Below are positions 1-64,000 of a stretch of 64,000 nucleotides of DNA, in pieces. The stretch comes from Deltaproteobacteria bacterium. Lineage in GTDB: Bacteria > Myxococcota_A > UBA9042 > DTJE01. Under the pieces are notes generated by a model that ran no database searches, had not been told where the DNA came from, and was given only the letters and a program-made list of their open reading frames with translations. The stretch is taken from positions 1-64,000 of the forward strand of contig JAKPTZ010000071.1 of assembly GCA_029555025.1 (NCBI GenBank), written 5' to 3'. Position 1 is the stretch's first letter, and each line of letters opens with the position of its first letter. A program made the position numbers and the translations under genes.

Positions 1-39
1 CAGGAACGTAAAGGCCAACCGGACGAACAGGACGAGTAA
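1..39 (+). CDS. 3' end of a CDS cut by the window edge
   Basis: Reading from base 1 gives twelve codons ending QERKGQPDEQDE and a TAA stop at 37-39. The charged tail is typical of a C-terminus. The body lies outside the window, so no function can be given. The only support is the open frame and the 110-base gap before the next signal peptide. Confidence 0.4.
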   Translation, partial: QERKGQPDEQDE

Positions 40-186
40 GACACCGAACCGGGCAGCGGAAGATAGGGTCGGCTCCCGCCGACCCTCAGACAACACCGAC
101 CACGATGTCCAGATTTCTACGGATCACGACGAGCGGCAACAGAAAAAACCGTGTCGGTAAGTAATGTTGTTTTTCGCGAGGTGGTT

Positions 187-1110
187 ATGAGGTATTCAAG
201 CATTCTGGGTACTTTCGGGCTTTGCTTGGTTCTTGCAGGGTGTGCCGGCGAATATCGGATGATGATCAAGAGGACGGCCCCGACAAAGCCGGTGGTTCAC
301 CAGGTTTCGGGATTGTCACGGGTACCCGCGAAGGTTCTTCTTCTGACCAGCGACGAAACCAAGCGTGCCGAACCCCAGGTTCAGCAGCAGCCGCAGTACC
401 AGCCGGACTACTACGCCCAGGGCGCCCAGCAGCCGGCATTCAACATTCTCCAGCTTTGGGGAATGGCCAGGCGTGGCCCGGCCCTTCCGGAAGCCAGTGC
501 GCTTCTGGACAAGGATTCGGCCGCGAATAACGCGCTCGTCAGTGCTGTCGAGCATTCCCTGATGGCAAAGGGCTTCCTTCTGGTTGACAAGGGCGTGGTT
601 TCCAGAATCGAACAGTATCTGGGCGCGAACAACCACAATACGCGCGAAAGCTGGAACACCCTTGAAAAGGCGCTTCTTCTTGGCAAGGAGACCGGCGCCG
701 ATGCCATCGTCCAGGTACGCACGATGAAGGTTTTCAAGGAAACCAAGATCTATGCGCTGAGAAACGGCGAAAACGTTTTCAATCCCGTTCCCGACAAGTA
801 CGGTTACAACCTGATGTGGTCCGGCCAGGGCTCGATCCTGCCGCGCGAATGGTGGTCGGTCATGGTTGAAATCCGGATGATCAACATCCAGGGCGAAGTG
901 ATCTGGGCCGGGTTCAAGGAAGTCAAGTTGACAGATGTCCTGCCGGAAGACTGGAAGGCCGTACTGCTGCCACAATTCGGCGGATACGCGATGGTCAGCG
1001 AGGCAAACATTCCATACGAAACTTACGCGAACGACGAGGCCCTTATCAGGAACAAGCTGACCGACGCCCTGTTTGAAATGCTTAACATGATTCCTTCGCC
1101 GACCAACTGA
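187..1110 (+). CDS. Predicted outer-membrane lipoprotein, CsgG/LpoB-like style
   Basis: This 307-residue protein opens with a lipoprotein signal peptide (basic MRYSS start, hydrophobic core, lipobox LAGC), so it is exported and lipidated. A GTG at 151 would add 12 residues ahead of the signal peptide and is less likely. A Gln/Pro/Tyr-rich stretch at about residues 60-85 acts as a linker. The mature part then shows the pattern of small lipoproteins in the CsgG, LpoB and DUF799 groups: a helix ending in 'GFLLVDKGVV', a 'GADAIVQV' strand, and later 'INIQGEVIWAG'. Membership is my inference from these patterns, not a proven match. A 60-residue lipoprotein gene follows 21 bases downstream on the same strand and is probably co-transcribed. 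Confidence 0.75.
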   Translation: MRYSSILGTFGLCLVLAGCAGEYRMMIKRTAPTKPVVHQVSGLSRVPAKVLLLTSDETKRAEPQVQQQPQYQPDYYAQGAQQPAFNILQLWGMARRGPALPEASALLDKDSAANNALVSAVEHSLMAKGFLLVDKGVVSRIEQYLGANNHNTRESWNTLEKALLLGKETGADAIVQVRTMKVFKETKIYALRNGENVFNPVPDKYGYNLMWSGQGSILPREWWSVMVEIRMINIQGEVIWAGFKEVKLTDVLPEDWKAVLLPQFGGYAMVSEANIPYETYANDEALIRNKLTDALFEMLNMIPSPTN

Positions 1111-1131
1111 TTTCGGTGGATTGGAGACTTT

Positions 1132-1314
1132 ATGATGAAACGTTTTGCGACGATTCTGGCTCTTTCGATCCTTTGTCTTACCGCGCTGGCAGCGCTTGGG
1201 GGATGCCAGGAACAGCAGGTTCGCCGTTATCCGTTCTGCCTGTCCGATGGGGACTGCAACAAGGGTCAGATCTGTGTCAGCCAGCTTTGCACCAGCCCCA
1301 CGAGAACCCAATAA
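1132..1314 (+). CDS. Mini-lipoprotein with a single Cys module
   Basis: This 60-residue protein starts at the second of the adjacent ATG codons' frame, with an AT-rich 5' end after a GGAG at about 1121. It has a signal peptide ending in LGGC, which leaves about 36 mature residues. These contain one C-x5-C-x5-C-x4-C unit (FCLSDGDCNKGQICVSQLC). The same unit occurs near the N-terminus of the large lipoproteins at 11080 and 46566, where it sits just after the lipid anchor. Here the module stands alone, like a displayed single domain. Its function is unknown, and four cysteines suggest two disulfides. It is probably co-transcribed with the lipoprotein gene upstream. Confidence 0.65.
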   Translation: MMKRFATILALSILCLTALAALGGCQEQQVRRYPFCLSDGDCNKGQICVSQLCTSPTRTQ

Positions 1315-1350
1315 AGTTCATTTGCGCTTGGGAACAGTTACCTGCCCGTG

Positions 1351-2778
1351 CTATTGGGCTGGAACGACGACCCTGAAACCAACATCAATGAAGAACCGAT
1401 CCGGGTTCTCGGCATCACGTGCCGCCGATCGGGTGGCGGCCTGAAAGGACAGCCAGCCGGCGCCGCGAACCGATCGCAGGCTGCCCCTTTTTGGACCGAC
1501 GTATCCCGGCGCTGTCGAGCCCGGTTCATAGCGCGCGGAATACCAGTCGCGAACCCATTCCCGCAGGTTTCCATCCAGGTCACACGGCCGGCCGGTCGGG
1601 GAATCGGCGCGAAGTGAACAGACCAGGGCCGGGCCGTTCTGACCACAGCCCGGGGTGACGCCACGGATGATCGCGCCGGGACACTGCGGCGCGACGGTGG
1701 CGCTGGCCCAGGCAAAGCCGCCGGAGCCACCACGCGCAACGAACTCCCATTCCGACTCGGCTGGAAGCCGGCCACCCGCCCAGGCCGCGAACTGCTCGGC
1801 CTGTGCCCAGGTAACACAATTCACGGGCATCCCGGCCTTGCGATTCACCCATGTGCATCCCTTTTCGACCCCGGGCTCGGAACAGCGGCCGGCCTGGACG
1901 CAACGGGAGTACTGCTCAACAGTGACTTCGGTTCGGGTTACAAAGAAAGGCGGCAGGGTCACGTCATGAACCGGGCGTTCGTCGGCCTGTCCGTCGGGAT
2001 CGCCCATGCGGAATGTGCCGCCCGGGACATAAACCCAGGAATGGCCGGCCGGATCCGATGGGGCCGAAGGCTGCTTTCCCGACCTGGAGGGGCGGACGGC
2101 CGTTCCGTCATCCCGGGGGCCTCGGGCCTGGTTGGGGTTAACAACGACTGGCGGTGCGTTGCCAGCCACGGCGGCAGGCTGGGAAGCGATCTGGGAAACC
2201 GGCTGCGGCGCGTCGCCGCGCAGGGTTGCCGCAACGGAAATGACCGCGGCCTTCAGCCCCTTGACCGAACAGTCGAAATCGACCGTAGATGCGTCGATCG
2301 TCAGCTCGGTTCGAAAATCGTACATGGTCACGCTTAATGAACATTCATCGGAAACCTTCAGGATCTTGGATACAACCCCGACATCGGCATGGATTGCCGC
2401 GCCAAGTTCGATACGGCACAGATCGTCAAAGCAATCGTCCCAGGACGTAACCTTCTGTTCCGAAAGCCGTTTACGGATGTCGGACTCGGCCATGATGGAA
2501 AAGCGGCCGCCTCGCGCAAGGTTCACCGAAAGGATTTCACGAACGGCAGACAACTCCGGCGACGAAAGGGTCATCCCGACCGTCGAGATGGGAAACACAA
2601 GCAAGGGGACGATGCGCTCGCCACCCGAATCGTGATTTGCGTAACCGCCGGCCTGCATCGCGATGACGCCCACCGGCTTGCCGTCTGCCGGGCCACCGGC
2701 AAGCAGCAGGCAGCACAGTACGACCGTGCCGGAAATCATCAGACTAACGAACCGGGACTGATTGTTGCTGGTCTTCAT
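1351..2778 (-). CDS. Exported SUMF1/FGE-like domain protein
   Basis: This 475-residue protein has a type I signal peptide (SLMISGTVVLCCLLLAGG, no lipobox Cys). Residues about 30-190 resemble the TolB-like or CsgG-like N-terminal modules of myxobacterial proteins, with 'SELSAVREILSVNLARGGRFSI'-type helices given here only in outline. A Pro/Ala/Gln linker precedes a SUMF1 (formylglycine-generating-enzyme-like) domain at about 246-475, recognised by VYVPGGTFRMG, the 'RTEVTVEQY' strand, 'LPAESEWEFVARGG' and a C-terminal 'VGFRVV'. The catalytic Cys pair of true FGEs is absent: after RGAGW come FQAATRSAARD. I chose the ATG at 2778 over a TTG at 2832 that overlaps the xseB stop, because it gives a normal signal peptide. 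It follows xseB and may be co-transcribed. Confidence 0.8.
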   Translation of the reverse strand: MKTSNNQSRFVSLMISGTVVLCCLLLAGGPADGKPVGVIAMQAGGYANHDSGGERIVPLLVFPISTVGMTLSSPELSAVREILSVNLARGGRFSIMAESDIRKRLSEQKVTSWDDCFDDLCRIELGAAIHADVGVVSKILKVSDECSLSVTMYDFRTELTIDASTVDFDCSVKGLKAAVISVAATLRGDAPQPVSQIASQPAAVAGNAPPVVVNPNQARGPRDDGTAVRPSRSGKQPSAPSDPAGHSWVYVPGGTFRMGDPDGQADERPVHDVTLPPFFVTRTEVTVEQYSRCVQAGRCSEPGVEKGCTWVNRKAGMPVNCVTWAQAEQFAAWAGGRLPAESEWEFVARGGSGGFAWASATVAPQCPGAIIRGVTPGCGQNGPALVCSLRADSPTGRPCDLDGNLREWVRDWYSARYEPGSTAPGYVGPKRGSLRSVRGAGWLSFQAATRSAARDAENPDRFFIDVGFRVVVPAQ

Positions 2779-2828
2779 CCACGCGATGTTAATAGACACC
2801 AAGCCGGAAATAAAGGCGGAAAGGCGGA

Positions 2829-3074
2829 TCAATCTTCCACGTTATTCAAGGAGATTGGGACGGTCGTCTGGTTGCCGTTTTCGTCGATCGCCACAAGCTG
2901 GGCAAGACGGCCCCTGGCGGCGGCCAGTTTTGCATTGGCATCCCGGTACGCGCTCATGCCGTCTTCGTAAAGCTTCAGGGATTGCTCGAGATCAAGGTCG
3001 TCCTGTTCCAGCTTCTGAAGGATGTCGTCAATCTGGCCAAGCAACTGTTCAAAGGTCTTTTCGGTTGTTTCCAT
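2829..3074 (-). CDS. xseB: Exodeoxyribonuclease VII small subunit
   Basis: This 81-residue protein matches XseB in length and pattern: 'FEQLLGQIDDILQKLE' followed by 'LDLEQSLKLYEDGM', the conserved helical hairpin that packs on the large subunit. With XseA it forms the enzyme that degrades single-stranded DNA to short oligonucleotides. The large-subunit gene is not adjacent in this window. The C-terminal tail after 'GRLAQLVAIDENG' is variable in the family. The gene is divergent from the helicase gene, with about 235 bases between the starts. Confidence 0.92.
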   Translation of the reverse strand: METTEKTFEQLLGQIDDILQKLEQDDLDLEQSLKLYEDGMSAYRDANAKLAAARGRLAQLVAIDENGNQTTVPISLNNVED

Positions 3075-3309
3075 TCGGTCACCAATTCCATCAGACGCAG
3101 TAATTATCGTTCACCGCGGGCGGGCGTGCCACTTTACAACACGTGATATTTTTTGTACCTTGACGCGGCAGGTCGCGAACCGACGGATTCGATCCACCGT
3201 GCGGGACCTGGCCGCGACACGAAGCGGGACGCGCGGACACAATCCGCCACACAGGAATAACGCAATCGATACGACTGAATTGAACGAACCGACAATCGAC
3301 ACGACAGAA

Positions 3310-4755
3310 ATGACTTTCGAGACCATGGGATTGCCGCCCTGGCTGCTTGACGGGGTTCGCGCCATGGGTTTCGAACGCCCGATGGAGGTTCAGGCCCGCT
3401 GCTTCGGCCCCGCCATGGACGGACGCGACCTGGTGGTGCAGTCACGAACCGGTTCCGGCAAGACCGCGGCTTTCACCCTGCCCCTTCTGGCGCAGGTGAA
3501 GCCAACCGGGATCCCGACCGTTCTGGCCCTTGGCCCGACAAGGGAACTTGCCCTTCAAGTGCATGGAGTGATCGAGCAGCTCGGCAAGCCGGGCGGTCTT
3601 CGCAGCGCCTGCATTTACGGCGGGACCGGTTTCACGGCCCAGCTTGAGGCGCTTCATGACGGCGTCGATATTGTGGTCGGCACGCCTGGCCGCATACTGG
3701 ATCATGCCAGGCGGGGAACCCTGAAGCTTTCGGGAATCACCAGGGTCGTGCTTGACGAGGCCGACGAAATGCTTTCGGCCGGCTTTTACGAGGACGTCCG
3801 TGCCATCCTGCGAATGATCCGGAAGATCGAGCAGATGTTCCTGTTCTCCGCGACCATCGAGCCCGGAATCGAAAACCTGATTTCCGACATGATGGTTGAT
3901 CCGGTTCACGTCAACCTTTCCGGTGACCGGGTCGATGTCGATCGGATTGAAAACGTCGCGTACCTGATCGAGGAAGAAGGCCCCCGCATACGCTCGCTGG
4001 TTTCCGTGCTTGAATCGGAAGACCCCGGCGCGGCAATCATTTTCTGCAATACCAGAAAAACCACCGAGTCGGTCACTGCATACCTTAGGCGACGGGGATA
4101 CGACGCCGCCATCCTGAACAGCGACCTGCCGCAGAAACAGCGAGAGGCCGTCATCCAGAGGATGCGGGACGGCCGACAGAACCTTCTGGTCGCGACCGAC
4201 ATCGCCGCGCGCGGCATCGACATCTCTTTTCTGCCGTGCGTGATTCATTTCGATCTTCCCGACGATACGCAGCAGTACATTCACCGGACGGGGCGCACCG
4301 GGCGCGTCGATCGACGGGGACGTGCCGTCTCGCTTCTTTCGGCCCGGGATCTGCACAACCTCAAACGCATTGAATACAGGTACGGAATCAAGCTGGAACG
4401 GGCACAGCTTCCAAGCCGCGAGGAGACACTTAAGATGCTTGCGCTTCGAAGGATTCGCGAACTCAAGGAAAAGGCCGACTGCCAGCCCGTCATTCCCGAC
4501 GAGTTCCAGGCTATCGCAAAGGAAATCATTACGGATCCGGATGCCGAAACGCTTGTCGCGATGCTTGTTGACCAGTACCTTTCGGCCGGAACGACGGCCG
4601 GCGGAAGCGTTTCCAGCGACCGCGGCTATGACGACCCGACCAGGACGGAATCCGGCGATGGCGCGTCCCCCGGCGGTCACGGCGAACGCCCCCGGCCACC
4701 TCGCAAGGATGGCGGTTCGCGTCGTGGATCGGGCGGACGCCCAGGACGCAGATAG
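3310..4755 (+). CDS. DEAD-box ATP-dependent RNA helicase
   Basis: This 481-residue protein carries the full DEAD-box set: Q motif (GFERPMEVQ), Walker A SRTGSGKT, PTRELALQ, GTPGR, LDEADEML, SAT, the 'ATDIAARGID' motif and HRTGRTGR. It would unwind short RNA duplexes in ribosome assembly or mRNA decay. After the two RecA domains (to about residue 360) there is a helical extension and a C-terminal low-complexity tail rich in Gly, Arg, Ser and Asp, typical of RNA-binding tails. It has no DbpA or CsdA-type RRM that I can see, so I give no gene symbol. The ATG at 3310 places the Q motif about 20 residues from the start. A TTG about 30 bases upstream is the alternative. No strong Shine-Dalgarno sequence marks either start. 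Confidence 0.92.
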   Translation: MTFETMGLPPWLLDGVRAMGFERPMEVQARCFGPAMDGRDLVVQSRTGSGKTAAFTLPLLAQVKPTGIPTVLALGPTRELALQVHGVIEQLGKPGGLRSACIYGGTGFTAQLEALHDGVDIVVGTPGRILDHARRGTLKLSGITRVVLDEADEMLSAGFYEDVRAILRMIRKIEQMFLFSATIEPGIENLISDMMVDPVHVNLSGDRVDVDRIENVAYLIEEEGPRIRSLVSVLESEDPGAAIIFCNTRKTTESVTAYLRRRGYDAAILNSDLPQKQREAVIQRMRDGRQNLLVATDIAARGIDISFLPCVIHFDLPDDTQQYIHRTGRTGRVDRRGRAVSLLSARDLHNLKRIEYRYGIKLERAQLPSREETLKMLALRRIRELKEKADCQPVIPDEFQAIAKEIITDPDAETLVAMLVDQYLSAGTTAGGSVSSDRGYDDPTRTESGDGASPGGHGERPRPPRKDGGSRRGSGGRPGRR

Positions 4756-4806
4756 CCCGCAAGGGGATGTCCCGACCGTGGCACCCTGCCATATCGATGT
4801 CAGAGG

Positions 4807-4833
4807 TTGACACCAATTTGTCCATGTTATTGA
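4807..4833 (+). promoter_or_regulatory. Possible sigma70-type promoter ahead of the protease pair
   Basis: A perfect TTGACA lies at 4807-4812, in an AT-rich stretch that stands out in this GC-rich DNA. A TATTGA hexamer at 4828-4833 gives a short 15-base spacer. It lies about 90 bases upstream of the propeptide gene start. The spacing is suboptimal, so this is a weak call. Confidence 0.25.
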
Positions 4834-4921
4834 TTAATTGAATGTATTCCGTTGCTGGCCCGCATCGCGATATGTATCATTGCCCGCTGGCTTCCGGCCC
4901 CTTCTTTCGATGGATGAAAAG

Positions 4922-5677
4922 ATGAAAACGAGAGTGAAAATCACACTGACTGCCGCGACGATTCTTCTTGCGACTTCCGCCGGCGCTTTGGCACTCGAAC
5001 CAAATGGACGCTTCGATTCGAACGTTTCTGGACGGCCCGCTGCCATCAAGGCCATCGAATCGACTTTCGGCCAGGGCGCCGGCATCGTTTTCGACGATCA
5101 CCTGCGCATTCGGATCACCGGCTTGGCCCGCTCGGGCAAGTTCAGGGCACCGGCATTGGCCGACAAGGCGCCGATGCGCCAGGCTCCGGACATTCATCGG
5201 GCTGCCGCTGATGTGTTGTCGGCAATACGGCCCATACTGTGGGGCGACCGCACGATATCGCCACTTGAAACAAGAGTTGAATCATCGAGGTTCGGACACC
5301 AGGCATTCATGACTATCACACTGGACGGCGCCCCGGTCATCGACCAGGTCATCCGGATCCAGGCCGATCAAGACGGGGTTGTCCAGTCGGTAAGCTCGAC
5401 CCTTCCGGCGACGTTTGATGGGCTGACGGTCATCCGTGATTCTGAAAAGGTCACCATGGCTGCTGCCATGAAGGCCATCTGCGACCATGCGGCGGCAAGG
5501 TATGACGGACTTATCTGCCCGAAACAGGTTCAGCGCGTCTGGTTCAGGGACGGCATGACCCTGGTTCCGGGCGGAAGAATGCTGTTGCGTTCCGCCGACA
5601 TGGGAAGTCTGCTCGAGGCGATTGTCGATCTGCGAACCGGTGAAATTGTGCGCTTCGCCGAACTGGCCAGGAGGTGA
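4922..5677 (+). CDS. Secreted FTP/PepSY-like propeptide as a separate protein
   Basis: This 251-residue exported protein begins with MKTRVKITL and a cleavable signal peptide ending ALALE. The middle (about 120-170) has the look of the fungalysin/thermolysin propeptide (FTP) fold: 'GHQAFMTITLDGAPVIDQ', then 'IRIQADQDGVVQSVSS', with a PepSY-like final region. In M4/M36 proteases this region is the N-terminal part of the same chain and acts as folding chaperone and inhibitor. Here it ends at its own stop, and the protease gene begins 4 bases later with its GGAGG inside the last codons of this gene. The pair is therefore probably translated together. The propeptide role is inference from pattern and position. 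Confidence 0.7.
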   Translation: MKTRVKITLTAATILLATSAGALALEPNGRFDSNVSGRPAAIKAIESTFGQGAGIVFDDHLRIRITGLARSGKFRAPALADKAPMRQAPDIHRAAADVLSAIRPILWGDRTISPLETRVESSRFGHQAFMTITLDGAPVIDQVIRIQADQDGVVQSVSSTLPATFDGLTVIRDSEKVTMAAAMKAICDHAAARYDGLICPKQVQRVWFRDGMTLVPGGRMLLRSADMGSLLEAIVDLRTGEIVRFAELARR

Positions 5678-5681
5678 CCCG

Positions 5682-7511
5682 ATGAGAAAAGCGATATTTG
5701 GATTGACGATTGCGGTCACACTTTCGGTCGGATGTGGAAGCGACTGGATTGCCGGTTACGATTTGATTGATGACGCCGTCGTGGCCGACATCGCATCGGA
5801 TCTGGTTCCCGGCGATTCGACCGGCGACCCCGGGGTCGATGCAAATCGCGGCGACGTTGTCGAGGACGCCGCTGACAACGGGGATGTTGCCGTCGATGCG
5901 GTCGGTGAGACCGTTTCGCCCGTCGATTCAACCGAAGTCCTGGCCGAGGATGCGGTACAGACCGACCTGAACGTTCCCTTCATGGAAGAACGTGCCGGGT
6001 GGGCCTGGAATTCTTCGCCGCTTGACGGGGAGCCGACCCAGGTCGTTTACCGGCACCTTGAATCCCGCCAGGGAAAACTGACGGGAAAATTCGCCGATGT
6101 CTGGAACTGCCTTCGCGAGGACGGCGGGCCGATCGAGCAGATGTATTGGGACGGCATTGTCTATGATATCCAGCTTTGCCATTACAAGCAAACAGTGGTG
6201 CCCGGCCCGGATGGAACCTACCTGCATGTGCTGCCCCCGGAAAGCGCCAGGGACGGGAACGATCCGTTCGCGGAAGGCCACACTTACTACTGCGTGAACC
6301 GCGTCCACGATTTCTTCACTGATCAGTTCGGCCATACAGACAACGACCGCAGCCTGCAGTGCGTGGTCAACATGGGTTTCCAGGTTCTTGGCAGTCCGGG
6401 ATGGATGCCGCTTGATAACGCCGCTTTCCTGCCGGACGCTTCATACGGATTTATGGGGTTCAACATGGGCGACGGTGAACTACTGGCGTTCGGCCAGGGA
6501 CGCCGACTCGACTTTTCCAGCGACTCGTCGGTCGTTTTTCACGAATACACGCACTTCCTTGTCGGGCGCGACAGGCTGTCGCTTAACACTGGCGACAAGT
6601 ACGGCTTCTCGGGGGATCCGCCCGGAATGAACGAAGGTTTCGCGGACTATTTCGCCAGCACCATCCTGGACTACCCGGTTCTTGGCGAGTACAGCCTTGG
6701 CGACGATTCACGCGACCTGTCAGAGTTCAAGCGCTGCCCGGATCATTACGTCGGCGAATCACACTACGATGGGCGAATCTGGTCATCCACGCTCTGGGAC
6801 ATCCGCACTAAGCTTGGCATCACACTTGCCGACGAACTCGCTTACAGGACGCTGATCGCGACCGAGATGACTTCGACATTCAAGACAGCTTCAGAAAGTC
6901 TGCTTGAAATCGCCGGCGAGATAAGCCCCGAAAATGTCGATGCGATCCGGGCAATCCTTGAAGAACACAACGTGCTTGATTGCTCCCGCGTCCTTGAGTA
7001 CGGCACGGATCTCGCTGAAAAGGGATACTACCTGCCCGGCAAGATGGACAGTTACGCGTACGAATTCCAGACAAGCGTGGCATCGCCATTCCAGTACCGG
7101 ATCGAGGTTCCCGAAGGATCAAACGGATTCCTGGTTTACTTCCTGGCCGAGGATATGTACGGGTACGACGAGGCGCCGGAAGTCAAACTGATGGTTAAGC
7201 GAGGCGAGGATCCGATCAACTGGAGCTACCGTGACCGCCCGGTTCCCGACGCCGACAAGTCGTTCGAGGCGACCCGCCTGAATTCCAAGGACGTGATGTT
7301 TACTGTTGCGGGAAGCTGCGTTACACCGGGCGTTTACCACGTCCAACTTCTTAACAAGGCATCCTATTCAATCGTTTCCCGTGTGAACACAGTGTCGTTC
7401 CCGGCCGATTTCTCGGAACTGACCTGGGATACCTGCCAACCGGCGGATGAAGGTATCGTTGAACAGGGCGCGGACGCGATCGAGTCAGACATCGTTGACG
7501 ATACAATATAA
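5682..7511 (+). CDS. M36-like zinc metalloprotease lipoprotein
   Basis: This 609-residue lipoprotein has a signal peptide ending LSVGC, then an Asp/Val-rich linker (about 25-105), then a peptidase domain. The zinc site is HEYTH at 287-291 with the third ligand Glu318 in MNEGFADYF. 'HYDGRIWSSTLWDIR' downstream is the usual M36 (fungalysin) companion motif. A beta-rich C-terminal domain (about 440-600) may be a binding module. Its own N-terminus has no propeptide, and the gene just upstream supplies an FTP-like one. It would act on the cell surface or in the periplasm against proteins or peptides. The start is fixed by GGAGG at about 5670. Confidence 0.87.
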   Translation: MRKAIFGLTIAVTLSVGCGSDWIAGYDLIDDAVVADIASDLVPGDSTGDPGVDANRGDVVEDAADNGDVAVDAVGETVSPVDSTEVLAEDAVQTDLNVPFMEERAGWAWNSSPLDGEPTQVVYRHLESRQGKLTGKFADVWNCLREDGGPIEQMYWDGIVYDIQLCHYKQTVVPGPDGTYLHVLPPESARDGNDPFAEGHTYYCVNRVHDFFTDQFGHTDNDRSLQCVVNMGFQVLGSPGWMPLDNAAFLPDASYGFMGFNMGDGELLAFGQGRRLDFSSDSSVVFHEYTHFLVGRDRLSLNTGDKYGFSGDPPGMNEGFADYFASTILDYPVLGEYSLGDDSRDLSEFKRCPDHYVGESHYDGRIWSSTLWDIRTKLGITLADELAYRTLIATEMTSTFKTASESLLEIAGEISPENVDAIRAILEEHNVLDCSRVLEYGTDLAEKGYYLPGKMDSYAYEFQTSVASPFQYRIEVPEGSNGFLVYFLAEDMYGYDEAPEVKLMVKRGEDPINWSYRDRPVPDADKSFEATRLNSKDVMFTVAGSCVTPGVYHVQLLNKASYSIVSRVNTVSFPADFSELTWDTCQPADEGIVEQGADAIESDIVDDTI

Positions 7512-9176
7512 TTGTTAAGAATCAACAACATACGCGTTCCGATTTCGCAGGCTGGCGACATTTCCAGTGCCGCAGCGAACGCAATTGGCGTGAACGAATC
7601 GGCAATTTGCGAATTGAGGTTCGTTCGAAAGTCGGTCGATGCGCGTCATCGCCAGCGCCCCGTTCTTGTCATGTCTGTCGATGTGGAGCTTGGGCCGGCC
7701 AATTCCATGCGGATTGACACGCTGTCTCTTGCACCAGGGATTACTGTCGAACCCGTCGAATCAGTCCGGTACGACCTGCCACAGCCTGGCGGCGCCCCGC
7801 TTCCTTCGCGTCCGGTCGTCATCGGCACCGGCCCGGCCGGCTTGTTCTGCGCTCTTACCCTTGCGCGGGCAGGGTACGCTCCGATAGTCCTTGATCGCGG
7901 TGATTCGGTTGCCGAACGCACCGGCTGCGTCGGGCGCTTCTGGGGCGGAGGCCAGCTTGATTGCGATTCAAACGTCCAGTTCGGGGAAGGCGGCGCAGGC
8001 ACGTTTTCCGACGGTAAGCTGACAACCCGCATCCGCGATCCCAGGTGCGCCGAAGTCCTTCGACAGTTCGTTGCGGCCGGGGCACCCCCGGAAATCGAGT
8101 GGGAGCACCTTCCACACATCGGGACGGATCGACTTCGGGTGGTCATCCCGGCAATGACAGCCATGATTCGGACGCTTGGCGGCGAAGTTCACTTCAGGTG
8201 CCGCGTCGATTCCATCGTGTTCGGCAGAAGCAAAGAAGTCACCGGCGTTAAATGCGCCGATGGGCGTTCGTTTGGCACCTGCGCGGTCGTCCTGGCAACC
8301 GGACACAGCGCCCGCGACACATTTGAGATGCTTGCGCGGCAAGGGGTCGAAATGACACCGAAGCCGTTTGCCGTCGGCCTGCGGATCGAGCATTCCCAGA
8401 AAATGATCGACGCGGCCCAGTACGGCGATTTCGCCGGGCACCCCGCCCTGCCGCCGGCTGTTTACAAGCTTGCCGAAAGGATTGACGATCGCCGTTCCGC
8501 ATGGTCCTTCTGCATGTGCCCGGGTGGTTCAATCATCAACGCCGCGTCGGAAGCCGACGGCGTGGTGACAAACGGCATGTCCAACCTTGCACGTGACGGA
8601 CGCACGGCAAACAGCGCGATCGTCGTCAATGTCGGTCACGATGACTTTGCAGATCACGGCCCGCTGGGCGGGGTCGAGTTCCAGCGATCCATCGAGCGCG
8701 CCGCGTTCGCCATGGTTCGGGCGGGGCGTCTTCCTTCGGGTTACGGACGTTCGACCCCAGTCACGATTCGCGATGGCATGCCGGCTACGACAGTCGGCAA
8801 CCTGCTTGGGCTCTCGCCACCCGCCACGGCCTCCGGCGGACATGGCCGCGGCCCGGCACGCTCGGGGTCTGCCGGCGGCAGGGATGCGGCCCCGTACCTT
8901 CCCGCGTTCGTTACGGACACCATCGCCCGGGCGCTTCCGATAATGGGTCGGAAAATTCGTGGATTCGACAACCCTGGCACGGTCCTGGTCGGCCCCGAAA
9001 CACGCACATCTTCGCCATTGCGGATCCCCCGGGGGCCCGACTTCCAGGCCGTCCGCAATCCCGGTCTTTATCCATGCGGGGAAGGCGCCGGTTACGCCGG
9101 CGGCATCGTCTCGGCGGCCGTTGACGGAATCCACGTCGCGGAAGCCATCATCACCCGCTTCAAACCCGGCTACTGA
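7512..9176 (+). CDS. FAD-dependent oxidoreductase, COG2509 family
   Basis: This 554-residue protein is a predicted cytoplasmic flavoprotein of the COG2509 type. It has an N-terminal 'LRINNIRVPIS' region and 'RKSVDARHRQRP', a dinucleotide-binding motif VVIGTGPAGLFCALTLARAG, the family signature 'GEGGAGTFSDGKLTTR', and a C-terminal FAD motif 'PCGEGAGYAGGI'. Substrates of this family are not defined. The proposed start is a TTG directly abutting the TAA of the protease gene, with no clear Shine-Dalgarno sequence, so the exact N-terminus is uncertain. Close packing suggests readthrough transcription from the protease operon. A Gly/Ala/Pro-rich insert at about 440-460 is not usual for the family. 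Confidence 0.88.
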   Translation: MLRINNIRVPISQAGDISSAAANAIGVNESAICELRFVRKSVDARHRQRPVLVMSVDVELGPANSMRIDTLSLAPGITVEPVESVRYDLPQPGGAPLPSRPVVIGTGPAGLFCALTLARAGYAPIVLDRGDSVAERTGCVGRFWGGGQLDCDSNVQFGEGGAGTFSDGKLTTRIRDPRCAEVLRQFVAAGAPPEIEWEHLPHIGTDRLRVVIPAMTAMIRTLGGEVHFRCRVDSIVFGRSKEVTGVKCADGRSFGTCAVVLATGHSARDTFEMLARQGVEMTPKPFAVGLRIEHSQKMIDAAQYGDFAGHPALPPAVYKLAERIDDRRSAWSFCMCPGGSIINAASEADGVVTNGMSNLARDGRTANSAIVVNVGHDDFADHGPLGGVEFQRSIERAAFAMVRAGRLPSGYGRSTPVTIRDGMPATTVGNLLGLSPPATASGGHGRGPARSGSAGGRDAAPYLPAFVTDTIARALPIMGRKIRGFDNPGTVLVGPETRTSSPLRIPRGPDFQAVRNPGLYPCGEGAGYAGGIVSAAVDGIHVAEAIITRFKPGY

Positions 9177-9296
9177 GATTTTTTCCCGAAATCAACACAG
9201 AACTGACTCATGGACTGGTCGGCAAGCATGTTTCCAGATCCAAACCAGTCCTGGCCATCCGGCAAGGCCGTGTCGTTCAAGCAGAAGAGTGTCGAC

Positions 9297-10961
9297 TTAA
9301 TCCGCATCGCGGCAGCAACGAAAGCCCAGCGCGGTTGATTCTCGATCGAGAACGGTCAGGTACCATGATCTGCCGGAGGCCCGAAGAGTCGTATGAAGAT
9401 TTATATATGACCCGCCCCGGATGACATGGCTGCTGCCGGTGGCCGGGCCCTGGGGATTACTGGCGGGCGATACGTCGTAGTATCCTTCCGCATACCAGTC
9501 AGAAACCCACTCGTTCACATTGCCCGCCATGTCGCAGGCGCCGTACGGGCTATCTCCAATGGGTGACTTGCCGCAGACGTCCCAGGTATCGTCCGTTCCG
9601 CATCCGTCATCCGACAAATCCCAATCGTGCATTACGGCATAGTCGCATGTCGCTTCGGTATCGCCCCATGGATATATGGCCGCATCGACCCCGCGGGCGG
9701 CCTTTTCCCACTCGGCTTCGGTGCACAGACGCTTTGAACGCCAGGAACAGTACTGAACGGCCTGATCCCAGGTGACACAGGTTACAGGGCTGTCGGCTTT
9801 ACCCTGTCGATTCCAACTGCACTCGCTCCAAGTCGTCGCGGGCTTCGTGCACTTGGCTGCGGCCACGCACTCGCCATACTTGGCAACGGTGACCTCCGAC
9901 CTGTCGATGTAAAAGGCCGAAAGATTCACTTCATGAATCGGATATTCATCGCCATCACAGTACCAGTCGTTTTCGCTGCACCCCATCCAGAATTTGCCCG
10001 CAGGCACGAGACCTTCATCCGCAACCGGCGTGCATGTGCCGGATTCGCATGATTCGGTTGGACCGCAGGCGTCGCCGCAATCGGAGCAGTTCGAATTTGA
10101 GCCAATGATGGTGCAAACGCCGGAACAGTCAACCTTGCCGACCGCATCACATCCGGCACAGGCCCCATCGACGCATACAAACGGGCAATCCTGCTTCATG
10201 ACGCCGGCCTCGCCGCACGAATTGAACCAGAAAAGGTCGTCGTCAATGCAGTCGGAATGATGCCTTGGCTCACACACGCATGCCCCGCTCTGGCAAGTCG
10301 CCCCGCTTTCGCACTTGCCGCAGGAAATTCCATACGCCGGATCCGGCCCGCATTCCAGTCCGGTGCAGTCGGCAGTACACTTATCCAGCTTGCAGCGGTT
10401 CGACACGCACAGGAAATCGTTGGAGCAAGGCGTGTCAAAGTCGCCGCAGTACAGTTTCTGGCAGCGCGGCGGGGACAATTTCGTGTTGCACCGGAACCCG
10501 TTTTCGCAATCCTGTACATCGACGCACGGCATTGAAGTGACGCAAGGCTGGTCGCCGGTGTCGTGTGGCAAATCAACCGGTACATCAAGGAAGTCGTCCT
10601 GAGCATCCCCCGGCTGGACTCCGGGATCCGACGATTCGTCAGGGACGGCATCGATTGCCCCGCCATCGGCGTCCTGATTGCCTGAATCGGGATCCACCAG
10701 GCTGTCCGCACCGGGAATTTCATCGTCCCGGTCGTCCACATCATACGTGTCCAAACGGGCGTCGTCTGGATGCGCCAGATCATCACTGGTGCCGCTATCG
10801 ATCTGCCCGCCATGATCGGTGGCAACGTCTGCAGCGATTGAATCGGAACCGGTGTCCATGGCAGGGCCCTGGCCCCCACCACATCCCACGAAAAAGACGA
10901 ATGCCGGAAGGATCATCCATAATCCGATCACGCGACCAGAAAAACAAGCGAACTGTTTCAT
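9297..10961 (-). CDS. Lipoprotein with acidic stalk and SUMF1-like domain
   Basis: This 554-residue lipoprotein has a signal peptide ending FVGC (Cys27). An Asp-rich low-complexity stalk (about 30-145) is followed by a Cys-rich region (about 145-318) that includes the recurring module CTADCTGLECGPDPAYG. A SUMF1 domain runs from about 318 to the end, with VPAGKFWMGCS, 'YIDRSEVTVAKYGEC', 'CTEAEWEKAARGVD' and 'LGFRCC'. After RGGSY the sequence is INLHTTLRASGRS, so the two catalytic cysteines of genuine FGE are missing. I infer a surface binding or structural role. It is transcribed in the same direction as the larger relative upstream (11080-14772), 118 bases away. Confidence 0.83.
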   Translation of the reverse strand: MKQFACFSGRVIGLWMILPAFVFFVGCGGGQGPAMDTGSDSIAADVATDHGGQIDSGTSDDLAHPDDARLDTYDVDDRDDEIPGADSLVDPDSGNQDADGGAIDAVPDESSDPGVQPGDAQDDFLDVPVDLPHDTGDQPCVTSMPCVDVQDCENGFRCNTKLSPPRCQKLYCGDFDTPCSNDFLCVSNRCKLDKCTADCTGLECGPDPAYGISCGKCESGATCQSGACVCEPRHHSDCIDDDLFWFNSCGEAGVMKQDCPFVCVDGACAGCDAVGKVDCSGVCTIIGSNSNCSDCGDACGPTESCESGTCTPVADEGLVPAGKFWMGCSENDWYCDGDEYPIHEVNLSAFYIDRSEVTVAKYGECVAAAKCTKPATTWSECSWNRQGKADSPVTCVTWDQAVQYCSWRSKRLCTEAEWEKAARGVDAAIYPWGDTEATCDYAVMHDWDLSDDGCGTDDTWDVCGKSPIGDSPYGACDMAGNVNEWVSDWYAEGYYDVSPASNPQGPATGSSHVIRGGSYINLHTTLRASGRSWYLTVLDRESTALGFRCCRDAD

Positions 10962-11079
10962 AATGCCACCATCCCCTCTTCCCGGATATCAGGAGTTCCC
11001 CGTTCCCGCGGGATCATTTCGCCCTTGCGGGGGCGGACAGACAAAGCAACAGGCCGACCAGGCCGGACTCAGATGCGGC

Positions 11080-14000
11080 CTATGGCCTGCATGTTTTCAC
11101 CATCGTGACCAGGTACCCGTTTTCCAGGTCGGATGGAAGGTACGTCTGGACAACAAACGGGCTTCCATCCGGCATCAACTGAACGCGCCCTTCCATGAAC
11201 GGATCTGAAAGGTACTTTGGAACGGACGCCTTACGGAAGGTGCTATCGCCGTCCCACTCGATCAGGTACATCTCATTCGAACTGTTCCACACCGCCACGA
11301 AATCATCGTAGTCAAGGGGGGAATACAATTCCGAATTGGCCTTGATGCTGATGCCGCCGACAAGATCCGGCGATATGATTTCGGGGTCGGACCACGCACC
11401 GTATTGATACGCATTGTTGTACCGAACCTTCGGGACACCGTCAGACCCAAGGGCGATGAAGGCCAGCTTTCCCGAACTGCGGTTAAGGAAAACGACCGCC
11501 CCGGAGTGATTTGAGCCGAACGAAAGCCCCGAGAACACGATCTCGCGCTGGGTAACCGCGCTGCCGTCAAAGGCGATAATCACGGTCGAACCGCCGCTCC
11601 AGGTCGTGGTCGCGGCAACCCACATCACGCCGTTGTAATCCATGACGGCCGAGCCGGAAAAATAGACGGTGCCTTCCGTGCCGATATGCTCGGCCTTGAC
11701 CCAGTTCGTCCAGGTCAACATTTCATCGAACGAACGGGCGAAATAGATGTCCTCGTTCGGATTCGAATACGTCACATACCGCCACTCATTAACAAGCATC
11801 AGTTCGCCATCAGGTGCCCGCCTGATCGCGGAAGGAAGGTTGTCGGAGAAAGCTGAGGTCGGATACCACTCGTACTGGCTGCTGACGCGTTCACCGGAGG
11901 CGATTTCCAAGCGATCGAAATGGAGTTCATCCTGGCTGTTTGAAGAATACCGACCAACAACATAGAGAACGCCATTATCGCCGATGGTAGCGGCTTTGAT
12001 ATCGTCGCGGCCATCGACAAAATACTCACCTGGTTCCAGTAGGAATTGATCTTCCCAAAGTATTCCAAGTCTCCATTGAATATGGCTTGCATACTCGGAA
12101 TGCTCAAGAAACAAGACCCGGCTGAAGCCAGGATAAAACAGCGGCAACCACTGACTCCCGCTGTATGAACGATCGTCATCGTAGTCAAGACACAGTGGTC
12201 CCGGAGAAATCATTGCCGGGACGCACTCGCAGACGCCCAGGATCGAACATGCCCGACCTCCGGTACACGTTCCGCAACTGACGCCACAGGCCGGATCCGG
12301 CCCGCACTCGACCGATTCGCAATCGGGCTGGCAGCAGTCGTCGTCAATCAAGCCGTTGATATCGTTATCGCTGCCGTCACAGATTTCCAGTTGCGGTTCG
12401 CTTCGGACACAACGGAAGCCCAGGTCACGAAACGCATCGGCGGGATCGTATCCACCCCGTCTTGATGCCCGAAGGTTGGATGCAAATGCGTCGCCGCTGA
12501 TGAAGCCGCCACCCTTTTCAACCCTCTGGCTGCCGGCTTCCGGTCCCAGGGGATCCTTGAATGGACTCGCCGTGAAATAGTCCGGGTCATAAAAGTCATG
12601 AACCCACTCCCACGCATTTCCGGTGCAGTCACACAGGCCATATGGGCTGTCGCCATTCGGGGATTTTGAGCAAACCTGAACCACGCTGTCCGTTCCGCAG
12701 GCCGGGCCGCCGTCCGCCATGACGGCATATTCACAAGTCGGAGTTTCCGTTCCCCAGGGATACGGCCTGCCGTCGGTTCCCCTGGCGGCCCTCTCCCATT
12801 CGGCCTCGGTGGGCAGACGCTTGCCGGCCCATCTGCAGAAGGTGTCGGCATCATCCCAATCGACGCACACGGTCGGGAAGCTGCCGGTTGCGGCCGGATT
12901 CCAGTCGCAAGTCGGCTTCGTGCAGACACCGGCCTGAACGCAACGTGCGTAATCGGCCTGGGTCACTTCGGTTCTGTCGATGTAGTATGCGGACAACCCG
13001 ACCACGTGATACGGGCGCTCATCATCGCCACATTGAGGATCGACCGTTTCATTGCAGCCCATCCAGAAAACCCCGTCCGGCACGAAGCACATCGAGTCCG
13101 CGCCGCAAAGCACCTGGTACTGGTCAGGGGCCCAGACGCAGGCGCCATCGATGCAGGCATCGGAACCAGAACACGGCCCGCAATCCATGGTTCCGCAGAC
13201 CGGATCCAATCCGCATTCCCGACCCGAGCAGTCAGGAACACAGGGCAAATCATCGGTTAAGCCGTTACAGTCATCGTCAATCCCGTTGGTGACTTCAGCG
13301 GCCATCAGGTACTTGGTGTCGCAGGTGGATCCGCCTCCGTCTTCGTTGCAGACCACACGGCCACCGGCGCACGCACCAGTTCCGCACGACTGACCAACGC
13401 CGGCAATCGTTCCGTCCCATTCCAAAATCCCGAAGTCTTCGTCGGTCAATCCGTCGATGTCGTTATCAACGCCATCGCAGTTCTCGGGCTCGGAACGGCT
13501 GATTACGCATCTGAAACCCAGGTTTTCCGCGGAAAACGTGTCCTTTCCATAGCTTCGGGCAGACGCTCTTAAGGGGCCGGCGGTATTGTCAAATGAGCCG
13601 CCGCGCGCCACGCGGGATCGACCCGAAGTCGGGCCGGTGGGGTCGACGCTTGCTGAAGTCGCGTAGTACTGCTCGCCATACCAGTCGTTTACCCACTCCC
13701 AGGCATTTCCGGCCATGTCGCACAGGCCGTGGAAACTGTCCCCCGCCGGGGATCTGGTGCAGACTTTCCCGATGCTGGTTCCGCATCCGGACATGACGGC
13801 CAGTTCACACGTTGGGGCTTCATTTCCCCATGGAAAGACGCGACCATCGGTACCGCGTGCGGCATGTTCCCACTGGGCCTCTGTCGGTAGTTGCTTGCCC
13901 GCCCAGGAACAGTACATCCCGGCCTGGTTCCATGTGACGCAGACGACCGGTTTGTCCGGTGTCGAAGCCGGATTGAAGCCACACGCGGGCCGTGAACACT

Positions 14001-14772
14001 TCCCGGCAAGCACGCATTGATCATATTCGCCCTGGGTGACCTCGGTTCTGTCGATGTAATACCCCGACAAATCAACCTTGTGGTAAGGAAGTTCCCCCTC
14101 ACCGCAGCCACCGTCGATGCCCTGGTTACAGCCCATCCAGAATGTCGCCGGGGGGACAAAGACCATCTGGACTTCCGGTTCGACGTCGGCGTCCGTTCCA
14201 ACATCCTGCGGCCCGGAATCCTGGGGCCCTTCGTCAAGGGACAAGTCGCCATCCGGCCCGGAATCACCGGCATCGGGCATGTCGGTTTCATCGGGTGTGT
14301 CGTCCGGTGCATCGGAATCCCGCGCGTCTTCCTGCAAGTCACCGGCGTGCGAATCGGCGCCACCGGAATCCCCGATCATATCGACCGAGCTACCTTCATC
14401 CTGCGGGACATCGTGAATATCATCGACATAATCATCCGGGAGGCAGACGCCATCGGTGCATCGTTCGCCGGCGCGGCACTTGTTGAAGACACTGCAACGA
14501 GCGCTGCAGAAATCCTTGTTCGGATCGTTTCCGCCGTAACTGCCGGGGGTGCAGACCTCAAGGTCGCTGCAACCGCCCGCCGGTGAACACGCCAGAAGGA
14601 TGCATTCGCCCGACCGGCAGACAAGACCGCGCTGACAATCGATTGAATCGATGCATTCGTCGGACGAGCCGGAACACCCGGATCCGGTCAAGGCAAGCGC
14701 CGACATCGCGAACACAATGTATCCAATCCGTTTCAGGCTGGGAACTGAACCGCGGGAAATGGACTGATGCAT
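11080..14772 (-). CDS. Giant lipoprotein: two SUMF1-like domains plus a C-terminal beta-propeller-like region
   Basis: This 1230-residue lipoprotein has Cys33 after a long N-region. Next come a C-x5-C module (about 37-60), an Asp-rich stalk (about 115-200), SUMF1 domain 1 (about 203-430), MopE-type 'CDGVDNDIDGLTDED', the Cys module 'CVPDCSGRECGLDPVCG', and SUMF1 domain 2 (about 561-790). A third Cys module follows, then about 365 residues of beta-rich sequence with repeats such as 'DGELMLVNEW' and 'SGKLAFIALGSDG' that suggest a sialidase-type propeller. Both SUMF1 domains lack the FGE Cys pair (RGGSFDNTAGPLRASARS and KGGGFISG). The propeller assignment is inference. The start is ATG at 14772 preceded by CAGGG. 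Confidence 0.82.
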   Translation of the reverse strand: MHQSISRGSVPSLKRIGYIVFAMSALALTGSGCSGSSDECIDSIDCQRGLVCRSGECILLACSPAGGCSDLEVCTPGSYGGNDPNKDFCSARCSVFNKCRAGERCTDGVCLPDDYVDDIHDVPQDEGSSVDMIGDSGGADSHAGDLQEDARDSDAPDDTPDETDMPDAGDSGPDGDLSLDEGPQDSGPQDVGTDADVEPEVQMVFVPPATFWMGCNQGIDGGCGEGELPYHKVDLSGYYIDRTEVTQGEYDQCVLAGKCSRPACGFNPASTPDKPVVCVTWNQAGMYCSWAGKQLPTEAQWEHAARGTDGRVFPWGNEAPTCELAVMSGCGTSIGKVCTRSPAGDSFHGLCDMAGNAWEWVNDWYGEQYYATSASVDPTGPTSGRSRVARGGSFDNTAGPLRASARSYGKDTFSAENLGFRCVISRSEPENCDGVDNDIDGLTDEDFGILEWDGTIAGVGQSCGTGACAGGRVVCNEDGGGSTCDTKYLMAAEVTNGIDDDCNGLTDDLPCVPDCSGRECGLDPVCGTMDCGPCSGSDACIDGACVWAPDQYQVLCGADSMCFVPDGVFWMGCNETVDPQCGDDERPYHVVGLSAYYIDRTEVTQADYARCVQAGVCTKPTCDWNPAATGSFPTVCVDWDDADTFCRWAGKRLPTEAEWERAARGTDGRPYPWGTETPTCEYAVMADGGPACGTDSVVQVCSKSPNGDSPYGLCDCTGNAWEWVHDFYDPDYFTASPFKDPLGPEAGSQRVEKGGGFISGDAFASNLRASRRGGYDPADAFRDLGFRCVRSEPQLEICDGSDNDINGLIDDDCCQPDCESVECGPDPACGVSCGTCTGGRACSILGVCECVPAMISPGPLCLDYDDDRSYSGSQWLPLFYPGFSRVLFLEHSEYASHIQWRLGILWEDQFLLEPGEYFVDGRDDIKAATIGDNGVLYVVGRYSSNSQDELHFDRLEIASGERVSSQYEWYPTSAFSDNLPSAIRRAPDGELMLVNEWRYVTYSNPNEDIYFARSFDEMLTWTNWVKAEHIGTEGTVYFSGSAVMDYNGVMWVAATTTWSGGSTVIIAFDGSAVTQREIVFSGLSFGSNHSGAVVFLNRSSGKLAFIALGSDGVPKVRYNNAYQYGAWSDPEIISPDLVGGISIKANSELYSPLDYDDFVAVWNSSNEMYLIEWDGDSTFRKASVPKYLSDPFMEGRVQLMPDGSPFVVQTYLPSDLENGYLVTMVKTCRP

Positions 14773-14901
14773 GAATCAACCCTGGAAATGACGGATATCG
14801 GTCAAGGCCGGATTTTAACCAGAAGCGCTTGAAGGTTCAATATCGAATTCAAATGGAAGGCACGGAACTGGGATTGCACTTTTGAAGTATCGATTCGCGG
14901 C

Positions 14902-14920
14902 GGGCGGATGTAATCCGCCC
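14902..14920. repeat. Type A palindrome, copy 1
   Basis: GGGCGGATGTAATCCGCCC: a perfect 8-base inverted repeat with a 3-base loop. Flanks TTCGCGGC on the left and GTAC on the right are shared with other copies. It lies between the divergent genes starting at 14772 and 15050. Confidence 0.85.
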
Positions 14921-15049
14921 GTACAGGGGCCGCGGCGGGGAAAATGGCACGATTTGCACGGGGGACGGTCGGTGGCGTTGACTGGCGATGGTGTTGAAAG
15001 GATAATTACCCGTCAGAATTCATTCAACACTGCAGTGGGGTTCCCGATC

Positions 15050-16222
15050 ATGCGCAACGCATCGAAACGAATTGCCTTTCACTCTGTGGCGGTGCTGGTC
15101 CTGCTGTGCTCGGCGCCGGCGGCCGCCCAGCTCGTGAAGAAGGCGGATCCCTCCAGGGCCGGCGAACAGAAGGGCGATCGGGCAATCGACCGCCTGGTCA
15201 AGGCCGTCAATTCGGCGTACGACACGGATCTGAAGGCGGCCGATGTGGTCGATGGGGTGCCGGCAGCGCTGGTTGAAGTCGTCAGGGCCTTCTACGGCGA
15301 CCAGGCACAGAAGGCCGCTGACAAACTGAAGGCATTTGGTGCGGCCGGTAAGCGCTTTGATGAGCGTTGGGCGGAATATACGGCGAAGAAGGCCAAGGTC
15401 GATGAAATCCTGAAGAAGGTCAAGAAGCTTAAATCATCAGGCTTTGAAACCGATGCCCGCGACGTATTGATTAACGCCGTTTCACCGGTCGAGCGCGAAG
15501 ACGACGGCACCATCAGCCGGAACAGGCAGTTCCTCGAGTCAAGCGACGCGGAAATGGCGTTGCTGACGGAACTGGGGCACCTGCTCGAAGGACTTAAGGA
15601 ATACGGAACCCTGTTTGAGGTTGCCGCGGCAATGGACGGGCGTCGCAAGGTCTTCTCGGTCGAGGAGGAACGTCTGCTGTGGATCGCCGCGGAACATGAT
15701 CTGTCGAAGTTCGCGGATGGCGCACGGGCACCGGTTTCCGACGCAATCGGCTTCATCGTGGATTCCGTATCGAAGACCAGGGAAATGGGCGGACTGCTGT
15801 CGTACGGACTGTGGCAGAAGTTGAACGGCGGCATGCTGAAGCGGCTTCAACCGGCCGACCCGGACACGGCCCAGATTGATGACTGGGTCATTGTCAACCT
15901 GACACCCGACCGCGTCGATGAATCCGGCGCGTCCTGGTTCAAGGACGGATCATTCGACGTGGAAAGGGATTGCTACGCGACCAGCAGGATTGTCGGCATC
16001 GACTACTGGACTGGACGCGTCTATTACCAGGTCGCCTGTCGGAAGGTTCACGTCACCGTCAACATCCGGGTTAACGTTGAATTTGCGACCCCGCCGGACT
16101 CCTGGGCCCGTAAGGGCAACGTCTTCATCGTCGGCCGCGTCACCGGCAAAAGCAGGACAAACGGCGTCCAGTGGAAGATCGAGGACGCCTTCATTCCCGA
16201 CGTACGTTTTATCAACCGCTGA
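15050..16222 (+). CDS. Exported protein of unknown function
   Basis: This 390-residue protein has a type I signal peptide (VLVLLCSAPAAAQ) and no recognisable domain. Residues about 90-160 are Lys/Ala-rich and helical ('KAKVDEILKKVKKLKSSG'), possibly a coiled coil. The C-terminal 130 residues look beta-rich ('KVHVTVNIRVNVEF', then 'GNVFIVGRVTGKSR'). An upstream in-frame codon would add 56 residues that run through the palindrome and carry no signal, so I use ATG 15050. It is followed 15 bases later by the C-type-lectin lipoprotein, and the two are probably an operon. Confidence 0.72.
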   Translation: MRNASKRIAFHSVAVLVLLCSAPAAAQLVKKADPSRAGEQKGDRAIDRLVKAVNSAYDTDLKAADVVDGVPAALVEVVRAFYGDQAQKAADKLKAFGAAGKRFDERWAEYTAKKAKVDEILKKVKKLKSSGFETDARDVLINAVSPVEREDDGTISRNRQFLESSDAEMALLTELGHLLEGLKEYGTLFEVAAAMDGRRKVFSVEEERLLWIAAEHDLSKFADGARAPVSDAIGFIVDSVSKTREMGGLLSYGLWQKLNGGMLKRLQPADPDTAQIDDWVIVNLTPDRVDESGASWFKDGSFDVERDCYATSRIVGIDYWTGRVYYQVACRKVHVTVNIRVNVEFATPPDSWARKGNVFIVGRVTGKSRTNGVQWKIEDAFIPDVRFINR

Positions 16223-16237
16223 TTTCGGAGAAATTTC

Positions 16238-18364
16238 ATGAAGCCCACATCACCCCACCGACTGTCCCTTGTCTCAATTTTCCTGACAGTCTCTGTCGTT
16301 TGTCTGGCTGCGTCATGTACCGGCGGCGTGATAACTGGCGACAGCATCGATGAAACTGGCGGTGCGGACACCATTATCCAGGCTGATCTGCCCGGCGACG
16401 GCAATGCCGATCCGGATGGGGCTGGTGACACGGGAATAGTGGATGATGTCGGGCTTGATGTCCCGGTTCCCGATTCAGGCGACGCCGTCAACGATTCCGG
16501 TGACCCCGATTCCCAGGGTTTTGACTTGGGTGACGAGTCGGATTCCGGGGATCTCGGGCAAGGCGACGCGGATGGCGGCGCCCTGGACGCGGCGGACTTG
16601 TTCCAGGCCGATTCTGGCGATCCCGACGAGGGGCGCCCGGATTCCATCCTTGACGATGCCGATGATGCCGACGATGCGGACGATGCCGTCGATGCCGGCG
16701 TTGAAGATGACGGCGAACAGACCGAAGACGATGGCGGCCACATCGACATCGCCGACGACCAGGGACATGACGCCACCATCCCGGATTCAGGTGACGATGT
16801 GTCCGTCCCGAACTGCCCCGGCGAGCCAGGCTGCCCATGTGAAGACGCCACCGACTGCTTCAGCGGAATCTGCATACCGACGAACGACCAGTCCGTGTGC
16901 GCGACTGACTGTTTTTCGAAGTCAGACTGTCCCAGGGGCTGGTTGTGTGAACCGGTTCCGACTGGAACCGGGGCTCCGCTTGTATGCGTGTATCCATTTG
17001 AAAACCTCTGCCGCCCCTGCAACGATGACAGCGAGTGCGTCCCGAGCTATGGCGTCGCTCTTCTTCACCATTCCTGCATCGACTTCGGGCCGGACGGCAG
17101 CTTCTGCGGACGGGAATGTCTTTTTGCGTGGGACTGCCCTGACGGGTACTCCTGCCAGATAACCCAGACGGCGATGGGCCCAATGAGCCAGTGCCGGCCA
17201 ACGGACGGAACCTGTGAATGCACGACCAGGTTCATCGAATACGGCTTCTTCACCGAATGTTACCGAGAGATGGGCGAATCCAGATGCTTTGGAACCAGAA
17301 CGTGCGACACCGAGTGCGATGCGCCCTTCCCCGCCACCGAATCGTGCAACGGCATCGATGACGACTGCGACGGGCAGACCGACGAGGAAGGAGCCCAGGG
17401 TTGCACCAACTTCTTCCTGGACTCTGACGGCGACGGATACGGAACCGGACAATACAAATGCCTGTGCGCGGCCAGCGGCTCCTTCAGGGCCGTCCGCGCG
17501 TGCCAGGGCACGACAACATGCGACTGCCGCGACGATGTATTCGGGGTCAACCCGGGGGCAACCGAGATCTGCGGCAACGGTTACGACGACGACTGCAACG
17601 GCATCCAGGACACGGAAAACGCGCAGGGGTGCAATCCGTATCTTTTCGACGGCGATAATGACGGCTTCGGGCGCAACGACATATCAAAGTGCCTGTGCGC
17701 GCCGGACGGAAATTACCGGACGCTTGTCGGCAACGACTGTCGGGACGACCTGCAGGCCGTCAACCCCGGGGCTTATGAGAAGTGCAACAACGGGCTGGAC
17801 GACGACTGTGACGGCCGCATAGACAACAAGCCGGGGGATACGAACGCGATCTGCAACGTCTGCGGCGACGGATGGATTGATAACATGGAGGCCTGCGACC
17901 ACGGGAACCAGAACGTCGGCGCCGCCTGCTCATCTGACTGCCGATCGGTTGCGTGCGGATCCGAGCAATACGCGAACATCACGACGTTGCTTGGCACCAC
18001 CTGCTATTGGCGAAGCACCGACGCAATCGCAAGGTCAAATGCCGAAACCAGGTGCGGCGAACGGGGCGGCTTCCTGGTCAGGCTGGAATCGGCTTCGGAA
18101 CGCGACTGGGTATTTGACAACCTGATCTTCCCGCCAGGCAGCGGCAGTCGAGTCTGGATTGGGGCCAGGAATTCCAATGGCGCGTGGCGATGGGATGACG
18201 GCACGCCGGTCGGCGACGAGTTCGTGTGGAGACCGGGAGAACCAAGCGGTAACGGTGACTGCGTCCAATCGTCCGGAAGCGGCATCAACTACGATGACCT
18301 GCCTTGCACCGGACAGAACCGCGATTACGTATGCGAGCGCCCCAAGGTCGGCACCCCAAGATAA
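16238..18364 (+). CDS. MopE-type lipoprotein with C-terminal C-type lectin domain
   Basis: This 708-residue lipoprotein (signal LAASC) has an extremely acidic stalk (about 30-190) that includes runs of Asp-Asp-Ala units. A Cys-rich segment (about 195-365) follows. Next come three MopE-type metal-binding-like motifs, such as 'CNGIDDDCDGQTDEEG' and 'CNNGLDDDCDGRIDN', alternating with 'DSDGDGYG' calcium-loop-like stretches. The last about 140 residues are a C-type-lectin-like domain with 'CYWRSTDAIARSNAETRC', 'RVWIGARN', 'WRWDDGTPV', a WRPGEPSG motif and a closing 'YVCERP'. This suggests binding of a carbohydrate or other surface ligand. The start is set by CGGAG at 16226-16230. The gene converges on the next gene with 2 bases between stops. 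Confidence 0.86.
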   Translation: MKPTSPHRLSLVSIFLTVSVVCLAASCTGGVITGDSIDETGGADTIIQADLPGDGNADPDGAGDTGIVDDVGLDVPVPDSGDAVNDSGDPDSQGFDLGDESDSGDLGQGDADGGALDAADLFQADSGDPDEGRPDSILDDADDADDADDAVDAGVEDDGEQTEDDGGHIDIADDQGHDATIPDSGDDVSVPNCPGEPGCPCEDATDCFSGICIPTNDQSVCATDCFSKSDCPRGWLCEPVPTGTGAPLVCVYPFENLCRPCNDDSECVPSYGVALLHHSCIDFGPDGSFCGRECLFAWDCPDGYSCQITQTAMGPMSQCRPTDGTCECTTRFIEYGFFTECYREMGESRCFGTRTCDTECDAPFPATESCNGIDDDCDGQTDEEGAQGCTNFFLDSDGDGYGTGQYKCLCAASGSFRAVRACQGTTTCDCRDDVFGVNPGATEICGNGYDDDCNGIQDTENAQGCNPYLFDGDNDGFGRNDISKCLCAPDGNYRTLVGNDCRDDLQAVNPGAYEKCNNGLDDDCDGRIDNKPGDTNAICNVCGDGWIDNMEACDHGNQNVGAACSSDCRSVACGSEQYANITTLLGTTCYWRSTDAIARSNAETRCGERGGFLVRLESASERDWVFDNLIFPPGSGSRVWIGARNSNGAWRWDDGTPVGDEFVWRPGEPSGNGDCVQSSGSGINYDDLPCTGQNRDYVCERPKVGTPR

Positions 18365-18366
18365 CT

Positions 18367-20475
18367 TCAGTTGAACTCATAGGCGCCGATGTCCCACGCC
18401 CCACCCTGCGGACGCGCGGTTCCGGCAAGATCCTGAAACACTCCCAGGCCACGAGTCAGCGGGTCAACGCCGCCATCCTTCAGCGGGCTTCCGGGATCGA
18501 CTTCGTCCCACCATCCCCAGAGTTGGTCGGCAATAAGATTCCCTTCGGCCTCGGTTACCCCGTCGATTTCGGCAAGGCCCTCAATTCCGCCCTCGGCGAT
18601 CACGCAGGCCTCGCCGGCCCGAACACGACATACGCCGTATTCCATGTCCCACCATACCGAATTGATCATCGCCACCGTCGCCTGGGGATCAATGGACAGC
18701 AAGGCGCTGTCATCAACGTTAATCTGGCTGTAACCTGCCGAATTGACAACGACCGCGTTCGCGCCCGCATCGACTTTGACCAGCCCTGTCAGATTTGTCG
18801 CCGAAACTACTTCCTGGCCGCGGGATGAAGTTGCCTCGACCACGGCCTCGCTGAAGCGCTCGGTGAACAGATCGCAGTGCGCGACAACCAGTTTTCCACC
18901 GGTTGCCAGCACCGGAACCGCGACCGTGCGTGCCGTGGCGACCGCATCGATTGGATTTTCCACTGTGCCGACCGTATCCAGTTCGACATAGGTTTTCACC
19001 ATGCCGCCGCCGATGACCGAATTAATGACCCATGCCTCGCCACCAGTCACCTCGATTCCAGCGCCATCACCGATGGCCGTGGCCTGGCCTGTGGTACCGT
19101 CGTCGCCGCCGTCGTCAATAGTCACGTCAATGCCACCGGAAAAATCGACACCGGTGACAACCGCCCTGCCCCCGGCAACGAGTATGCCGCGCGATGTGGC
19201 CTGGGCGTGGGCAGCACCCTTAATGTCCGAAAGTTCGATTTCCGGATAGAAGCCTGCGGTTCCACCGTTCATGCGCAGGTTTCCAGACACCAGCATGATG
19301 GCACGGCTGATGATCCTGCGATCCACGCTGCCGGTGCCGCTGTACTTGCCGATCATCGGGCCACCGTCGCCAATCCTGCACTCATTCATGGTCACGTCGG
19401 AGGACTGAATATAAACGCCGGCGGAAACGATATCCCGACCATCGACGCCGGATGTCTGGACAGCGGAGCCACCAGCGACGACGTTAGTCAGGAATACGCT
19501 GGAATCATTGATCATGATCCCGACCACTTTATCGGCCGCATTCACAATCGTTCCGTCCTGGGTTCCGAAAATCTCGAACTGATCAATCGCGACTGTCGAA
19601 CCGCTTATCACCACGGCACTATCGGCGGTTCCAAGCAGCCTTGACTTCTGGGCCGCCCTGGTCCACGTCGTCGCGTCGTAGCCGCCATGAATCTGAATGT
19701 CAGAGACAATGGTTACCGAATCGCTGATAGTGCCGGTTGCGACAAAAATGTGCGACTTACCGCCCGAAACGGCAAGAGAAACGGCTGCCGAAAGCGTGCC
19801 GACCGGGGATTCGCGGGTTCCCGGGTTGGTGTCGGCGTTACCCGGCTTGACGAAAATTCCGTCGGCGGTCGCGGCCTTGATGTCTTCGCCGCCACAGTCG
19901 CTTGTCTTGTTGTCATCGGGATTATCAGGGGCACCAGGAAACACGGCCGCATTCCCGTCGTCGCAATCGGTGTTGACCAACGAATAACCGGGCGGCACGC
20001 CGTCGGCGGAACAAACGGAATGCAGTTCGCCCGCGCCGAAGCCATCGAAATCGCTGTCGATGTAATACTGAACGAACTCATGCCGCGAAGCATCCGAAGG
20101 CGCGCAGTCCGGGCCTGCCTCACATCCGTTGCCGAAGCCGTCGCCATCCGGGTCGTTACAAACGGGATCGATGACATCCGTCGGATGCAAATCGGGGAGG
20201 ATGTCGAGCTCGCCGGGATCGATTCCCAGATCAACAGGTTCCTCGGTTTCACCGGCGTCCTGACCGCCTGGATCGTTCTGATTGTCCGGCACGTTCAGAT
20301 CCGGACGCGGACCGTGATCGGGGACTTCAACATCGTCGCCGATGCTGTCGGACGCCACATCGGTTCCGCCAAGGTCATCTTCCGGTTCCGACCCACCTCC
20401 ACAACCGGGAACAGCCGCCATCACCGCAACAAGGCCAAGGCACGACAACATCCTTCCCCAAGACAATGTATTCAT
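18367..20475 (-). CDS. Lipoprotein with acidic stalk and parallel beta-helix
   Basis: This 702-residue lipoprotein (signal ending VPGC) has an Asp/Pro-rich stalk (about 28-100) and MopE-like or calcium-loop segments ('CNDPDGDGFGNGCEAGPDC', 'DFDGFGAGE'). A long right-handed beta-helix-like region occupies about 190-650. It opens with 'DGIFVKPGNADTNPGTRESP', the DUF1565-type entry to pectin-lyase-like folds, and continues in short Gly/Val/Ile-rich rungs ending 'GAWDIGAYEFN', a typical closing motif. I see no lyase catalytic residues, so the role may be adhesion or structure rather than catalysis. Confidence 0.82.
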   Translation of the reverse strand: MNTLSWGRMLSCLGLVAVMAAVPGCGGGSEPEDDLGGTDVASDSIGDDVEVPDHGPRPDLNVPDNQNDPGGQDAGETEEPVDLGIDPGELDILPDLHPTDVIDPVCNDPDGDGFGNGCEAGPDCAPSDASRHEFVQYYIDSDFDGFGAGELHSVCSADGVPPGYSLVNTDCDDGNAAVFPGAPDNPDDNKTSDCGGEDIKAATADGIFVKPGNADTNPGTRESPVGTLSAAVSLAVSGGKSHIFVATGTISDSVTIVSDIQIHGGYDATTWTRAAQKSRLLGTADSAVVISGSTVAIDQFEIFGTQDGTIVNAADKVVGIMINDSSVFLTNVVAGGSAVQTSGVDGRDIVSAGVYIQSSDVTMNECRIGDGGPMIGKYSGTGSVDRRIISRAIMLVSGNLRMNGGTAGFYPEIELSDIKGAAHAQATSRGILVAGGRAVVTGVDFSGGIDVTIDDGGDDGTTGQATAIGDGAGIEVTGGEAWVINSVIGGGMVKTYVELDTVGTVENPIDAVATARTVAVPVLATGGKLVVAHCDLFTERFSEAVVEATSSRGQEVVSATNLTGLVKVDAGANAVVVNSAGYSQINVDDSALLSIDPQATVAMINSVWWDMEYGVCRVRAGEACVIAEGGIEGLAEIDGVTEAEGNLIADQLWGWWDEVDPGSPLKDGGVDPLTRGLGVFQDLAGTARPQGGAWDIGAYEFN

Positions 20476-20578
20476 TGCATATCCCGAAATGGTTGACGCA
20501 GCCTAGCGTACAGGAAGCCTTAACTTTGTCAACAAAATCAAGGTCGAAGGCTGTGTTAACGGCAGGTTTCGCGACAGG

Positions 20579-21928
20579 TCATGGAATGACGAAATCCTTG
20601 ACCACGGCCATATGCTGCATCTGGGAAGAGGACGAATCGCCGGTCTGTGCCGGCGGGAAGTACTCGTTCAACTCGGATTGCGAAAAGGTCCGCGTATCAA
20701 AGACCAGGCCTTCCGGATAGACCCTGTCAGGGCCGGTCGAATTGGATGGGTACCTGACGCCGACCTGATATCCGGCCATTTTCTGATCCGCCAGCACGAA
20801 ATCGTACTGCTTGCTGCGGCTGGCGTTCGTATTCACGTTGCCGTCGTCGTCGGCCGGATCCGGCGGATCGACCATGAACACGCCGTCCTGCCCGAAACCG
20901 CTTTCAGACACGGCGGAGGTCCCATTGAAGTCGCCGCCAACCACGTAAAGATACTTGCCCGGGTTCTGCGAGCGATGGGTCTTCACCTTGCCGACGATGA
21001 CCTGGGCGGCCTCGACCTGATCGGATGAAGGACTGGTATGTAGATGAACGCTTATCGCAAAGATATCGACCGGCCCGGGGATATCAATGGTCGCCCACAT
21101 CAATTCACGGTTTGACAGGTTCGGGTCGTCCCACCACCCGCTTCCGGTGATGGGCCAGCGACTCAGGACGCCGTTCGGTATCTGGAAGCCAGCGTCGTCA
21201 ACCGCCCAATAGGACGTTCCGACGACATCCTGGGCCAGTTCGTTGTAATCCGACGTCGTGTTGTCGCCGTAGTTCATTTCCTGGATAAGGACGATGTCGG
21301 GCCGAAGGGCCTGCATAATCCTGATCCCGTGGCCATAATCGTAAGACTGGTAATTGCCGCTGGTGACATTGGCGGCAACTATCCTGACCGCAAGGCCCGG
21401 CGTTGAGATGTCCGGCCCGCCGCTGTCGACCGTGGTGGGAACGTCATCGGAAACATCCGGACCGTCGTCGGCCACATGCTGGTCGCGTTCCGGCACGTCT
21501 TCGAAAATGTCGTCAAACACTTCCTCAAGGATTTCCGACCAGGCATCGGCCAGGGCATCCTCGATGAATCCATCGGGATCGCCGGCGTCCGGGCCCGTGT
21601 CCCCGGCTGCGTCCGGATCGGCGTCGGGAAGGTCGGCGTCTGGATCGACATTGCCGTCAATCGCGGAGTCAGCCAGCGCATCAACCGCCACTTCGTTCGC
21701 GACATCGGTCGGCAAATCGGAAGCGTCAGACGCGTCCGCCGTGGAATCGACGTTCGCCTGGTCACGCGGATCGGCGTCACCGGGATCCGACACGTCATTG
21801 TCAATCAATTCGACGGCGGCATCCGGGGAATCGACGGTATCTGTGCCACCGTTTGCCCCACAGCCGCCGGCGACGACGGCAAGCATCATCAAAGGAATGA
21901 TTCGCATGAGTGAAGAATGATGATTCAT
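20579..21928 (-). CDS. Lipoprotein with endonuclease/exonuclease/phosphatase domain
   Basis: This 449-residue lipoprotein (signal VAGGC) has an Asp-rich stalk (about 25-175) and an EEP-fold domain from about 178. Motifs present: 'VRIVAANVTSGNY', catalytic-Glu motif IVLIQEMNYGD, 'ISVHLHTSPSS', VVGGDFNGTS, and 'QYDFVLADQK'. The fold hydrolyses phosphodiester bonds in DNA, RNA or phosphoesters. The final motif, usually S-D-H-x-P/A-V, reads QMQHMAVVKDF, so the Asp that orients the catalytic His is replaced by Gln. The ATG at 21928 is my choice. ATG 21907 would also leave a complete signal peptide. Confidence 0.83.
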   Translation of the reverse strand: MNHHSSLMRIIPLMMLAVVAGGCGANGGTDTVDSPDAAVELIDNDVSDPGDADPRDQANVDSTADASDASDLPTDVANEVAVDALADSAIDGNVDPDADLPDADPDAAGDTGPDAGDPDGFIEDALADAWSEILEEVFDDIFEDVPERDQHVADDGPDVSDDVPTTVDSGGPDISTPGLAVRIVAANVTSGNYQSYDYGHGIRIMQALRPDIVLIQEMNYGDNTTSDYNELAQDVVGTSYWAVDDAGFQIPNGVLSRWPITGSGWWDDPNLSNRELMWATIDIPGPVDIFAISVHLHTSPSSDQVEAAQVIVGKVKTHRSQNPGKYLYVVGGDFNGTSAVSESGFGQDGVFMVDPPDPADDDGNVNTNASRSKQYDFVLADQKMAGYQVGVRYPSNSTGPDRVYPEGLVFDTRTFSQSELNEYFPPAQTGDSSSSQMQHMAVVKDFVIP

Positions 21929-22095
21929 TGAGGAGTCCAGAAAGCCAGCGCCAAGATTACAGATGAAAGCCGCATGATGCAAGGTCGGCAGGCCACGATT
22001 GAACAGTTGAGGATCGGACGGCAAATGCCCCAGGCACCGATGGCCGATGGATTGGCCGCCACCGAATCAGCCCGCCTTACGACGGATCGCCCGAC

Positions 22096-22920
22096 CTACC
22101 TGTAGAAATGGAACACGGGCTGGACTTCCTGGCACGGGCGGCACATCGAGGACGGCAGCCCGGTATTGCGACGATTCCGACCGGCAACGGCCTTGAACAC
22201 CGGCCCGGACTTGACCTCGTCGCAGACAAGGCATTCGTTCAGGCTGCCGTCCGGATTGTGGTACGGCTGATCCAGTGCGGCAATGCACGGCGCGAAGCAT
22301 TCCTGCTGGGTATGAAGCGTGTTGTAATACCAGATCTGCGCGCATGGAAGCTCGAAGCCCAGATCCATCAGGCACTGGATATTGCCGTCCTTGTTGCCGA
22401 AATTGTCCAGGCCGCACTGGCGCACCGGATCGGTCAAATCCGGCTGCCGCATATAGACAACGAGATTTTTCAGAGTGGAACAGACGCCGCATCCATCCCA
22501 GTGGGTTATGAATGCCCCGGCCTCCTGCGCGGCGGCGGCGTCCTGAAAGGTTTCAAGGCGATAACCGCCGGCAACGCTGTCATCAAGGAACAGGCCGCAA
22601 ACGGTTCCCGGAACCGGCTGGTGGGCGTCCGGATCCTCCCACGGGTCCTCGGTGACCTCCGATGGAGGGTTGACGGGAACCATCGCCAGCAGATCCTGGA
22701 TGTCCTGTTCCGTATATGCGGGCGGTTCAAAACATTTGCCCAGACAATTGCAGCGTGGCTGGCACTGCTGGTCGGTCAGGCCTGTCTTTTCATTGGGGAC
22801 GCCGAACTGGATCTGGCACGGCGAATCGCTGACCGGCTGCGAACATTCGGGTTCACTATTTTCGCCGCACCCGGCGGCCGCAAGTAACAGGATGGCACAT
22901 GGAAACAGGATTCTTCGCAT
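22096..22920 (-). CDS. Cys-rich lipoprotein with several CxxC motifs, family unknown
   Basis: This 274-residue lipoprotein (signal LAAAGC) is not recognised. The mature chain is unusually rich in Cys. Among others it has 'CQPRCNCLGKC' near the N-terminus, 'WDGCGVCSTLKN' in the middle, and CFAPC, CLVC and CRPC toward the C-terminus. The 'ITHWDGCGVCSTL' segment resembles a thioredoxin-type redox site, but the rest of the fold is not clear. None of the CxxC motifs is followed by His, so c-type haem is unlikely. Metal binding, disulfide exchange or simple disulfide stabilisation are all possible. It lacks the acidic stalk of its neighbours. Confidence 0.72.
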   Translation of the reverse strand: MRRILFPCAILLLAAAGCGENSEPECSQPVSDSPCQIQFGVPNEKTGLTDQQCQPRCNCLGKCFEPPAYTEQDIQDLLAMVPVNPPSEVTEDPWEDPDAHQPVPGTVCGLFLDDSVAGGYRLETFQDAAAAQEAGAFITHWDGCGVCSTLKNLVVYMRQPDLTDPVRQCGLDNFGNKDGNIQCLMDLGFELPCAQIWYYNTLHTQQECFAPCIAALDQPYHNPDGSLNECLVCDEVKSGPVFKAVAGRNRRNTGLPSSMCRPCQEVQPVFHFYR

Positions 22921-22959
22921 GACGTTCCCCGCATCAATACTGGTGTTGTGCATCGCGCT

Positions 22960-23937
22960 TCAGTGGGTGCGCATGATACCCGACGCCGCGCGAACCCGTT
23001 CCATGGTTCGTTCGGCTGCGGCGCGGGCCTTTCGGCCGCCCTCTGCAAGGATATCCCGCAGGTAATCGGGACGGCTGATCAGTTCGTCATACCTGACACG
23101 CGCGTCCCCGAAGTGATCGTTGATAAGCTCGGCCAGGCGCTTCTTCGCGTGGCCATATCCATAACCGCCGGCACGATAGGAATCGGCAATCACCTGAAGC
23201 TCGGCTGGTTCCGCGAACAGCTTCAACAGGGCAAAAACATTGCATTTATCCGGATCTTTCGGGTCTTCAAGGGGCGTGCTGTCGGTCACAATCCGGCCGC
23301 ACGTCTTTGCCGTGGCCTTCGGTGTATCGAAAATCTGGATAACGTTGTCATATGACTTGGACATCTTCTGGCCGTCGATGCCGGGCACGACAGCAACGGA
23401 CTGGACGATGTAAGGCTCCGGCGACACAAGGACTTCCACGCCGAAAGCCTGGTTAAACTTGGCCACCAGATCCCGCGTGATTTCGATGTGCTGCTTCTGG
23501 TCGGCACCGACCGGTACCATGTTGGCGTCATAGATGCTGATGTCGGCGGCCTGCAGGACCGGATAATCGAAAAGGCCCATGTTCGGTGCAATGCCACGCG
23601 CAACCTTGTCCTTGAACGATGTGGCACGCTCCATCAGGCCAACCGGGCATACGGTGTTCAGAAACCAGCACAACTCGGTCACCTGCGGCACGTCCGACTG
23701 CACGAAGAAAACACTGCGCCCGGGGTCGATGCCAAGCGCCAGGTATCCCGCGGCAAGATGCATGGTCGATTCGCGCAGCGCGTCCGCATCCTTCAACGAA
23801 GTCAGCGCATGATAATTGGCGATGAAGTAGAAGCAGTCATGCCCCTCGGCCTGAAACTTCAAATACTGCCGGATCGCGCCGAAATAATTACCGATATGCA
23901 GCCGGCCGGACGGCTGTATGCCAGACAGGATTCTCAT
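22960..23937 (-). CDS. trpS: Tryptophanyl-tRNA synthetase
   Basis: This 325-residue class Ic aminoacyl-tRNA synthetase has the HIGH-type motif 'PSGRLHIGNYFG' at the N-terminus and KMSKS in 'DGQKMSKSYDN'. Length and order match bacterial TrpS. It charges tRNA-Trp in the cytoplasm. The start is fixed by GGAGG 7 bases before the ATG at 23937. It is the only housekeeping gene at the end of the lipoprotein block, and the Cys-rich lipoprotein gene follows 39 bases downstream on the same strand. Confidence 0.97.
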   Translation of the reverse strand: MRILSGIQPSGRLHIGNYFGAIRQYLKFQAEGHDCFYFIANYHALTSLKDADALRESTMHLAAGYLALGIDPGRSVFFVQSDVPQVTELCWFLNTVCPVGLMERATSFKDKVARGIAPNMGLFDYPVLQAADISIYDANMVPVGADQKQHIEITRDLVAKFNQAFGVEVLVSPEPYIVQSVAVVPGIDGQKMSKSYDNVIQIFDTPKATAKTCGRIVTDSTPLEDPKDPDKCNVFALLKLFAEPAELQVIADSYRAGGYGYGHAKKRLAELINDHFGDARVRYDELISRPDYLRDILAEGGRKARAAAERTMERVRAASGIMRTH

Positions 23938-24029
23938 TGGACCTCCGGTCGAAAAAACAAGCAAGTCCCCGCCCCGATTGTCGCGGTTCGGGTTAGCGCG
24001 TACACTACCACCACGGCGGAGGTTTTTCC

Positions 24030-24854
24030 ATGCAGTCGTGGCAGGCGGCCGTTCTTGGCGTCGTCGAGGGAATCACAGAATACCTTCCGGTCAGCTCGAC
24101 CGGTCACCTGCTGCTGGCCGAGCGCCTGATGAAGATCCCACGGACGTCCGCCGCCGACTCTTTCGCCATCGCAATCCAGCTTGGCGCGATCCTGGCGATT
24201 CTGGCGGTTTACGGCAGCCGCGTCTCCCAGATGGCAAAGGGGCTGGTCGGACGAGACGACGAAGGCCGCAACCTGGCGCTGAACGTTATGGTTGCGTTCG
24301 TACCCGCGGCTGTCGCCGGATTTCTGGCCGGGGATTTCATCAAGACTTACCTTTTCAACCTTAATATCGTCGCCGGGGCCTGGGCACTCTGGGGGCTGGC
24401 CATCCTCGTTATCTTCATGAACCCACGCTTCTGTGATCCGTCAATCGGGCAACCTCTTGAGACCCTGACGTGGCGGGGTGCATTGACCATCGGACTTTTC
24501 CAGCTTCTGGCACTTGTCCCGGGAACCAGCCGCAGTCTTGTCACGATCATCGGCGCCCTGGTCGTCGGTTTGTCGCTGCCTTCCGCCGTCGAGTTTTCAT
24601 TCCTGCTTGGCGTTGTAACGCTTGGGGCCGCGACGGTCTGGGATCTGACAAGCCATTTTGGTGAACTCACTGCTGAATTCGGATGGGAACCGCTTCTTAT
24701 TGGGATGATAGTTTCCTTCGTGTCGGCCTTGGGCGCGGTCAAGTGGATGGTCTATTACCTGTCCAGGCACGGCATGAGGATCTTCGGCTGGTACAGGCTG
24801 GGAATCGCGGCGCTTACGATCGCGCTGGTCGCGGCCGGCTTCATCGGCAAATAG
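24030..24854 (+). CDS. uppP: Undecaprenyl-diphosphatase
   Basis: This 274-residue integral membrane protein carries both BacA/UppP signatures: 'VEGITEYLPVSSTGHLL' near the N-terminus and 'PGTSRSLVTI' in the second half, with about eight membrane segments. It dephosphorylates undecaprenyl pyrophosphate to recycle the lipid carrier for peptidoglycan, and gives bacitracin tolerance. GGAGG lies 8 bases before the ATG. It converges with the GH105-like gene, with 7 bases between stops. Confidence 0.96.
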   Translation: MQSWQAAVLGVVEGITEYLPVSSTGHLLLAERLMKIPRTSAADSFAIAIQLGAILAILAVYGSRVSQMAKGLVGRDDEGRNLALNVMVAFVPAAVAGFLAGDFIKTYLFNLNIVAGAWALWGLAILVIFMNPRFCDPSIGQPLETLTWRGALTIGLFQLLALVPGTSRSLVTIIGALVVGLSLPSAVEFSFLLGVVTLGAATVWDLTSHFGELTAEFGWEPLLIGMIVSFVSALGAVKWMVYYLSRHGMRIFGWYRLGIAALTIALVAAGFIGK

Positions 24855-24861
24855 ACATGCA

Positions 24862-26070
24862 TTACTCAATCGGAAGGCCCGACGTTTCCACAAGCGCCAG
24901 GACGACCGCACCAACCCCGTAGCCAAGGTCATCGGCGACCGGCAGGCCTGCGTAGTATTCAAAAGTCCCGGCTTCCGTGGGCCCCGACACGTTTGAAACA
25001 ACCGGACGTCCCAAATCATCCGTGGTAATCGTGGCGCGGATTCCATCCATCGCACGCTTTATGACTGGCAGGAATTCGTCGAAGAGAAGGCCATAGCGCC
25101 ACCCGCGCGCCATCCCGTATGCGAACAGCGCGGCCGTCGATGTCTCGACGTAAGCCTCACCGGGCCGATTCAGCACGATCCACCAAAGCCCGCTTTCCTG
25201 ATCCTGGGCGAACCGCGCGGCCTTTGCCTGGGCGACAAGCGCCTCTTCGGCGACAACATCGCGCTCGCCACGGATAAGACGGGCCCGAAGATAATCGAAA
25301 CCGGCCGCGCTTACCCAGCCATTCCCGCGTCCCCAGTAGATATCGGTATCGACAGGCTTGTTGTAATTAAACGCATGAACATACAGGCCGCCTTCCGATT
25401 GAAGCCATGCAGTGAAGACGGCAACCTGAAGGCCCATTTCGTCAAGCGCGGCCGAATCATTAAAGAATTCGCCCCACCTGGTCAGCATCGTACCGACCAT
25501 GAAAAGCGTGTCCAGCCACAAGGTCGCGCCGCCGTTGAATTCCGCCTCGCCCCAGTGGTTAAAGCCGCCGTCTTCCGTTCGAATGACCGTTTCCTCGAGA
25601 TAGGTAAAGGCATCCTGGACGACCGCGCGATAACGTTCCTCGCCCGTTTCCATGTAAAGGAAGGCCGCAATCAGGGCCGGCGACGCAAAGTCGGAACAGA
25701 ACATGAAGTAACCGATTTCCAGGTTGGCATCCATCCAGTCGCGCATGTACTGAAGGAAGCGTTCATGGCCGGTCACGCGATAAAGTTCGTAAACCCCTGT
25801 CATCAGGACGGTCGGTTCCCAGGACCACCCCAGAGTGTCGGCCGGATATTCCTGGATGTAACGATCCATGATTGCCGTCGCCAGTTCTATGTTGTCCCCG
25901 GCCGGGTCACGAACCTGCGCATAGCAGTTCCCGTCGGGCCACTTGCCGCCGCACTGGTCGAAGATTCCACGACCTTCGTCACAGGCGATCGCCAGACACG
26001 ACAGAAAAAGCATCGACATGATTGTGAAAATTTTTCCGATACGATGGGCGCTGATCTGTATCTTCGGCAT
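24862..26070 (-). CDS. GH105/GH88-like glycoside hydrolase lipoprotein
   Basis: This 402-residue lipoprotein (signal LAIAC) has a catalytic (alpha/alpha)6-barrel domain of the unsaturated glucuronyl/rhamnogalacturonyl hydrolase type. 'LWLDTLFMVGTML' carries the probable catalytic Asp (D143 in B. subtilis YteR), and 'YWGRGNGWVSAAG' is the other family hallmark. It would remove unsaturated uronic acids from oligosaccharides made by polysaccharide lyases. Relatives are often cytoplasmic, and this one is exported. Asp follows the lipidated Cys, which in E. coli would keep it in the inner membrane. That rule may not hold here. No lyase or uptake genes are adjacent. Confidence 0.85.
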   Translation of the reverse strand: MPKIQISAHRIGKIFTIMSMLFLSCLAIACDEGRGIFDQCGGKWPDGNCYAQVRDPAGDNIELATAIMDRYIQEYPADTLGWSWEPTVLMTGVYELYRVTGHERFLQYMRDWMDANLEIGYFMFCSDFASPALIAAFLYMETGEERYRAVVQDAFTYLEETVIRTEDGGFNHWGEAEFNGGATLWLDTLFMVGTMLTRWGEFFNDSAALDEMGLQVAVFTAWLQSEGGLYVHAFNYNKPVDTDIYWGRGNGWVSAAGFDYLRARLIRGERDVVAEEALVAQAKAARFAQDQESGLWWIVLNRPGEAYVETSTAALFAYGMARGWRYGLLFDEFLPVIKRAMDGIRATITTDDLGRPVVSNVSGPTEAGTFEYYAGLPVADDLGYGVGAVVLALVETSGLPIE

Positions 26071-26134
26071 TGATGCCGGCCTCCAGGTTCCGGTTGGAAT
26101 TCCAGAACATGCGATAGTGCGTCCGTGAACGTAC

Positions 26135-26153
26135 GGGCGGATTACATCCGCCC
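26135..26153. repeat. Type A palindrome, copy 2 (opposite orientation)
   Basis: GGGCGGATTACATCCGCCC is the reverse complement of the copy at 14902. It keeps the GTAC flank (now on the left) and the GCCGCG flank (on the right). It lies between two same-strand genes (26070 start, 26260 end). Confidence 0.85.
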
Positions 26154-26259
26154 GCCGCGTTCAGGCGCATTGCCTTCAATCGCGCCGCATCCCGGCGTAC
26201 GCCCCAGTTTACGAAGGACTCAGTCACGCCGAAGCTCCCCAAGGCGGAGCGAAGGCGGA

Positions 26260-27948
26260 TCAGCGGCAAAGCTGGTCGTCCTTCGGGCATCTGAACCTGA
26301 CATGGATATGGTCGTCGTGGCCTTTTGACCAGCGTATGATGCCGGTTCGAACCCGACGTCCCTCGGGATACTGGAACACGCGATCAAGCTCGGCCCTCTT
26401 GAAGCCCCGCCCAAGCGCGTATTCATACATCTCGCGCTGAAGCGTCCAGTCCATGAAGATGTATTCGACCTGGCGCGTGTCCAGCAGGGCCCGCACAAGT
26501 TCCCAGCTTGGCCCGACATCCATCGTCTTCGCATTGACCTTGATGAAGTGCTTAAGTCCCGTTCGCCCCCGGGCAAAATACGAAAGATCGACATCCCTGC
26601 CGGTCTTGTGCGAAAGATGCCGGGAAAGCTGGCCGGCAACGATGCCGGACCAGTCACCGACCACGATATTGTCGGTGTCCGGAAAACGCCGGCGCAATTC
26701 GCAGAACGCCCGCAGCATCAGGTTCATGGCCCACGGACGTCCATATGCCGTCGATGGGCGCTTGATCGAGAAACCTTCACCGTCGGTCAGCTTCACCCAG
26801 TCCTTCAGGAACGGTCGATGCGCAACAAGATCCTTTGGATCCCCGATTCGAATCAGAACCTTCTTTCCCGGATGCATCAGCCGCCTTGCCTTCTTTGGAT
26901 TGTTCCTCAACCCGTTCATCGACTGAAGATTCTTGACCGTCGTACGGTACTTCTTCGCAATCCTGCCAAGGGTGTCGCCCTTCCTGACCGTGTGATAGAT
27001 ATTCACGGAACCCTTCGGGTTTTCAGGCATTTTCGTGAACTGGCCAAGGTATTCGGCACAAGCGGCGCCGTCGTCTGAAAACCCGAATTCATTGAGCTCG
27101 ATTTCAGGCATCTCGCCGGTCTCGTAGTCTTCCGCAATCCCGGACTCGTCGTCGTCGTCTTCCGCATCGCCCGCCGCGCCGAGTTCGAATCCGTCCAGTT
27201 CGCATGGCTGGGCCGGCGGTACTCCGACGAGATCGGGGGGAGTCGCGTCGTGCCCGATCTCGGGCGTGCCATCATACGCGCCCGCCCTGGCCAATTCCTG
27301 ACGGATCGCGGACGGATCCGGAAAATCCGCCGACTGCGCCGGTTGGACGTCATCCGCCCGCGGACCGGATGCAGAAGCTTCGGTGCCGGGCGTGGAAGCG
27401 GATTCGGAAAGGCGGTGGTCGTCAACAGGTTCGCCTGTGAAGACGACACCCGTTTCGGAAGGGCCGTCCTCCAGACTCGCCGAGGGCGAAGCCGCGGCAT
27501 CTGAAGGTGTGGCTGGCCGGGTTTCCTTGACCTTCGCGCACGGCTTCGCGGCTTTGACAATCAAGATCCGGCCAGGATGCAGATTGCGGGCCTGCTTTCC
27601 GTTAAGCCGCTTCAGGGCGTCAACCGTAGTCCCGTATTTTCCAGCGATCTTCCAGAGGCTGTCGCCATCGGCGACCTTGTGCCTGGTCGGCTTCCCGCAG
27701 GATTCGTTCTTCGCAGTCTTGCCGGATTTCTTTGTGGATTTTTCTGAAGTCTTCGTGGCCTTGCCGGTCGTCTTCTTAGTCTTCGCCTTGCCGACAGTCT
27801 TCTTCGGCGTCGCCTTGCCGACAGTCTTTTTAGTCGTCGCCTTGGCGGTCTGTGAAAATGCCGGGACAGGCTGTACCGTCACAAAGGCGCCGGCCAGGAA
27901 CGCGGCCGTCACGACCACGACCAGACGGTTAATACTTCTATCCGCCAT
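26260..27948 (-). CDS. LysM-containing MepA-type peptidoglycan endopeptidase (M74)
   Basis: This 562-residue exported protein has a signal peptide, then a Lys/Thr-rich repetitive stretch (about 35-80, built from units like KKTVGKATP). LysM domain 1 (about 88-132, 'HKVADGDSLWKIAGKYGTT') and an acidic Asp/Glu/Pro linker follow, then LysM domain 2 (about 315-365, 'HTVRKGDTLGRIAKKYRTT') and an M74 MepA-like zinc peptidase domain. Predicted ligands are His447 and Asp454 (HKTGRDVD) and His549 in HDDHIHVR. It would cut peptide cross-links in the murein. E. coli MepA lacks LysM domains and is half the length. The basic N-terminal repeat is unusual. Confidence 0.9.
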   Translation of the reverse strand: MADRSINRLVVVVTAAFLAGAFVTVQPVPAFSQTAKATTKKTVGKATPKKTVGKAKTKKTTGKATKTSEKSTKKSGKTAKNESCGKPTRHKVADGDSLWKIAGKYGTTVDALKRLNGKQARNLHPGRILIVKAAKPCAKVKETRPATPSDAAASPSASLEDGPSETGVVFTGEPVDDHRLSESASTPGTEASASGPRADDVQPAQSADFPDPSAIRQELARAGAYDGTPEIGHDATPPDLVGVPPAQPCELDGFELGAAGDAEDDDDESGIAEDYETGEMPEIELNEFGFSDDGAACAEYLGQFTKMPENPKGSVNIYHTVRKGDTLGRIAKKYRTTVKNLQSMNGLRNNPKKARRLMHPGKKVLIRIGDPKDLVAHRPFLKDWVKLTDGEGFSIKRPSTAYGRPWAMNLMLRAFCELRRRFPDTDNIVVGDWSGIVAGQLSRHLSHKTGRDVDLSYFARGRTGLKHFIKVNAKTMDVGPSWELVRALLDTRQVEYIFMDWTLQREMYEYALGRGFKRAELDRVFQYPEGRRVRTGIIRWSKGHDDHIHVRFRCPKDDQLCR

Positions 27949-28003
27949 CAGGCCCCCACCATAATCTGTTGCGGGAACTCCGGCCGGTGGCCGTCAGATC
28001 CGC

Positions 28004-28648
28004 CTACGGTTCGATTCGATCGCGGAGCGACCTGGGACGGCCGTTCCGGACCTGGCTGATGACCATGTCAACGGCCACCGTATTGAAATTCATCCATGGA
28101 ACCACGATGTCGGCCCTCTGTCGGCTTCGCTCGACGAATTCCATGTGCATCGGTCGAACTGTCGTAAGGTACTGTTCAATCACTGAATCCAGGCTTCGGG
28201 CACGTTCCTGCATGTCGCGACGCAACCTGCGAATGAATCGCAGATCGCTGTCCGTATCGACGTAGATCTTCAGATCCATTTCACGCCGCACGACATCCAT
28301 TTCCAGAACAAGGATACCTTCGACTATAATGGTGTCCTTCGATTCCACGCGCAGGGTCTCGGTCTTTCGCGTATGCGTCTTGAAATCATACAGGGGCATG
28401 TCGATCGCCTGGCCGCGACGTAACATCCCGATATGTTTGGCCATCAACGAAAAATCAATCGCGTTCGGGTGGTCGAAGTTCTGCCGGGCGCGCGTGTCGA
28501 AATCCTCGTGCGATAAGTCCTTGTAGTAATTATCCTGGACGACCTTGACGACGTTTTCGCAGCCGACTTCCTGACAGATCATGTCCGCCACGGTAGTCTT
28601 GCCGGAACCGGTTCCCCCGGCAATTCCAATAACGAAACCACGCTTCAT
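28004..28648 (-). CDS. udk: Uridine kinase
   Basis: This 214-residue protein has Walker A GGTGSGKT at 10-17, the 'VVQDNYYKDLS' motif, 'NFDHPNAIDFSLM' and 'PLYDFKTHTR', all diagnostic of uridine/cytidine kinase. It phosphorylates uridine and cytidine in pyrimidine salvage. It starts 8 bases after the acyl-CoA synthetase gene, with GAGG upstream, so it is the last gene of the ior operon. No metabolic link is obvious. Confidence 0.95.
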   Translation of the reverse strand: MKRGFVIGIAGGTGSGKTTVADMICQEVGCENVVKVVQDNYYKDLSHEDFDTRARQNFDHPNAIDFSLMAKHIGMLRRGQAIDMPLYDFKTHTRKTETLRVESKDTIIVEGILVLEMDVVRREMDLKIYVDTDSDLRFIRRLRRDMQERARSLDSVIEQYLTTVRPMHMEFVERSRQRADIVVPWMNFNTVAVDMVISQVRNGRPRSLRDRIEP

Positions 28649-28656
28649 CGGGAACC

Positions 28657-30963
28657 TCAGTCAATGCCCATCCGATAGGCGGCGTACTTCTGGAACGCAC
28701 GCATCGCCTGATCGACACTCTGGAACACAAGAACTCCCCTGGCTCGCAAAGCCTGGGCCATCGGCTGATACAGAGTCCCGCAGTCGATAGTGGCCATCAC
28801 CGGCTTTCCGGCCGCCGCGACGATTGGGGGCAACGTAAACACCAGAGAATCCGGCTCGTCATAAGTAAACATGCCTGGGCCGTGATCCCCCGGTGGAAGC
28901 GACTTGATGGTCACCGACAGCGGAATAATCCCGACGATGCAGGCATCAACGGTGGAACAGGCGAGTTGTGCCTTCAGGCATTCGGTATAGACCGCATCCG
29001 GCGCCATCGGGGTGATATCAAGCGGGTTGTGGACGGAAACCAGTTCGTTAAGCCGGAAATCCGCCAGGATCTTCCCAATCGCGGCCTGGGTTGCATCATC
29101 GTACTTCGCCAGTTCAAATCGCGGCTTTTCGGAAATGCTGTCGGCCATGCAGACCGTTTCATAGCCGGCGTTAGAAATGAACGAAAGCCTGTTGCCGCCA
29201 ATCACCCGATCACGGAACGTGACCGCCATCTTCCACTGCTCGTTGAAATCCTCGAGAGTGGTTACGACCATCGCGCCGGCATCCTTCAACGTTTCGGCAC
29301 AGGACGGATAGTCACCCGAAATGGAGGCGGTGTGGGAAGAAGTCGCGGTGCGCCCCTCGCTTGTCCTGCCGGCCTTATAGACGATGAAGTCGCGTCCCTG
29401 GGCCCGCCCCTTCCGGATCAGCTTCGCAAGACGCAGACCGTCAAGCGCGCTGAAGCCTTCGATGTAAAGGCCGAAAACCTCTGCGCGACCCTCAGCCAGA
29501 ACTGCCTCGACATAATCGGCAACACCAAGATCCATCTGGTTCCCGGTTGAAATCGCATAACGCGACTTCACGAAATCCATGATGTTCATGCGGGTGATCA
29601 TGTACGCGCCTGACTGCGAAATCAGGACGGACTCGGCCTGCTTCATCCCATCGGGAACAACCGGCAGCGGCAGTTTGGGCTTGGGTATGAACATCGTGTC
29701 GTAAAGCCCCGGCACCGACTGGATTCCCAGGCAGTTCGGACCCACAAACACGGGCACGTACCGGCCGGCCGCGCGCGACTCGGCAATCAGTGCGCGAACC
29801 GCGCGATCGGTTTCCCTGCCGCCTTCCGTTTCGCCCATGCCGCCAGGGATCAGGATCATCGACGCGGCCTTTTCATGTTCAATCGTTTCCCGAATCACAT
29901 CCGGGACGAATTTCGCGGCCACCGCGACGACAATCAGGTCGGCCCGCCAGGGAAGCTCGGCGATTGAACGGACGGACTCGACACCATCAACCGGCTCGCA
30001 ATCCGGACGAACCAGTCGGATGTTCCGGATCGGGAACCCCTCGCGCTGCAGGTTGTTCAGGATGATGCGCCCGGGGTTCAAGCCCTTCGACGAGGCGCCA
30101 AGGATCGCGACGGTTTCCGGCTTCAGAAGGCGCTGGATCTTCTCGATGTCGCAGGTGCGTTCGGCCACCAGGGCCTTTTCAAACCGCATGAAGGCATCGA
30201 CGGCGACAAGGCGACCGTTGGACACGAAGAAAGGATTGATTTCGAAATCCCGAACCAGCCAGCCGGTATCCGGGTTGTTCGAAAATTCGTTTGCAAGTAT
30301 CCGGAAAAAATCGAAAACCTTCAGAAGCTCATCGTCCGGAATCTGCCGCTGTCCACCGCGGGTCAAGCCCGCCAGTTTTCGATAAACGAACGACTTCTTG
30401 AACTTGGCCATCATTCCGGCCGCGTCAAGGATTACCGGGGACGCCAGAACCATGCCCTGCCCGTCCTTGAACCGAACGGCAAGCTCCTCCGCCTCCAGGC
30501 CGCCAAACCCGAAGGCGAGCATCGGCCCCATGTCCGGAGAAAAGCGCATTCCTGCAAACAACTGGCTGGAGATATCGGTGCCGACCGGAACCTTTTCGCA
30601 CACGATCAGGCTTCTGATGGTTGCGGCAAGCTCGGGACCACCGCGTTCGGCGACGGTTGCCATGATGCCACGGCACGCATCCGCGATTGCGTCACGATTA
30701 TTGGCGACGACGCGTACCCCGCCCATCTCGGTCTTGTGGGTGATTTCAGGCGAAACCACCTTGACGACAACCTTCTCGCCCGGAACCTGGGACACGGTGG
30801 CGGCCCAGTCACGATCGATTTCGGCGGGCGTGATGGTGTAGAAAGCCGGCACCGGAACCCCGCCCTCCCGCAGCAGCGAATACAGCTCCGGTTCAAGCAG
30901 CGTGTTTCTTCCCTCGGCCGCCGCGGACTGACACAGTCTTGCGGCAAAATCGTTGATGGACAT
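28657..30963 (-). CDS. ADP-forming acyl-CoA synthetase (fused beta-alpha)
   Basis: This 768-residue protein fuses an N-terminal ATP-grasp beta part (about 1-260, 'KVVSPEITHKTEMGGV') to an alpha part with a CoA-binding Rossmann domain ('VAILGASSKGLNPGRI') and ligase-CoA domains. The phospho-His loop is SSHTASISGDY. The enzyme converts acyl-CoA, ADP and phosphate to the acid, CoA and ATP (reversible). Next to indolepyruvate:ferredoxin oxidoreductase, the likely substrates are aryl-acetyl-CoAs such as indoleacetyl-CoA and phenylacetyl-CoA, as in archaeal peptide fermentation. Substrate assignment is inference. AGAGG precedes ATG 30963. Confidence 0.92.
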   Translation of the reverse strand: MSINDFAARLCQSAAAEGRNTLLEPELYSLLREGGVPVPAFYTITPAEIDRDWAATVSQVPGEKVVVKVVSPEITHKTEMGGVRVVANNRDAIADACRGIMATVAERGGPELAATIRSLIVCEKVPVGTDISSQLFAGMRFSPDMGPMLAFGFGGLEAEELAVRFKDGQGMVLASPVILDAAGMMAKFKKSFVYRKLAGLTRGGQRQIPDDELLKVFDFFRILANEFSNNPDTGWLVRDFEINPFFVSNGRLVAVDAFMRFEKALVAERTCDIEKIQRLLKPETVAILGASSKGLNPGRIILNNLQREGFPIRNIRLVRPDCEPVDGVESVRSIAELPWRADLIVVAVAAKFVPDVIRETIEHEKAASMILIPGGMGETEGGRETDRAVRALIAESRAAGRYVPVFVGPNCLGIQSVPGLYDTMFIPKPKLPLPVVPDGMKQAESVLISQSGAYMITRMNIMDFVKSRYAISTGNQMDLGVADYVEAVLAEGRAEVFGLYIEGFSALDGLRLAKLIRKGRAQGRDFIVYKAGRTSEGRTATSSHTASISGDYPSCAETLKDAGAMVVTTLEDFNEQWKMAVTFRDRVIGGNRLSFISNAGYETVCMADSISEKPRFELAKYDDATQAAIGKILADFRLNELVSVHNPLDITPMAPDAVYTECLKAQLACSTVDACIVGIIPLSVTIKSLPPGDHGPGMFTYDEPDSLVFTLPPIVAAAGKPVMATIDCGTLYQPMAQALRARGVLVFQSVDQAMRAFQKYAAYRMGID

Positions 30964-30992
30964 GGAAAAACCTCTGTAACAGCCTGTCGCGA

Positions 30993-31763
30993 CTACGCAA
31001 GTTCAACGATAAGATCGTCAAGCGTAATCAGTCCCTCGCGAGCCTTTGAAAGAACTTCGCCGACCTTCTGGCCGCGAAGCAGTTCCACGACCCTGGGCGC
31101 ATGGACAACGTCCAGCGAGTCCGGACGGCACATGGCGACGGCACGGCAGGCCACGGCCCCGGGCAGACCGGCTTCAAGAAGCGCGCGGGTGAACTTTCCG
31201 ACCCGATAGCCGTTTTCAAGAACCTTCATGTTTGCGACAACCATTTCCGGGCCCTTGCGCTCGAAAAGCTTGCGGATGATCGGTTCGTAGTCGGAAAGAT
31301 CGAACGGCATGTAGGCGGTGGCGGCACCGGCCATGGCCATGTTTTCGGCCTTGGGCACGCCGGCCTCGGTGGCGATGGCGCCCGCGTCAAGCGCCACCGG
31401 GCGCGGCAGGTTGTAAAGCGCGTCCAGGACGACACCCTGATCCGGATAATCCGGGATATTGATGACCGGTGCGATATTGCTTACGACAACGCCTTCGGGC
31501 GACAGCATGTAAAGATAGCGATGGATTTCAAGAGGTTCCACGCTCAGAACCATGTCGGCTCGGCCTTCCGGAATGATGTCGCTGACGATCTCGCGATCCG
31601 AAATCCGCATATGGCTGTAAACCGCCCCGCCGCGCTGGGCCATGCCATGAACCTCTGCCTGCTTGAAACGCAGACCGCGGTTGATTGCGGCGTTGTCCAG
31701 CAGATATGCAATCGTCAGGATTCCCTGACCCCCGACACCGGCAAGAATTACATCGTACTTCAT
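30993..31763 (-). CDS. iorB: Indolepyruvate:ferredoxin oxidoreductase beta subunit
   Basis: This 256-residue gamma-type 2-oxoacid oxidoreductase subunit starts with MKYDVILAGVGGQGILT, followed by 'QAEVHGMAQRGGAVYSHMR', both typical of IorB. With IorA it oxidises aryl pyruvates to aryl-acetyl-CoA and CO2 while reducing ferredoxin. It is in the cytoplasm. AGGTGA precedes the ATG, and iorA ends 8 bases upstream. Length is above the roughly 200 residues of archaeal IorB. The extra C-terminal part (after about residue 190) is helical. Confidence 0.93.
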   Translation of the reverse strand: MKYDVILAGVGGQGILTIAYLLDNAAINRGLRFKQAEVHGMAQRGGAVYSHMRISDREIVSDIIPEGRADMVLSVEPLEIHRYLYMLSPEGVVVSNIAPVINIPDYPDQGVVLDALYNLPRPVALDAGAIATEAGVPKAENMAMAGAATAYMPFDLSDYEPIIRKLFERKGPEMVVANMKVLENGYRVGKFTRALLEAGLPGAVACRAVAMCRPDSLDVVHAPRVVELLRGQKVGEVLSKAREGLITLDDLIVELA

Positions 31764-31771
31764 GATTTCAC

Positions 31772-33361
31772 CTATCCCCTGGCCTTGCGAGCCGCCTGGA
31801 CGCAGATGCGCCGAAGAATGATGACGGACAGCCCGCGATATTCGACTTCCGCCTTCAGAATGGCCGCGTTCTGCTCCATCTTGTTGCGCAACGGGTTGAT
31901 TATCTTGATGTGCTCCTCGGGAACGCCAAGGCCGCGCACGACGTTGTAGAGTGCGTCGCCGGTCGCCATGGTTTCCTGGGTGCCGGTCATCGCGACGCTG
32001 CTGTTGTCAAGGATGCACAGGGTCATGTTTGCATTGTCGCGCGCGGCGCCGACCAAACCAGTCATGCCGCTGTGCATGAAGGTCGAATCGCCGATCGTCG
32101 CGACCACCGGGAAAAGCCCGCCATGGGAAGCGCCCTTGGCCATCGACACGCTGGCGCCCATATCGACGCAGCTATGGACTCCATCGAAGGGCTCGTAGAA
32201 TCCCAGAGTGTAGCAACCGATATCGCTGAAGGTCCGCTTGACCGGGTAATCCTTCAGGACTTCCTTGATCAGCGTGTAGCTGTCGGCGTGGCTGCATCCC
32301 TGACAGAGCTTGGGCGGACGGCCCGGGACATGACCAAGCGTTGATTTGATGCCGCCGGTCCTGCCGATGCCGAACACGTCCATCGCAATCGCCGGCGTCA
32401 ATTCGCCGGTGGCTGGAACCGTGCCGTCGGACCGGCCGTGAAGCGGCTTACCGATACCGTTGATACCGGCGATTGCCTCCTCGATCAGCGGATAGCCTTC
32501 TTCAAAAACATAAATCGATTCGCATGCTTCGATCAGCTTCCTAATCAGGCCCAGCGGCAGCGGGTAACGACTGATGCTGAGCATGGCATGCGGGACTTCG
32601 CCGCCAAAGGCCTCGCGGACATAATTGCAGGCGACTCCGTTCGCGATGATGCCGATCTTCCGATCACGGCCTTCCAGTTCCAGCCTGTTGAAACGGCTGG
32701 CTTCGGACTCGCCGATAATCTCGCCCTGCCTCGCCACGAGAGCGGCCCAGTTGCGACGGGCGTTCGTCGGCAGAAGCGTGAACTGCTGCTTGTCGGTCGG
32801 CGGATTCAGCCCGTTCTGCGGGCGGCGATCGCCAATTACCACGTCGGCGCGGCTGTGGGCAAGGCGGGTGACCATTCGAAGCACTATCGGCAGGCGCAGG
32901 CGCTCCGACACATCGAAAGCCTCGCGAACCATGTCATAGCATTCCTGCTGATTCTTCGGCTCGTAACAGGGAACCGCCGCGAACTTCGCGTAGAAGCGGG
33001 AATCCTGCTCGTTCTGGCTGCTGTGCATTCCGGGGTCGTCCGCAACCATCAGCACCAGTCCACCGTTGACGCCGGTGACGCCGGAATTGACAAATGCGTC
33101 TGCCGCCACGTTCAGCCCGACGTGCTTCATGCTGACAATCGCCCGCTTGCCGGCGAACGACATACCAAGCGCTTCCTCATACGCGACCTTTTCGTTGGCG
33201 GACCAGCGGGCATGAATCCCGTACTCGGCAGCCAGAGGCTCCACGTACTCAAACATCTCGGTCGATGGCGTTCCCGGATAACCGAAGGCGCCACTGATCC
33301 CCGCGTGAAGCGCGCCAAGCGCGACGGCCTCATCGCCCAGCAGAATTTCGCGAACTTCCAT
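31772..33361 (-). CDS. iorA: Indolepyruvate:ferredoxin oxidoreductase alpha subunit, no ferredoxin tail
   Basis: This 529-residue thiamine-diphosphate enzyme subunit has 'LLGDEAVALGALHAGISGAFGYPGTPSTE' features (given in outline) at the N-terminus, 'MKHVGLNVAADAF', 'PPKLCQGCSHADSY', and the TPP motif 'GDSTFMHSGMTGLVGAA' ending 'LDNSSVAMTG'. Classical archaeal IorA continues another 80-100 residues with an 8-Fe ferredoxin domain. Here the chain ends at RRICVQAARKARG, exactly where that domain would begin. Electrons must then leave through another route. It is first in the operon, with AAGGAGAG before ATG 33361. Confidence 0.93.
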   Translation of the reverse strand: MEVREILLGDEAVALGALHAGISGAFGYPGTPSTEMFEYVEPLAAEYGIHARWSANEKVAYEEALGMSFAGKRAIVSMKHVGLNVAADAFVNSGVTGVNGGLVLMVADDPGMHSSQNEQDSRFYAKFAAVPCYEPKNQQECYDMVREAFDVSERLRLPIVLRMVTRLAHSRADVVIGDRRPQNGLNPPTDKQQFTLLPTNARRNWAALVARQGEIIGESEASRFNRLELEGRDRKIGIIANGVACNYVREAFGGEVPHAMLSISRYPLPLGLIRKLIEACESIYVFEEGYPLIEEAIAGINGIGKPLHGRSDGTVPATGELTPAIAMDVFGIGRTGGIKSTLGHVPGRPPKLCQGCSHADSYTLIKEVLKDYPVKRTFSDIGCYTLGFYEPFDGVHSCVDMGASVSMAKGASHGGLFPVVATIGDSTFMHSGMTGLVGAARDNANMTLCILDNSSVAMTGTQETMATGDALYNVVRGLGVPEEHIKIINPLRNKMEQNAAILKAEVEYRGLSVIILRRICVQAARKARG

Positions 33362-33445
33362 TGGAACTCTCCTTGAATTGTTGATTCGTCAGCGAATTAC
33401 CTTCAACTGCCGACCTGATTCCTGATATGGGACTCTCCGATTTGA

Positions 33446-35356
33446 CTATTCGTCGATACCACTGAAGGTGCCCGTCATCTCGATTTCGGCGGCGCCACGA
33501 ACCCACGTGCCGGTGTACGCCCCGGCCGAAAGCTCGTCGGCGAAACCGTCGCAGGTCGCATCGGTATAGGCCCCGTTTCCGGCAAGGCTCAGATAGCTGT
33601 CGGCCACCAGGGCGTTGTGAGCTGCGGTGATATCGGCCATCGCGGCATCGACTGCCGCGTTGCAGATGGCCTCGGTAACGGCGGGCGCCGAAGAAGCCAG
33701 GTCAGCGGCCATTGTCGCGCAGGCAATCCATCGCTTGTAGGCGTCCTTCAAATCGGCAGCCGCACCGACGGTGATGAGTTCCTGGCTGGCATTGATGTAT
33801 CCGCCGGTAAGGGTGACCGCGGCGACCTTGTTGGCCACATAGACCAGCAGGCGACCAGGATTCAGGTTGATCTGGTGGTGCGCGATCGAGAAGTTGTTGG
33901 CAATGCCCAGGGAACCGCCGAAGGTCGATTTCGAAATGGCAGGCGAATAGCTGATGCCGCCGATGGCCGTCTGGGAGATCTCAAACTTTCCGCAGTTGTA
34001 GTAGTTCGGATCCGACGGGTCGCAATCCATCTTCCAGTAAAGGACAAACGTCCGCCAGTCCTCGCTGCCCTGGAAATTGCCCTCACCGTCCGGCGCCTCG
34101 ATCTTCAGCTTGGACGTCATGTTGGTCTGGACGATCACGTTGCGAAGCATCGCACCCATTGAAGCGGCCTTGGCGGCCCAGGCCGGCTTCTTCGTCGCGA
34201 CCCATTCCTTGACCGCATTGACGGCCGCCGTGCGGCTGGTTCCTTCCAGGCCGGCCTGATCGGCTGCCGCATTGGCGAACGCGGTCCCGTCATCCGCGAA
34301 CAGTTCCTGGATTGAATTCAGGTAACAGCATGCCTGCTGGCCGATGGTCTTGTCGCCGACATTCGCGCAGTCCATCGACGAACTGAAGGTACACGCCGGG
34401 ACGACATTCGTGAACGTGAACTTGTGCTTGCCGTCGTACTGCTTGTTTATCGCGACCTCGATGCCGTCGAGCGCGACGGTGCCAGCCCCGCAATTCTCGC
34501 CGTCGTTGGCGGCCCCGACGGTGACGCCCTCGGCACAACCCTTTGCAAAAGCACAGGTTTCGGCTGCCGTGACAAGAACGGTGTAAGTGGCCCCGGGGGT
34601 CAGGCACGGAATCTTGGCAGGGGTCGTGATGTCGCCATGATTGATTTCGGCCGCAGCGGCGGGAAGCTCGTCGGCTGCCAGCAGTTCGGCGCAGGTGTGG
34701 GAAGAATCAAAAGCCAGAAGATGATACGAGGCGCCATCGCCAGGCACGCCGTCATAGGTAAGCGTCACGGCGCTGCAACTGCAGTCCATTTCCTGAACCA
34801 GAATCTTGAAAACCTGATCGACGGCCCCATCCGAATGAACCGTGATCGTGTAAAGGCGCTTCGGGGTTTCCCCGGCCTGGAAAGTACTCGAAACACGCCC
34901 CTCGGCATCACCGACCGTCGACGGTCGGGTGATCCAGCTGTCGTACTCAAGGACTTCCTCGGCCTTTTCCGTGTCCTCGACATAGGTGATCGTGAACGAA
35001 ACCGCGGGATTGGGAACCGGGTCACCGGTGTTCGCGTCCTTCACCTGGCCACGGAAGGTGAACTGCTGATTGATTGCGACCGGGATCGGGTTCTGCTGAT
35101 CCACCTGCAAGGTGATTACGCGCGTGATTTCGCCGATATCCTGGGGCATCGTGTCGACGACGGCGTCGGACGCAATGTCCGGTGTTCCAGTGGTGTCCTG
35201 ATTATTGACATCGGACGGTGGATTATCGACATCGGATCCACCGTTGTCGTAATTGACGTTCACGTCAATGTTCACGCCATTATCGGTGCCATTATCGGAA
35301 GAACCGCAGGCGACAAGGAAAACGATCGGTACGAACAGCAGGGCTGCACGACGCAT
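33446..35356 (-). CDS. Large lipoprotein with Ig-like domain
   Basis: This 636-residue lipoprotein (signal FLVAC) has an Asp/Asn/Val spacer ('NVNYDNGGSDVDNPPSD') and an Ig-like segment at about 75-205 ('VAINQQFTFRGQVKDANTG' ... 'RLYTITVHSDG'), of the kind used in surface proteins. The remaining about 430 residues include several Cys ('CSCSAVTLTYDG', 'QACCYLNS') and are otherwise unrecognised. They contain an Ala-rich helical stretch and a beta-rich end. GGAGG precedes ATG 35356. It stands alone between iorA and the divergent cyclophilin gene. Confidence 0.75.
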   Translation of the reverse strand: MRRAALLFVPIVFLVACGSSDNGTDNGVNIDVNVNYDNGGSDVDNPPSDVNNQDTTGTPDIASDAVVDTMPQDIGEITRVITLQVDQQNPIPVAINQQFTFRGQVKDANTGDPVPNPAVSFTITYVEDTEKAEEVLEYDSWITRPSTVGDAEGRVSSTFQAGETPKRLYTITVHSDGAVDQVFKILVQEMDCSCSAVTLTYDGVPGDGASYHLLAFDSSHTCAELLAADELPAAAAEINHGDITTPAKIPCLTPGATYTVLVTAAETCAFAKGCAEGVTVGAANDGENCGAGTVALDGIEVAINKQYDGKHKFTFTNVVPACTFSSSMDCANVGDKTIGQQACCYLNSIQELFADDGTAFANAAADQAGLEGTSRTAAVNAVKEWVATKKPAWAAKAASMGAMLRNVIVQTNMTSKLKIEAPDGEGNFQGSEDWRTFVLYWKMDCDPSDPNYYNCGKFEISQTAIGGISYSPAISKSTFGGSLGIANNFSIAHHQINLNPGRLLVYVANKVAAVTLTGGYINASQELITVGAAADLKDAYKRWIACATMAADLASSAPAVTEAICNAAVDAAMADITAAHNALVADSYLSLAGNGAYTDATCDGFADELSAGAYTGTWVRGAAEIEMTGTFSGIDE

Positions 35357-35463
35357 GGAAACCTCCAAAGCGAAGTTCGACAAAAACGTCCGGGATCCGG
35401 GAACCAGGCCGCCACCCCGGGGTGGCATGAGTTTAGAAAGCAAACGAGCCAATAACAAGAGCA

Positions 35464-35486
35464 ATTATTATAAATCTGTTATATTG
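35464..35486. promoter_or_regulatory. AT-rich promoter region between divergent genes
   Basis: A 23-base AT-rich island in GC-rich DNA contains TATAAT on the minus strand (complement of 35467-35472) and TATATT on the plus strand (35480-35485). These are candidate -10 boxes for the lipoprotein at 35356 (-) and the cyclophilin at 35631 (+). No good -35 box is visible for either. Confidence 0.3.
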
Positions 35487-35630
35487 CGCGTGCGCACGGG
35501 CGGCCCGCTCCGATACCGGGCCCGGCTTTCGCGTTTGCTTAAGCCTCGACCCGACAGGACGGCCTGGACATGCGCGATGTATCATCAAGCCAGCCCCGTC
35601 TGGCGGCATTAATTCTTTCTGGAGGCTTTC

Positions 35631-36140
35631 ATGGCGAGCACATTCGTAATCCTGGAAACAACCGTCGGCAACATCGAAATCGAGCTGTATATGAAGGAAG
35701 CGCCGGTCACGTGCGCAAACTTCCTGGAGTACGTCAAGGCGAACTTCTACACGGGCACAATCTTCCACCGCATCATCCCGGGATTCATGGCCCAGGGCGG
35801 CGGTTTCGATGTCGCGAAGCGGCAGAAGCCGACCCGAGCCCCGATAGTGAATGAAGCCGGCAACGGACTGAAGAACGTCCGCACTTCGGTGGCGATGGCG
35901 CGCACATCCGACCCGAACAGCGCCACGGCCCAGTTTTTCATCAACCTGGCCGACAACGGCTTCCTGGATCGCGCCGAATCACAGGACGGCGTGGGTTACG
36001 CCGTTTTCGGGCATGTGACCCAGGGCATGGACTTCGTTGACGAAGCCGCGAAGATTCCGACAGTCCGCAACGAAATCAGCGAAGCCTGGCCGACCAAGCT
36101 GGTCGCCATCCGCAAGGCCAGCGTCATCGAACGCCCGTAA
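35631..36140 (+). CDS. Cyclophilin-type peptidyl-prolyl cis-trans isomerase
   Basis: This 169-residue protein without signal peptide has core motifs 'ETTVGNIEIELYMKEAPVTC', 'FHRIIPGFMAQGGGFD' and 'MARTSDPNSATAQFFINL'. It catalyses proline isomerisation in protein folding, in the cytoplasm (PpiB-like size). GGAGG precedes the ATG by 7 bases. The stop codon TAA at 36138-36140 belongs to the flank of a palindromic repeat (CCGTAAGGGCGAATG), which may have set the present end of the gene. Confidence 0.95.
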   Translation: MASTFVILETTVGNIEIELYMKEAPVTCANFLEYVKANFYTGTIFHRIIPGFMAQGGGFDVAKRQKPTRAPIVNEAGNGLKNVRTSVAMARTSDPNSATAQFFINLADNGFLDRAESQDGVGYAVFGHVTQGMDFVDEAAKIPTVRNEISEAWPTKLVAIRKASVIERP

Positions 36141-36160
36141 GGGCGAATGAAAATTCGCCC
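36141..36160. repeat. Type B palindrome, copy 1
   Basis: GGGCGAATGAAAATTCGCCC: 8-base inverted repeat with a 4-base GAAA loop. It directly follows the cyclophilin stop. The preceding CCGTAA is shared with the other type B copies. Confidence 0.85.
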
Positions 36161-36194
36161 GCCCAGGCCCGGGGACTCTGTACTCGACCGCAGC

Positions 36195-36213
36195 GGGCGG
36201 ATGTAGCCCGCCC
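36195..36213. repeat. Type A palindrome, copy 3 (degenerate)
   Basis: GGGCGGATGTAGCCCGCCC differs from the type A consensus in the right arm. The right flank CGTAC is kept. Confidence 0.75.
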
Positions 36214-36223
36214 GTACATGTAA

Positions 36224-36243
36224 GGGCGAATGAAAATTCGCCC
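36224..36243. repeat. Type B palindrome, copy 2
   Basis: GGGCGAATGAAAATTCGCCC, identical to the copy at 36141 and preceded by GTAA. Copies B-A-B form a small array between the convergent genes ending at 36140 and 36275. Confidence 0.85.
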
Positions 36244-36274
36244 GCCTGCGCATGAAAATCCGTCTGTCTGCAAA

Positions 36275-36964
36275 TCACTTAGGTGAGTGGAACAGATACT
36301 TTGGGAAATCGTTGCGGGCTGTCTCCAGAAGCTCCTCGAACTCGGCCGGATTGTTGATGCGGTAAAAATCGGCGCCGGTGGCGCGGTACTCCGGATCGTC
36401 AAAGCCGGCCAGAAGCCTGGGAATCGCCGAAAGACCCGCGGAAACGCCAACTTCGAACGTCACCCCCGGCACTTCGATGGCGGCCGCCAGTTCCTCGCAG
36501 CTTTCATATACAGCCATAAGAGCGTCGTCGCCGCCGTTGCTGTAAATCGCCAGAACCCTTCCCTTTTCGGATCTGTCGAAATTTCCCCCGAACTTCCCGA
36601 AGAAGTCATGATGCGGAAACTTGTCGGTCGAATCGAACCGCTTTTCAAATTCCATCAGGAAGCGCCACAAACCGAAAAGCTGCTGGCTTGGTTCGTGATC
36701 CCGACTGTGCGCGATGACCAGAACCTTGTTGTGCTGGCGCACGATCTCGCCAGGAAGGTAAAAACCGTTGTCGCGGGCGATTGTCTTGATTCGGTCGATG
36801 TCGTACAGGAAATGGGCGGGCTCGGCCCTGGAACTGCAAAAAGTCACGTAAGACCAGCCCTTCTCGGTCGCGCCGACCATCTGAGGGTCGGTCACCTTGT
36901 TCTCGATTGCCTCCTTCAGTCTTGCGTGTGCGTCGGACCAGTTGATGATTGTCTTTCTTCTCAT
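36275..36964 (-). CDS. Conserved-looking cytoplasmic protein, function unknown
   Basis: This 229-residue protein has no signal peptide or membrane segment and no domain I recognise. It has a regular alpha/beta pattern, with segments such as 'GWSYVTFCSSRAEPAHFLYD' and 'GRVLAIYSNGGDDALMAV', and Asp/His-rich stretches ('RFDSTDKFPHHDFFGKFGG'). Good codon use and an AGGAG before ATG 36964 support a real gene. An upstream in-frame codon at 37036 would add 24 residues with no features. Confidence 0.7.
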   Translation of the reverse strand: MRRKTIINWSDAHARLKEAIENKVTDPQMVGATEKGWSYVTFCSSRAEPAHFLYDIDRIKTIARDNGFYLPGEIVRQHNKVLVIAHSRDHEPSQQLFGLWRFLMEFEKRFDSTDKFPHHDFFGKFGGNFDRSEKGRVLAIYSNGGDDALMAVYESCEELAAAIEVPGVTFEVGVSAGLSAIPRLLAGFDDPEYRATGADFYRINNPAEFEELLETARNDFPKYLFHSPK

Positions 36965-37138
36965 TGGCTCTCCTGCAGGCTGACTGCCAAAAGGAACAAC
37001 GGCGCCGGAAGGGGTGTATTCCCGCCGGCCACACAAATAGATTACATCCGGTGGATTGCCTGGCCAAATCCTTTGGCATTAAGAGTCATGAATCAAGGGT
37101 GTTGCGAGAATCGCTCGAATCCAACGCACGCCGGAAGA

Positions 37139-37519
37139 TTAAGCCGGAATCCTCGATGCCAGGAACATCCCAAGAAACCCCGCGCCACCACACATCAGGA
37201 ACGTCACCCCGACGTTGGCAACCGCGAGCTGCCATCTCCCGGCCTGGATCATGGACAGCGTTTCGTGATTAAAGGTCGAATACGTGGTGAATCCGCCCAT
37301 AACGCCCGTGGTCAGCATCAGGACGACCGCGTCGGGCAACTTACCGTGCCGCATGCTGAACACGGCGATGAAGGAAAGCAGGAACGACCCGACGATGTTG
37401 ACCAGGATGGTGCCCACCGGAAGCCAGGACCAGGCGACCGAATTCAGGGCGCGGCCGGCAAGGAAGCGGGCCCCGGTCCCAATCCCGCCGCCCAGGCAGA
37501 CAAGAAGAAGTTCCCTCAT
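37139..37519 (-). CDS. crcB: Fluoride channel CrcB/Fluc
   Basis: This 126-residue protein has four membrane segments and the family motifs GGGIGTGARF, 'GTILVNIVGSF' and GVMGGFTTYSTF. It exports fluoride as a dual-topology dimer. It starts 48 bases after the alpha-glucan phosphorylase stop on the same strand. There is no room for a fluoride riboswitch in that gap, and I see none. Confidence 0.95.
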   Translation of the reverse strand: MRELLLVCLGGGIGTGARFLAGRALNSVAWSWLPVGTILVNIVGSFLLSFIAVFSMRHGKLPDAVVLMLTTGVMGGFTTYSTFNHETLSMIQAGRWQLAVANVGVTFLMCGGAGFLGMFLASRIPA

Positions 37520-37567
37520 TAATCCAAACCCTTAAGAGCCAGCTTCAAAAGCGGGCTCAGCCGAGCC

Positions 37568-40126
37568 TCAAGCATTTTCCCAGGTTACCATCGGCGGGGT
37601 CGGCAGGGCGACGACGCCCGGATGAACGGGAATAATCCTTGCCGCGAATCCGTGACGTCCGGAGTCCCTGGCCTGGATCCTTGCCTGGAACTGGGCCGCG
37701 CCGTCGTTCATGCCGACGAAGATGGCACAGACGGCCCGGCCGTCATGAATCTGGTCGTCCGAACCCAGCACGCCGGCCCACACCTCGACCCGGACCTCTT
37801 CCGGCGCCAGGTCGCCAAGACCAGCGGCAAGCCGCACGGTCATCACGCTGCCCGACACGACTTCGGACGCATCGGTTCCGACAACACGTACCCAGACACC
37901 TGACCACGGCTCGGCAATCCGGCCACGCCAGGCGGCAAGATCACGGAAACCCTTGAATTCATGGGCCGTACCGACAATCCCCTGAAGGTGCAGCGGCCAG
38001 TATGCCTGACGTGTGTATTCCGCGACCATCCTTGCCGTGTTGAACTGACTTCCAAGACGCGAGATGGAATTTTTCATCATCTCGATCCAGCGCTCGGGCA
38101 ATCCGCTGTGATTACGGTCGTAATACAACGGCACAATTTCCTGCTCGAGCAGGTCAAACAGGGCCTCGCACTCGATGCGATCCTGTTCGACAATGTCATC
38201 CGACACGTCATGCCCGCCGATCTGCCAACCGCAGTCCGGGCTGTATCCTTCATCCCACCAGCCGTCCAGAACGGACAGGTTCAGCGCGCCATTGACCGCG
38301 GCCTTCATGCCGCTGGTGCCCGAAGCTTCCAGCGGGCGGCGGGGAGTATTCAGCCATACATCGACGCCCTGGACCATGTACCTGGCCACGTTCATGTCGT
38401 AGTCCTCCAGGAACACGATGCGGGAACGAATGCGCGGGTCACGAGTGAAATGCACGACCTTCTTGATGATTTCCTTGGCCGGGAAGTCCTGTGGATGTGC
38501 CTTTCCGGCGAACACGATCTGTACCGGCCGGTCCTTGACGGTCAACAGTTCAATCAACCGCTCGGGCTGCTGAAACAACAGTCCCGCCCGCTTGTACGTC
38601 GCGAACCGGCGCGCGAAACCAATCGTCAGGGCTTCGGGATTCAGAACGTCCTCGACACCGGCGACCGATACCGCGCTTGCGCCCTGTCGCATCATCTGCT
38701 TCTTCAGATGCTTGCGCACATAAAACATCAGCCGTTCCTTGCGGGTCATGTGGACGCGCCACATCTCGCTTGCCGGAATGCTGCGAACGCGCTGCCAGAC
38801 TTCGGGGTCTTCCGGGTGTCCCTTGTACCTTGGCCCCAGATACATATCCAGAAGGTTGTCGATTTCCGGGGAAACCCAGGTACGCGTGTGGATCCCGTTG
38901 GTTACATGGGTAATTGGGACTTCAGCCTCATCCAGCCCCGGCCAGATATCCTTCCACATATGCCGGGATACGGTGCCATGAAGACGACTGACCGCATTTG
39001 CAAAACCGGACGTGCGCAATGCAAAGACGGTCATGCCGAACTGATCCTGGGCCCCGCTGAACTTGCCAAGCGCGTCGAACTGCGGCCAGGACAGCCCTAT
39101 CTCGTTGGAATAACGTTCGACATACCGACGCATCAGGCCGTTATCGAACTTCTCGTTCCCGGCCGGAACCGGAGTGTGTGTCGTAAATACATTGGTTGAA
39201 ATGACATATTCGGTGGCCGTCTCCCGCGATACGCCATGACGCGCCATCACCTGGCGGATGCGCTCGATCGCAAGGAAAGCCGAATGACCCTCGTTCATGT
39301 GATAGACGGTCGGGTTCAGCTTCAGGGCCGCAAGCGCGCGGACGCCGCCGATTCCCAGAACGATTTCCTGTCGAATGCGCATCTCGCGGTCGCCGCCGTA
39401 AAGCGTACTGGTGACCTCGCGTGCAGCCGGGCTGTTTACCGGAAGGTTCGTGTCAAGCAGGTAAAGCGGGGTTCTGCCGACCTGGGCACGCCAAACCGCG
39501 GCAACGACGTTTTCGCCTGCCAGATCGACCGTTACGGTCACCTGGGCACCGTCGGGACCGATCTCCTGACTGACCGGCATGTTGTACCAGTCGTTGTCCG
39601 GGTACTTTTCCTGCTGCCAGCCGTCCAGGTTCAGGTACTGCCTGAAATACCCCTTCTGATAAAGCAGGCCGACGCCGACAAGCGGCACGCCAAGATCCGA
39701 AGCCGACTTCAGGTGGTCGCCCGAAAGGACACCAAGGCCGCCGGAATAGATCGGAAGGGACTTATCGATCCCGTATTCGGTCGAAAAATACGCGACAAGA
39801 AAATCGGGGTCGGCCTTGACTCCGTCGCCAAGGGTTTCGTCAGCCCATGAACGGTCGGTCAGGTACTTTTCCAGTTCGGCCCGAACCCGTCTGACACGCG
39901 CAACGTAACTGTCATCGGCGGCAAGCCGCGCAAGCTGGTCGGTTGACATCATACCCAGCATGCGAAGCGGGTTGAAACCCGACTGCTCCCACAGGACGGG
40001 ATCCATGCGGGAAAACAGCATCACGGCGTCCCAGTTCCAGGAATACCAGAGATTCTGGGCAATTTCCTTCAACGGGATCAGCTCTTCGGGCACCGTCGGC
40101 TTAACCAGGAACTGTCTGATTTTCAT
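37568..40126 (-). CDS. glgP: Alpha-glucan phosphorylase
   Basis: This 852-residue protein is a GT35 alpha-glucan phosphorylase of the form with an N-terminal DUF3417 domain ('NLWYSWNWDAVMLFSRMDP'). Signatures are 'YSGGLGVLSGDHLKSASDLG', 'TTHTPVPAGNEKF', 'ILGVEDVL'-type C-terminal domain residues and the PLP-region motif SGTSGMKAAVNG. It releases glucose-1-phosphate from glycogen or maltodextrin. The ATG at 40126 with AAAGGTGA upstream is better than an upstream codon that would add 67 residues. No glgA, glgB or glgC is nearby. Confidence 0.95.
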   Translation of the reverse strand: MKIRQFLVKPTVPEELIPLKEIAQNLWYSWNWDAVMLFSRMDPVLWEQSGFNPLRMLGMMSTDQLARLAADDSYVARVRRVRAELEKYLTDRSWADETLGDGVKADPDFLVAYFSTEYGIDKSLPIYSGGLGVLSGDHLKSASDLGVPLVGVGLLYQKGYFRQYLNLDGWQQEKYPDNDWYNMPVSQEIGPDGAQVTVTVDLAGENVVAAVWRAQVGRTPLYLLDTNLPVNSPAAREVTSTLYGGDREMRIRQEIVLGIGGVRALAALKLNPTVYHMNEGHSAFLAIERIRQVMARHGVSRETATEYVISTNVFTTHTPVPAGNEKFDNGLMRRYVERYSNEIGLSWPQFDALGKFSGAQDQFGMTVFALRTSGFANAVSRLHGTVSRHMWKDIWPGLDEAEVPITHVTNGIHTRTWVSPEIDNLLDMYLGPRYKGHPEDPEVWQRVRSIPASEMWRVHMTRKERLMFYVRKHLKKQMMRQGASAVSVAGVEDVLNPEALTIGFARRFATYKRAGLLFQQPERLIELLTVKDRPVQIVFAGKAHPQDFPAKEIIKKVVHFTRDPRIRSRIVFLEDYDMNVARYMVQGVDVWLNTPRRPLEASGTSGMKAAVNGALNLSVLDGWWDEGYSPDCGWQIGGHDVSDDIVEQDRIECEALFDLLEQEIVPLYYDRNHSGLPERWIEMMKNSISRLGSQFNTARMVAEYTRQAYWPLHLQGIVGTAHEFKGFRDLAAWRGRIAEPWSGVWVRVVGTDASEVVSGSVMTVRLAAGLGDLAPEEVRVEVWAGVLGSDDQIHDGRAVCAIFVGMNDGAAQFQARIQARDSGRHGFAARIIPVHPGVVALPTPPMVTWENA

Positions 40127-40375
40127 TGACGAATCACCTTTCCGTATCGGCCCATGATGATGCCCCCGACGGGTGCCGGGGTCAATGCGTACTGGCGAAC
40201 CGCGCGAATCTTGTCCGTTTTCAGACGCGACGTCAAGAACGGGCCGGCGAATGATCAACCACCCGGGTGCATTGCTGATTGAGGTCTGCCTGAATATAGA
40301 CACCGGATTTTTCGCGTCCATCTGCAAGTGGCCAGGAATATGTGGTTGGACGAGGTGGACTGGATCCGAAGACGA

Positions 40376-41869
40376 TTAGATGCGGCCGTCGTCGGCATTC
40401 GGTTCGCCGCCTTCGGCTGTTTCGACCTGGCCTGCCGGGCGCGGCCCGAAATACCTGGTGCGCCGGGGTCCCATGGCATCGCTTGAATGAAGCACAACGA
40501 ACGTGCGTCCGTTGGCGACCATGTTTGCCTTCACCGGTACCGTGTTCACGATACTACCGCCGGCGCCGATGAACTGAACCTGCAGGTCATATACCCCGGG
40601 CGGTCCCTTCAGGCGTGACATCAGATACTTGTCCGGCAACGTCATCCAGCTTCGAGTGTCGGCCACTTCGACCGCCTCGGCGATGCTGATGCCGGCGCTG
40701 ACGGCCGTTGCGGCAAGCCCGGCGATTGCGCCGAACAATCCTCCGCCGCTGTTGTTTCTGGCCGAGGCGGCCGCGGCCTGGGCGGCCAGACGGGCCGCCT
40801 TCTTGGCCGCATACCTGGCTGCACCGCGGGCAACGGCACGCTCCTTGACCTGTTCGGTACGTTCCTTGTTGACGGTGACTGCAATCCGTCCAAGGTCATA
40901 AACCATGGAAATCCGCGCCGAGGATGAACCGTTGTTAAACACGACCCGGGCGTTGGTTACCCTGGTCGGCGTGTCCTCGAATTCCGGATATGTGACGACG
41001 AACGTGTCCTGACCATCGGACATGACCCATTTGCGGCTTTCCTTGTGTGGAATCAGGCCGACGCCCAGCAGGAATACGATTTCCGAATATGCTCCATCCT
41101 CGATGCACGGACGCCCGACTTCGGAACGTTCCTTCGGGTTGCACAATTGCGCCTGGACATTTTCAAGATCCATGTCCAGCCACGGCGGCGCAGAAAGCCC
41201 GTACCGCCCGCCCAGCCGGTTGTAATCGACCCTTGACCGGATATATGAAATGCGGGCCCCGTCCAGAAGGAAATTCCGACGATCGCTGCCGGGTGGCTCC
41301 TTCATGGCGCCGGCCTCAAAGGCAAGACCTGAAATGTAGTGTGCAAACGGATCCCCCGTGAATCCGGAGTGGATACCGTTGCGCCGCAGCATCATTACGA
41401 AATCCTTCAACTTCTCGTTGACCTGGGCGGCCTCGACCCTTGCCTTCTCCAGATTCCCGACGACCAGGTAATTCAATGCCTGAAGGATATCGACCATGTT
41501 GCGCTCGAAATCCTCGCCCTTGTAAGTCGCCGAGGACTCGTTCCAGCCAATGACCGCCAGCACGTCGCTTACGTTCTTCGTGAAGTAAGACCGGATCTTC
41601 TGATCCGCCCTTTCAAGGAACTTGTTCGACTCGGTATATCGACCAGACCTGCTCAAGACCATGGCCATGTCGCAGGTATCGACAAGGAAGTCTATCTTCC
41701 GCTTGCCACCGACCTGGTAAAGGGTCTCCCTGGCCTGGACGTAATCGCCTTCCTTGACCTGTTCCATGAACTGCCGTCGGGCATCGATATGCGAGACACA
41801 GCCGCCGGACACCGAGACGACAAGAATTCCAGCAACCAACCATTGGAATAAATGCTTTCCAACCGCCAT
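40376..41869 (-). CDS. COG3014-like lipoprotein with helical repeats
   Basis: This 497-residue lipoprotein (signal VSGGC) has a TPR-like helical first half ('GDYVQARETLYQ', 'SGRYTESNKFLERADQKIRS', 'LNYLVVGNLEKARVEAAQV') that resembles COG3014 proteins. A very Ala/Arg/Lys-rich helix (about 350-385) leads into a Gly/Ala hydrophobic stretch 'GGLFGAIAGLAATAVSAG', which might insert in a membrane. The C-terminal 120 residues are beta-rich. In other bacteria COG3014 genes sit beside LpoB-type lipoproteins, but here it stands alone. Function unknown. Confidence 0.78.
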   Translation of the reverse strand: MAVGKHLFQWLVAGILVVSVSGGCVSHIDARRQFMEQVKEGDYVQARETLYQVGGKRKIDFLVDTCDMAMVLSRSGRYTESNKFLERADQKIRSYFTKNVSDVLAVIGWNESSATYKGEDFERNMVDILQALNYLVVGNLEKARVEAAQVNEKLKDFVMMLRRNGIHSGFTGDPFAHYISGLAFEAGAMKEPPGSDRRNFLLDGARISYIRSRVDYNRLGGRYGLSAPPWLDMDLENVQAQLCNPKERSEVGRPCIEDGAYSEIVFLLGVGLIPHKESRKWVMSDGQDTFVVTYPEFEDTPTRVTNARVVFNNGSSSARISMVYDLGRIAVTVNKERTEQVKERAVARGAARYAAKKAARLAAQAAAASARNNSGGGLFGAIAGLAATAVSAGISIAEAVEVADTRSWMTLPDKYLMSRLKGPPGVYDLQVQFIGAGGSIVNTVPVKANMVANGRTFVVLHSSDAMGPRRTRYFGPRPAGQVETAEGGEPNADDGRI

Positions 41870-42232
41870 GAATGCACCATCCGGAGCCGCCGGACATAGA
41901 CGGCAACCGATCAAATGTGTTCAGCCTTGATTAAATATCTGCAATGCGGAATCGCACGTGGACGCAATCCCCGCGGGATGCAGAAACCCCAAAAGCCCCA
42001 TGCCATTAAAGCTTGTGATACGGGCGCAGTCTAGCAGCCGCCTTGCCAGAATTCAACCGACAAATGCGGATGGTGGAGTCGCTCCAAGTCCAGGCTCAAG
42101 ACCTGCGCCCCCCTTTATTGGCCCGTCGCCAGGCAACTCGGGTTCCCCGTCTGGACAATCTGACAGACAGAACAATTAAATGACTTGACCGGATTTCGGG
42201 AATATACTTCCGTCATCATTCAGGATTGCCCG
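41870..42232. other. 363-base intergenic region
   Basis: This is the longest gene-free stretch, lying between divergent genes starting at 41869 (-) and 42233 (+). I see no tRNA, convincing hairpin, repeat or conserved open frame. An AT-rich patch near 41926-41942 and TATACT at 42203-42208 are the only promoter-like sequences, and neither has a matching -35 at normal spacing. Confidence 0.5.
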
Positions 42233-43453
<1,221 letters not shown>

Positions 43454-43455
43454 TC

Positions 43456-43493
43456 AATCAATTGATTTACGTCAGAAACTGGCAATAATTGCC
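43456..43493. promoter_or_regulatory. Two perfect palindromes upstream of fba
   Basis: AATCAATTGATT (43456-43467) and GGCAATAATTGCC (43481-43493) are both perfect inverted repeats in the gap between the kinase stop and the aldolase start. They could be operator sites or a small hairpin. A T-run at 43527-43534 follows. No regulator can be named. Confidence 0.3.
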
Positions 43494-43555
43494 GCGGACT
43501 CCTTCAAGAGGCGGGTCCCGGGTTCGTTTTTTTTCATCTTTCGGGGAATTCAATT

Positions 43556-44593
43556 ATGTCAATGGTTTCACTTCGTCAGCTTCTTGATCACGCGGCCGAA
43601 AACAATTACGGCGTCGGCGCCTTCAACGTCAACAACATGGAACAGATCCAGGCGATCATGGAAGCGGCCAGGGCCACCGAATCCCCGGTCGTCATCCAGG
43701 CCAGCCGTGGCGCCCGCAAGTACACGAACGACGCGTTCCTTCGCCACCTGATGCTGGCCGCCGTCGAGCTTTACCCGGAAATCCCGGTTGTCCTGCACCA
43801 GGATCACGGCAACAGCGTCGATACGTGCGTCAGCGCCATCGACAACGGCTTCACGTCCGTCATGATGGACGGCAGCCTTGAAGCGGACGGCAAGACCCCG
43901 GCCAGCTTCGAATACAACGTCGCGGTCACGAAGGCGGTCGTCGAAGCCGCCCACAGGAAGGGCGTCAGCGTCGAAGGCGAACTCGGCATGCTTGGCAACC
44001 TGAAGACCGGCATGGGCGAAAAGGAAGACGGCCACGGATTCGAAGGCAAGCTGGACCACAGCCAGATGCTGACCGACCCGGAAGAGGCCGCGGAATTCGT
44101 CCGCCTGACCAACGTCGATGCCCTGGCGGTCGCCATCGGCACCAGCCACGGCGCGTACAAGTTCACCGAGCGCCCCACAGGCGAAGTCCTGGCGATGGCC
44201 CAGATTGAGAAGATCCACGCCCGCCTGCCGAACACCCACCTGGTCATGCACGGCAGCAGCTCGGTGCCCCAGGACCTTCAGGACATCATCAACGCCTACG
44301 GCGGAAAGATGAAGCAGACCTACGGCGTTCCGGTCGAGGAAATCCAGCGCGGCATCCGCAGCGGCGTCCGCAAGATCAACGTCGATACCGACAGCCGCAT
44401 GGCGATCACCGGCGCGATCCGCAAGGTCTTTGCCGAGACTCCCGAAAAGTTCGACCCGCGCGACTACCTGGCCCCGGCCCGCGACGCCATGAAGAAGCTG
44501 GTCATGGAACGCATGGTGCAGTTCGGCCAGGCCGGCCAGGCCCCGAACATCCGCGCCAAGTCCCTCGCCGAAATGGTCAGCTATTACCTGTAG
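43556..44593 (+). CDS. fba: Class II fructose-bisphosphate aldolase
   Basis: This 345-residue zinc aldolase has 'GVGAFNVNNMEQIQAIMEAA', 'VVLHQDHGNS' (Zn-binding region), 'VEGELGMLG', 'GTSHGAYKF', 'VMHGSSSVPQ' and 'KINVDTDSRMA'. It matches the class IIB / Calvin-cycle-type subgroup. It splits fructose-1,6-bisphosphate in glycolysis or forms it in gluconeogenesis. Codon use is much more C-ending and uniform than in its neighbours, a sign of high expression. ATG 43556 or 43562 are equally possible starts. Confidence 0.96.
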   Translation: MSMVSLRQLLDHAAENNYGVGAFNVNNMEQIQAIMEAARATESPVVIQASRGARKYTNDAFLRHLMLAAVELYPEIPVVLHQDHGNSVDTCVSAIDNGFTSVMMDGSLEADGKTPASFEYNVAVTKAVVEAAHRKGVSVEGELGMLGNLKTGMGEKEDGHGFEGKLDHSQMLTDPEEAAEFVRLTNVDALAVAIGTSHGAYKFTERPTGEVLAMAQIEKIHARLPNTHLVMHGSSSVPQDLQDIINAYGGKMKQTYGVPVEEIQRGIRSGVRKINVDTDSRMAITGAIRKVFAETPEKFDPRDYLAPARDAMKKLVMERMVQFGQAGQAPNIRAKSLAEMVSYYL

Positions 44594-44780
44594 ACTTGCC
44601 TCTGCAGCAGACCGCATATTTCTTTGGTGAGTCGCTTCAGGCATTGCGGCTTGTGTCACTGACGCGCTGCCAGCGTGGTCTGTCGGATCTGCATGCCGAA
44701 TTCCCGCGAACTTACGTCCCGGGCTGTTGCACGCCGACCGTCACGCGGTTATGCTTTTTTCCCAACCGGGGTTCTTTTTG

Positions 44781-46547
44781 ATGCACGAAACGGTTCTTCA
44801 GACTGTTGCAATCACCGCCGCGCTTGCAACCGGTGCCCTTATGCTTGGGCGTTGGCTGCGCATGCCCACCCTGCTCTTCTTCATGCTTCTTGGACTTGTC
44901 GCAGGCCCTTCGGTTCTTGGACTCATCCACCCGGAATCACTTGGGAATCTTCTGCTTCCGTTCATCGAGCTTGCCGTTGCAATCATCATTTTCGAGGCGG
45001 CACTGGCTCTGCCCTTCCGTACCTGGAAACACGCCCCGACGGCCATCCGTCGAATTCTGGCGTTCACGCTTCCGCTGACAGGTCTTGGTGCCTTCCTCGC
45101 GGCAAGATACATCGCCGGGTTCAGCATCCAGACGGCCGCGCTTTTCGGTTCGCTTATAGTCGTCACAGGCCCCACGGTCATCGGGCCCCTTCTGAAAAGC
45201 CTTTCCCTTGCGCCACGAATCGAGAGCCTGCTTAGATGGGAATCCATCTGGGCAGACTGCATCGGCGTTGTCGCATCCGGCGTCGTGCTGGAATTCGTCC
45301 TGGCGCCAAGGGCAAGCGGATTCACGATCCCCCTTCTGTTCATCGGGAAGGCCGCGGTCGGATTGTCAATCGGCGCCGCTGGCGGACTCGTTCTTGGGAA
45401 GGTCCTGCTTCCGGCGGCATCCAGGACGGGGGATCACGGACTACCGGGAATTGTCGCCCTCAGCAGCGCCGTTGGACTCTTCTTCCTGTCAAACACAATC
45501 ATCTCGAACTCCGGCGTTCTTTCGGTGGCGGTTGCCGGACTGGTTACCTCGCTTTTTCCATGCCGGGAATTGGACAACGTCAGGCATTTCAAGGATCAAA
45601 TCACCACGCTGGTGGTGGCATTCCTGTTCGTTCTGCTTTCTGCCCAAATCGACACCGACCGCATTCTGCACGGGTCGTGGCCCCTTGTCGCCGTGGCGCT
45701 GACAATTGCCTTCATTGTCCGGCCGGCGGCAGTTTTCATCGGACTCCGCGGAACCGGCATGGGGTGGCGTGACAAGTTGTACATCGGACTTGTCGGACCA
45801 CGCGGAATCATTTCTGCCGGGGTGGCTTCCTACTTCGCAATAGTCCTGGCCGATCGGGGAGTTGGCGTTCAGGACATGCACCTGCTCGTCTTCATCACCA
45901 TTTTCGTGACCGGCGCCGCGGCGACGATTCTTGGCAAGCCGCTGGCGTCCGTTCTGGGTGTTGCCGGCAGGGGCGCGTCCATGGGAATCGTAATCGCCGG
46001 GGGTGGACAACTTGCGATTGCAATTGCCAGGGCCACCGGTGACGCGGTTCGGACGCTTGTCGTCGATCGCAATCCCATAAAGGTAACCGACGCCATCGAA
46101 GCGGGAATCGACGGACGCGAAGGCGACATCCTTTCCGATGCATTCCTCGAGGAACTCATCGACGAAGGCTACCGGCGCATTGTAATAATGACCCCGAACT
46201 CGGCACTGAACGCACTGGTCGCGCACAAGGCGGCCCGGCATTTCGGCGCGGATCGGACGTTTCTGGTCTCTTCCGCGGGCACCGGCCAGTCGTTGGAAGA
46301 CACGATTCCCCGGATAAGAACAATCCGGCTTGGAACAACCATCAAGCTGGCCGAAGCCGGCATCGAAAGTGGCGATATCGGCATCGAGTGGATTGAGACG
46401 GCGGAAGCCCCGGCAAAATTCGACGAAAAGACCGTGCCGTTCGCCTGGCAGATGCCGCGGGACAAGGGAGTACACCTTGCCGCACCCGGTGGTCGCGCCT
46501 CGCGGTCGCTGTGCGTGGTTCAGAAGCGGTCAGGGGACATGCAATAG
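44781..46547 (+). CDS. CPA-type cation/proton antiporter with cytosolic NAD-binding domain
   Basis: This 588-residue protein has 12-13 membrane segments of the NhaP/CPA1-type exchanger ('VVTGPTVIGPLLKSL', with the 'GPRGIISAGVASYFA' helix) for residues about 1-400, then a soluble TrkA-N-like Rossmann domain ('GIVIAGGGQLAIAIARATGD', acidic 'VVDRNP'). It would exchange Na+ or K+ for H+, gated by nucleotide. The ATG at 44781 is chosen because it opens with the first hydrophobic helix. An upstream codon adds 18 residues. It converges with the double-SUMF1 lipoprotein, with 18 bases between stops. Confidence 0.9.
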   Translation: MHETVLQTVAITAALATGALMLGRWLRMPTLLFFMLLGLVAGPSVLGLIHPESLGNLLLPFIELAVAIIIFEAALALPFRTWKHAPTAIRRILAFTLPLTGLGAFLAARYIAGFSIQTAALFGSLIVVTGPTVIGPLLKSLSLAPRIESLLRWESIWADCIGVVASGVVLEFVLAPRASGFTIPLLFIGKAAVGLSIGAAGGLVLGKVLLPAASRTGDHGLPGIVALSSAVGLFFLSNTIISNSGVLSVAVAGLVTSLFPCRELDNVRHFKDQITTLVVAFLFVLLSAQIDTDRILHGSWPLVAVALTIAFIVRPAAVFIGLRGTGMGWRDKLYIGLVGPRGIISAGVASYFAIVLADRGVGVQDMHLLVFITIFVTGAAATILGKPLASVLGVAGRGASMGIVIAGGGQLAIAIARATGDAVRTLVVDRNPIKVTDAIEAGIDGREGDILSDAFLEELIDEGYRRIVIMTPNSALNALVAHKAARHFGADRTFLVSSAGTGQSLEDTIPRIRTIRLGTTIKLAEAGIESGDIGIEWIETAEAPAKFDEKTVPFAWQMPRDKGVHLAAPGGRASRSLCVVQKRSGDMQ

Positions 46548-46565
46548 GCACCCCGGAGCAGCGCC

Positions 46566-49500
46566 CTAATCAGCCGTCTTCGCACAACGAAAACCCATTT
46601 GGCCGAATCCCGCGTATCCCGGATCAAGACCATAACGGTCGCCAATTCTTACATTTCCATCCGAAGAATGGAAACTTCCACCGCGCCTGCATTTATAGCC
46701 GCTGTTTCCTGGACCTGGCGGATCCACCGACGGACTGGCCGCGTAATATCCCGAGTCGTACCAGTCATTAATCCATTCAGCCAGGTTGCCGCCCATGTCG
46801 CACAGACCATACGGACTGTCGCCGGCGGGGGACCTGCTGCAGACATCGAGGGTATCGCCCGTTCCACAACCGTCGCCACCTTCCGGGAGTACCGCATATT
46901 CGCAGGTTGGCGTCACATTTCCCCATGGATATTTGCGACCGTCATTACCCCGGGCGGCCTTCTCCCATTCCGCTTCGGTCGGGAGTCGTTTACCGACCCA
47001 GGTGCAGTATGCGGACGCCGAATACCACGAAAGACAACGGGTGGGGCGGCTGCCCATGATGACCGGATCCCAGGAACAGCCCGGCGTCGCGCAAACACCG
47101 GAATCAACGCACTTCCTGTATTCCGACTGCGTCACTTCCGTCCTATCGATGTAAAACGCTGACAGAGTCACTTCGTGGTACGGGAATTCATCCGCCTGGC
47201 ATTCGGAATCGGACAGGGTGTTACACCCCATCATGAAAGCCCCGGCCGGAATCAGAATCATCTCAACCGAACACGAGCCGGCAATGCATTCCTGACCTGG
47301 CCCGCATTCCCCGCAAGTCCCGCCGCACCCGTCTGGCCCACAGACAAGTCCGGTGCATTCCGGAACGCACAGGCATACCCCGTCAACACAGGTGTCCCGC
47401 AAGGTCTGCGGGTCATCGTCGTCACAGGGGTCGGAGTTGTACGTAAATACACATCCGGAAACCGCGTCGCAGTATTCGTTCGTGCAGGGATTATCGTCAT
47501 CGCAGGCCGAATCAGTTGGCACGAAAACACACAGCCCGTCGCTTGCCCCGCACTTATCCGATGTGCAATCAACTCCGTCGTGGCATGACACGGGTGTGCC
47601 GACACAATCACCCTTTATGCATACATCCCCGGTTGTACATAGATTGTCGTCGTCACAGGGATCCGAATTTTCTACAAAGATGCAGCCCATCGAGATATCG
47701 CAGAAGTCATCAGTACACGGATTTTCGTCATTGCACAGGATGGCATGGTGCGAACACTCGTAGGTGAGCTTGTCGCAGATGTCTTCTGTGCAGATATCAA
47801 AATCCTCACATTTTGGCTCGGACTGGCAGAATCCCGTCTCGGCGTCGCATGAATCGATTATGCACTGGTTCAATCCCTGCTGACACTTAGGATAATGTAC
47901 ACATCCAATGCCAGTTTCACAGATATCGACCGTACAGAGCAGGCCGTCATCACAACCCAGCGCCCCTTCACATTTTCCATCGGAATCGCACACGTCGCCA
48001 AAGGTGCACGGGTCCCCATCGTCGCAGGATGCCATTGTGCTGATGTGCTTGCACCCGATGGATGGATCGCAAAGATCCTCGGTGCACGCATTCTGGTCAT
48101 CGCAGGCCCCTGCTATCTCGGTGCCCACGCATTCCCCGGTCTCCGAATTGCATACATCGTCATGCGTGCAGACATTGCCGTCGTCGCATTCTCCGGCCCG
48201 GGGCACGCTGCTGCACCCGGTGATCGGATCGCAACTGTCGCTGGTGCATTCCCTGCCGTCGTCGCAGACTATCGGCTCGCCCAGACATTCTCCGTTGAGA
48301 CAGGTTTCCCCGTCAGTGCAGACGCTACCGTCGTCGCAGTCTGTCCCCGACAGTTTTTGAAAGTTGCATTGCCCAGCAATACACGAATCGCCAGTACAGT
48401 CGTTGAAATCGAAACATTGTCCGCAATCCAGCGTGCCGCAGACCGGATCCATGCCGCAATCGACGCCCGAGCAGTCAGGCACGCAGGCGGCTGGTTTTCC
48501 CACGCATCTGAATCCACCGTACTTGTTCAGTCTCTCGGAATCCGCCTGAGGAATCCTGCACGATGCTCTCAACGACGACAAAAGATCGGCGCCATAGCTG
48601 CCACCACGACCAAGACGGAGCGTACCGGAATCTGGACCGCTCGGATCCTGATACTCCCCGGAAAGATAGGATTCCGCATCATACCAGTCCCCGACCCACT
48701 CCCAGACGTTTCCCGCCATATCACACAGACCATAGGGACTGTCACCCACGGGCGACCTGCTGCACACGCCAAAAGTTCCTCCAGTTCCGCATCCTTCTCC
48801 CGTCCCTTCGTCGGCAACAGCGCGCGAACACGATGGAGATTCATTCCCCCAGGGATAATTGCGCCCATCCGTGCCTCGCGCCGCCTTTTCCCATTCAGCC
48901 TCTGTCGGAAGACGCTTTCCCTTCCACCTGCAGTAAGTATCAGCCTGATGCCAATTGATGCAATTGACCGGGAAGTTCTTCCTGCCACTAACATCCCAGT
49001 TGCAATCTTGATCAAATGTCCCCGGGGTGGAACATACTCCGGCAACCACACAGGAGGCAAAGGCTTCAACAGTTACCTCGGTTCGGTCGATGAAGTACTC
49101 CGACATCAGAACCTTGTGATAGTGTTCTTCGTCGGCTTTGCAATCACGAGCCCCGTCCAGAGAATGATTGCAGCCCATCCAGAATTCCCCAGCGGGCACA
49201 CGACACGAGCCATCCTGGCCGCATTCGACAACATAGGTGCCGGAGATCCATTTGCAAACGCCATCCAGACAGACATCTGAACCACTGCATTCGCCACAAC
49301 TGGCACCACACACAGGATCCGGGCCACAACTCAGGCCCGTGCAGTCCGGCACGCATTCATCCTCGACGCACTGACCGCCGGTACAATGAAAACCTTCGCC
49401 GCATTCGCCACAACTGGCGCCGCACACAGGATCCGGGCCACAACTCAGGCCCGTGCAGTCGGGCACGCATTCATCCTCGACGCACTGACCGCCGCTACAA

Positions 49501-50162
49501 TGAAAACCTTCGCCGCATTCAGGCACGCAGCGGTTCCAGGGGCACCCGGGGCCGCTCACGCCTTCGTCCGTTTCATTGTCGCAGTCGTTGTCTGCCCCAT
49601 CGCACAGCGTTTCCACTTCTTCATACCCGGTTATGCCGGAATAGTCGCAAACTGGATCGCCACCAATGCAACGGATCGTGACCTGACCCGCATTCTGACC
49701 GCAGACGCCCGCCTTGACGCAGTGTGCATCAACCAGCGCTGCCCTGTCCCCGCCAAACACGGAATTATCTGAATCGTACTGATCCGCCAGGCAGTCGCCA
49801 TCCAGATCCGCACTCGCAAGGGACGACTCAACCGCGTCTAACAAACCGTCGCCGTCGCCGTCCAGTGGGTTCTGCAAATCGGAGCCGACTTCAACGCCGT
49901 CAGCAACCCCGTCGCCGTCCGTGTCGCCAAGACCATAATCCGTCCCGATTACGTTCTTCTCAATGCCGTTCGGCAGCCCGTCCAAATCGTAATCCCCATC
50001 GGGATCCAAACATTCCGAGTCATAACACAGCCCGCTTTCGCACTGGCCCTCGTCAATGCAGAATTCACCAATCTTTCGCCCATCGGCCCCGGCACACCCG
50101 AGAGCGGAACTCACCCCAAGAAGATATATGAAAACAAAACGCTTACTTATCGCAGAATTCAT
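46566..50162 (-). CDS. Giant Cys-rich lipoprotein with two SUMF1-like domains
   Basis: This 1198-residue lipoprotein (signal ALGC) has a C-x5-C module, calcium-loop repeats ('DTDGDGVADGVEVGSDLQNP') and a MopE-type motif 'CDGADNDCDNETDEG'. Two tandem 38-residue Cys units (216-291) precede SUMF1 domain 1 (about 321-554). Then come about 400 residues of disulfide-rich repeats of the type 'CDDGNVCTHDDVCNSETGEC', as in eukaryote-like surface proteins. SUMF1 domain 2 is at about 966-1198. Both SUMF1 domains lack the FGE Cys pair (RGGSYGADLLSSLRASCR; RGGSFHSSDGNVRIGDR). It is probably surface exposed with an elongated stalk. AGGGAG precedes ATG 50162. Confidence 0.84.
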   Translation of the reverse strand: MNSAISKRFVFIYLLGVSSALGCAGADGRKIGEFCIDEGQCESGLCYDSECLDPDGDYDLDGLPNGIEKNVIGTDYGLGDTDGDGVADGVEVGSDLQNPLDGDGDGLLDAVESSLASADLDGDCLADQYDSDNSVFGGDRAALVDAHCVKAGVCGQNAGQVTIRCIGGDPVCDYSGITGYEEVETLCDGADNDCDNETDEGVSGPGCPWNRCVPECGEGFHCSGGQCVEDECVPDCTGLSCGPDPVCGASCGECGEGFHCTGGQCVEDECVPDCTGLSCGPDPVCGASCGECSGSDVCLDGVCKWISGTYVVECGQDGSCRVPAGEFWMGCNHSLDGARDCKADEEHYHKVLMSEYFIDRTEVTVEAFASCVVAGVCSTPGTFDQDCNWDVSGRKNFPVNCINWHQADTYCRWKGKRLPTEAEWEKAARGTDGRNYPWGNESPSCSRAVADEGTGEGCGTGGTFGVCSRSPVGDSPYGLCDMAGNVWEWVGDWYDAESYLSGEYQDPSGPDSGTLRLGRGGSYGADLLSSLRASCRIPQADSERLNKYGGFRCVGKPAACVPDCSGVDCGMDPVCGTLDCGQCFDFNDCTGDSCIAGQCNFQKLSGTDCDDGSVCTDGETCLNGECLGEPIVCDDGRECTSDSCDPITGCSSVPRAGECDDGNVCTHDDVCNSETGECVGTEIAGACDDQNACTEDLCDPSIGCKHISTMASCDDGDPCTFGDVCDSDGKCEGALGCDDGLLCTVDICETGIGCVHYPKCQQGLNQCIIDSCDAETGFCQSEPKCEDFDICTEDICDKLTYECSHHAILCNDENPCTDDFCDISMGCIFVENSDPCDDDNLCTTGDVCIKGDCVGTPVSCHDGVDCTSDKCGASDGLCVFVPTDSACDDDNPCTNEYCDAVSGCVFTYNSDPCDDDDPQTLRDTCVDGVCLCVPECTGLVCGPDGCGGTCGECGPGQECIAGSCSVEMILIPAGAFMMGCNTLSDSECQADEFPYHEVTLSAFYIDRTEVTQSEYRKCVDSGVCATPGCSWDPVIMGSRPTRCLSWYSASAYCTWVGKRLPTEAEWEKAARGNDGRKYPWGNVTPTCEYAVLPEGGDGCGTGDTLDVCSRSPAGDSPYGLCDMGGNLAEWINDWYDSGYYAASPSVDPPGPGNSGYKCRRGGSFHSSDGNVRIGDRYGLDPGYAGFGQMGFRCAKTAD
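49288..49515. repeat. Near-perfect 114-base tandem duplication inside the lipoprotein gene
   Basis: Units 49288-49401 and 49402-49515 differ at 4 of 114 positions. Each encodes 38 residues with eight or so Cys (CGEGFHC..GGQCVEDEC, then CVPDCTGLSCGPDPVCG). The identity at silent sites points to a recent duplication or ongoing unit-number change. Confidence 0.93.
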
Positions 50163-50449
50163 CTGGACTCCCTATGGGCTCAAGTTCACCGACAACAGCC
50201 AGGTCGCGAAGAAAACCACCACGCCTGGGCGATGGATAGTCTATCGAGCGCCTATGTGGTTTGTGATTTATACCTGAAAGGCCAAATAATCAAGAACAAC
50301 TGAACGGAGACCGGAGCGCCGCGCCCAGCGTTCAACTGGCGTACGTTTACTGGCGAACGCCATTATCACATATTCAAACGTGCTCTGTTTCGGACTCGTC
50401 GGATCGCGCTGAATCATTCCGGCCGGCGTGATTTCATGCCTCGCACCCG

Positions 50450-51361
50450 TCAAGGCGGATTCAACGAACCATTGATAAGGAGGCCGACCGGCCGGCCAAC
50501 CGGAAGGGTCGAAACATTCATGTTGGGACGCGTCTGCAGGCAGACGTCAAGGAACTCGTCAAAATGAACCGCCGGCATGAATCTGAAACTGGTCGATACT
50601 GGGTGGAACATGTTGTCGAAATGAATCGGGATGACCGTCCTGGCGCCCAGGGCGTCAACCACGTTCTTAAGATATGTCGATGTCCCGGCCCGACCGGCTA
50701 TCCCAAGCAGCACGACGTCCGCGTGATGTCCCGCATACATATCCCGGTCATACCCGGCGCTTCCGTGGTGCACAAGAGTACCGGCAGGGTGCTGGATGAC
50801 AATGCCGAAAACCCCGCCCATCCTGTAGCCCCGGGCACCGGCAGGCGAGACGAGCGGACTGGTGATGACGCCCGGATAGGGGACGCGGTTGAACAGGGCC
50901 GGCCCGTGGACACTTTCAAGGAAAGTAATCTTGAAAGCCCCGATTTCCATCGTGTCAGCATGGCCGACCACCTTTATGAAATCGTCGGAAAGACGGGCGC
51001 CGCGCCCGATATTGGCCGTGCTTTCGGTGCCGACAAGCGGTGCGTCAAACAGACGGGCAAAGAACGGGGCGTCAAGGGCATGATCGTAATGGCTGTGGCT
51101 GGCAATGACCGCCCCCACCAGCGCGGGGTCGAAAGTGGCCGCCCATTTGGCGATGACATCCTGCATCGGCGGCATTCCAAGACCAAGCGCCACCCGTAAC
51201 ATACCGTAACGACTGACAAAGGGATCAATCAGGAAGCCGGTGATGCCATCTGTTACGTGAACCCCGGCATTACCAAGCCAGGTTACGTTAATCCCATCCC
51301 CCGGCCGGGCGGGAGGCTTGTCAACCAGCAAGGACAGGTAGCGCTTGAATGTTAAGGACAT
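50450..51361 (-). CDS. Metallo-beta-lactamase-fold hydrolase
   Basis: This 303-residue cytoplasmic protein has the HxHxDH motif in SHSHYDHALD, an N-terminal 'INVTWLGNAGVHV' strand and 'VIPIHFDNMF' near the end, as in UlaG-like / COG2220 metal-dependent hydrolases. Two metals are expected, and the substrate is unknown. GAGG lies 7 bases before ATG 51361. The palindrome array lies just upstream. Confidence 0.9.
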   Translation of the reverse strand: MSLTFKRYLSLLVDKPPARPGDGINVTWLGNAGVHVTDGITGFLIDPFVSRYGMLRVALGLGMPPMQDVIAKWAATFDPALVGAVIASHSHYDHALDAPFFARLFDAPLVGTESTANIGRGARLSDDFIKVVGHADTMEIGAFKITFLESVHGPALFNRVPYPGVITSPLVSPAGARGYRMGGVFGIVIQHPAGTLVHHGSAGYDRDMYAGHHADVVLLGIAGRAGTSTYLKNVVDALGARTVIPIHFDNMFHPVSTSFRFMPAVHFDEFLDVCLQTRPNMNVSTLPVGRPVGLLINGSLNPP

Positions 51362-51410
51362 ATTACCTCACGGAAGAACGGCCGGAGCCACGGGCGAAAT
51401 TCCTGCCAAC

Positions 51411-51430
51411 GGGCGAATTTTCATTCGCCC
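51411..51430. repeat. Type B palindrome, copy 3 (reverse orientation)
   Basis: GGGCGAATTTTCATTCGCCC is the reverse complement of the copies at 36 kb and is followed by TTACGG, the complement of their CCGTAA flank. Confidence 0.85.
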
Positions 51431-51444
51431 TTACGGTTCGCGGC

Positions 51445-51463
51445 GGGCGGATGTAATCCGCCC
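51445..51463. repeat. Type A palindrome, copy 4
   Basis: GGGCGGATGTAATCCGCCC with the same TTCGCGGC left flank as the copy at 14902. The right flank is ATAC instead of GTAC. Confidence 0.85.
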
Positions 51464-51518
51464 ATACAAGAACACGGGCGACCAAATATCACAGACAGGC
51501 AGCGAAATTCCAGGCAAC

Positions 51519-51538
51519 GGGCGAATTTTCATTCGCCC
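51519..51538. repeat. Type B palindrome, copy 4 (reverse orientation)
   Basis: GGGCGAATTTTCATTCGCCC followed by TTACGG, as at 51411. The two B copies are preceded by similar sequence (GCGAAATTCC and AACGGG), so this may be a local duplication. A weaker relative (ATGGTCATTCGCACCTACGG) follows at about 51573. Confidence 0.85.
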
Positions 51539-51586
51539 TTACGGGTTCAATTGCATGCCCTGAGCCTGTCGAATGGTCATTCGCAC

Positions 51587-53041
51587 CTACGGGGAAAGGC
51601 CGCAGAACGCCAGCAATTCGTTCAGGGTCACCCCAAATTTCGCCACAATCGCGGCATCGACCTGGCCTCGATCACCGCCTGGTATCCCGGCACAACGCAG
51701 AACCGAATCCAGGGACGGCGGCTCGGCACCAGTCGCGGCACCTGCCGTCCCGGTATTCTCGCCCGCGACACCATCGCCCCCGAAACGCCCACTCCCGGCC
51801 GGACCGCAAAACCTGGCCTTCTGACAGTCACCATAGACACCGACCAACCACGTCGCAACCTGTGCCGCAAGATCGGCAGCAACGGCGTCCTCGCCGGGGA
51901 ATTCGAGAGGATCCGGTTTCAGCCCAATCGCGGGATCGCTTTTATCGTGAACGAAATCGTTGTCGACTCGCTGCCCGTCGAACGACTTCTGGCCGCTGCA
52001 GCCCGAACCGTCGTCAAAGCTCGCCCGGATCTGCCATACGGCGCTTCGCTTCCAGTTGGTTCCGCTGACCTGTCGAACGTGCTTATCGACCCTTACCAGA
52101 TCGACCGGCCGCTGTTTCTTGATACAGGTGCGCGTGGTTTCGGTGACCTTCTTCTTCCTGCCGTCCTGTTCAACAATCTTCGTCGATGCATCTTCCTTCC
52201 ATTCGCAGTATTCCTGCATTTCCGAGTACGGAACCTGCACGCCGTACTCGAATGCAAGAGTACCGGGTAGGCTGCTTTTCGACACCACCGATGTACCGTC
52301 AATCACGCACGAAAGCACACCCTCGGCGCCATTGGAAAGAAGCCCGCGCGCCGCCGCGGCCGCATTCAGGCTCTTATCGATTGGAACCGACTGCAGGAAA
52401 CCCTTAACCCTTGAATCGACATTGATAATGCCGACAGGGGCGGCCACCGGCGACAATCCCTGGCCGGGCCCCAGGCCAGCCGCCTGTCCCCCGCCCTGCC
52501 CGACCGCCGGCCGGCCATCGCCAAACGCGGCACACACAGCCTCGGCCAGGATCACCGCTCGCGCTGCACCGGCCGCAGTGGCCCTGAGTTCACCGCACAG
52601 CGTCCTTCCAGCCTCCTGAACCTTGGCGGCGGCATCCCTGGCCCTGGCGGCACCCGCCGGTTCAAAGAGCAGGACGTCCCTGAACTTCGCCAGTTCCATC
52701 GCCGCCAGCACCGGAAATCCGTCCTCGATATACCTGGAAATCCTCGCGTCCATCTTGTCGGCAAAGGCAAGCGTCTCGTTGACCTGGACAACCGCCAGCT
52801 TGCCCGACGGCTCGATTCCCGCCGCGCGCTGGAACTCCACCAATTGCCGCAGGGCTGCGCCGGCCGCACCGTAGTCATCCTTGAAATTTGCTTCGACAAG
52901 ACTGTCAAGCAGGGGCTCGGTGGCGTCGGTGGCCCTTGCCACCCCCGAAATCAATGACATCGCCGTCAGGACCATGCAGAAAGATGCCGATGGAAAAAGC
53001 GCCGAGTACCGGGAAAACTGTGAAACACGATGGCAGCGCAT
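51587..53041 (-). CDS. Exported protein of unknown function
   Basis: This 484-residue protein has a signal peptide (FCMVLTAMSLISGVARA). A helical N-terminal half (about 40-150) rich in Ala is followed by a Gly/Gln/Pro linker ('VGQGGGQAAGLGPGQG') and a more beta-like half with paired Cys ('YCEWKEDASTKIVEQDGRKK', 'RTCIKKQRP'). The end is Gly/Ala-rich. I recognise no family. It lies 24 bases after the last ferredoxin gene of the 2-oxoacid oxidoreductase operon and may be transcribed with it, but a functional link is not evident. Confidence 0.7.
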   Translation of the reverse strand: MRCHRVSQFSRYSALFPSASFCMVLTAMSLISGVARATDATEPLLDSLVEANFKDDYGAAGAALRQLVEFQRAAGIEPSGKLAVVQVNETLAFADKMDARISRYIEDGFPVLAAMELAKFRDVLLFEPAGAARARDAAAKVQEAGRTLCGELRATAAGAARAVILAEAVCAAFGDGRPAVGQGGGQAAGLGPGQGLSPVAAPVGIINVDSRVKGFLQSVPIDKSLNAAAAARGLLSNGAEGVLSCVIDGTSVVSKSSLPGTLAFEYGVQVPYSEMQEYCEWKEDASTKIVEQDGRKKKVTETTRTCIKKQRPVDLVRVDKHVRQVSGTNWKRSAVWQIRASFDDGSGCSGQKSFDGQRVDNDFVHDKSDPAIGLKPDPLEFPGEDAVAADLAAQVATWLVGVYGDCQKARFCGPAGSGRFGGDGVAGENTGTAGAATGAEPPSLDSVLRCAGIPGGDRGQVDAAIVAKFGVTLNELLAFCGLSP

Positions 53042-53065
53042 CCGTACCCCCCCTGGGCGGACACG

Positions 53066-53509
53066 TCACACGGCGGACTCGCAGGGATACTTCACCCCGG
53101 CTTCCGTCGGGACGTACGCGATGGCCCCGGTCGGACAGAATGCGACACACTGCGGCTTACCGCCGCAAAGGTCGCACTTGGCCGCCTTGTCGAGGCCTGG
53201 TTCCATATAAATGTTTCCAAACGGGCACGCCGCCACGCACATCATGCATCCGACACACTTGTCGCGATCGACCTCCAGCGCGCCCGTTTCAACGTTCCAC
53301 TTAATGGCCCCGACACTGCAAGCGGCAGCGCAAGCGGCTGAATCGCACTGCAGGCATATGATTGGCACGCCCGCCTCCGGACCACGCCTGTAAATCCTGA
53401 TCCTGCTGACGCCCGGAACACCGTCCTGTCCATGGGCGAAGGCACATGCGAGCTCGCACTTGCCGCACGCCACGCATTTCTCCGGAACAACCCTGAATAT
53501 CCTGTCCAT
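53066..53509 (-). CDS. Four-cluster ferredoxin-type electron carrier
   Basis: This 147-residue protein has four Cys clusters in the HycB/CooF/DmsB pattern: CVACGKCELAC, CLQCDSAACAAAC, CVGCMMCVAAC and CDLCGGKPQCVAFC, for up to four [4Fe-4S]. It is cytoplasmic, with no signal peptide. It would move electrons between the oxidoreductase upstream and another redox partner that is not encoded here. GAGG precedes ATG 53509. It is the seventh gene of the operon. Confidence 0.92.
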   Translation of the reverse strand: MDRIFRVVPEKCVACGKCELACAFAHGQDGVPGVSRIRIYRRGPEAGVPIICLQCDSAACAAACSVGAIKWNVETGALEVDRDKCVGCMMCVAACPFGNIYMEPGLDKAAKCDLCGGKPQCVAFCPTGAIAYVPTEAGVKYPCESAV

Positions 53510-53530
53510 TACATAACCTCAAAGGTTGCC

Positions 53531-53911
53531 TCAGCAACCCATCAACTGCCTTGCCTGCCCGACCATCCTGCGACGCTTGCACTCGTCGCACAACTTGAAG
53601 GCCTCGGCATTGACGCCCTTGCGCCTGCTGCCCCAGTCGGCCTGGGCCGTGGTGATGGTCAAGGCACCGCAGCATTCACAGCGGACACGGGCGATTTCGA
53701 CCGTCCTTACCGACGCTTCGACCTCGACCTTGCTTATCGCCTTCTTCGGACAATCGAAGCAGGCGCCGCAAGCCATGCACCTGGCGGGATCAATGGTGTG
53801 CTTTTCTTTCGGGTTGCCGCTTACCGCCTGGTACGTGCAGACCTTGAAACATCTGTGACAGCCGATGCACAGCGCGTGATCGACCTGATATACGGTTATT
53901 TTTTCAGTCAT
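53531..53911 (-). CDS. Ferredoxin fused to a small zinc-ribbon-like tail
   Basis: This 126-residue protein has two [4Fe-4S] motifs (CIGCHRCFKVC, and CMACGACFDCP with an altered last Cys spacing) followed by a C-terminal pair of CxxC (CECCG and CDECK) that may bind zinc or another cluster. It lies 2 bases after the gamma-subunit gene, so it is translationally coupled. The ATG at 53911 is preferred over an upstream start that only adds 17 basic residues. Confidence 0.85.
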   Translation of the reverse strand: MTEKITVYQVDHALCIGCHRCFKVCTYQAVSGNPKEKHTIDPARCMACGACFDCPKKAISKVEVEASVRTVEIARVRCECCGALTITTAQADWGSRRKGVNAEAFKLCDECKRRRMVGQARQLMGC

Positions 53912-53913
53912 GA

Positions 53914-54462
53914 TTACACCGCCTTCTGTGCCCGGCCGACTTCCAGTCCGCGCCGGAAGCATTCCACGTTAACGTCAATCAGCTTTGGCTTGGCCGCGAA
54001 CGTCTCGCGAATCAGGTCTTCCATCTGCTGAACCGGAACCACTTCCGTCGCGCCGACGAAACACCCGACCGTGACCATGTTCGCGCCCTTCGGGTTGCCA
54101 AGCTCGTTGCAGATTTCATTTGCCGCGACGTTGACCACCCGGACATCGGTGCGAACCGCCGGCCGATTGATAAGCGACGTATTGATGACCAGAACGCCCC
54201 CCGGGGCCACCGTTGGCTCGAACTTGTCCAGTGACGGCAGGTTCATCGCGACAACCGCCCACGGGCTGGCCACAACAGGCGACCCGACCGGTTCATCCGC
54301 CACGACGACCGTGCAGTTCGCCGTGCCGCCGCGCATCTCGGGGCCGTAAGAAGGAAGCCAGCTTACTTCCTTGCCACTGTTCAAGCCGGCGTACGCAATC
54401 ATCTTTCCGATAAGCAGGACACCCTGGCCGCCGAAACCGGCAAAAATCATCTCGTGCTGCAT
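53914..54462 (-). CDS. 2-oxoacid:acceptor oxidoreductase gamma subunit
   Basis: This 182-residue subunit begins MQHEMIFAGFGGQGVLLIGK and contains 'PSYGPEMRGGTANCTVVVAD', the KorC/VorC (gamma) signature. It binds the acyl/CoA side of the complex. Start ATG 54462 overlaps the beta-subunit stop as TGATG, so translation is coupled. Confidence 0.93.
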   Translation of the reverse strand: MQHEMIFAGFGGQGVLLIGKMIAYAGLNSGKEVSWLPSYGPEMRGGTANCTVVVADEPVGSPVVASPWAVVAMNLPSLDKFEPTVAPGGVLVINTSLINRPAVRTDVRVVNVAANEICNELGNPKGANMVTVGCFVGATEVVPVQQMEDLIRETFAAKPKLIDVNVECFRRGLEVGRAQKAV

Positions 54463-55259
54463 CACTTACCTCCGTCCTGCAACCCGCAAAGCGGCAGCGG
54501 GGCGCGATCCACGCCTTCCTCCGGTGTCTTGAAGACTCCCAGCGGGTAGTACGGCATCATCGTCTTCTCCAGCCAGTTCAACGCCTCGGCCGGCGGCATG
54601 CCCCAGTTGGTCGGGCAAGTCGAAAGGATTTCGACCATGCTGAAGCACTTTCCTTCCTTCTGGTACTGGAATGCCCTGCGCAGCAGTTCCTTGGTCTGAA
54701 CGGCCTGCAAAGGCCTGATCACGGTGCCGCGCGCGACGAAGGCCGGGGTATGCAGCGTCGAAATAAGCTCGACCATCCGAATCGGATGGCCGGCGAGATC
54801 CAGTTCACGGCCGCGTGGAGACGTCGAGGTCACCTGGCCCGGCATCGTCGTCGGAGCCATCTGGCCGCCGGTCATGCCGTAAATCGCGTTGTTGACGAAC
54901 ACGACGGTGAACTTTTCGCCACGATTCGCGGCATGGACGATTTCGGCCATCCCGATCGATGCCAGGTCTCCGTCACCCTGATAGGTGTAAACCATCAGAT
55001 CCGGACGGGCCCTCTTGATGCCGGTGGCGACCGCCGGGGCGCGTCCATGGCTGGCTTCCTGGTAGTCTGTCGAAAAATAATTGTACGCAAGGACGGCACA
55101 GCCGACGGGAGAAACGCCGACGGTCCTTTCGCGGACGCCCAGTTCGTCGATTACTTCGGCAATCAGCCTGTGGATGATGCCGTGGGTACATCCCGGGCAG
55201 TAGTGTGTCCCACCCGTGGTCAATCCTTCCGGATATCCGAATGCAAGTTTGTCCTTCAT
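54462..55259 (-). CDS. 2-oxoacid:acceptor oxidoreductase beta subunit (TPP-binding)
   Basis: This 265-residue subunit has 'HYCPGCTHGIIHRLIAEVID' at the N-terminus and the TPP motif GDGDLASIGMAEIVHAANRG ending 'VFVNNAIYGMTGGQMAPTT'. It holds the thiamine diphosphate that decarboxylates the 2-oxo acid. It overlaps the alpha-subunit stop (ATGA). Length is typical for the VOR/KOR type. Confidence 0.94.
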   Translation of the reverse strand: MKDKLAFGYPEGLTTGGTHYCPGCTHGIIHRLIAEVIDELGVRERTVGVSPVGCAVLAYNYFSTDYQEASHGRAPAVATGIKRARPDLMVYTYQGDGDLASIGMAEIVHAANRGEKFTVVFVNNAIYGMTGGQMAPTTMPGQVTSTSPRGRELDLAGHPIRMVELISTLHTPAFVARGTVIRPLQAVQTKELLRRAFQYQKEGKCFSMVEILSTCPTNWGMPPAEALNWLEKTMMPYYPLGVFKTPEEGVDRAPLPLCGLQDGGK

Positions 55260-56338
55260 CTGGAAGCCTCCCTGGCGGCGAGCTGCGCCAGAATCTTTTC
55301 ACGAGCCTCGTCCGGGGTAACCAGGTTCCCACCCGTCCTTCCATGGAACGCGACCGGAAAGTCCTTTCCGACCGCCATCCGGACATCCTCCAGCATCTGG
55401 CCGGTGGAAAGCTCGACGACAAGCACGCGACCTGCCTTGTTTGCAGCCCTTTCAATCACTTCCGTCGGGAACGGGAAAAGTGAAATCGGACGCACCAGGG
55501 CAACACGCTTGCCTTCGGCCCGAAGCTGCCGAATCGCGGAAAGGCAGACGCGCGCCACCGAGCCGTACGCAACGACCAGCAGATCGTAATCTTCATCGGT
55601 GAAGTACTCGGCCACCCTGACCTCGTTCCTTGCCATCTCGGCATACTTCGCGGTCAGCTTCTCGTTGTGCCTTTCCAGCAGGTTCGGATCGAGGAACAGC
55701 GAATTGACGATGGCCCGCGGACGACCCTCGCCCTTCCAGCCCGTGGTCGCCCAATCCTTGGACGGAAGCGACCGGCATGGCTGGCGGTCTTCCTTGAACT
55801 CGACGGGCTCCATCATCTGACCGATCAGGCCGTCGGCAATGACCATAACCGGATTCCGGTAATGATCGGCCAGGTCGAACGCATCCTGCATCAGATCGAC
55901 TGCTTCCTGAACCGAAGAAGGCGCAAGCACCAGAAGGCGGTAATCACCGTGACCACCGCCCTTGGTTGACTGGAAATAGTCGGCCTGGGACGGAAGGATT
56001 CCGCCAAGACCCGGGCCGGCGCGCATGATGTTAACGATGACGACAGGCAATTCGGAACCGGCCATGTACGAAACCGCTTCCTGCATCAGGCTGATGCCGG
56101 GCGACGAAGATGACGTGAACACGCGCTCGCCCGCGCCCGCGGCGCCGTAAAGCATATTGGATGCAGCGACCTCGCTTTCCGCCTGAACGAAAGTTCCGCC
56201 CACCTGCGGCAGCCTGCGCGACATATACTCGGGAATCTCGTTTTGCGGAGTGATCGGATAGCCGAAGAACAGCTTGCAGTTCGCCTTGATTGCTGCTTCG
56301 CCGATCGCCTCGCAACCCTTCATAAGTTTTCTGGCCAT
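55256..56338 (-). CDS. vorB: 2-oxoacid:acceptor oxidoreductase alpha subunit, VorB-annotated type
   Basis: This 360-residue subunit closely follows the protein often annotated as 3-methyl-2-oxobutanoate dehydrogenase VorB: 'FFGYPITPQNEIPEYMSRRL', 'QAESEVAASNMLYGAAGAGE', 'VFTSSSSPGISLMQEAVSY', 'GPGLGGILPSQADYFQ'. Names differ between databases (vorA, vorB, korA). It likely acts on branched-chain 2-oxo acids or 2-oxoglutarate. The exact substrate cannot be read from sequence here. The ATG at 56338 has GAGG 8 bases upstream. Confidence 0.93.
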   Translation of the reverse strand: MARKLMKGCEAIGEAAIKANCKLFFGYPITPQNEIPEYMSRRLPQVGGTFVQAESEVAASNMLYGAAGAGERVFTSSSSPGISLMQEAVSYMAGSELPVVIVNIMRAGPGLGGILPSQADYFQSTKGGGHGDYRLLVLAPSSVQEAVDLMQDAFDLADHYRNPVMVIADGLIGQMMEPVEFKEDRQPCRSLPSKDWATTGWKGEGRPRAIVNSLFLDPNLLERHNEKLTAKYAEMARNEVRVAEYFTDEDYDLLVVAYGSVARVCLSAIRQLRAEGKRVALVRPISLFPFPTEVIERAANKAGRVLVVELSTGQMLEDVRMAVGKDFPVAFHGRTGGNLVTPDEAREKILAQLAAREASR

Positions 56339-56388
56339 GGCCAAACCTCAATGGTCCCGCGGGACCTGCAAAGACCGCCTGTCGCCGG

Positions 56389-56622
56389 TCAGTACTTGAA
56401 ATAGTGGTACATCGTGCCGTTGACATTCAGGGACAACGCCACGTCCGGGCATGTGATGCAGCAAAGCCTGCATCCCAGGCACTTCGTCGGTTCCACCCGC
56501 TTAACAAAAAAGTAACCCTTGCCGTTCATCTCCGTGCCGATGGCCAGAACCCCCTGGGGGCAAGCCTTCACGCAGAGCTCACAGCCCTTGCAGCGCTCCT
56601 TTTCGACATCAATCCTGGGCAT
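56389..56622 (-). CDS. Two-cluster ferredoxin, delta subunit of the oxidoreductase
   Basis: This 77-residue protein has CKGCELCVKACP and CLGCRLCCITCP, the 2x[4Fe-4S] delta subunit that takes electrons from the TPP site. AGGAAGG precedes ATG 56622. The start overlaps the tail region of the ATPase gene by a single-base spacing, so both are on one message. Confidence 0.92.
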   Translation of the reverse strand: MPRIDVEKERCKGCELCVKACPQGVLAIGTEMNGKGYFFVKRVEPTKCLGCRLCCITCPDVALSLNVNGTMYHYFKY

Positions 56623-56623
56623 C

Positions 56624-57439
56624 TCAACCTTCCTCGTCCGGCATGGCAGCCGGAACAAACAAGGGGCCGACCTTCCGGACCCCGTAACGACCTTCAACGG
56701 CAGGCGCGAATCCCGGCGCCGGCGGCTGTTCTGGAACACCCGAATCCCCACCCGCGGAGTCGGTATCCGCCGCAAATGTCGTGCGGATCACCCGGGAAAT
56801 CGGGAAGAGCTTCGATTCGAATTCGTCGCCGCTGAATTCGCCTTCTAGCACGGAAGGCACGCAGACGGCCAATACTTTTACACTAAGACGACGAGCACAC
56901 TCGCACGCATTTTCGTATCCGGATCGAACCGTTTCAGGCTTGGTAAACTGCATCAGGTGCGTGTTGGCTATCACGCCGGTGACCCGCATCCTGGCGTTTC
57001 CTTCAATCCCACGAATCATCGCCACGGCCTGATCGGGATCGGCGGTGAACGGTCTGTTGAAATTCAGGACTGCCGCGACCTCGATTTCATCGGGATCCAG
57101 CACGTCGTCAAGGGATCCGATGACCCTGGCCCCCGCATCGTCGCCGCCAACGTCCATTACTACCCGCCGGTCGTGCTGCCTGCACAAACCGCGAACACGG
57201 GGGAGCATGATCGGCAGATCGGCGTAGAAACTGTCGCCGGTCGGCGCGACCAGTTCGACGCCAGCCGCGGCAAGCTGGTCGCGGGCGGATCTGGAACGGA
57301 AATAGGGTTTAATTACATCAAGGTCGATAAGGGAAACAGGAAGGCCGTCGCGCGCAAGCCGCATCGAATAATTGACGGCTATCTCGCTCTTGCCGCTGCC
57401 GAAGTGCCCGACCAGTATCGAAATACGCCTGGTGAACAT
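56624..57439 (-). CDS. P-loop ATPase (CobQ/MinD-like) at the head of the oxidoreductase operon
   Basis: This 271-residue protein has a Walker A VGHFGSGKS (about 10-18), 'SLIDLDVIKPYFRSR' as switch-like region, and 'RVVMDVGGDDAGARVIG' as Walker B-like strand. It looks like the deviant-Walker SIMIBI group (CobQ/CobB/MinD). A Gly/Pro tail follows about residue 225. It is 1 base from the ferredoxin gene and first in the operon. It may assist cluster insertion or complex assembly, but no role is established. ATG 57439 is used rather than a TTG two codons earlier. Confidence 0.82.
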   Translation of the reverse strand: MFTRRISILVGHFGSGKSEIAVNYSMRLARDGLPVSLIDLDVIKPYFRSRSARDQLAAAGVELVAPTGDSFYADLPIMLPRVRGLCRQHDRRVVMDVGGDDAGARVIGSLDDVLDPDEIEVAAVLNFNRPFTADPDQAVAMIRGIEGNARMRVTGVIANTHLMQFTKPETVRSGYENACECARRLSVKVLAVCVPSVLEGEFSGDEFESKLFPISRVIRTTFAADTDSAGGDSGVPEQPPAPGFAPAVEGRYGVRKVGPLFVPAAMPDEEG

Positions 57440-57640
57440 AAACAAACCAGCTTAACCGGGTTGCACTTCCATGCCGACCCGCCGCGGCTAGGTTATTGTG
57501 TCCCCCGAAGCGCGTCAACCCATCCTTTCAAATAAATCCTTTGCTGCAGGAACTCCCGATTTCTGGTCATTCATGCTGGCTGCGTGCAGGTCAACAAAGG
57601 CACTCGACATGTTTATGGAAACTGCTGTATCATTCCGCCC

Positions 57641-58729
57641 ATGCAAGGTTTTCCAGGAAATCAGGGGAAAGTCCGGGGATCGCGGGCGGCGGCATTGAAT
57701 GGCTGGATTCTGGCGTTCCTTTTCCTGGCTGGCTGTAACCCCCAGGAAGACCAGGATCCCTGGAAATCGGCCGAGGTGATTTCTGCCGCAGGAACCGTGG
57801 ACGCGACACCGGCATCAATGGCATGGTCGGGTCGCCCAGGGGTTAAGCCCGGACTCACCGATCGGCGCGGTACGTGTCGGGCCGGCACGCGGCGCCCCGA
57901 TCGTGTGCGGATCGGCGTTCCCGAACTGCTGGTAATGGTCAACGATACTACCGGTCAGCCGGATCCCCTGATTGATCTGGCGTCTTACATCAAATCCCGC
58001 ACCGGACTTGAAGTCGAATTCGTGCGGCTGAACGCGTACCCCCTTTTCACAAGCGGCCTGATTGACGGTTCCCTGCAGGGCGGCCTGTTCCCGCCAGGGG
58101 AGTATCTGAGGGCGCGCAAAATCGACCCCTGTATCCACCTTGTCGCGACCACGATGTACGGAACGTCAACGACTTACACGACCAACCTGGTCGTTCGGCG
58201 CGATTCGGACATCATGGTGCCGTCGGATCTTGTCCAGAAGCGGGTCGCTTTTTCCTCCCGAAGCTCGGCTTCCGGTTATATCTATGCGGTCAAGTTCCTT
58301 GCCGATCGGGGACTGATACCCGAGCGCGACTACATCCCGGTCTTTACTGGCGGCCATCAGGAAACAATTCGGGCGGTTGAAATCGGCACTGTCGCCGCAG
58401 GGGCAACTTTCGGACGGGCCTTGAACGTCGAAATGCAGATTGGACGCGACCTTACCGGTCTGTCGATCCTTGCGGTCGCCGGCCAGATACCGAACGAACC
58501 TCTGGTTTTCGCATCGGATCTCGATCCGGACATCATCCGGGCGATGACCGACGCCTTCCTGTCCCTTAACCGCGGAACCGCAGAGGGACGAAAGCTGCTC
58601 GGGGCGCTTGACCTGATGTCCGGATGGGTGCGCGCGGATGATTCGTTCTACGACGGATTGATGACAACTGTCCAGGCGGTTGACAGAATCGTTCGCTCGG
58701 CTGACTCGGGCGGGGAGATCGGACGATGA
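57641..58729 (+). CDS. PhnD-like periplasmic-binding lipoprotein
   Basis: This 362-residue lipoprotein (lipobox LAGC, Cys32) has a phosphate/phosphonate ABC transporter substrate-binding (PhnD) fold: 'RIGVPELLVMVNDTTGQPDP', 'FTSGLIDGSLQGGLFPPGEY', 'KRVAFSSRSSASGYIYAVKF' and 'EIGTVAAGATFGRALNVE'. No transporter permease or ATPase is nearby. Instead the next gene, a diguanylate cyclase, overlaps its stop (ATGA). I infer a ligand-sensing role like NspS with MbaA in Vibrio. The start ATG 57641 gives a long N-region with no Shine-Dalgarno sequence. A TTG at 57695 would give a shorter signal peptide. Confidence 0.82.
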   Translation: MQGFPGNQGKVRGSRAAALNGWILAFLFLAGCNPQEDQDPWKSAEVISAAGTVDATPASMAWSGRPGVKPGLTDRRGTCRAGTRRPDRVRIGVPELLVMVNDTTGQPDPLIDLASYIKSRTGLEVEFVRLNAYPLFTSGLIDGSLQGGLFPPGEYLRARKIDPCIHLVATTMYGTSTTYTTNLVVRRDSDIMVPSDLVQKRVAFSSRSSASGYIYAVKFLADRGLIPERDYIPVFTGGHQETIRAVEIGTVAAGATFGRALNVEMQIGRDLTGLSILAVAGQIPNEPLVFASDLDPDIIRAMTDAFLSLNRGTAEGRKLLGALDLMSGWVRADDSFYDGLMTTVQAVDRIVRSADSGGEIGR

Positions 58730-60069
58730 GCCTTCGCCTGAAAATCCTGCTGCTGACGATCGGAATCGTTGTTTTCGCCGTTGCGGGAACCGCGCGCCTT
58801 ATTGCAAAGGGCATGTACGAACGGCTGGTTACCGAGTCCGAACTTCGGGCGGTCGCGCTGATCGAGGGCGTTGCCTTGTCGGTTCGTGACGACCTTGCTT
58901 GCGAGAGACTGGATGAAATCGGGAAATCCCTGATTCAACTTCGCGATCCGGGATCCGGCAGATCCGACGTCATCTTCACTCTTATCCTTGACGGCAATGG
59001 ACGGGCGGTCGGACGCGAAGTGATGCCGGAATACGAGCAACTCCTGAAGAGTGACTTCGTTCGACAGGCAACCGCGGCAAGCCGGGAACTGAAGACACAT
59101 GTCACCTTCGATGGCAGGGACATCGTCCTGGTCAGCATCCCGGTCATCAGCAGCGTTCCCCACATCGAGGGCGTTCGCTGGGGAACCGTTGTCGGCGGAA
59201 TGGACATCGGCCGCATCGAGGCCGCGATGTTTCCGCTGGTCAGGTACGCGGTTGGCGCGGCACTCGGATTCCTGCTCATCGGGGTGTTCCTTCTGGTTCT
59301 GACGCTTTACAGAAACCTGCTTTCACCGATCAATAAGCTGGCCGAGGCCGCGTCGCGCTTCGCCGCAGGCGACCTTCAGTTCAGAGCGCCGCAGGGCACG
59401 GCCGACGAGCTGGGCCGACTCGGGGCGACGATGAACCAGATGGCCAGCGATATCGAACAGCACACCCGGACACTTGAGGACGCGGTCAAGGCAAGGACCC
59501 GCGAACTGGAGCAGGCAAATTCCAGATTGCACGAACTTGCGGCCATGGACGAATTGACCGGTCTTGGTAACCGGCGCACATTCACCGCCGCGCTGAATCG
59601 TGAATTCAGGCGGGCCAGACGCGACGGCTCCTGCATTTCGATGCTGATGCTCGATGTTGACCATTTCAAGAAATACAACGATACGCACGGCCACCCGGCC
59701 GGCGACGTGGCCCTGAACAAGGTCGGTGCGATCCTTCGAAACCATTTGCGCGTGACGGACATACCGTGCCGATACGGCGGCGAGGAATTCGCGGTTATCC
59801 TGTGCCAGACCGCAAGGGATGACGGGATGCGGATTGCGGACGACATCCGCCGCGTCGTGCAGCAGGAAGTCTTTTTCGGGGAAGATCGCCAGCCGCTTGG
59901 AACCTTCACTGTGTCCATCGGTGTTTCAACTTTTCCCCGTGACGCCGACGATCCGGACAAGCTGGTCGATGCGGCGGACATTGCGCTTTACCAGGCCAAG
60001 GCATCGGGACGAAACCAGGTTCGCGGGTTCGAACCCGGCATGACCGCCAAGGCCAACCTGTCCAATTGA
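58726..60069 (+). CDS. Membrane diguanylate cyclase (HAMP-GGDEF)
   Basis: This 447-residue protein has membrane segments at about 7-25 and 168-190, an extracytoplasmic sensor of about 140 residues, HAMP (about 190-245), a short coiled coil ('LEDAVKARTRELEQANSRLHELA' region, outline) and GGDEF. The active site is GGEEF in CRYGGEEFAVIL, and the I-site RVTD sits five residues earlier, so product inhibition is likely. It makes cyclic di-GMP. Start ATG overlaps the PhnD-like stop, so the two are made together. Confidence 0.94.
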   Translation: MSLRLKILLLTIGIVVFAVAGTARLIAKGMYERLVTESELRAVALIEGVALSVRDDLACERLDEIGKSLIQLRDPGSGRSDVIFTLILDGNGRAVGREVMPEYEQLLKSDFVRQATAASRELKTHVTFDGRDIVLVSIPVISSVPHIEGVRWGTVVGGMDIGRIEAAMFPLVRYAVGAALGFLLIGVFLLVLTLYRNLLSPINKLAEAASRFAAGDLQFRAPQGTADELGRLGATMNQMASDIEQHTRTLEDAVKARTRELEQANSRLHELAAMDELTGLGNRRTFTAALNREFRRARRDGSCISMLMLDVDHFKKYNDTHGHPAGDVALNKVGAILRNHLRVTDIPCRYGGEEFAVILCQTARDDGMRIADDIRRVVQQEVFFGEDRQPLGTFTVSIGVSTFPRDADDPDKLVDAADIALYQAKASGRNQVRGFEPGMTAKANLSN

Positions 60070-60188
60070 ACCGTTTGATTCCCGTCTGCGGGTCGGCATT
60101 ACGATGACGATGCGGTTCGGCGGATAAACCGGTTGGTTCGAACAATCCTGGCAATCCGGAACATGAACCGGAAAATCCGCGACGGAAC

Positions 60189-61076
60189 CTACAGGGAACG
60201 GCCGGTCAGAAGCATGTAAGCGTCCACATAACGTGACGAAGTATTGGCCACGACTTCCGGTGGCAGGCTGGGAATGGGCGGTTCCTTGTTCCAACCGATC
60301 TGCAACAGGTAGTCGCGGACGTACTGCTTGTCGAAGGACGGCTGCGCGCGGCCCGGCGCGTACTGATCCGCCGGCCAGAAGCGACTGCTGTCCGGCGTCA
60401 GGACTTCATCGCAGACAATCAGTTCACCGTCGATGAAACCGAATTCAAATTTGGTGTCGGCGATGATGATACCCCGGGTAAGCGCGTAGTCGGCCGCGGT
60501 CGTGTAAAGCATCAGGGATGCGTCACGAATCCTGGCGGCCACTTCCGCGCCGACAATCTCGACGGCCTGGTCGAAGCTGATGTTTTCATCATGACCGCTT
60601 TCAGCCTTGGTTGACGGAGTAAAGAGCGGCGACGGCAACTTGCTCGAATCCTGCAACCCTTCCGGCAGCTTGATGCCGCAGACCGCGCCCGTGCGTTTGT
60701 AGTCGTTCCAGCCGGATCCCGACAGGTAACCGCGAACGATGCATTCAACCGGCACCATCTTCGCCTTGTGGGCAAGCGTGAAACGTCCCTGAAGGATGTC
60801 GCCGTACTTGTGAAGCGACTGCGGCAAATCCGCGACTTCCGTTGAAATCATGTGATTCTTCAGCTTATCGGCCGTCATTTCGAACCAGAACTTCGACATC
60901 AGGTTCAGGACGCGGCCCTTGTCGGGAATTGGCTGCGGCAGGATGTGATCAAATGCCGACAGCCGGTCGGTCACGACGATCAGGAGATTTTCGCCAAGAT
61001 CATAGATGTCACGAACCTTGCCCTTTGAGATCAGCGGAAACTCGGTGAAGTTGGTCGAAGTGACGGTGGTGCTCAT
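60189..61076 (-). CDS. purC: Phosphoribosylaminoimidazole-succinocarboxamide synthase
   Basis: This 295-residue SAICAR synthetase has '[20 protein letters not shown]', '[18 protein letters not shown]', '[18 protein letters not shown]' and 'TKFEFGF'. It ligates aspartate to CAIR in purine biosynthesis. Length fits the longer (yeast-like) PurC type. GGAGG lies before ATG 61076. An upstream frame extends to 61331 but lacks a signal. Confidence 0.96.
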
Positions 61077-61231
61077 GATTCCTCCACTATTGCGACGCCA
61101 CCCTGGCGACGCAGGACAGGATTCTACAGTGACACCGGCACGGAAAAAAGGGGACACTCTCGTCATTGTGGTCGCGACCGACGCGAACGACGGCAGCTGT
61201 TGCAAAACCGGATTTCCTGCACCTTTTTCCC

Positions 61232-61261
61232 TTGCCACGCAACCCGCTTTCCTATTAGTAT
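61232..61261 (+). promoter_or_regulatory. Possible promoter for the beta-barrel-like gene
   Basis: TTGCCA at 61232-61237 and TAGTAT at 61256-61261 are separated by 18 bases, about 65 bases before ATG 61325. The alternative -10 TATTAG at 61253 gives 15 bases. Weak sequence evidence only. Confidence 0.3.
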
Positions 61262-61324
61262 CTGTCGGATTGTGTAACCCGGGGGCACCGTAAGCTGCCC
61301 CGTCCTTGAAACAGGGGATTCCAG

Positions 61325-61903
61325 ATGACACGGAAAGCGGCCCTTCTGTTCGTGGCTGTCACGCTCATGGCGACGGGTGCCGTCGCCGCCGAAGGCAACA
61401 CCCACATCGGCTTCCAGGGACAGTTCATTGCCTACGGCGTCCAGCGTGAAGCGGGTGTCAACACCGACATGCAGGTACCTTCGGGCGGCCTGGTTTTCTT
61501 CGCTGAGTACGGCGTTCTTGATTACATCGCGCTCGGCGGCCAGATCGAGTACGGCAACATCTACACCCCGGGCTCGAATCCCGAGGATCCCTTCAATTCG
61601 GCCATGCGCAACTTCATGGGCTTTTCGGGAAGCATGCGGGTCGGATATCCGTTCCTGGACAAGAAGAACCTGGATGTCTATGTCCGGCTGAACGTGGGCT
61701 ATGGTCTTTACGGCCTGAGCCAGCAGGATCTTATGCACGGTTGGGTTGCCAGGGCGATGCCCGGCGTGATGTACACGACGAAGTCCGGCTTCGCGGTTTT
61801 CGCGGAAATCGGATGGGCCGGCGGCGGATTCATCAACGAATCTGACAATCACGTCTTTTATAACGGGCTTGCAATCGATTTCGGTATCGGCTGGAAGTTC
61901 TGA
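61325..61903 (+). CDS. Small outer-membrane beta-barrel-like protein
   Basis: This 192-residue protein has a signal peptide ([13 protein letters not shown]) and then about 165 residues of alternating hydrophobic/polar strands with aromatic girdles: '[16 protein letters not shown]', '[14 protein letters not shown]', '[17 protein letters not shown]', and a terminal '[10 protein letters not shown]' ending in Phe, the usual signal for outer-membrane insertion. An eight-stranded barrel is likely. Function unknown. It is followed by lepA 74 bases downstream. Confidence 0.85.
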
Positions 61904-61977
61904 TCCCTCGACTCGCTGCGCCCGCCCTCCACCGATTCGAAGCCGGCTTACAGGTATTAACGGGGATTTCACCTTCT

Positions 61978-63774
61978 ATGGTTAACGTCCGCAACTTCAG
62001 CATCATCGCACACATCGACCACGGAAAATCGACACTGGCCGACCGCCTTATCCAGCACTGCGGACTGGTCTCCGATCGCGAGTTTCACGACCAGCTCCTG
62101 GACAACATGGACATCGAGAGGGAACGCGGCATCACAATCAAAAGCCAGACCGCCCGACTCCCCTTTGTCGCTGCCGACGGCCGGCAGTACTTTCTTAACC
62201 TGATCGACACCCCCGGGCATGTTGATTTCTCTTACGAGGTCTCGCGGGCTCTGAAATCCTGCGAGGGCGTCGTGCTTCTTGTGGACGCATCCCAGGGGGT
62301 TCAGGCCCAGACCGTTGCCAACATGTATCTTGCGATGGAAAACGGCCTGGAAATCATTCCGGTCATCAATAAAATCGACCTTCCTTCCGCGGATATCGAT
62401 ATGTGCCTGGAACAGATCGACCGTGAACTCGGCCTTTTCCCGGAGGAAACCGTCATGGTTTCGGCCAAGACGGGAAAGGGCGTTCCGGAACTGTTGCAGG
62501 CCGTCGTGGAACGCATCCCCGAACACAAGGGGAATCCCGGGGCGCCATTGCAGGCCCTGATTTTCGATGCGTTCTATGACCCGTTCCGCGGGGCTGTTGC
62601 CAGCATCCGGGTCATGAACGGAACGGTCAAGCCAGGCCAGATCGCCCGGATGATGTCAACCGGCGCGACCCACCGGATCGAAGAAGTCGGCATCTACAGC
62701 ATCAACCGCACGGCGGTCAAGCAACTGGTCGCTGGGGACGTCGGCTACATCATCGCCGGCGTCAAGACGGTGGCGGACACCCGCATCGGCGACACGGTAA
62801 CGACGGAAGACAACCCGGCGACAAGCCCGCTGGAAGAATTCAGGGCTTCAAAGCCGGTCGTCTTTTCATCGCTTTATCCTGTTTCGACCGAAGATTACCA
62901 GGAGTTGGCCGACGCCCTTGAAAAGTACAAGCTGAACGACGCGGCTCTGACCTATGAAAAGGACTCATCGACCGCGCTTGGCCAGGGGTTCCGGGCGGGG
63001 TTCCTGGGCCTGCTGCACCTGGAAATCGTCCAGGAAAGGCTGGAGCGCGAGTTCGATCAGTCGCTGATTCTGACCGCGCCGTCCGTCGAGTACCACTTCT
63101 TCCTGGAAGACGGGTCGATGGCCGTTGTCGATAACCCGGCCCACTATCCAGATCCCGTTTATATCCGTTCCGCAGAGGAACCATATATCCGGGCATCAAT
63201 CATGATCCCGGATCGATACATGGGTGCCGTGATGAAGCTCTGCCTTGAAAAGCGCGGCGAAAACAGCGAGCTAGGATATCCCGCGCCCGGTCGCCTGGAA
63301 ATGCGGTTCGACATGCCGCTTGCCGAAGTCATCTTCGACTTCTACGACAAGCTGAAGTCGATTACCCAGGGTTACGGCAGCTTCGACTATGAAATGCTTG
63401 ATTACCGCAAGTCCGACCTGGTCAAGCTGGACATCCTGGTCAACGGCGAGAAGGTGGATGCGCTTTCGATGATCGTTCACCGCGACAATGCGCGCGCGCG
63501 CGCCCTTCAGGCCTGCGAACGGCTTTCGGAGGAAATCCCGCGCCAGCAGTTCAAGGTGCCAATCCAGGGTGCCATCGGCGGCAAGATCATCGCCCGCGAG
63601 ACGATCCAGCCGTTCCGCAAGGACGTCACCGCGAAGTGTTACGGCGGCGACATCAGTCGTAAGCGCAAGCTGCTGGAAAAGCAGAAGGAAGGCAAGCGGA
63701 AGATGAAGATCGTGGGCGACGTCGAAATTCCGCAGAAGGCTTTCATTGCCGTCCTGAAAACCAAGGACGATTAG
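61978..63774 (+). CDS. lepA: Elongation factor 4 (LepA)
   Basis: This 598-residue translational GTPase has the G1 motif AHIDHGKST, 'DTPGHVDFSYEVSRAL', NKID and the LepA-specific C-terminal region with 'GGDISRKRKLLEKQKEGK'. Length is standard. It back-translocates stalled ribosomes. It lies on the same strand as the gene at 61325 and the following hemW-like gene, with short gaps. Confidence 0.97.
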   Translation: MVNVRNFSIIAHIDHGKSTLADRLIQHCGLVSDREFHDQLLDNMDIERERGITIKSQTARLPFVAADGRQYFLNLIDTPGHVDFSYEVSRALKSCEGVVLLVDASQGVQAQTVANMYLAMENGLEIIPVINKIDLPSADIDMCLEQIDRELGLFPEETVMVSAKTGKGVPELLQAVVERIPEHKGNPGAPLQALIFDAFYDPFRGAVASIRVMNGTVKPGQIARMMSTGATHRIEEVGIYSINRTAVKQLVAGDVGYIIAGVKTVADTRIGDTVTTEDNPATSPLEEFRASKPVVFSSLYPVSTEDYQELADALEKYKLNDAALTYEKDSSTALGQGFRAGFLGLLHLEIVQERLEREFDQSLILTAPSVEYHFFLEDGSMAVVDNPAHYPDPVYIRSAEEPYIRASIMIPDRYMGAVMKLCLEKRGENSELGYPAPGRLEMRFDMPLAEVIFDFYDKLKSITQGYGSFDYEMLDYRKSDLVKLDILVNGEKVDALSMIVHRDNARARALQACERLSEEIPRQQFKVPIQGAIGGKIIARETIQPFRKDVTAKCYGGDISRKRKLLEKQKEGKRKMKIVGDVEIPQKAFIAVLKTKDD

Positions 63775-63796
63775 CCGTGCCTTGTGCCTTGTTCAA

Positions 63797-63811
63797 GCGG
63801 ATCGCATCCGC
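63797..63811. repeat. Type A-like palindrome, degenerate
   Basis: GCGGATCGCATCCGC followed by CCGC resembles the core of type A with a CGC loop and lacks the GTAC flank. It lies in the short gap between lepA and the next gene. Confidence 0.5.
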
Positions 63812-63829
63812 CCGCTCTGAGGTTTCTGT

Positions 63830-64000
63830 ATGTCCACCTGTTTCGGCCTTTACGTCCACATCCCGTTCTGCCGAACCAAATGCCCTTACTGCGCGTTCGA
63901 CTCGGCACCCGACCAGGACGACCTGATTGATGAATACATCGAGACGCTCTGCGACGAAATCGCGGCACGTCCCGAGCAGGCGCGATCGTTCGACACCGTA
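63830..64000 (+). CDS. hemW: HemW-like radical SAM protein, 5' part only
   Basis: The last 171 bases encode an open frame from ATG with 'LYVHIPFCRTKCPYCAF', the radical SAM CxxxCxxC motif (CRTKCPYC) in the context usual for HemW and coproporphyrinogen III dehydrogenase-like proteins. Most of the gene is outside the window. HemW often follows lepA in other genomes, which supports the call. Confidence 0.8.
   Translation, partial: MSTCFGLYVHIPFCRTKCPYCAFDSAPDQDDLIDEYIETLCDEIAARPEQARSFDTV

What the first reader, a model, noticed from the sequence alone, without database searches (positions are those of the whole stretch)
57641..60069. PhnD-like binding lipoprotein translationally coupled to a diguanylate cyclase
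The stop of the PhnD-like gene overlaps the start of a HAMP-GGDEF gene (ATGA), and no ABC permease or ATPase is near. The cyclase has a periplasmic region of about 140 residues. This suggests a two-part sensor in which a lipoprotein senses a small anion or other ligand and controls cyclic di-GMP, by analogy with NspS-MbaA. The GGEEF and I-site are intact.
Basis: partly seen in the sequence, partly recalled or inferred. Interest (0 to 1): 0.55.

Follow-up and report, generated by a model that had tools for sequence, protein, structure and literature searches.

The report
Binding protein paired with c-di-GMP synthase
Two overlapping genes most likely make a two-part sensor, in which a lipid-anchored protein outside the inner membrane catches a small, probably phosphorus-containing, anion and tells a membrane enzyme how much of the signal molecule cyclic di-GMP to make; this kind of pair is already described in Xanthomonas, and here it recurs in many uncultured relatives of myxobacteria.

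Summary
A PhnD-type lipoprotein gene (57641-58729) ends in an ATGA overlap with a gene for a membrane diguanylate cyclase (58726-60069) with a periplasmic domain of about 135 residues, HAMP, an intact GGEEF and an intact I-site. No ABC gene is adjacent, and the draft genome has no match to the PhnE permease family. The pair is not local. Of 40 related loci fetched by the binding protein, 31 have an adjacent GGDEF gene. A profile of the cyclase's periplasmic domain run on 282 genomes of the phylum gave 18 strong matches that had not made the profile; 17 sit beside such a binding protein and one is at a contig end. The periplasmic domain is a single Cache domain. The binding proteins group with AioX and apart from ABC-linked ones in a quick tree with moderate support. 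Some relatives have a histidine kinase or a fused Ser/Thr kinase instead. [quoted passage not shown] Verdict: new member of a known kind. The ligand is unknown; the pocket fits a phosphate- or phosphonate-like anion and lacks the AioX arsenite cysteine.

The parts
57604..57633 (+). sigma-70-like promoter match just upstream of the pair (weak; not evidence of function)
   Evidence: TCGACA-18-TATCAT, 10 of 12; 3 such matches found in 57300-60400, shuffled mean 0.9
57641..58729 (+). PhnD-type periplasmic binding lipoprotein, 362 aa, incl. stop
   Evidence: model pLDDT 85.1; fold matches AioX, ArrX, PtxB, XAC2383
57641..57736 (+). lipoprotein signal peptide ending in LAGC (Cys32)
   Evidence: sequence; Cys in 28 of 30 aligned sequences
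57890..58690 (+). binding domain, residues about 84-350, with pocket residues Y133, Y179, S209, S211, H239, E286
58726..58729 (+). ATGA overlap: start of the cyclase over the stop of the binding protein
   Evidence: a start codon at the same 4-nt overlap in 20 of 30 PBP-then-DGC rows
58726..60069 (+). membrane diguanylate cyclase, 447 aa, incl. stop
   Evidence: model pLDDT 89.2, pTM 0.47
58813..59220 (+). periplasmic single Cache domain (about residues 30-165) with the near-invariant G-x-R-W-G-T motif before TM2
   Evidence: topology; sCache_3_2 matches 18 of 29 family members at E up to 10, best 7.7e-11, the window's own row none; motif counts
59305..59457 (+). HAMP domain (residues 194-244)
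   Evidence: E 1.3e-13
59539..60018 (+). GGDEF domain (residues 272-431)
59749..59760 (+). inhibitory site RVTD (residues 342-345)
59776..59790 (+). active-site GGEEF (residues 351-355)

Best explanation
A bipartite receptor. The lipoprotein is a PhnD-fold binding protein that serves signalling and not transport: it closes around a small oxyanion or phospho-compound in the periplasm, and its ligand state is read by the single Cache domain of the co-translated cyclase. The signal passes through TM2 and HAMP to the GGDEF domain, raising or lowering c-di-GMP synthesis, with product feedback at the I-site. Shown here: gene pair, overlap, domain content, intact catalytic and I-site motifs, conserved pocket, conserved pairing in related genomes of the phylum. 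Inferred: ligand binding, physical contact, sign of control (in XAC2383-XAC2382, as I recall the abstract, the ligand-loaded binding protein inhibits the cyclase).
For: Pairing from both directions: 31 of 40 PBP-selected loci have an adjacent same-strand GGDEF gene; 17 of 18 strong Cache-domain matches not used in the profile have an adjacent PBP, 1 at a contig end. A start codon at exactly the 4-nt overlap in 20 of 30 PBP-then-DGC rows (the script took the in-frame start nearest that spot; the shared frame relation holds in 22 of 30). aioX and the sensor-kinase gene behind it in NT-26 have the same 4-nt overlap. Cache domain: topology. No PhnE family match in the genome. Pocket: Y179, S209, H239 in 30 of 30; S211 27; Y133 27; D or E at 286 in 30, mapped by me onto residues named in passages of PMC5908839 and PMC5700983. 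Quick tree: a group of 53 rows (SH-aLRT 90, not starred) holds 31 of 32 PBP-DGC rows, 11 of 12 DGC-PBP rows and 0 of 11 ABC-linked rows. Output swap with the Cache domain kept: L138.
Against: No binding, interaction or enzyme assay, and no co-fold. The sign of control and the ligand are unknown. The window's own Cache region gives no Pfam Cache match by itself. Distance correlation is not specific to the contact domain: PBP with Cache r 0.79, with HAMP/coiled coil r 0.80. Two rows with adjacent GGDEF genes (L067, L087) fall outside the 53-row group, on long branches. Not all relatives pair: 9 of 40 loci have no adjacent GGDEF gene in the fetched stretch, and 7 of 20 named loci have PhnC beside the binding protein.
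Confidence: 0.82

Rival explanations
1. The binding protein serves a phosphonate, phosphite or phosphate ABC importer encoded elsewhere, and the cyclase gene next to it is incidental.
For: The nearest solved proteins include PtxB, HtxB and PhnD of importers. More distant relatives sit beside PhnC (L068; L085, L086, L089-L093).
Against: No PhnE family match in the draft genome; pairing with the Cache cyclase recurs across the phylum; in the quick tree the 11 ABC-linked rows lie outside the group. Scores are under the curated cut-offs of TIGR01098 and TIGR03431.
Confidence: 0.06
2. The binding protein is a constitutive, ligand-independent partner (a repressor like YfiR or a stability partner) of the Cache cyclase, and the Cache domain itself senses.
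For: Cache domains commonly bind ligands themselves (general knowledge); the overlap would also suit a fixed-ratio inhibitor; the comparison with YfiR is recalled.
Against: The PBP pocket is conserved at the residues that hold the oxyanion in AioX and PtxB, which a mere inhibitor would not need.
Confidence: 0.1
3. An arsenic sensor like AioX/ArrX whose output is c-di-GMP.
For: AioX is the top fold match and the top sequence match among solved structures for the window protein, and its gene is coupled to a kinase gene with the same overlap.
Against: AioX Cys106, which holds arsenite, is P/S/A/G in 30 of 30, and the Asp210 position is F/A/S/Y/T in 30 of 30 (my mapping from the alignment printed). 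Arsenic genes nearby were not searched for.
Confidence: 0.02

Closest known systems
XAC2383-XAC2382 of Xanthomonas citri (Teixeira et al. 2018, J Biol Chem 293:10767; citation seen in PMC10380989; paper not held; abstract recalled)
   Same: PF12974 binding protein (5ub3, listed as PF12974 in PMC10942540; Z 24.2, rmsd 2.9, 256 aligned) paired with a cyclase that has a periplasmic Cache domain (the Cache domain is recalled).
   Different: The profile of this family reaches XAC2383 (E 2.3e-17) far less well than PtxB (1.3e-45) or AioX (6.7e-44), so the binding protein is not its closest kin. Whether the Cache domains are homologous could not be tested.
AioX-AioS (and ArrX-ArrS) arsenic sensing
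   Same: Nearest PBP by sequence and fold, oxyanion-pocket Tyr/Tyr/Ser/Ser/His kept, PBP gene ahead of the receptor gene with a 4-nt overlap (the kinase gene is unnamed in the record, AioS by inference), HAMP at residues 192-246.
   Different: Output is a histidine kinase, not GGDEF; the kinase gives no match to the Cache profile at E up to 10; arsenite Cys106 absent here.
NspS-MbaA polyamine sensing
   Same: Periplasmic binding protein controlling a membrane c-di-GMP enzyme (abstract starts in the listing).
   Different: MbaA has GGDEF and EAL and NspS belongs to a PotD-type family (both recalled); here no EAL and PF12974.
PtxB/HtxB/PhnD importer binding proteins
   Same: Fold (PtxB 5o2j Z 27.0, rmsd 2.5, 255 aligned) and the S-x-S...H anion cradle.
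   Different: No importer genes adjacent in the window, no PhnE match in the genome; an acid at the position that I map to the PtxB tyrosine cap.

Membership tests
XAC2383-XAC2382-type bipartite receptor-cyclase pair | PF12974 periplasmic binding protein | tested here: met
XAC2383-XAC2382-type bipartite receptor-cyclase pair | adjacent membrane GGDEF protein with a periplasmic Cache domain | tested here: met
   adjacency; at family level sCache_3_2 in 18 of 29 members at E up to 10 (not in the window's own row), Cache-like topology of the window's model
XAC2383-XAC2382-type bipartite receptor-cyclase pair | sequence kinship of both parts with XAC2383 and XAC2382 | tested here: inconclusive
   PBP profile reaches XAC2383 at E 2.3e-17 but other families rank higher; no XAC2382 sequence could be reached (error)
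XAC2383-XAC2382-type bipartite receptor-cyclase pair | physical contact and ligand-dependent control of the cyclase | not testable with these tools
   needs protein
AioXS arsenic sensor | oxyanion cradle Y88, Y131, S161, S163, H192 | tested here: met
   window Y133, Y179, S209, S211, H239 (residue list from PMC5908839; mapping mine)
AioXS arsenic sensor | Cys106 that binds arsenite | tested here: not met
   P/S/A/G in 30 of 30
AioXS arsenic sensor | partner is a sensor histidine kinase | tested here: not met
   HAMP-GGDEF
PhnCDE-type ABC importer | ATPase and permease genes beside the binding protein | tested here: not met
   neighbours in the window are other genes; no PhnE match in the genome
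PhnD equivalog TIGR03431 / TIGR01098 | score over curated cut-off | tested here: not met
   63.7 against 261.1 bits, 90.5 against 112.05 bits
NspS-MbaA | GGDEF-EAL receptor | tested here: not met
   no EAL listed for the 447-aa protein at E up to 1

The most novel reading that the evidence does not exclude
In Myxococcota, a lineage of AioX/PtxB-like binding proteins has left transport and become a dedicated signalling part that is recombined with different outputs: Cache-GGDEF in either gene order, Cache-histidine kinase, and fused Ser/Thr kinase. The pair in this window would then be a separately assembled counterpart of XAC2383-XAC2382, reading an extracellular phosphate- or phosphonate-type compound through a pocket with a conserved acid at the PhnD Asp205 position.
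Probability: 0.4. Interest if true: 0.45.

Novelty: new member of a known kind. Interest (0 to 1): 0.33.

Why it matters
The inputs of many c-di-GMP enzymes are unknown. A conserved soluble receptor that can be purified and screened makes the input of a group of cyclases directly testable. It also shows one binding-protein lineage beside cyclases and histidine kinases and fused to Ser/Thr kinases, so that a name such as 'phosphonate ABC transporter substrate-binding protein' would mislead for it. The principle itself is already published for Xanthomonas.

Tried and rejected
Literature: the listings (PhnD, phosphonate or periplasmic binding protein with diguanylate cyclase) showed no paper on such a pair; the library lacks most subscription journals. 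The precedent surfaced through the structure title XAC2383 and then. Passages of PMC6416229, PMC10333796 and PMC8262913 held nothing on it. A review (PMC8846402, passages) says that of the PBP clan only SBP_bac_3 had been studied in c-di-GMP networks, speaking of domains inside such enzymes.

tblastn of the cyclase's residues 1-195 against plasmids: no match. Whole-model fold searches of the cyclase are filled by GGDEF domains and say nothing about the Cache part.

Mirror-tree test (28 pairs): PBP distances correlate with Cache 0.79, HAMP/coiled coil 0.80, GGDEF 0.61; partial 0.66 for Cache given GGDEF, 0.43 for Cache given HAMP, 0.47 for HAMP given Cache. It does not single out the Cache domain and is not used as evidence.

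Limits of my counts. The start of each cyclase was taken as the in-frame start codon nearest the overlap spot, which favours -4; the frame relation itself is shared by 22 of 30 rows, and the rows are related to each other. The PhnE reference used was the E. coli K-12 pseudogene read in one frame and hit nothing, even beside PhnC, so those calls test for the ATPase only; the permease was tested with TIGR01097 in the window's genome alone. One search scored at most 13 candidates a genome, and its 282 genomes are a draw from a larger group. The second, weak PF12974-type matches of G006 and G009 and the weak one of G004 were not fetched.

Rows dropped: L067 from the Cache alignment because its periplasmic part does not align; L131, L134, L135 (short domain hits) and L041, L081, L127, L133 (truncated, short or duplicate) from the tree; L041 and L067. 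Of 13 weak Cache matches (E 5e-8 to 5.5e-4), 5 were fetched; 3 have an adjacent PBP (L141, L143, L145), 2 do not (L142, L144).

Arsenic sensing and a YfiR-like inhibitor were considered (see rivals). Promoter and terminator scans gave nothing firm.

Full report
What is there. Two plus-strand ORFs, 57641-58729 and 58726-60069, overlap by ATGA. They lie between minus-strand genes: on one side a P-loop ATPase (ParA/CbiA matches, weak and under their cut-offs), a ferredoxin ORF and what read by eye as 2-oxoacid oxidoreductase genes, on the other SAICAR synthetase. The first encodes a 362-aa protein with a lipoprotein signal (LAGC, Cys32) and a PF12974 domain (E 2.5e-41) that scores under the cut-offs of the PhnD and the general phosphate/phosphite/phosphonate transporter models. 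The second encodes TM - periplasmic domain - TM - HAMP - GGDEF, with GGEEF and the I-site RxxD intact.

The genome. It is a 3.49-Mb draft, 97.57% complete. The genome holds three PF12974 matches, six GGDEF matches and no match to the PhnE permease family, which rings in 13 of 14 control genomes.

Is the pairing conserved? The binding protein was searched in 109 related genomes; 64 have a match at E<=0.001. Forty places, most of them among the best-scoring, were fetched. In 31 of 40 an adjacent same-strand gene carries GGDEF. The other nine: L045 ends soon after, but the Cache domain follows directly; L058 is a 3.3-kb contig without a recognised partner; L054 has a histidine kinase gene ahead of it; L061 and L062 are fusions to a Ser/Thr kinase; L063 and L070 are large proteins with the binding domain near the C-terminus, not identified further (a kinase-like gene follows in L063); L066 has no recognised partner; L068 has a PhnC-like ATPase behind it. 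All 10 strong matches in other genomes of the same family are paired. Among 30 rows with the binding protein first, the offset of the nearest usable start is -4 in 20, -11 in 6, and -14, 0, +2, +5 once each.

Named loci. Of the 20 named loci, 9 have an adjacent GGDEF gene (7 of them the same contigs as above), 7 have PhnC beside the binding protein (L085, L086, L089-L093, mostly Armatimonadota), 2 are Ser/Thr-kinase fusions (L084, L088) and 2 show neither (L080, L082).

The reverse test. A profile of the cyclase's periplasmic region (29 rows) was run on 282 genomes of the phylum: 57 have a match; 47 matches have E of 1.1e-20 or better and the next is 5e-8. Twenty-nine of the 47 are the rows that made the profile and are circular. 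Of the 18 others, 17 lie beside a protein detected as a relative of the binding protein; the last (G031) is at a contig end. The cyclase comes first in nine of the 17 (L060, L126, L128, L129, L130, L132, L133, L137, L140), and in one (L138) the output is a histidine kinase behind the same Cache domain.

Domains and fold. Members' periplasmic regions match Pfam sCache_3_2 in 18 of 29 (E up to 10 allowed, best 7.7e-11) and dCache_1 in 8, while the window's own row gives none. The model of the cyclase shows a long helix, a further helix, five strands and two short helices between the membrane helices, as expected of a single Cache domain (pLDDT 89.2, pTM 0.47). The binding-protein model (pLDDT 85.1) matches AioX first by Foldseek; by VIA-align it matches PtxB (5o2j, Z 27.0, rmsd 2.5, 255 aligned), AioX (6esk, Z 25.9, rmsd 3.4, 261 aligned), ArrX (6x8w, Z 25.4, rmsd 2.7, 252 aligned) and XAC2383 (5ub3, Z 24.2, rmsd 2.9, 256 aligned).

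Pocket. Badilla et al. 2018 (PMC5908839, passages) list Tyr88, Cys106, Tyr131, Ser161, Ser163, His192 and Asp210 as the AioX pocket and place AioX Pro240 at Asp205 of PhnD. On the alignment printed I map these to Y133, P151, Y179, S209, S211, H239, F257 and E286. In 30 aligned sequences Y179, S209 and H239 are invariant, S211 is Ser in 27, Y133 Tyr in 27, position 286 is Asp or Glu in 30, and position 151 is never Cys. Bisson et al. 2017 (PMC5700983, passages) describe the STS-H cradle of PtxB and its tyrosine cap; by the alignment the cap position falls at the acid here, so a phosphite-specific pocket is unlikely. A phosphate- or phosphonate-like anion is the best guess; the compound is not known.

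Evolution. A quick tree of 70 binding domains rooted on E. coli PhnD puts 31 of 32 PBP-first and 11 of 12 cyclase-first rows in a group of 53 (SH-aLRT 90, not starred), together with the two AioX rows, two other kinase-linked rows and five of six rows with a fused or C-terminal domain, and with none of the 11 ABC-linked rows. Several branches are long and many forks are open, so the order inside is uncertain; L067, L087 and one kinase-linked row (L141) fall outside.

Comparison with what is known. aioX and the kinase gene behind it overlap by 4 nt exactly as here, and the kinase has HAMP at the same place, so the pair has the layout of AioX-AioS with GGDEF as output; the kinase gives no match to the Cache profile. 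[quoted passage not shown] the paper is not held. From recall, its abstract reports contact between XAC2383 and the periplasmic Cache domain of XAC2382, preference of XAC2383 for phosphate-containing ligands, inhibition of the cyclase by the loaded receptor, and homologous systems in several phyla. A study of solute-binding proteins (PMC9602780, passages) states that such proteins stimulate cyclases among other receptors. So the kind is known and this is a member by layout; sequence kinship with the Xanthomonas proteins is weak for the binding protein and untested for the cyclase.

Verdict. It is a well-conserved, experimentally untested receptor-cyclase pair of a known kind.

Noticed in passing
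L061:4836-7106, L062:6753-9434, L084:72-2579, L088:3936-5741: PF12974 binding domain fused C-terminally to a Ser/Thr protein kinase: a related binding domain as the likely external part of a one-protein receptor kinase.
   Followed up: partly
L126, L128, L129, L130, L132, L133, L137, L140, L060: Gene order reversed (cyclase first, binding protein second) in some families of the phylum, several with the same 4-nt overlap.
   Followed up: partly
L138:3963-6832 and L141:1789-4962: Binding protein followed by a Cache domain with a histidine kinase (L138), or by a short Cache protein and then a kinase gene (L141), instead of GGDEF.
   Followed up: partly
G000:C147:5953-6345 (L095:136-3393): The same genome has a large histidine kinase whose N-terminal part matches several solute-binding families, PF04392, SBP_bac_3 and PF12974.
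   Followed up: no
window 53914-57445, minus strand: A ParA/CbiA-like P-loop ATPase gene overlaps a ferredoxin ORF that heads what look like 2-oxoacid:ferredoxin oxidoreductase genes (the oxidoreductase reading is by eye).
   Followed up: no
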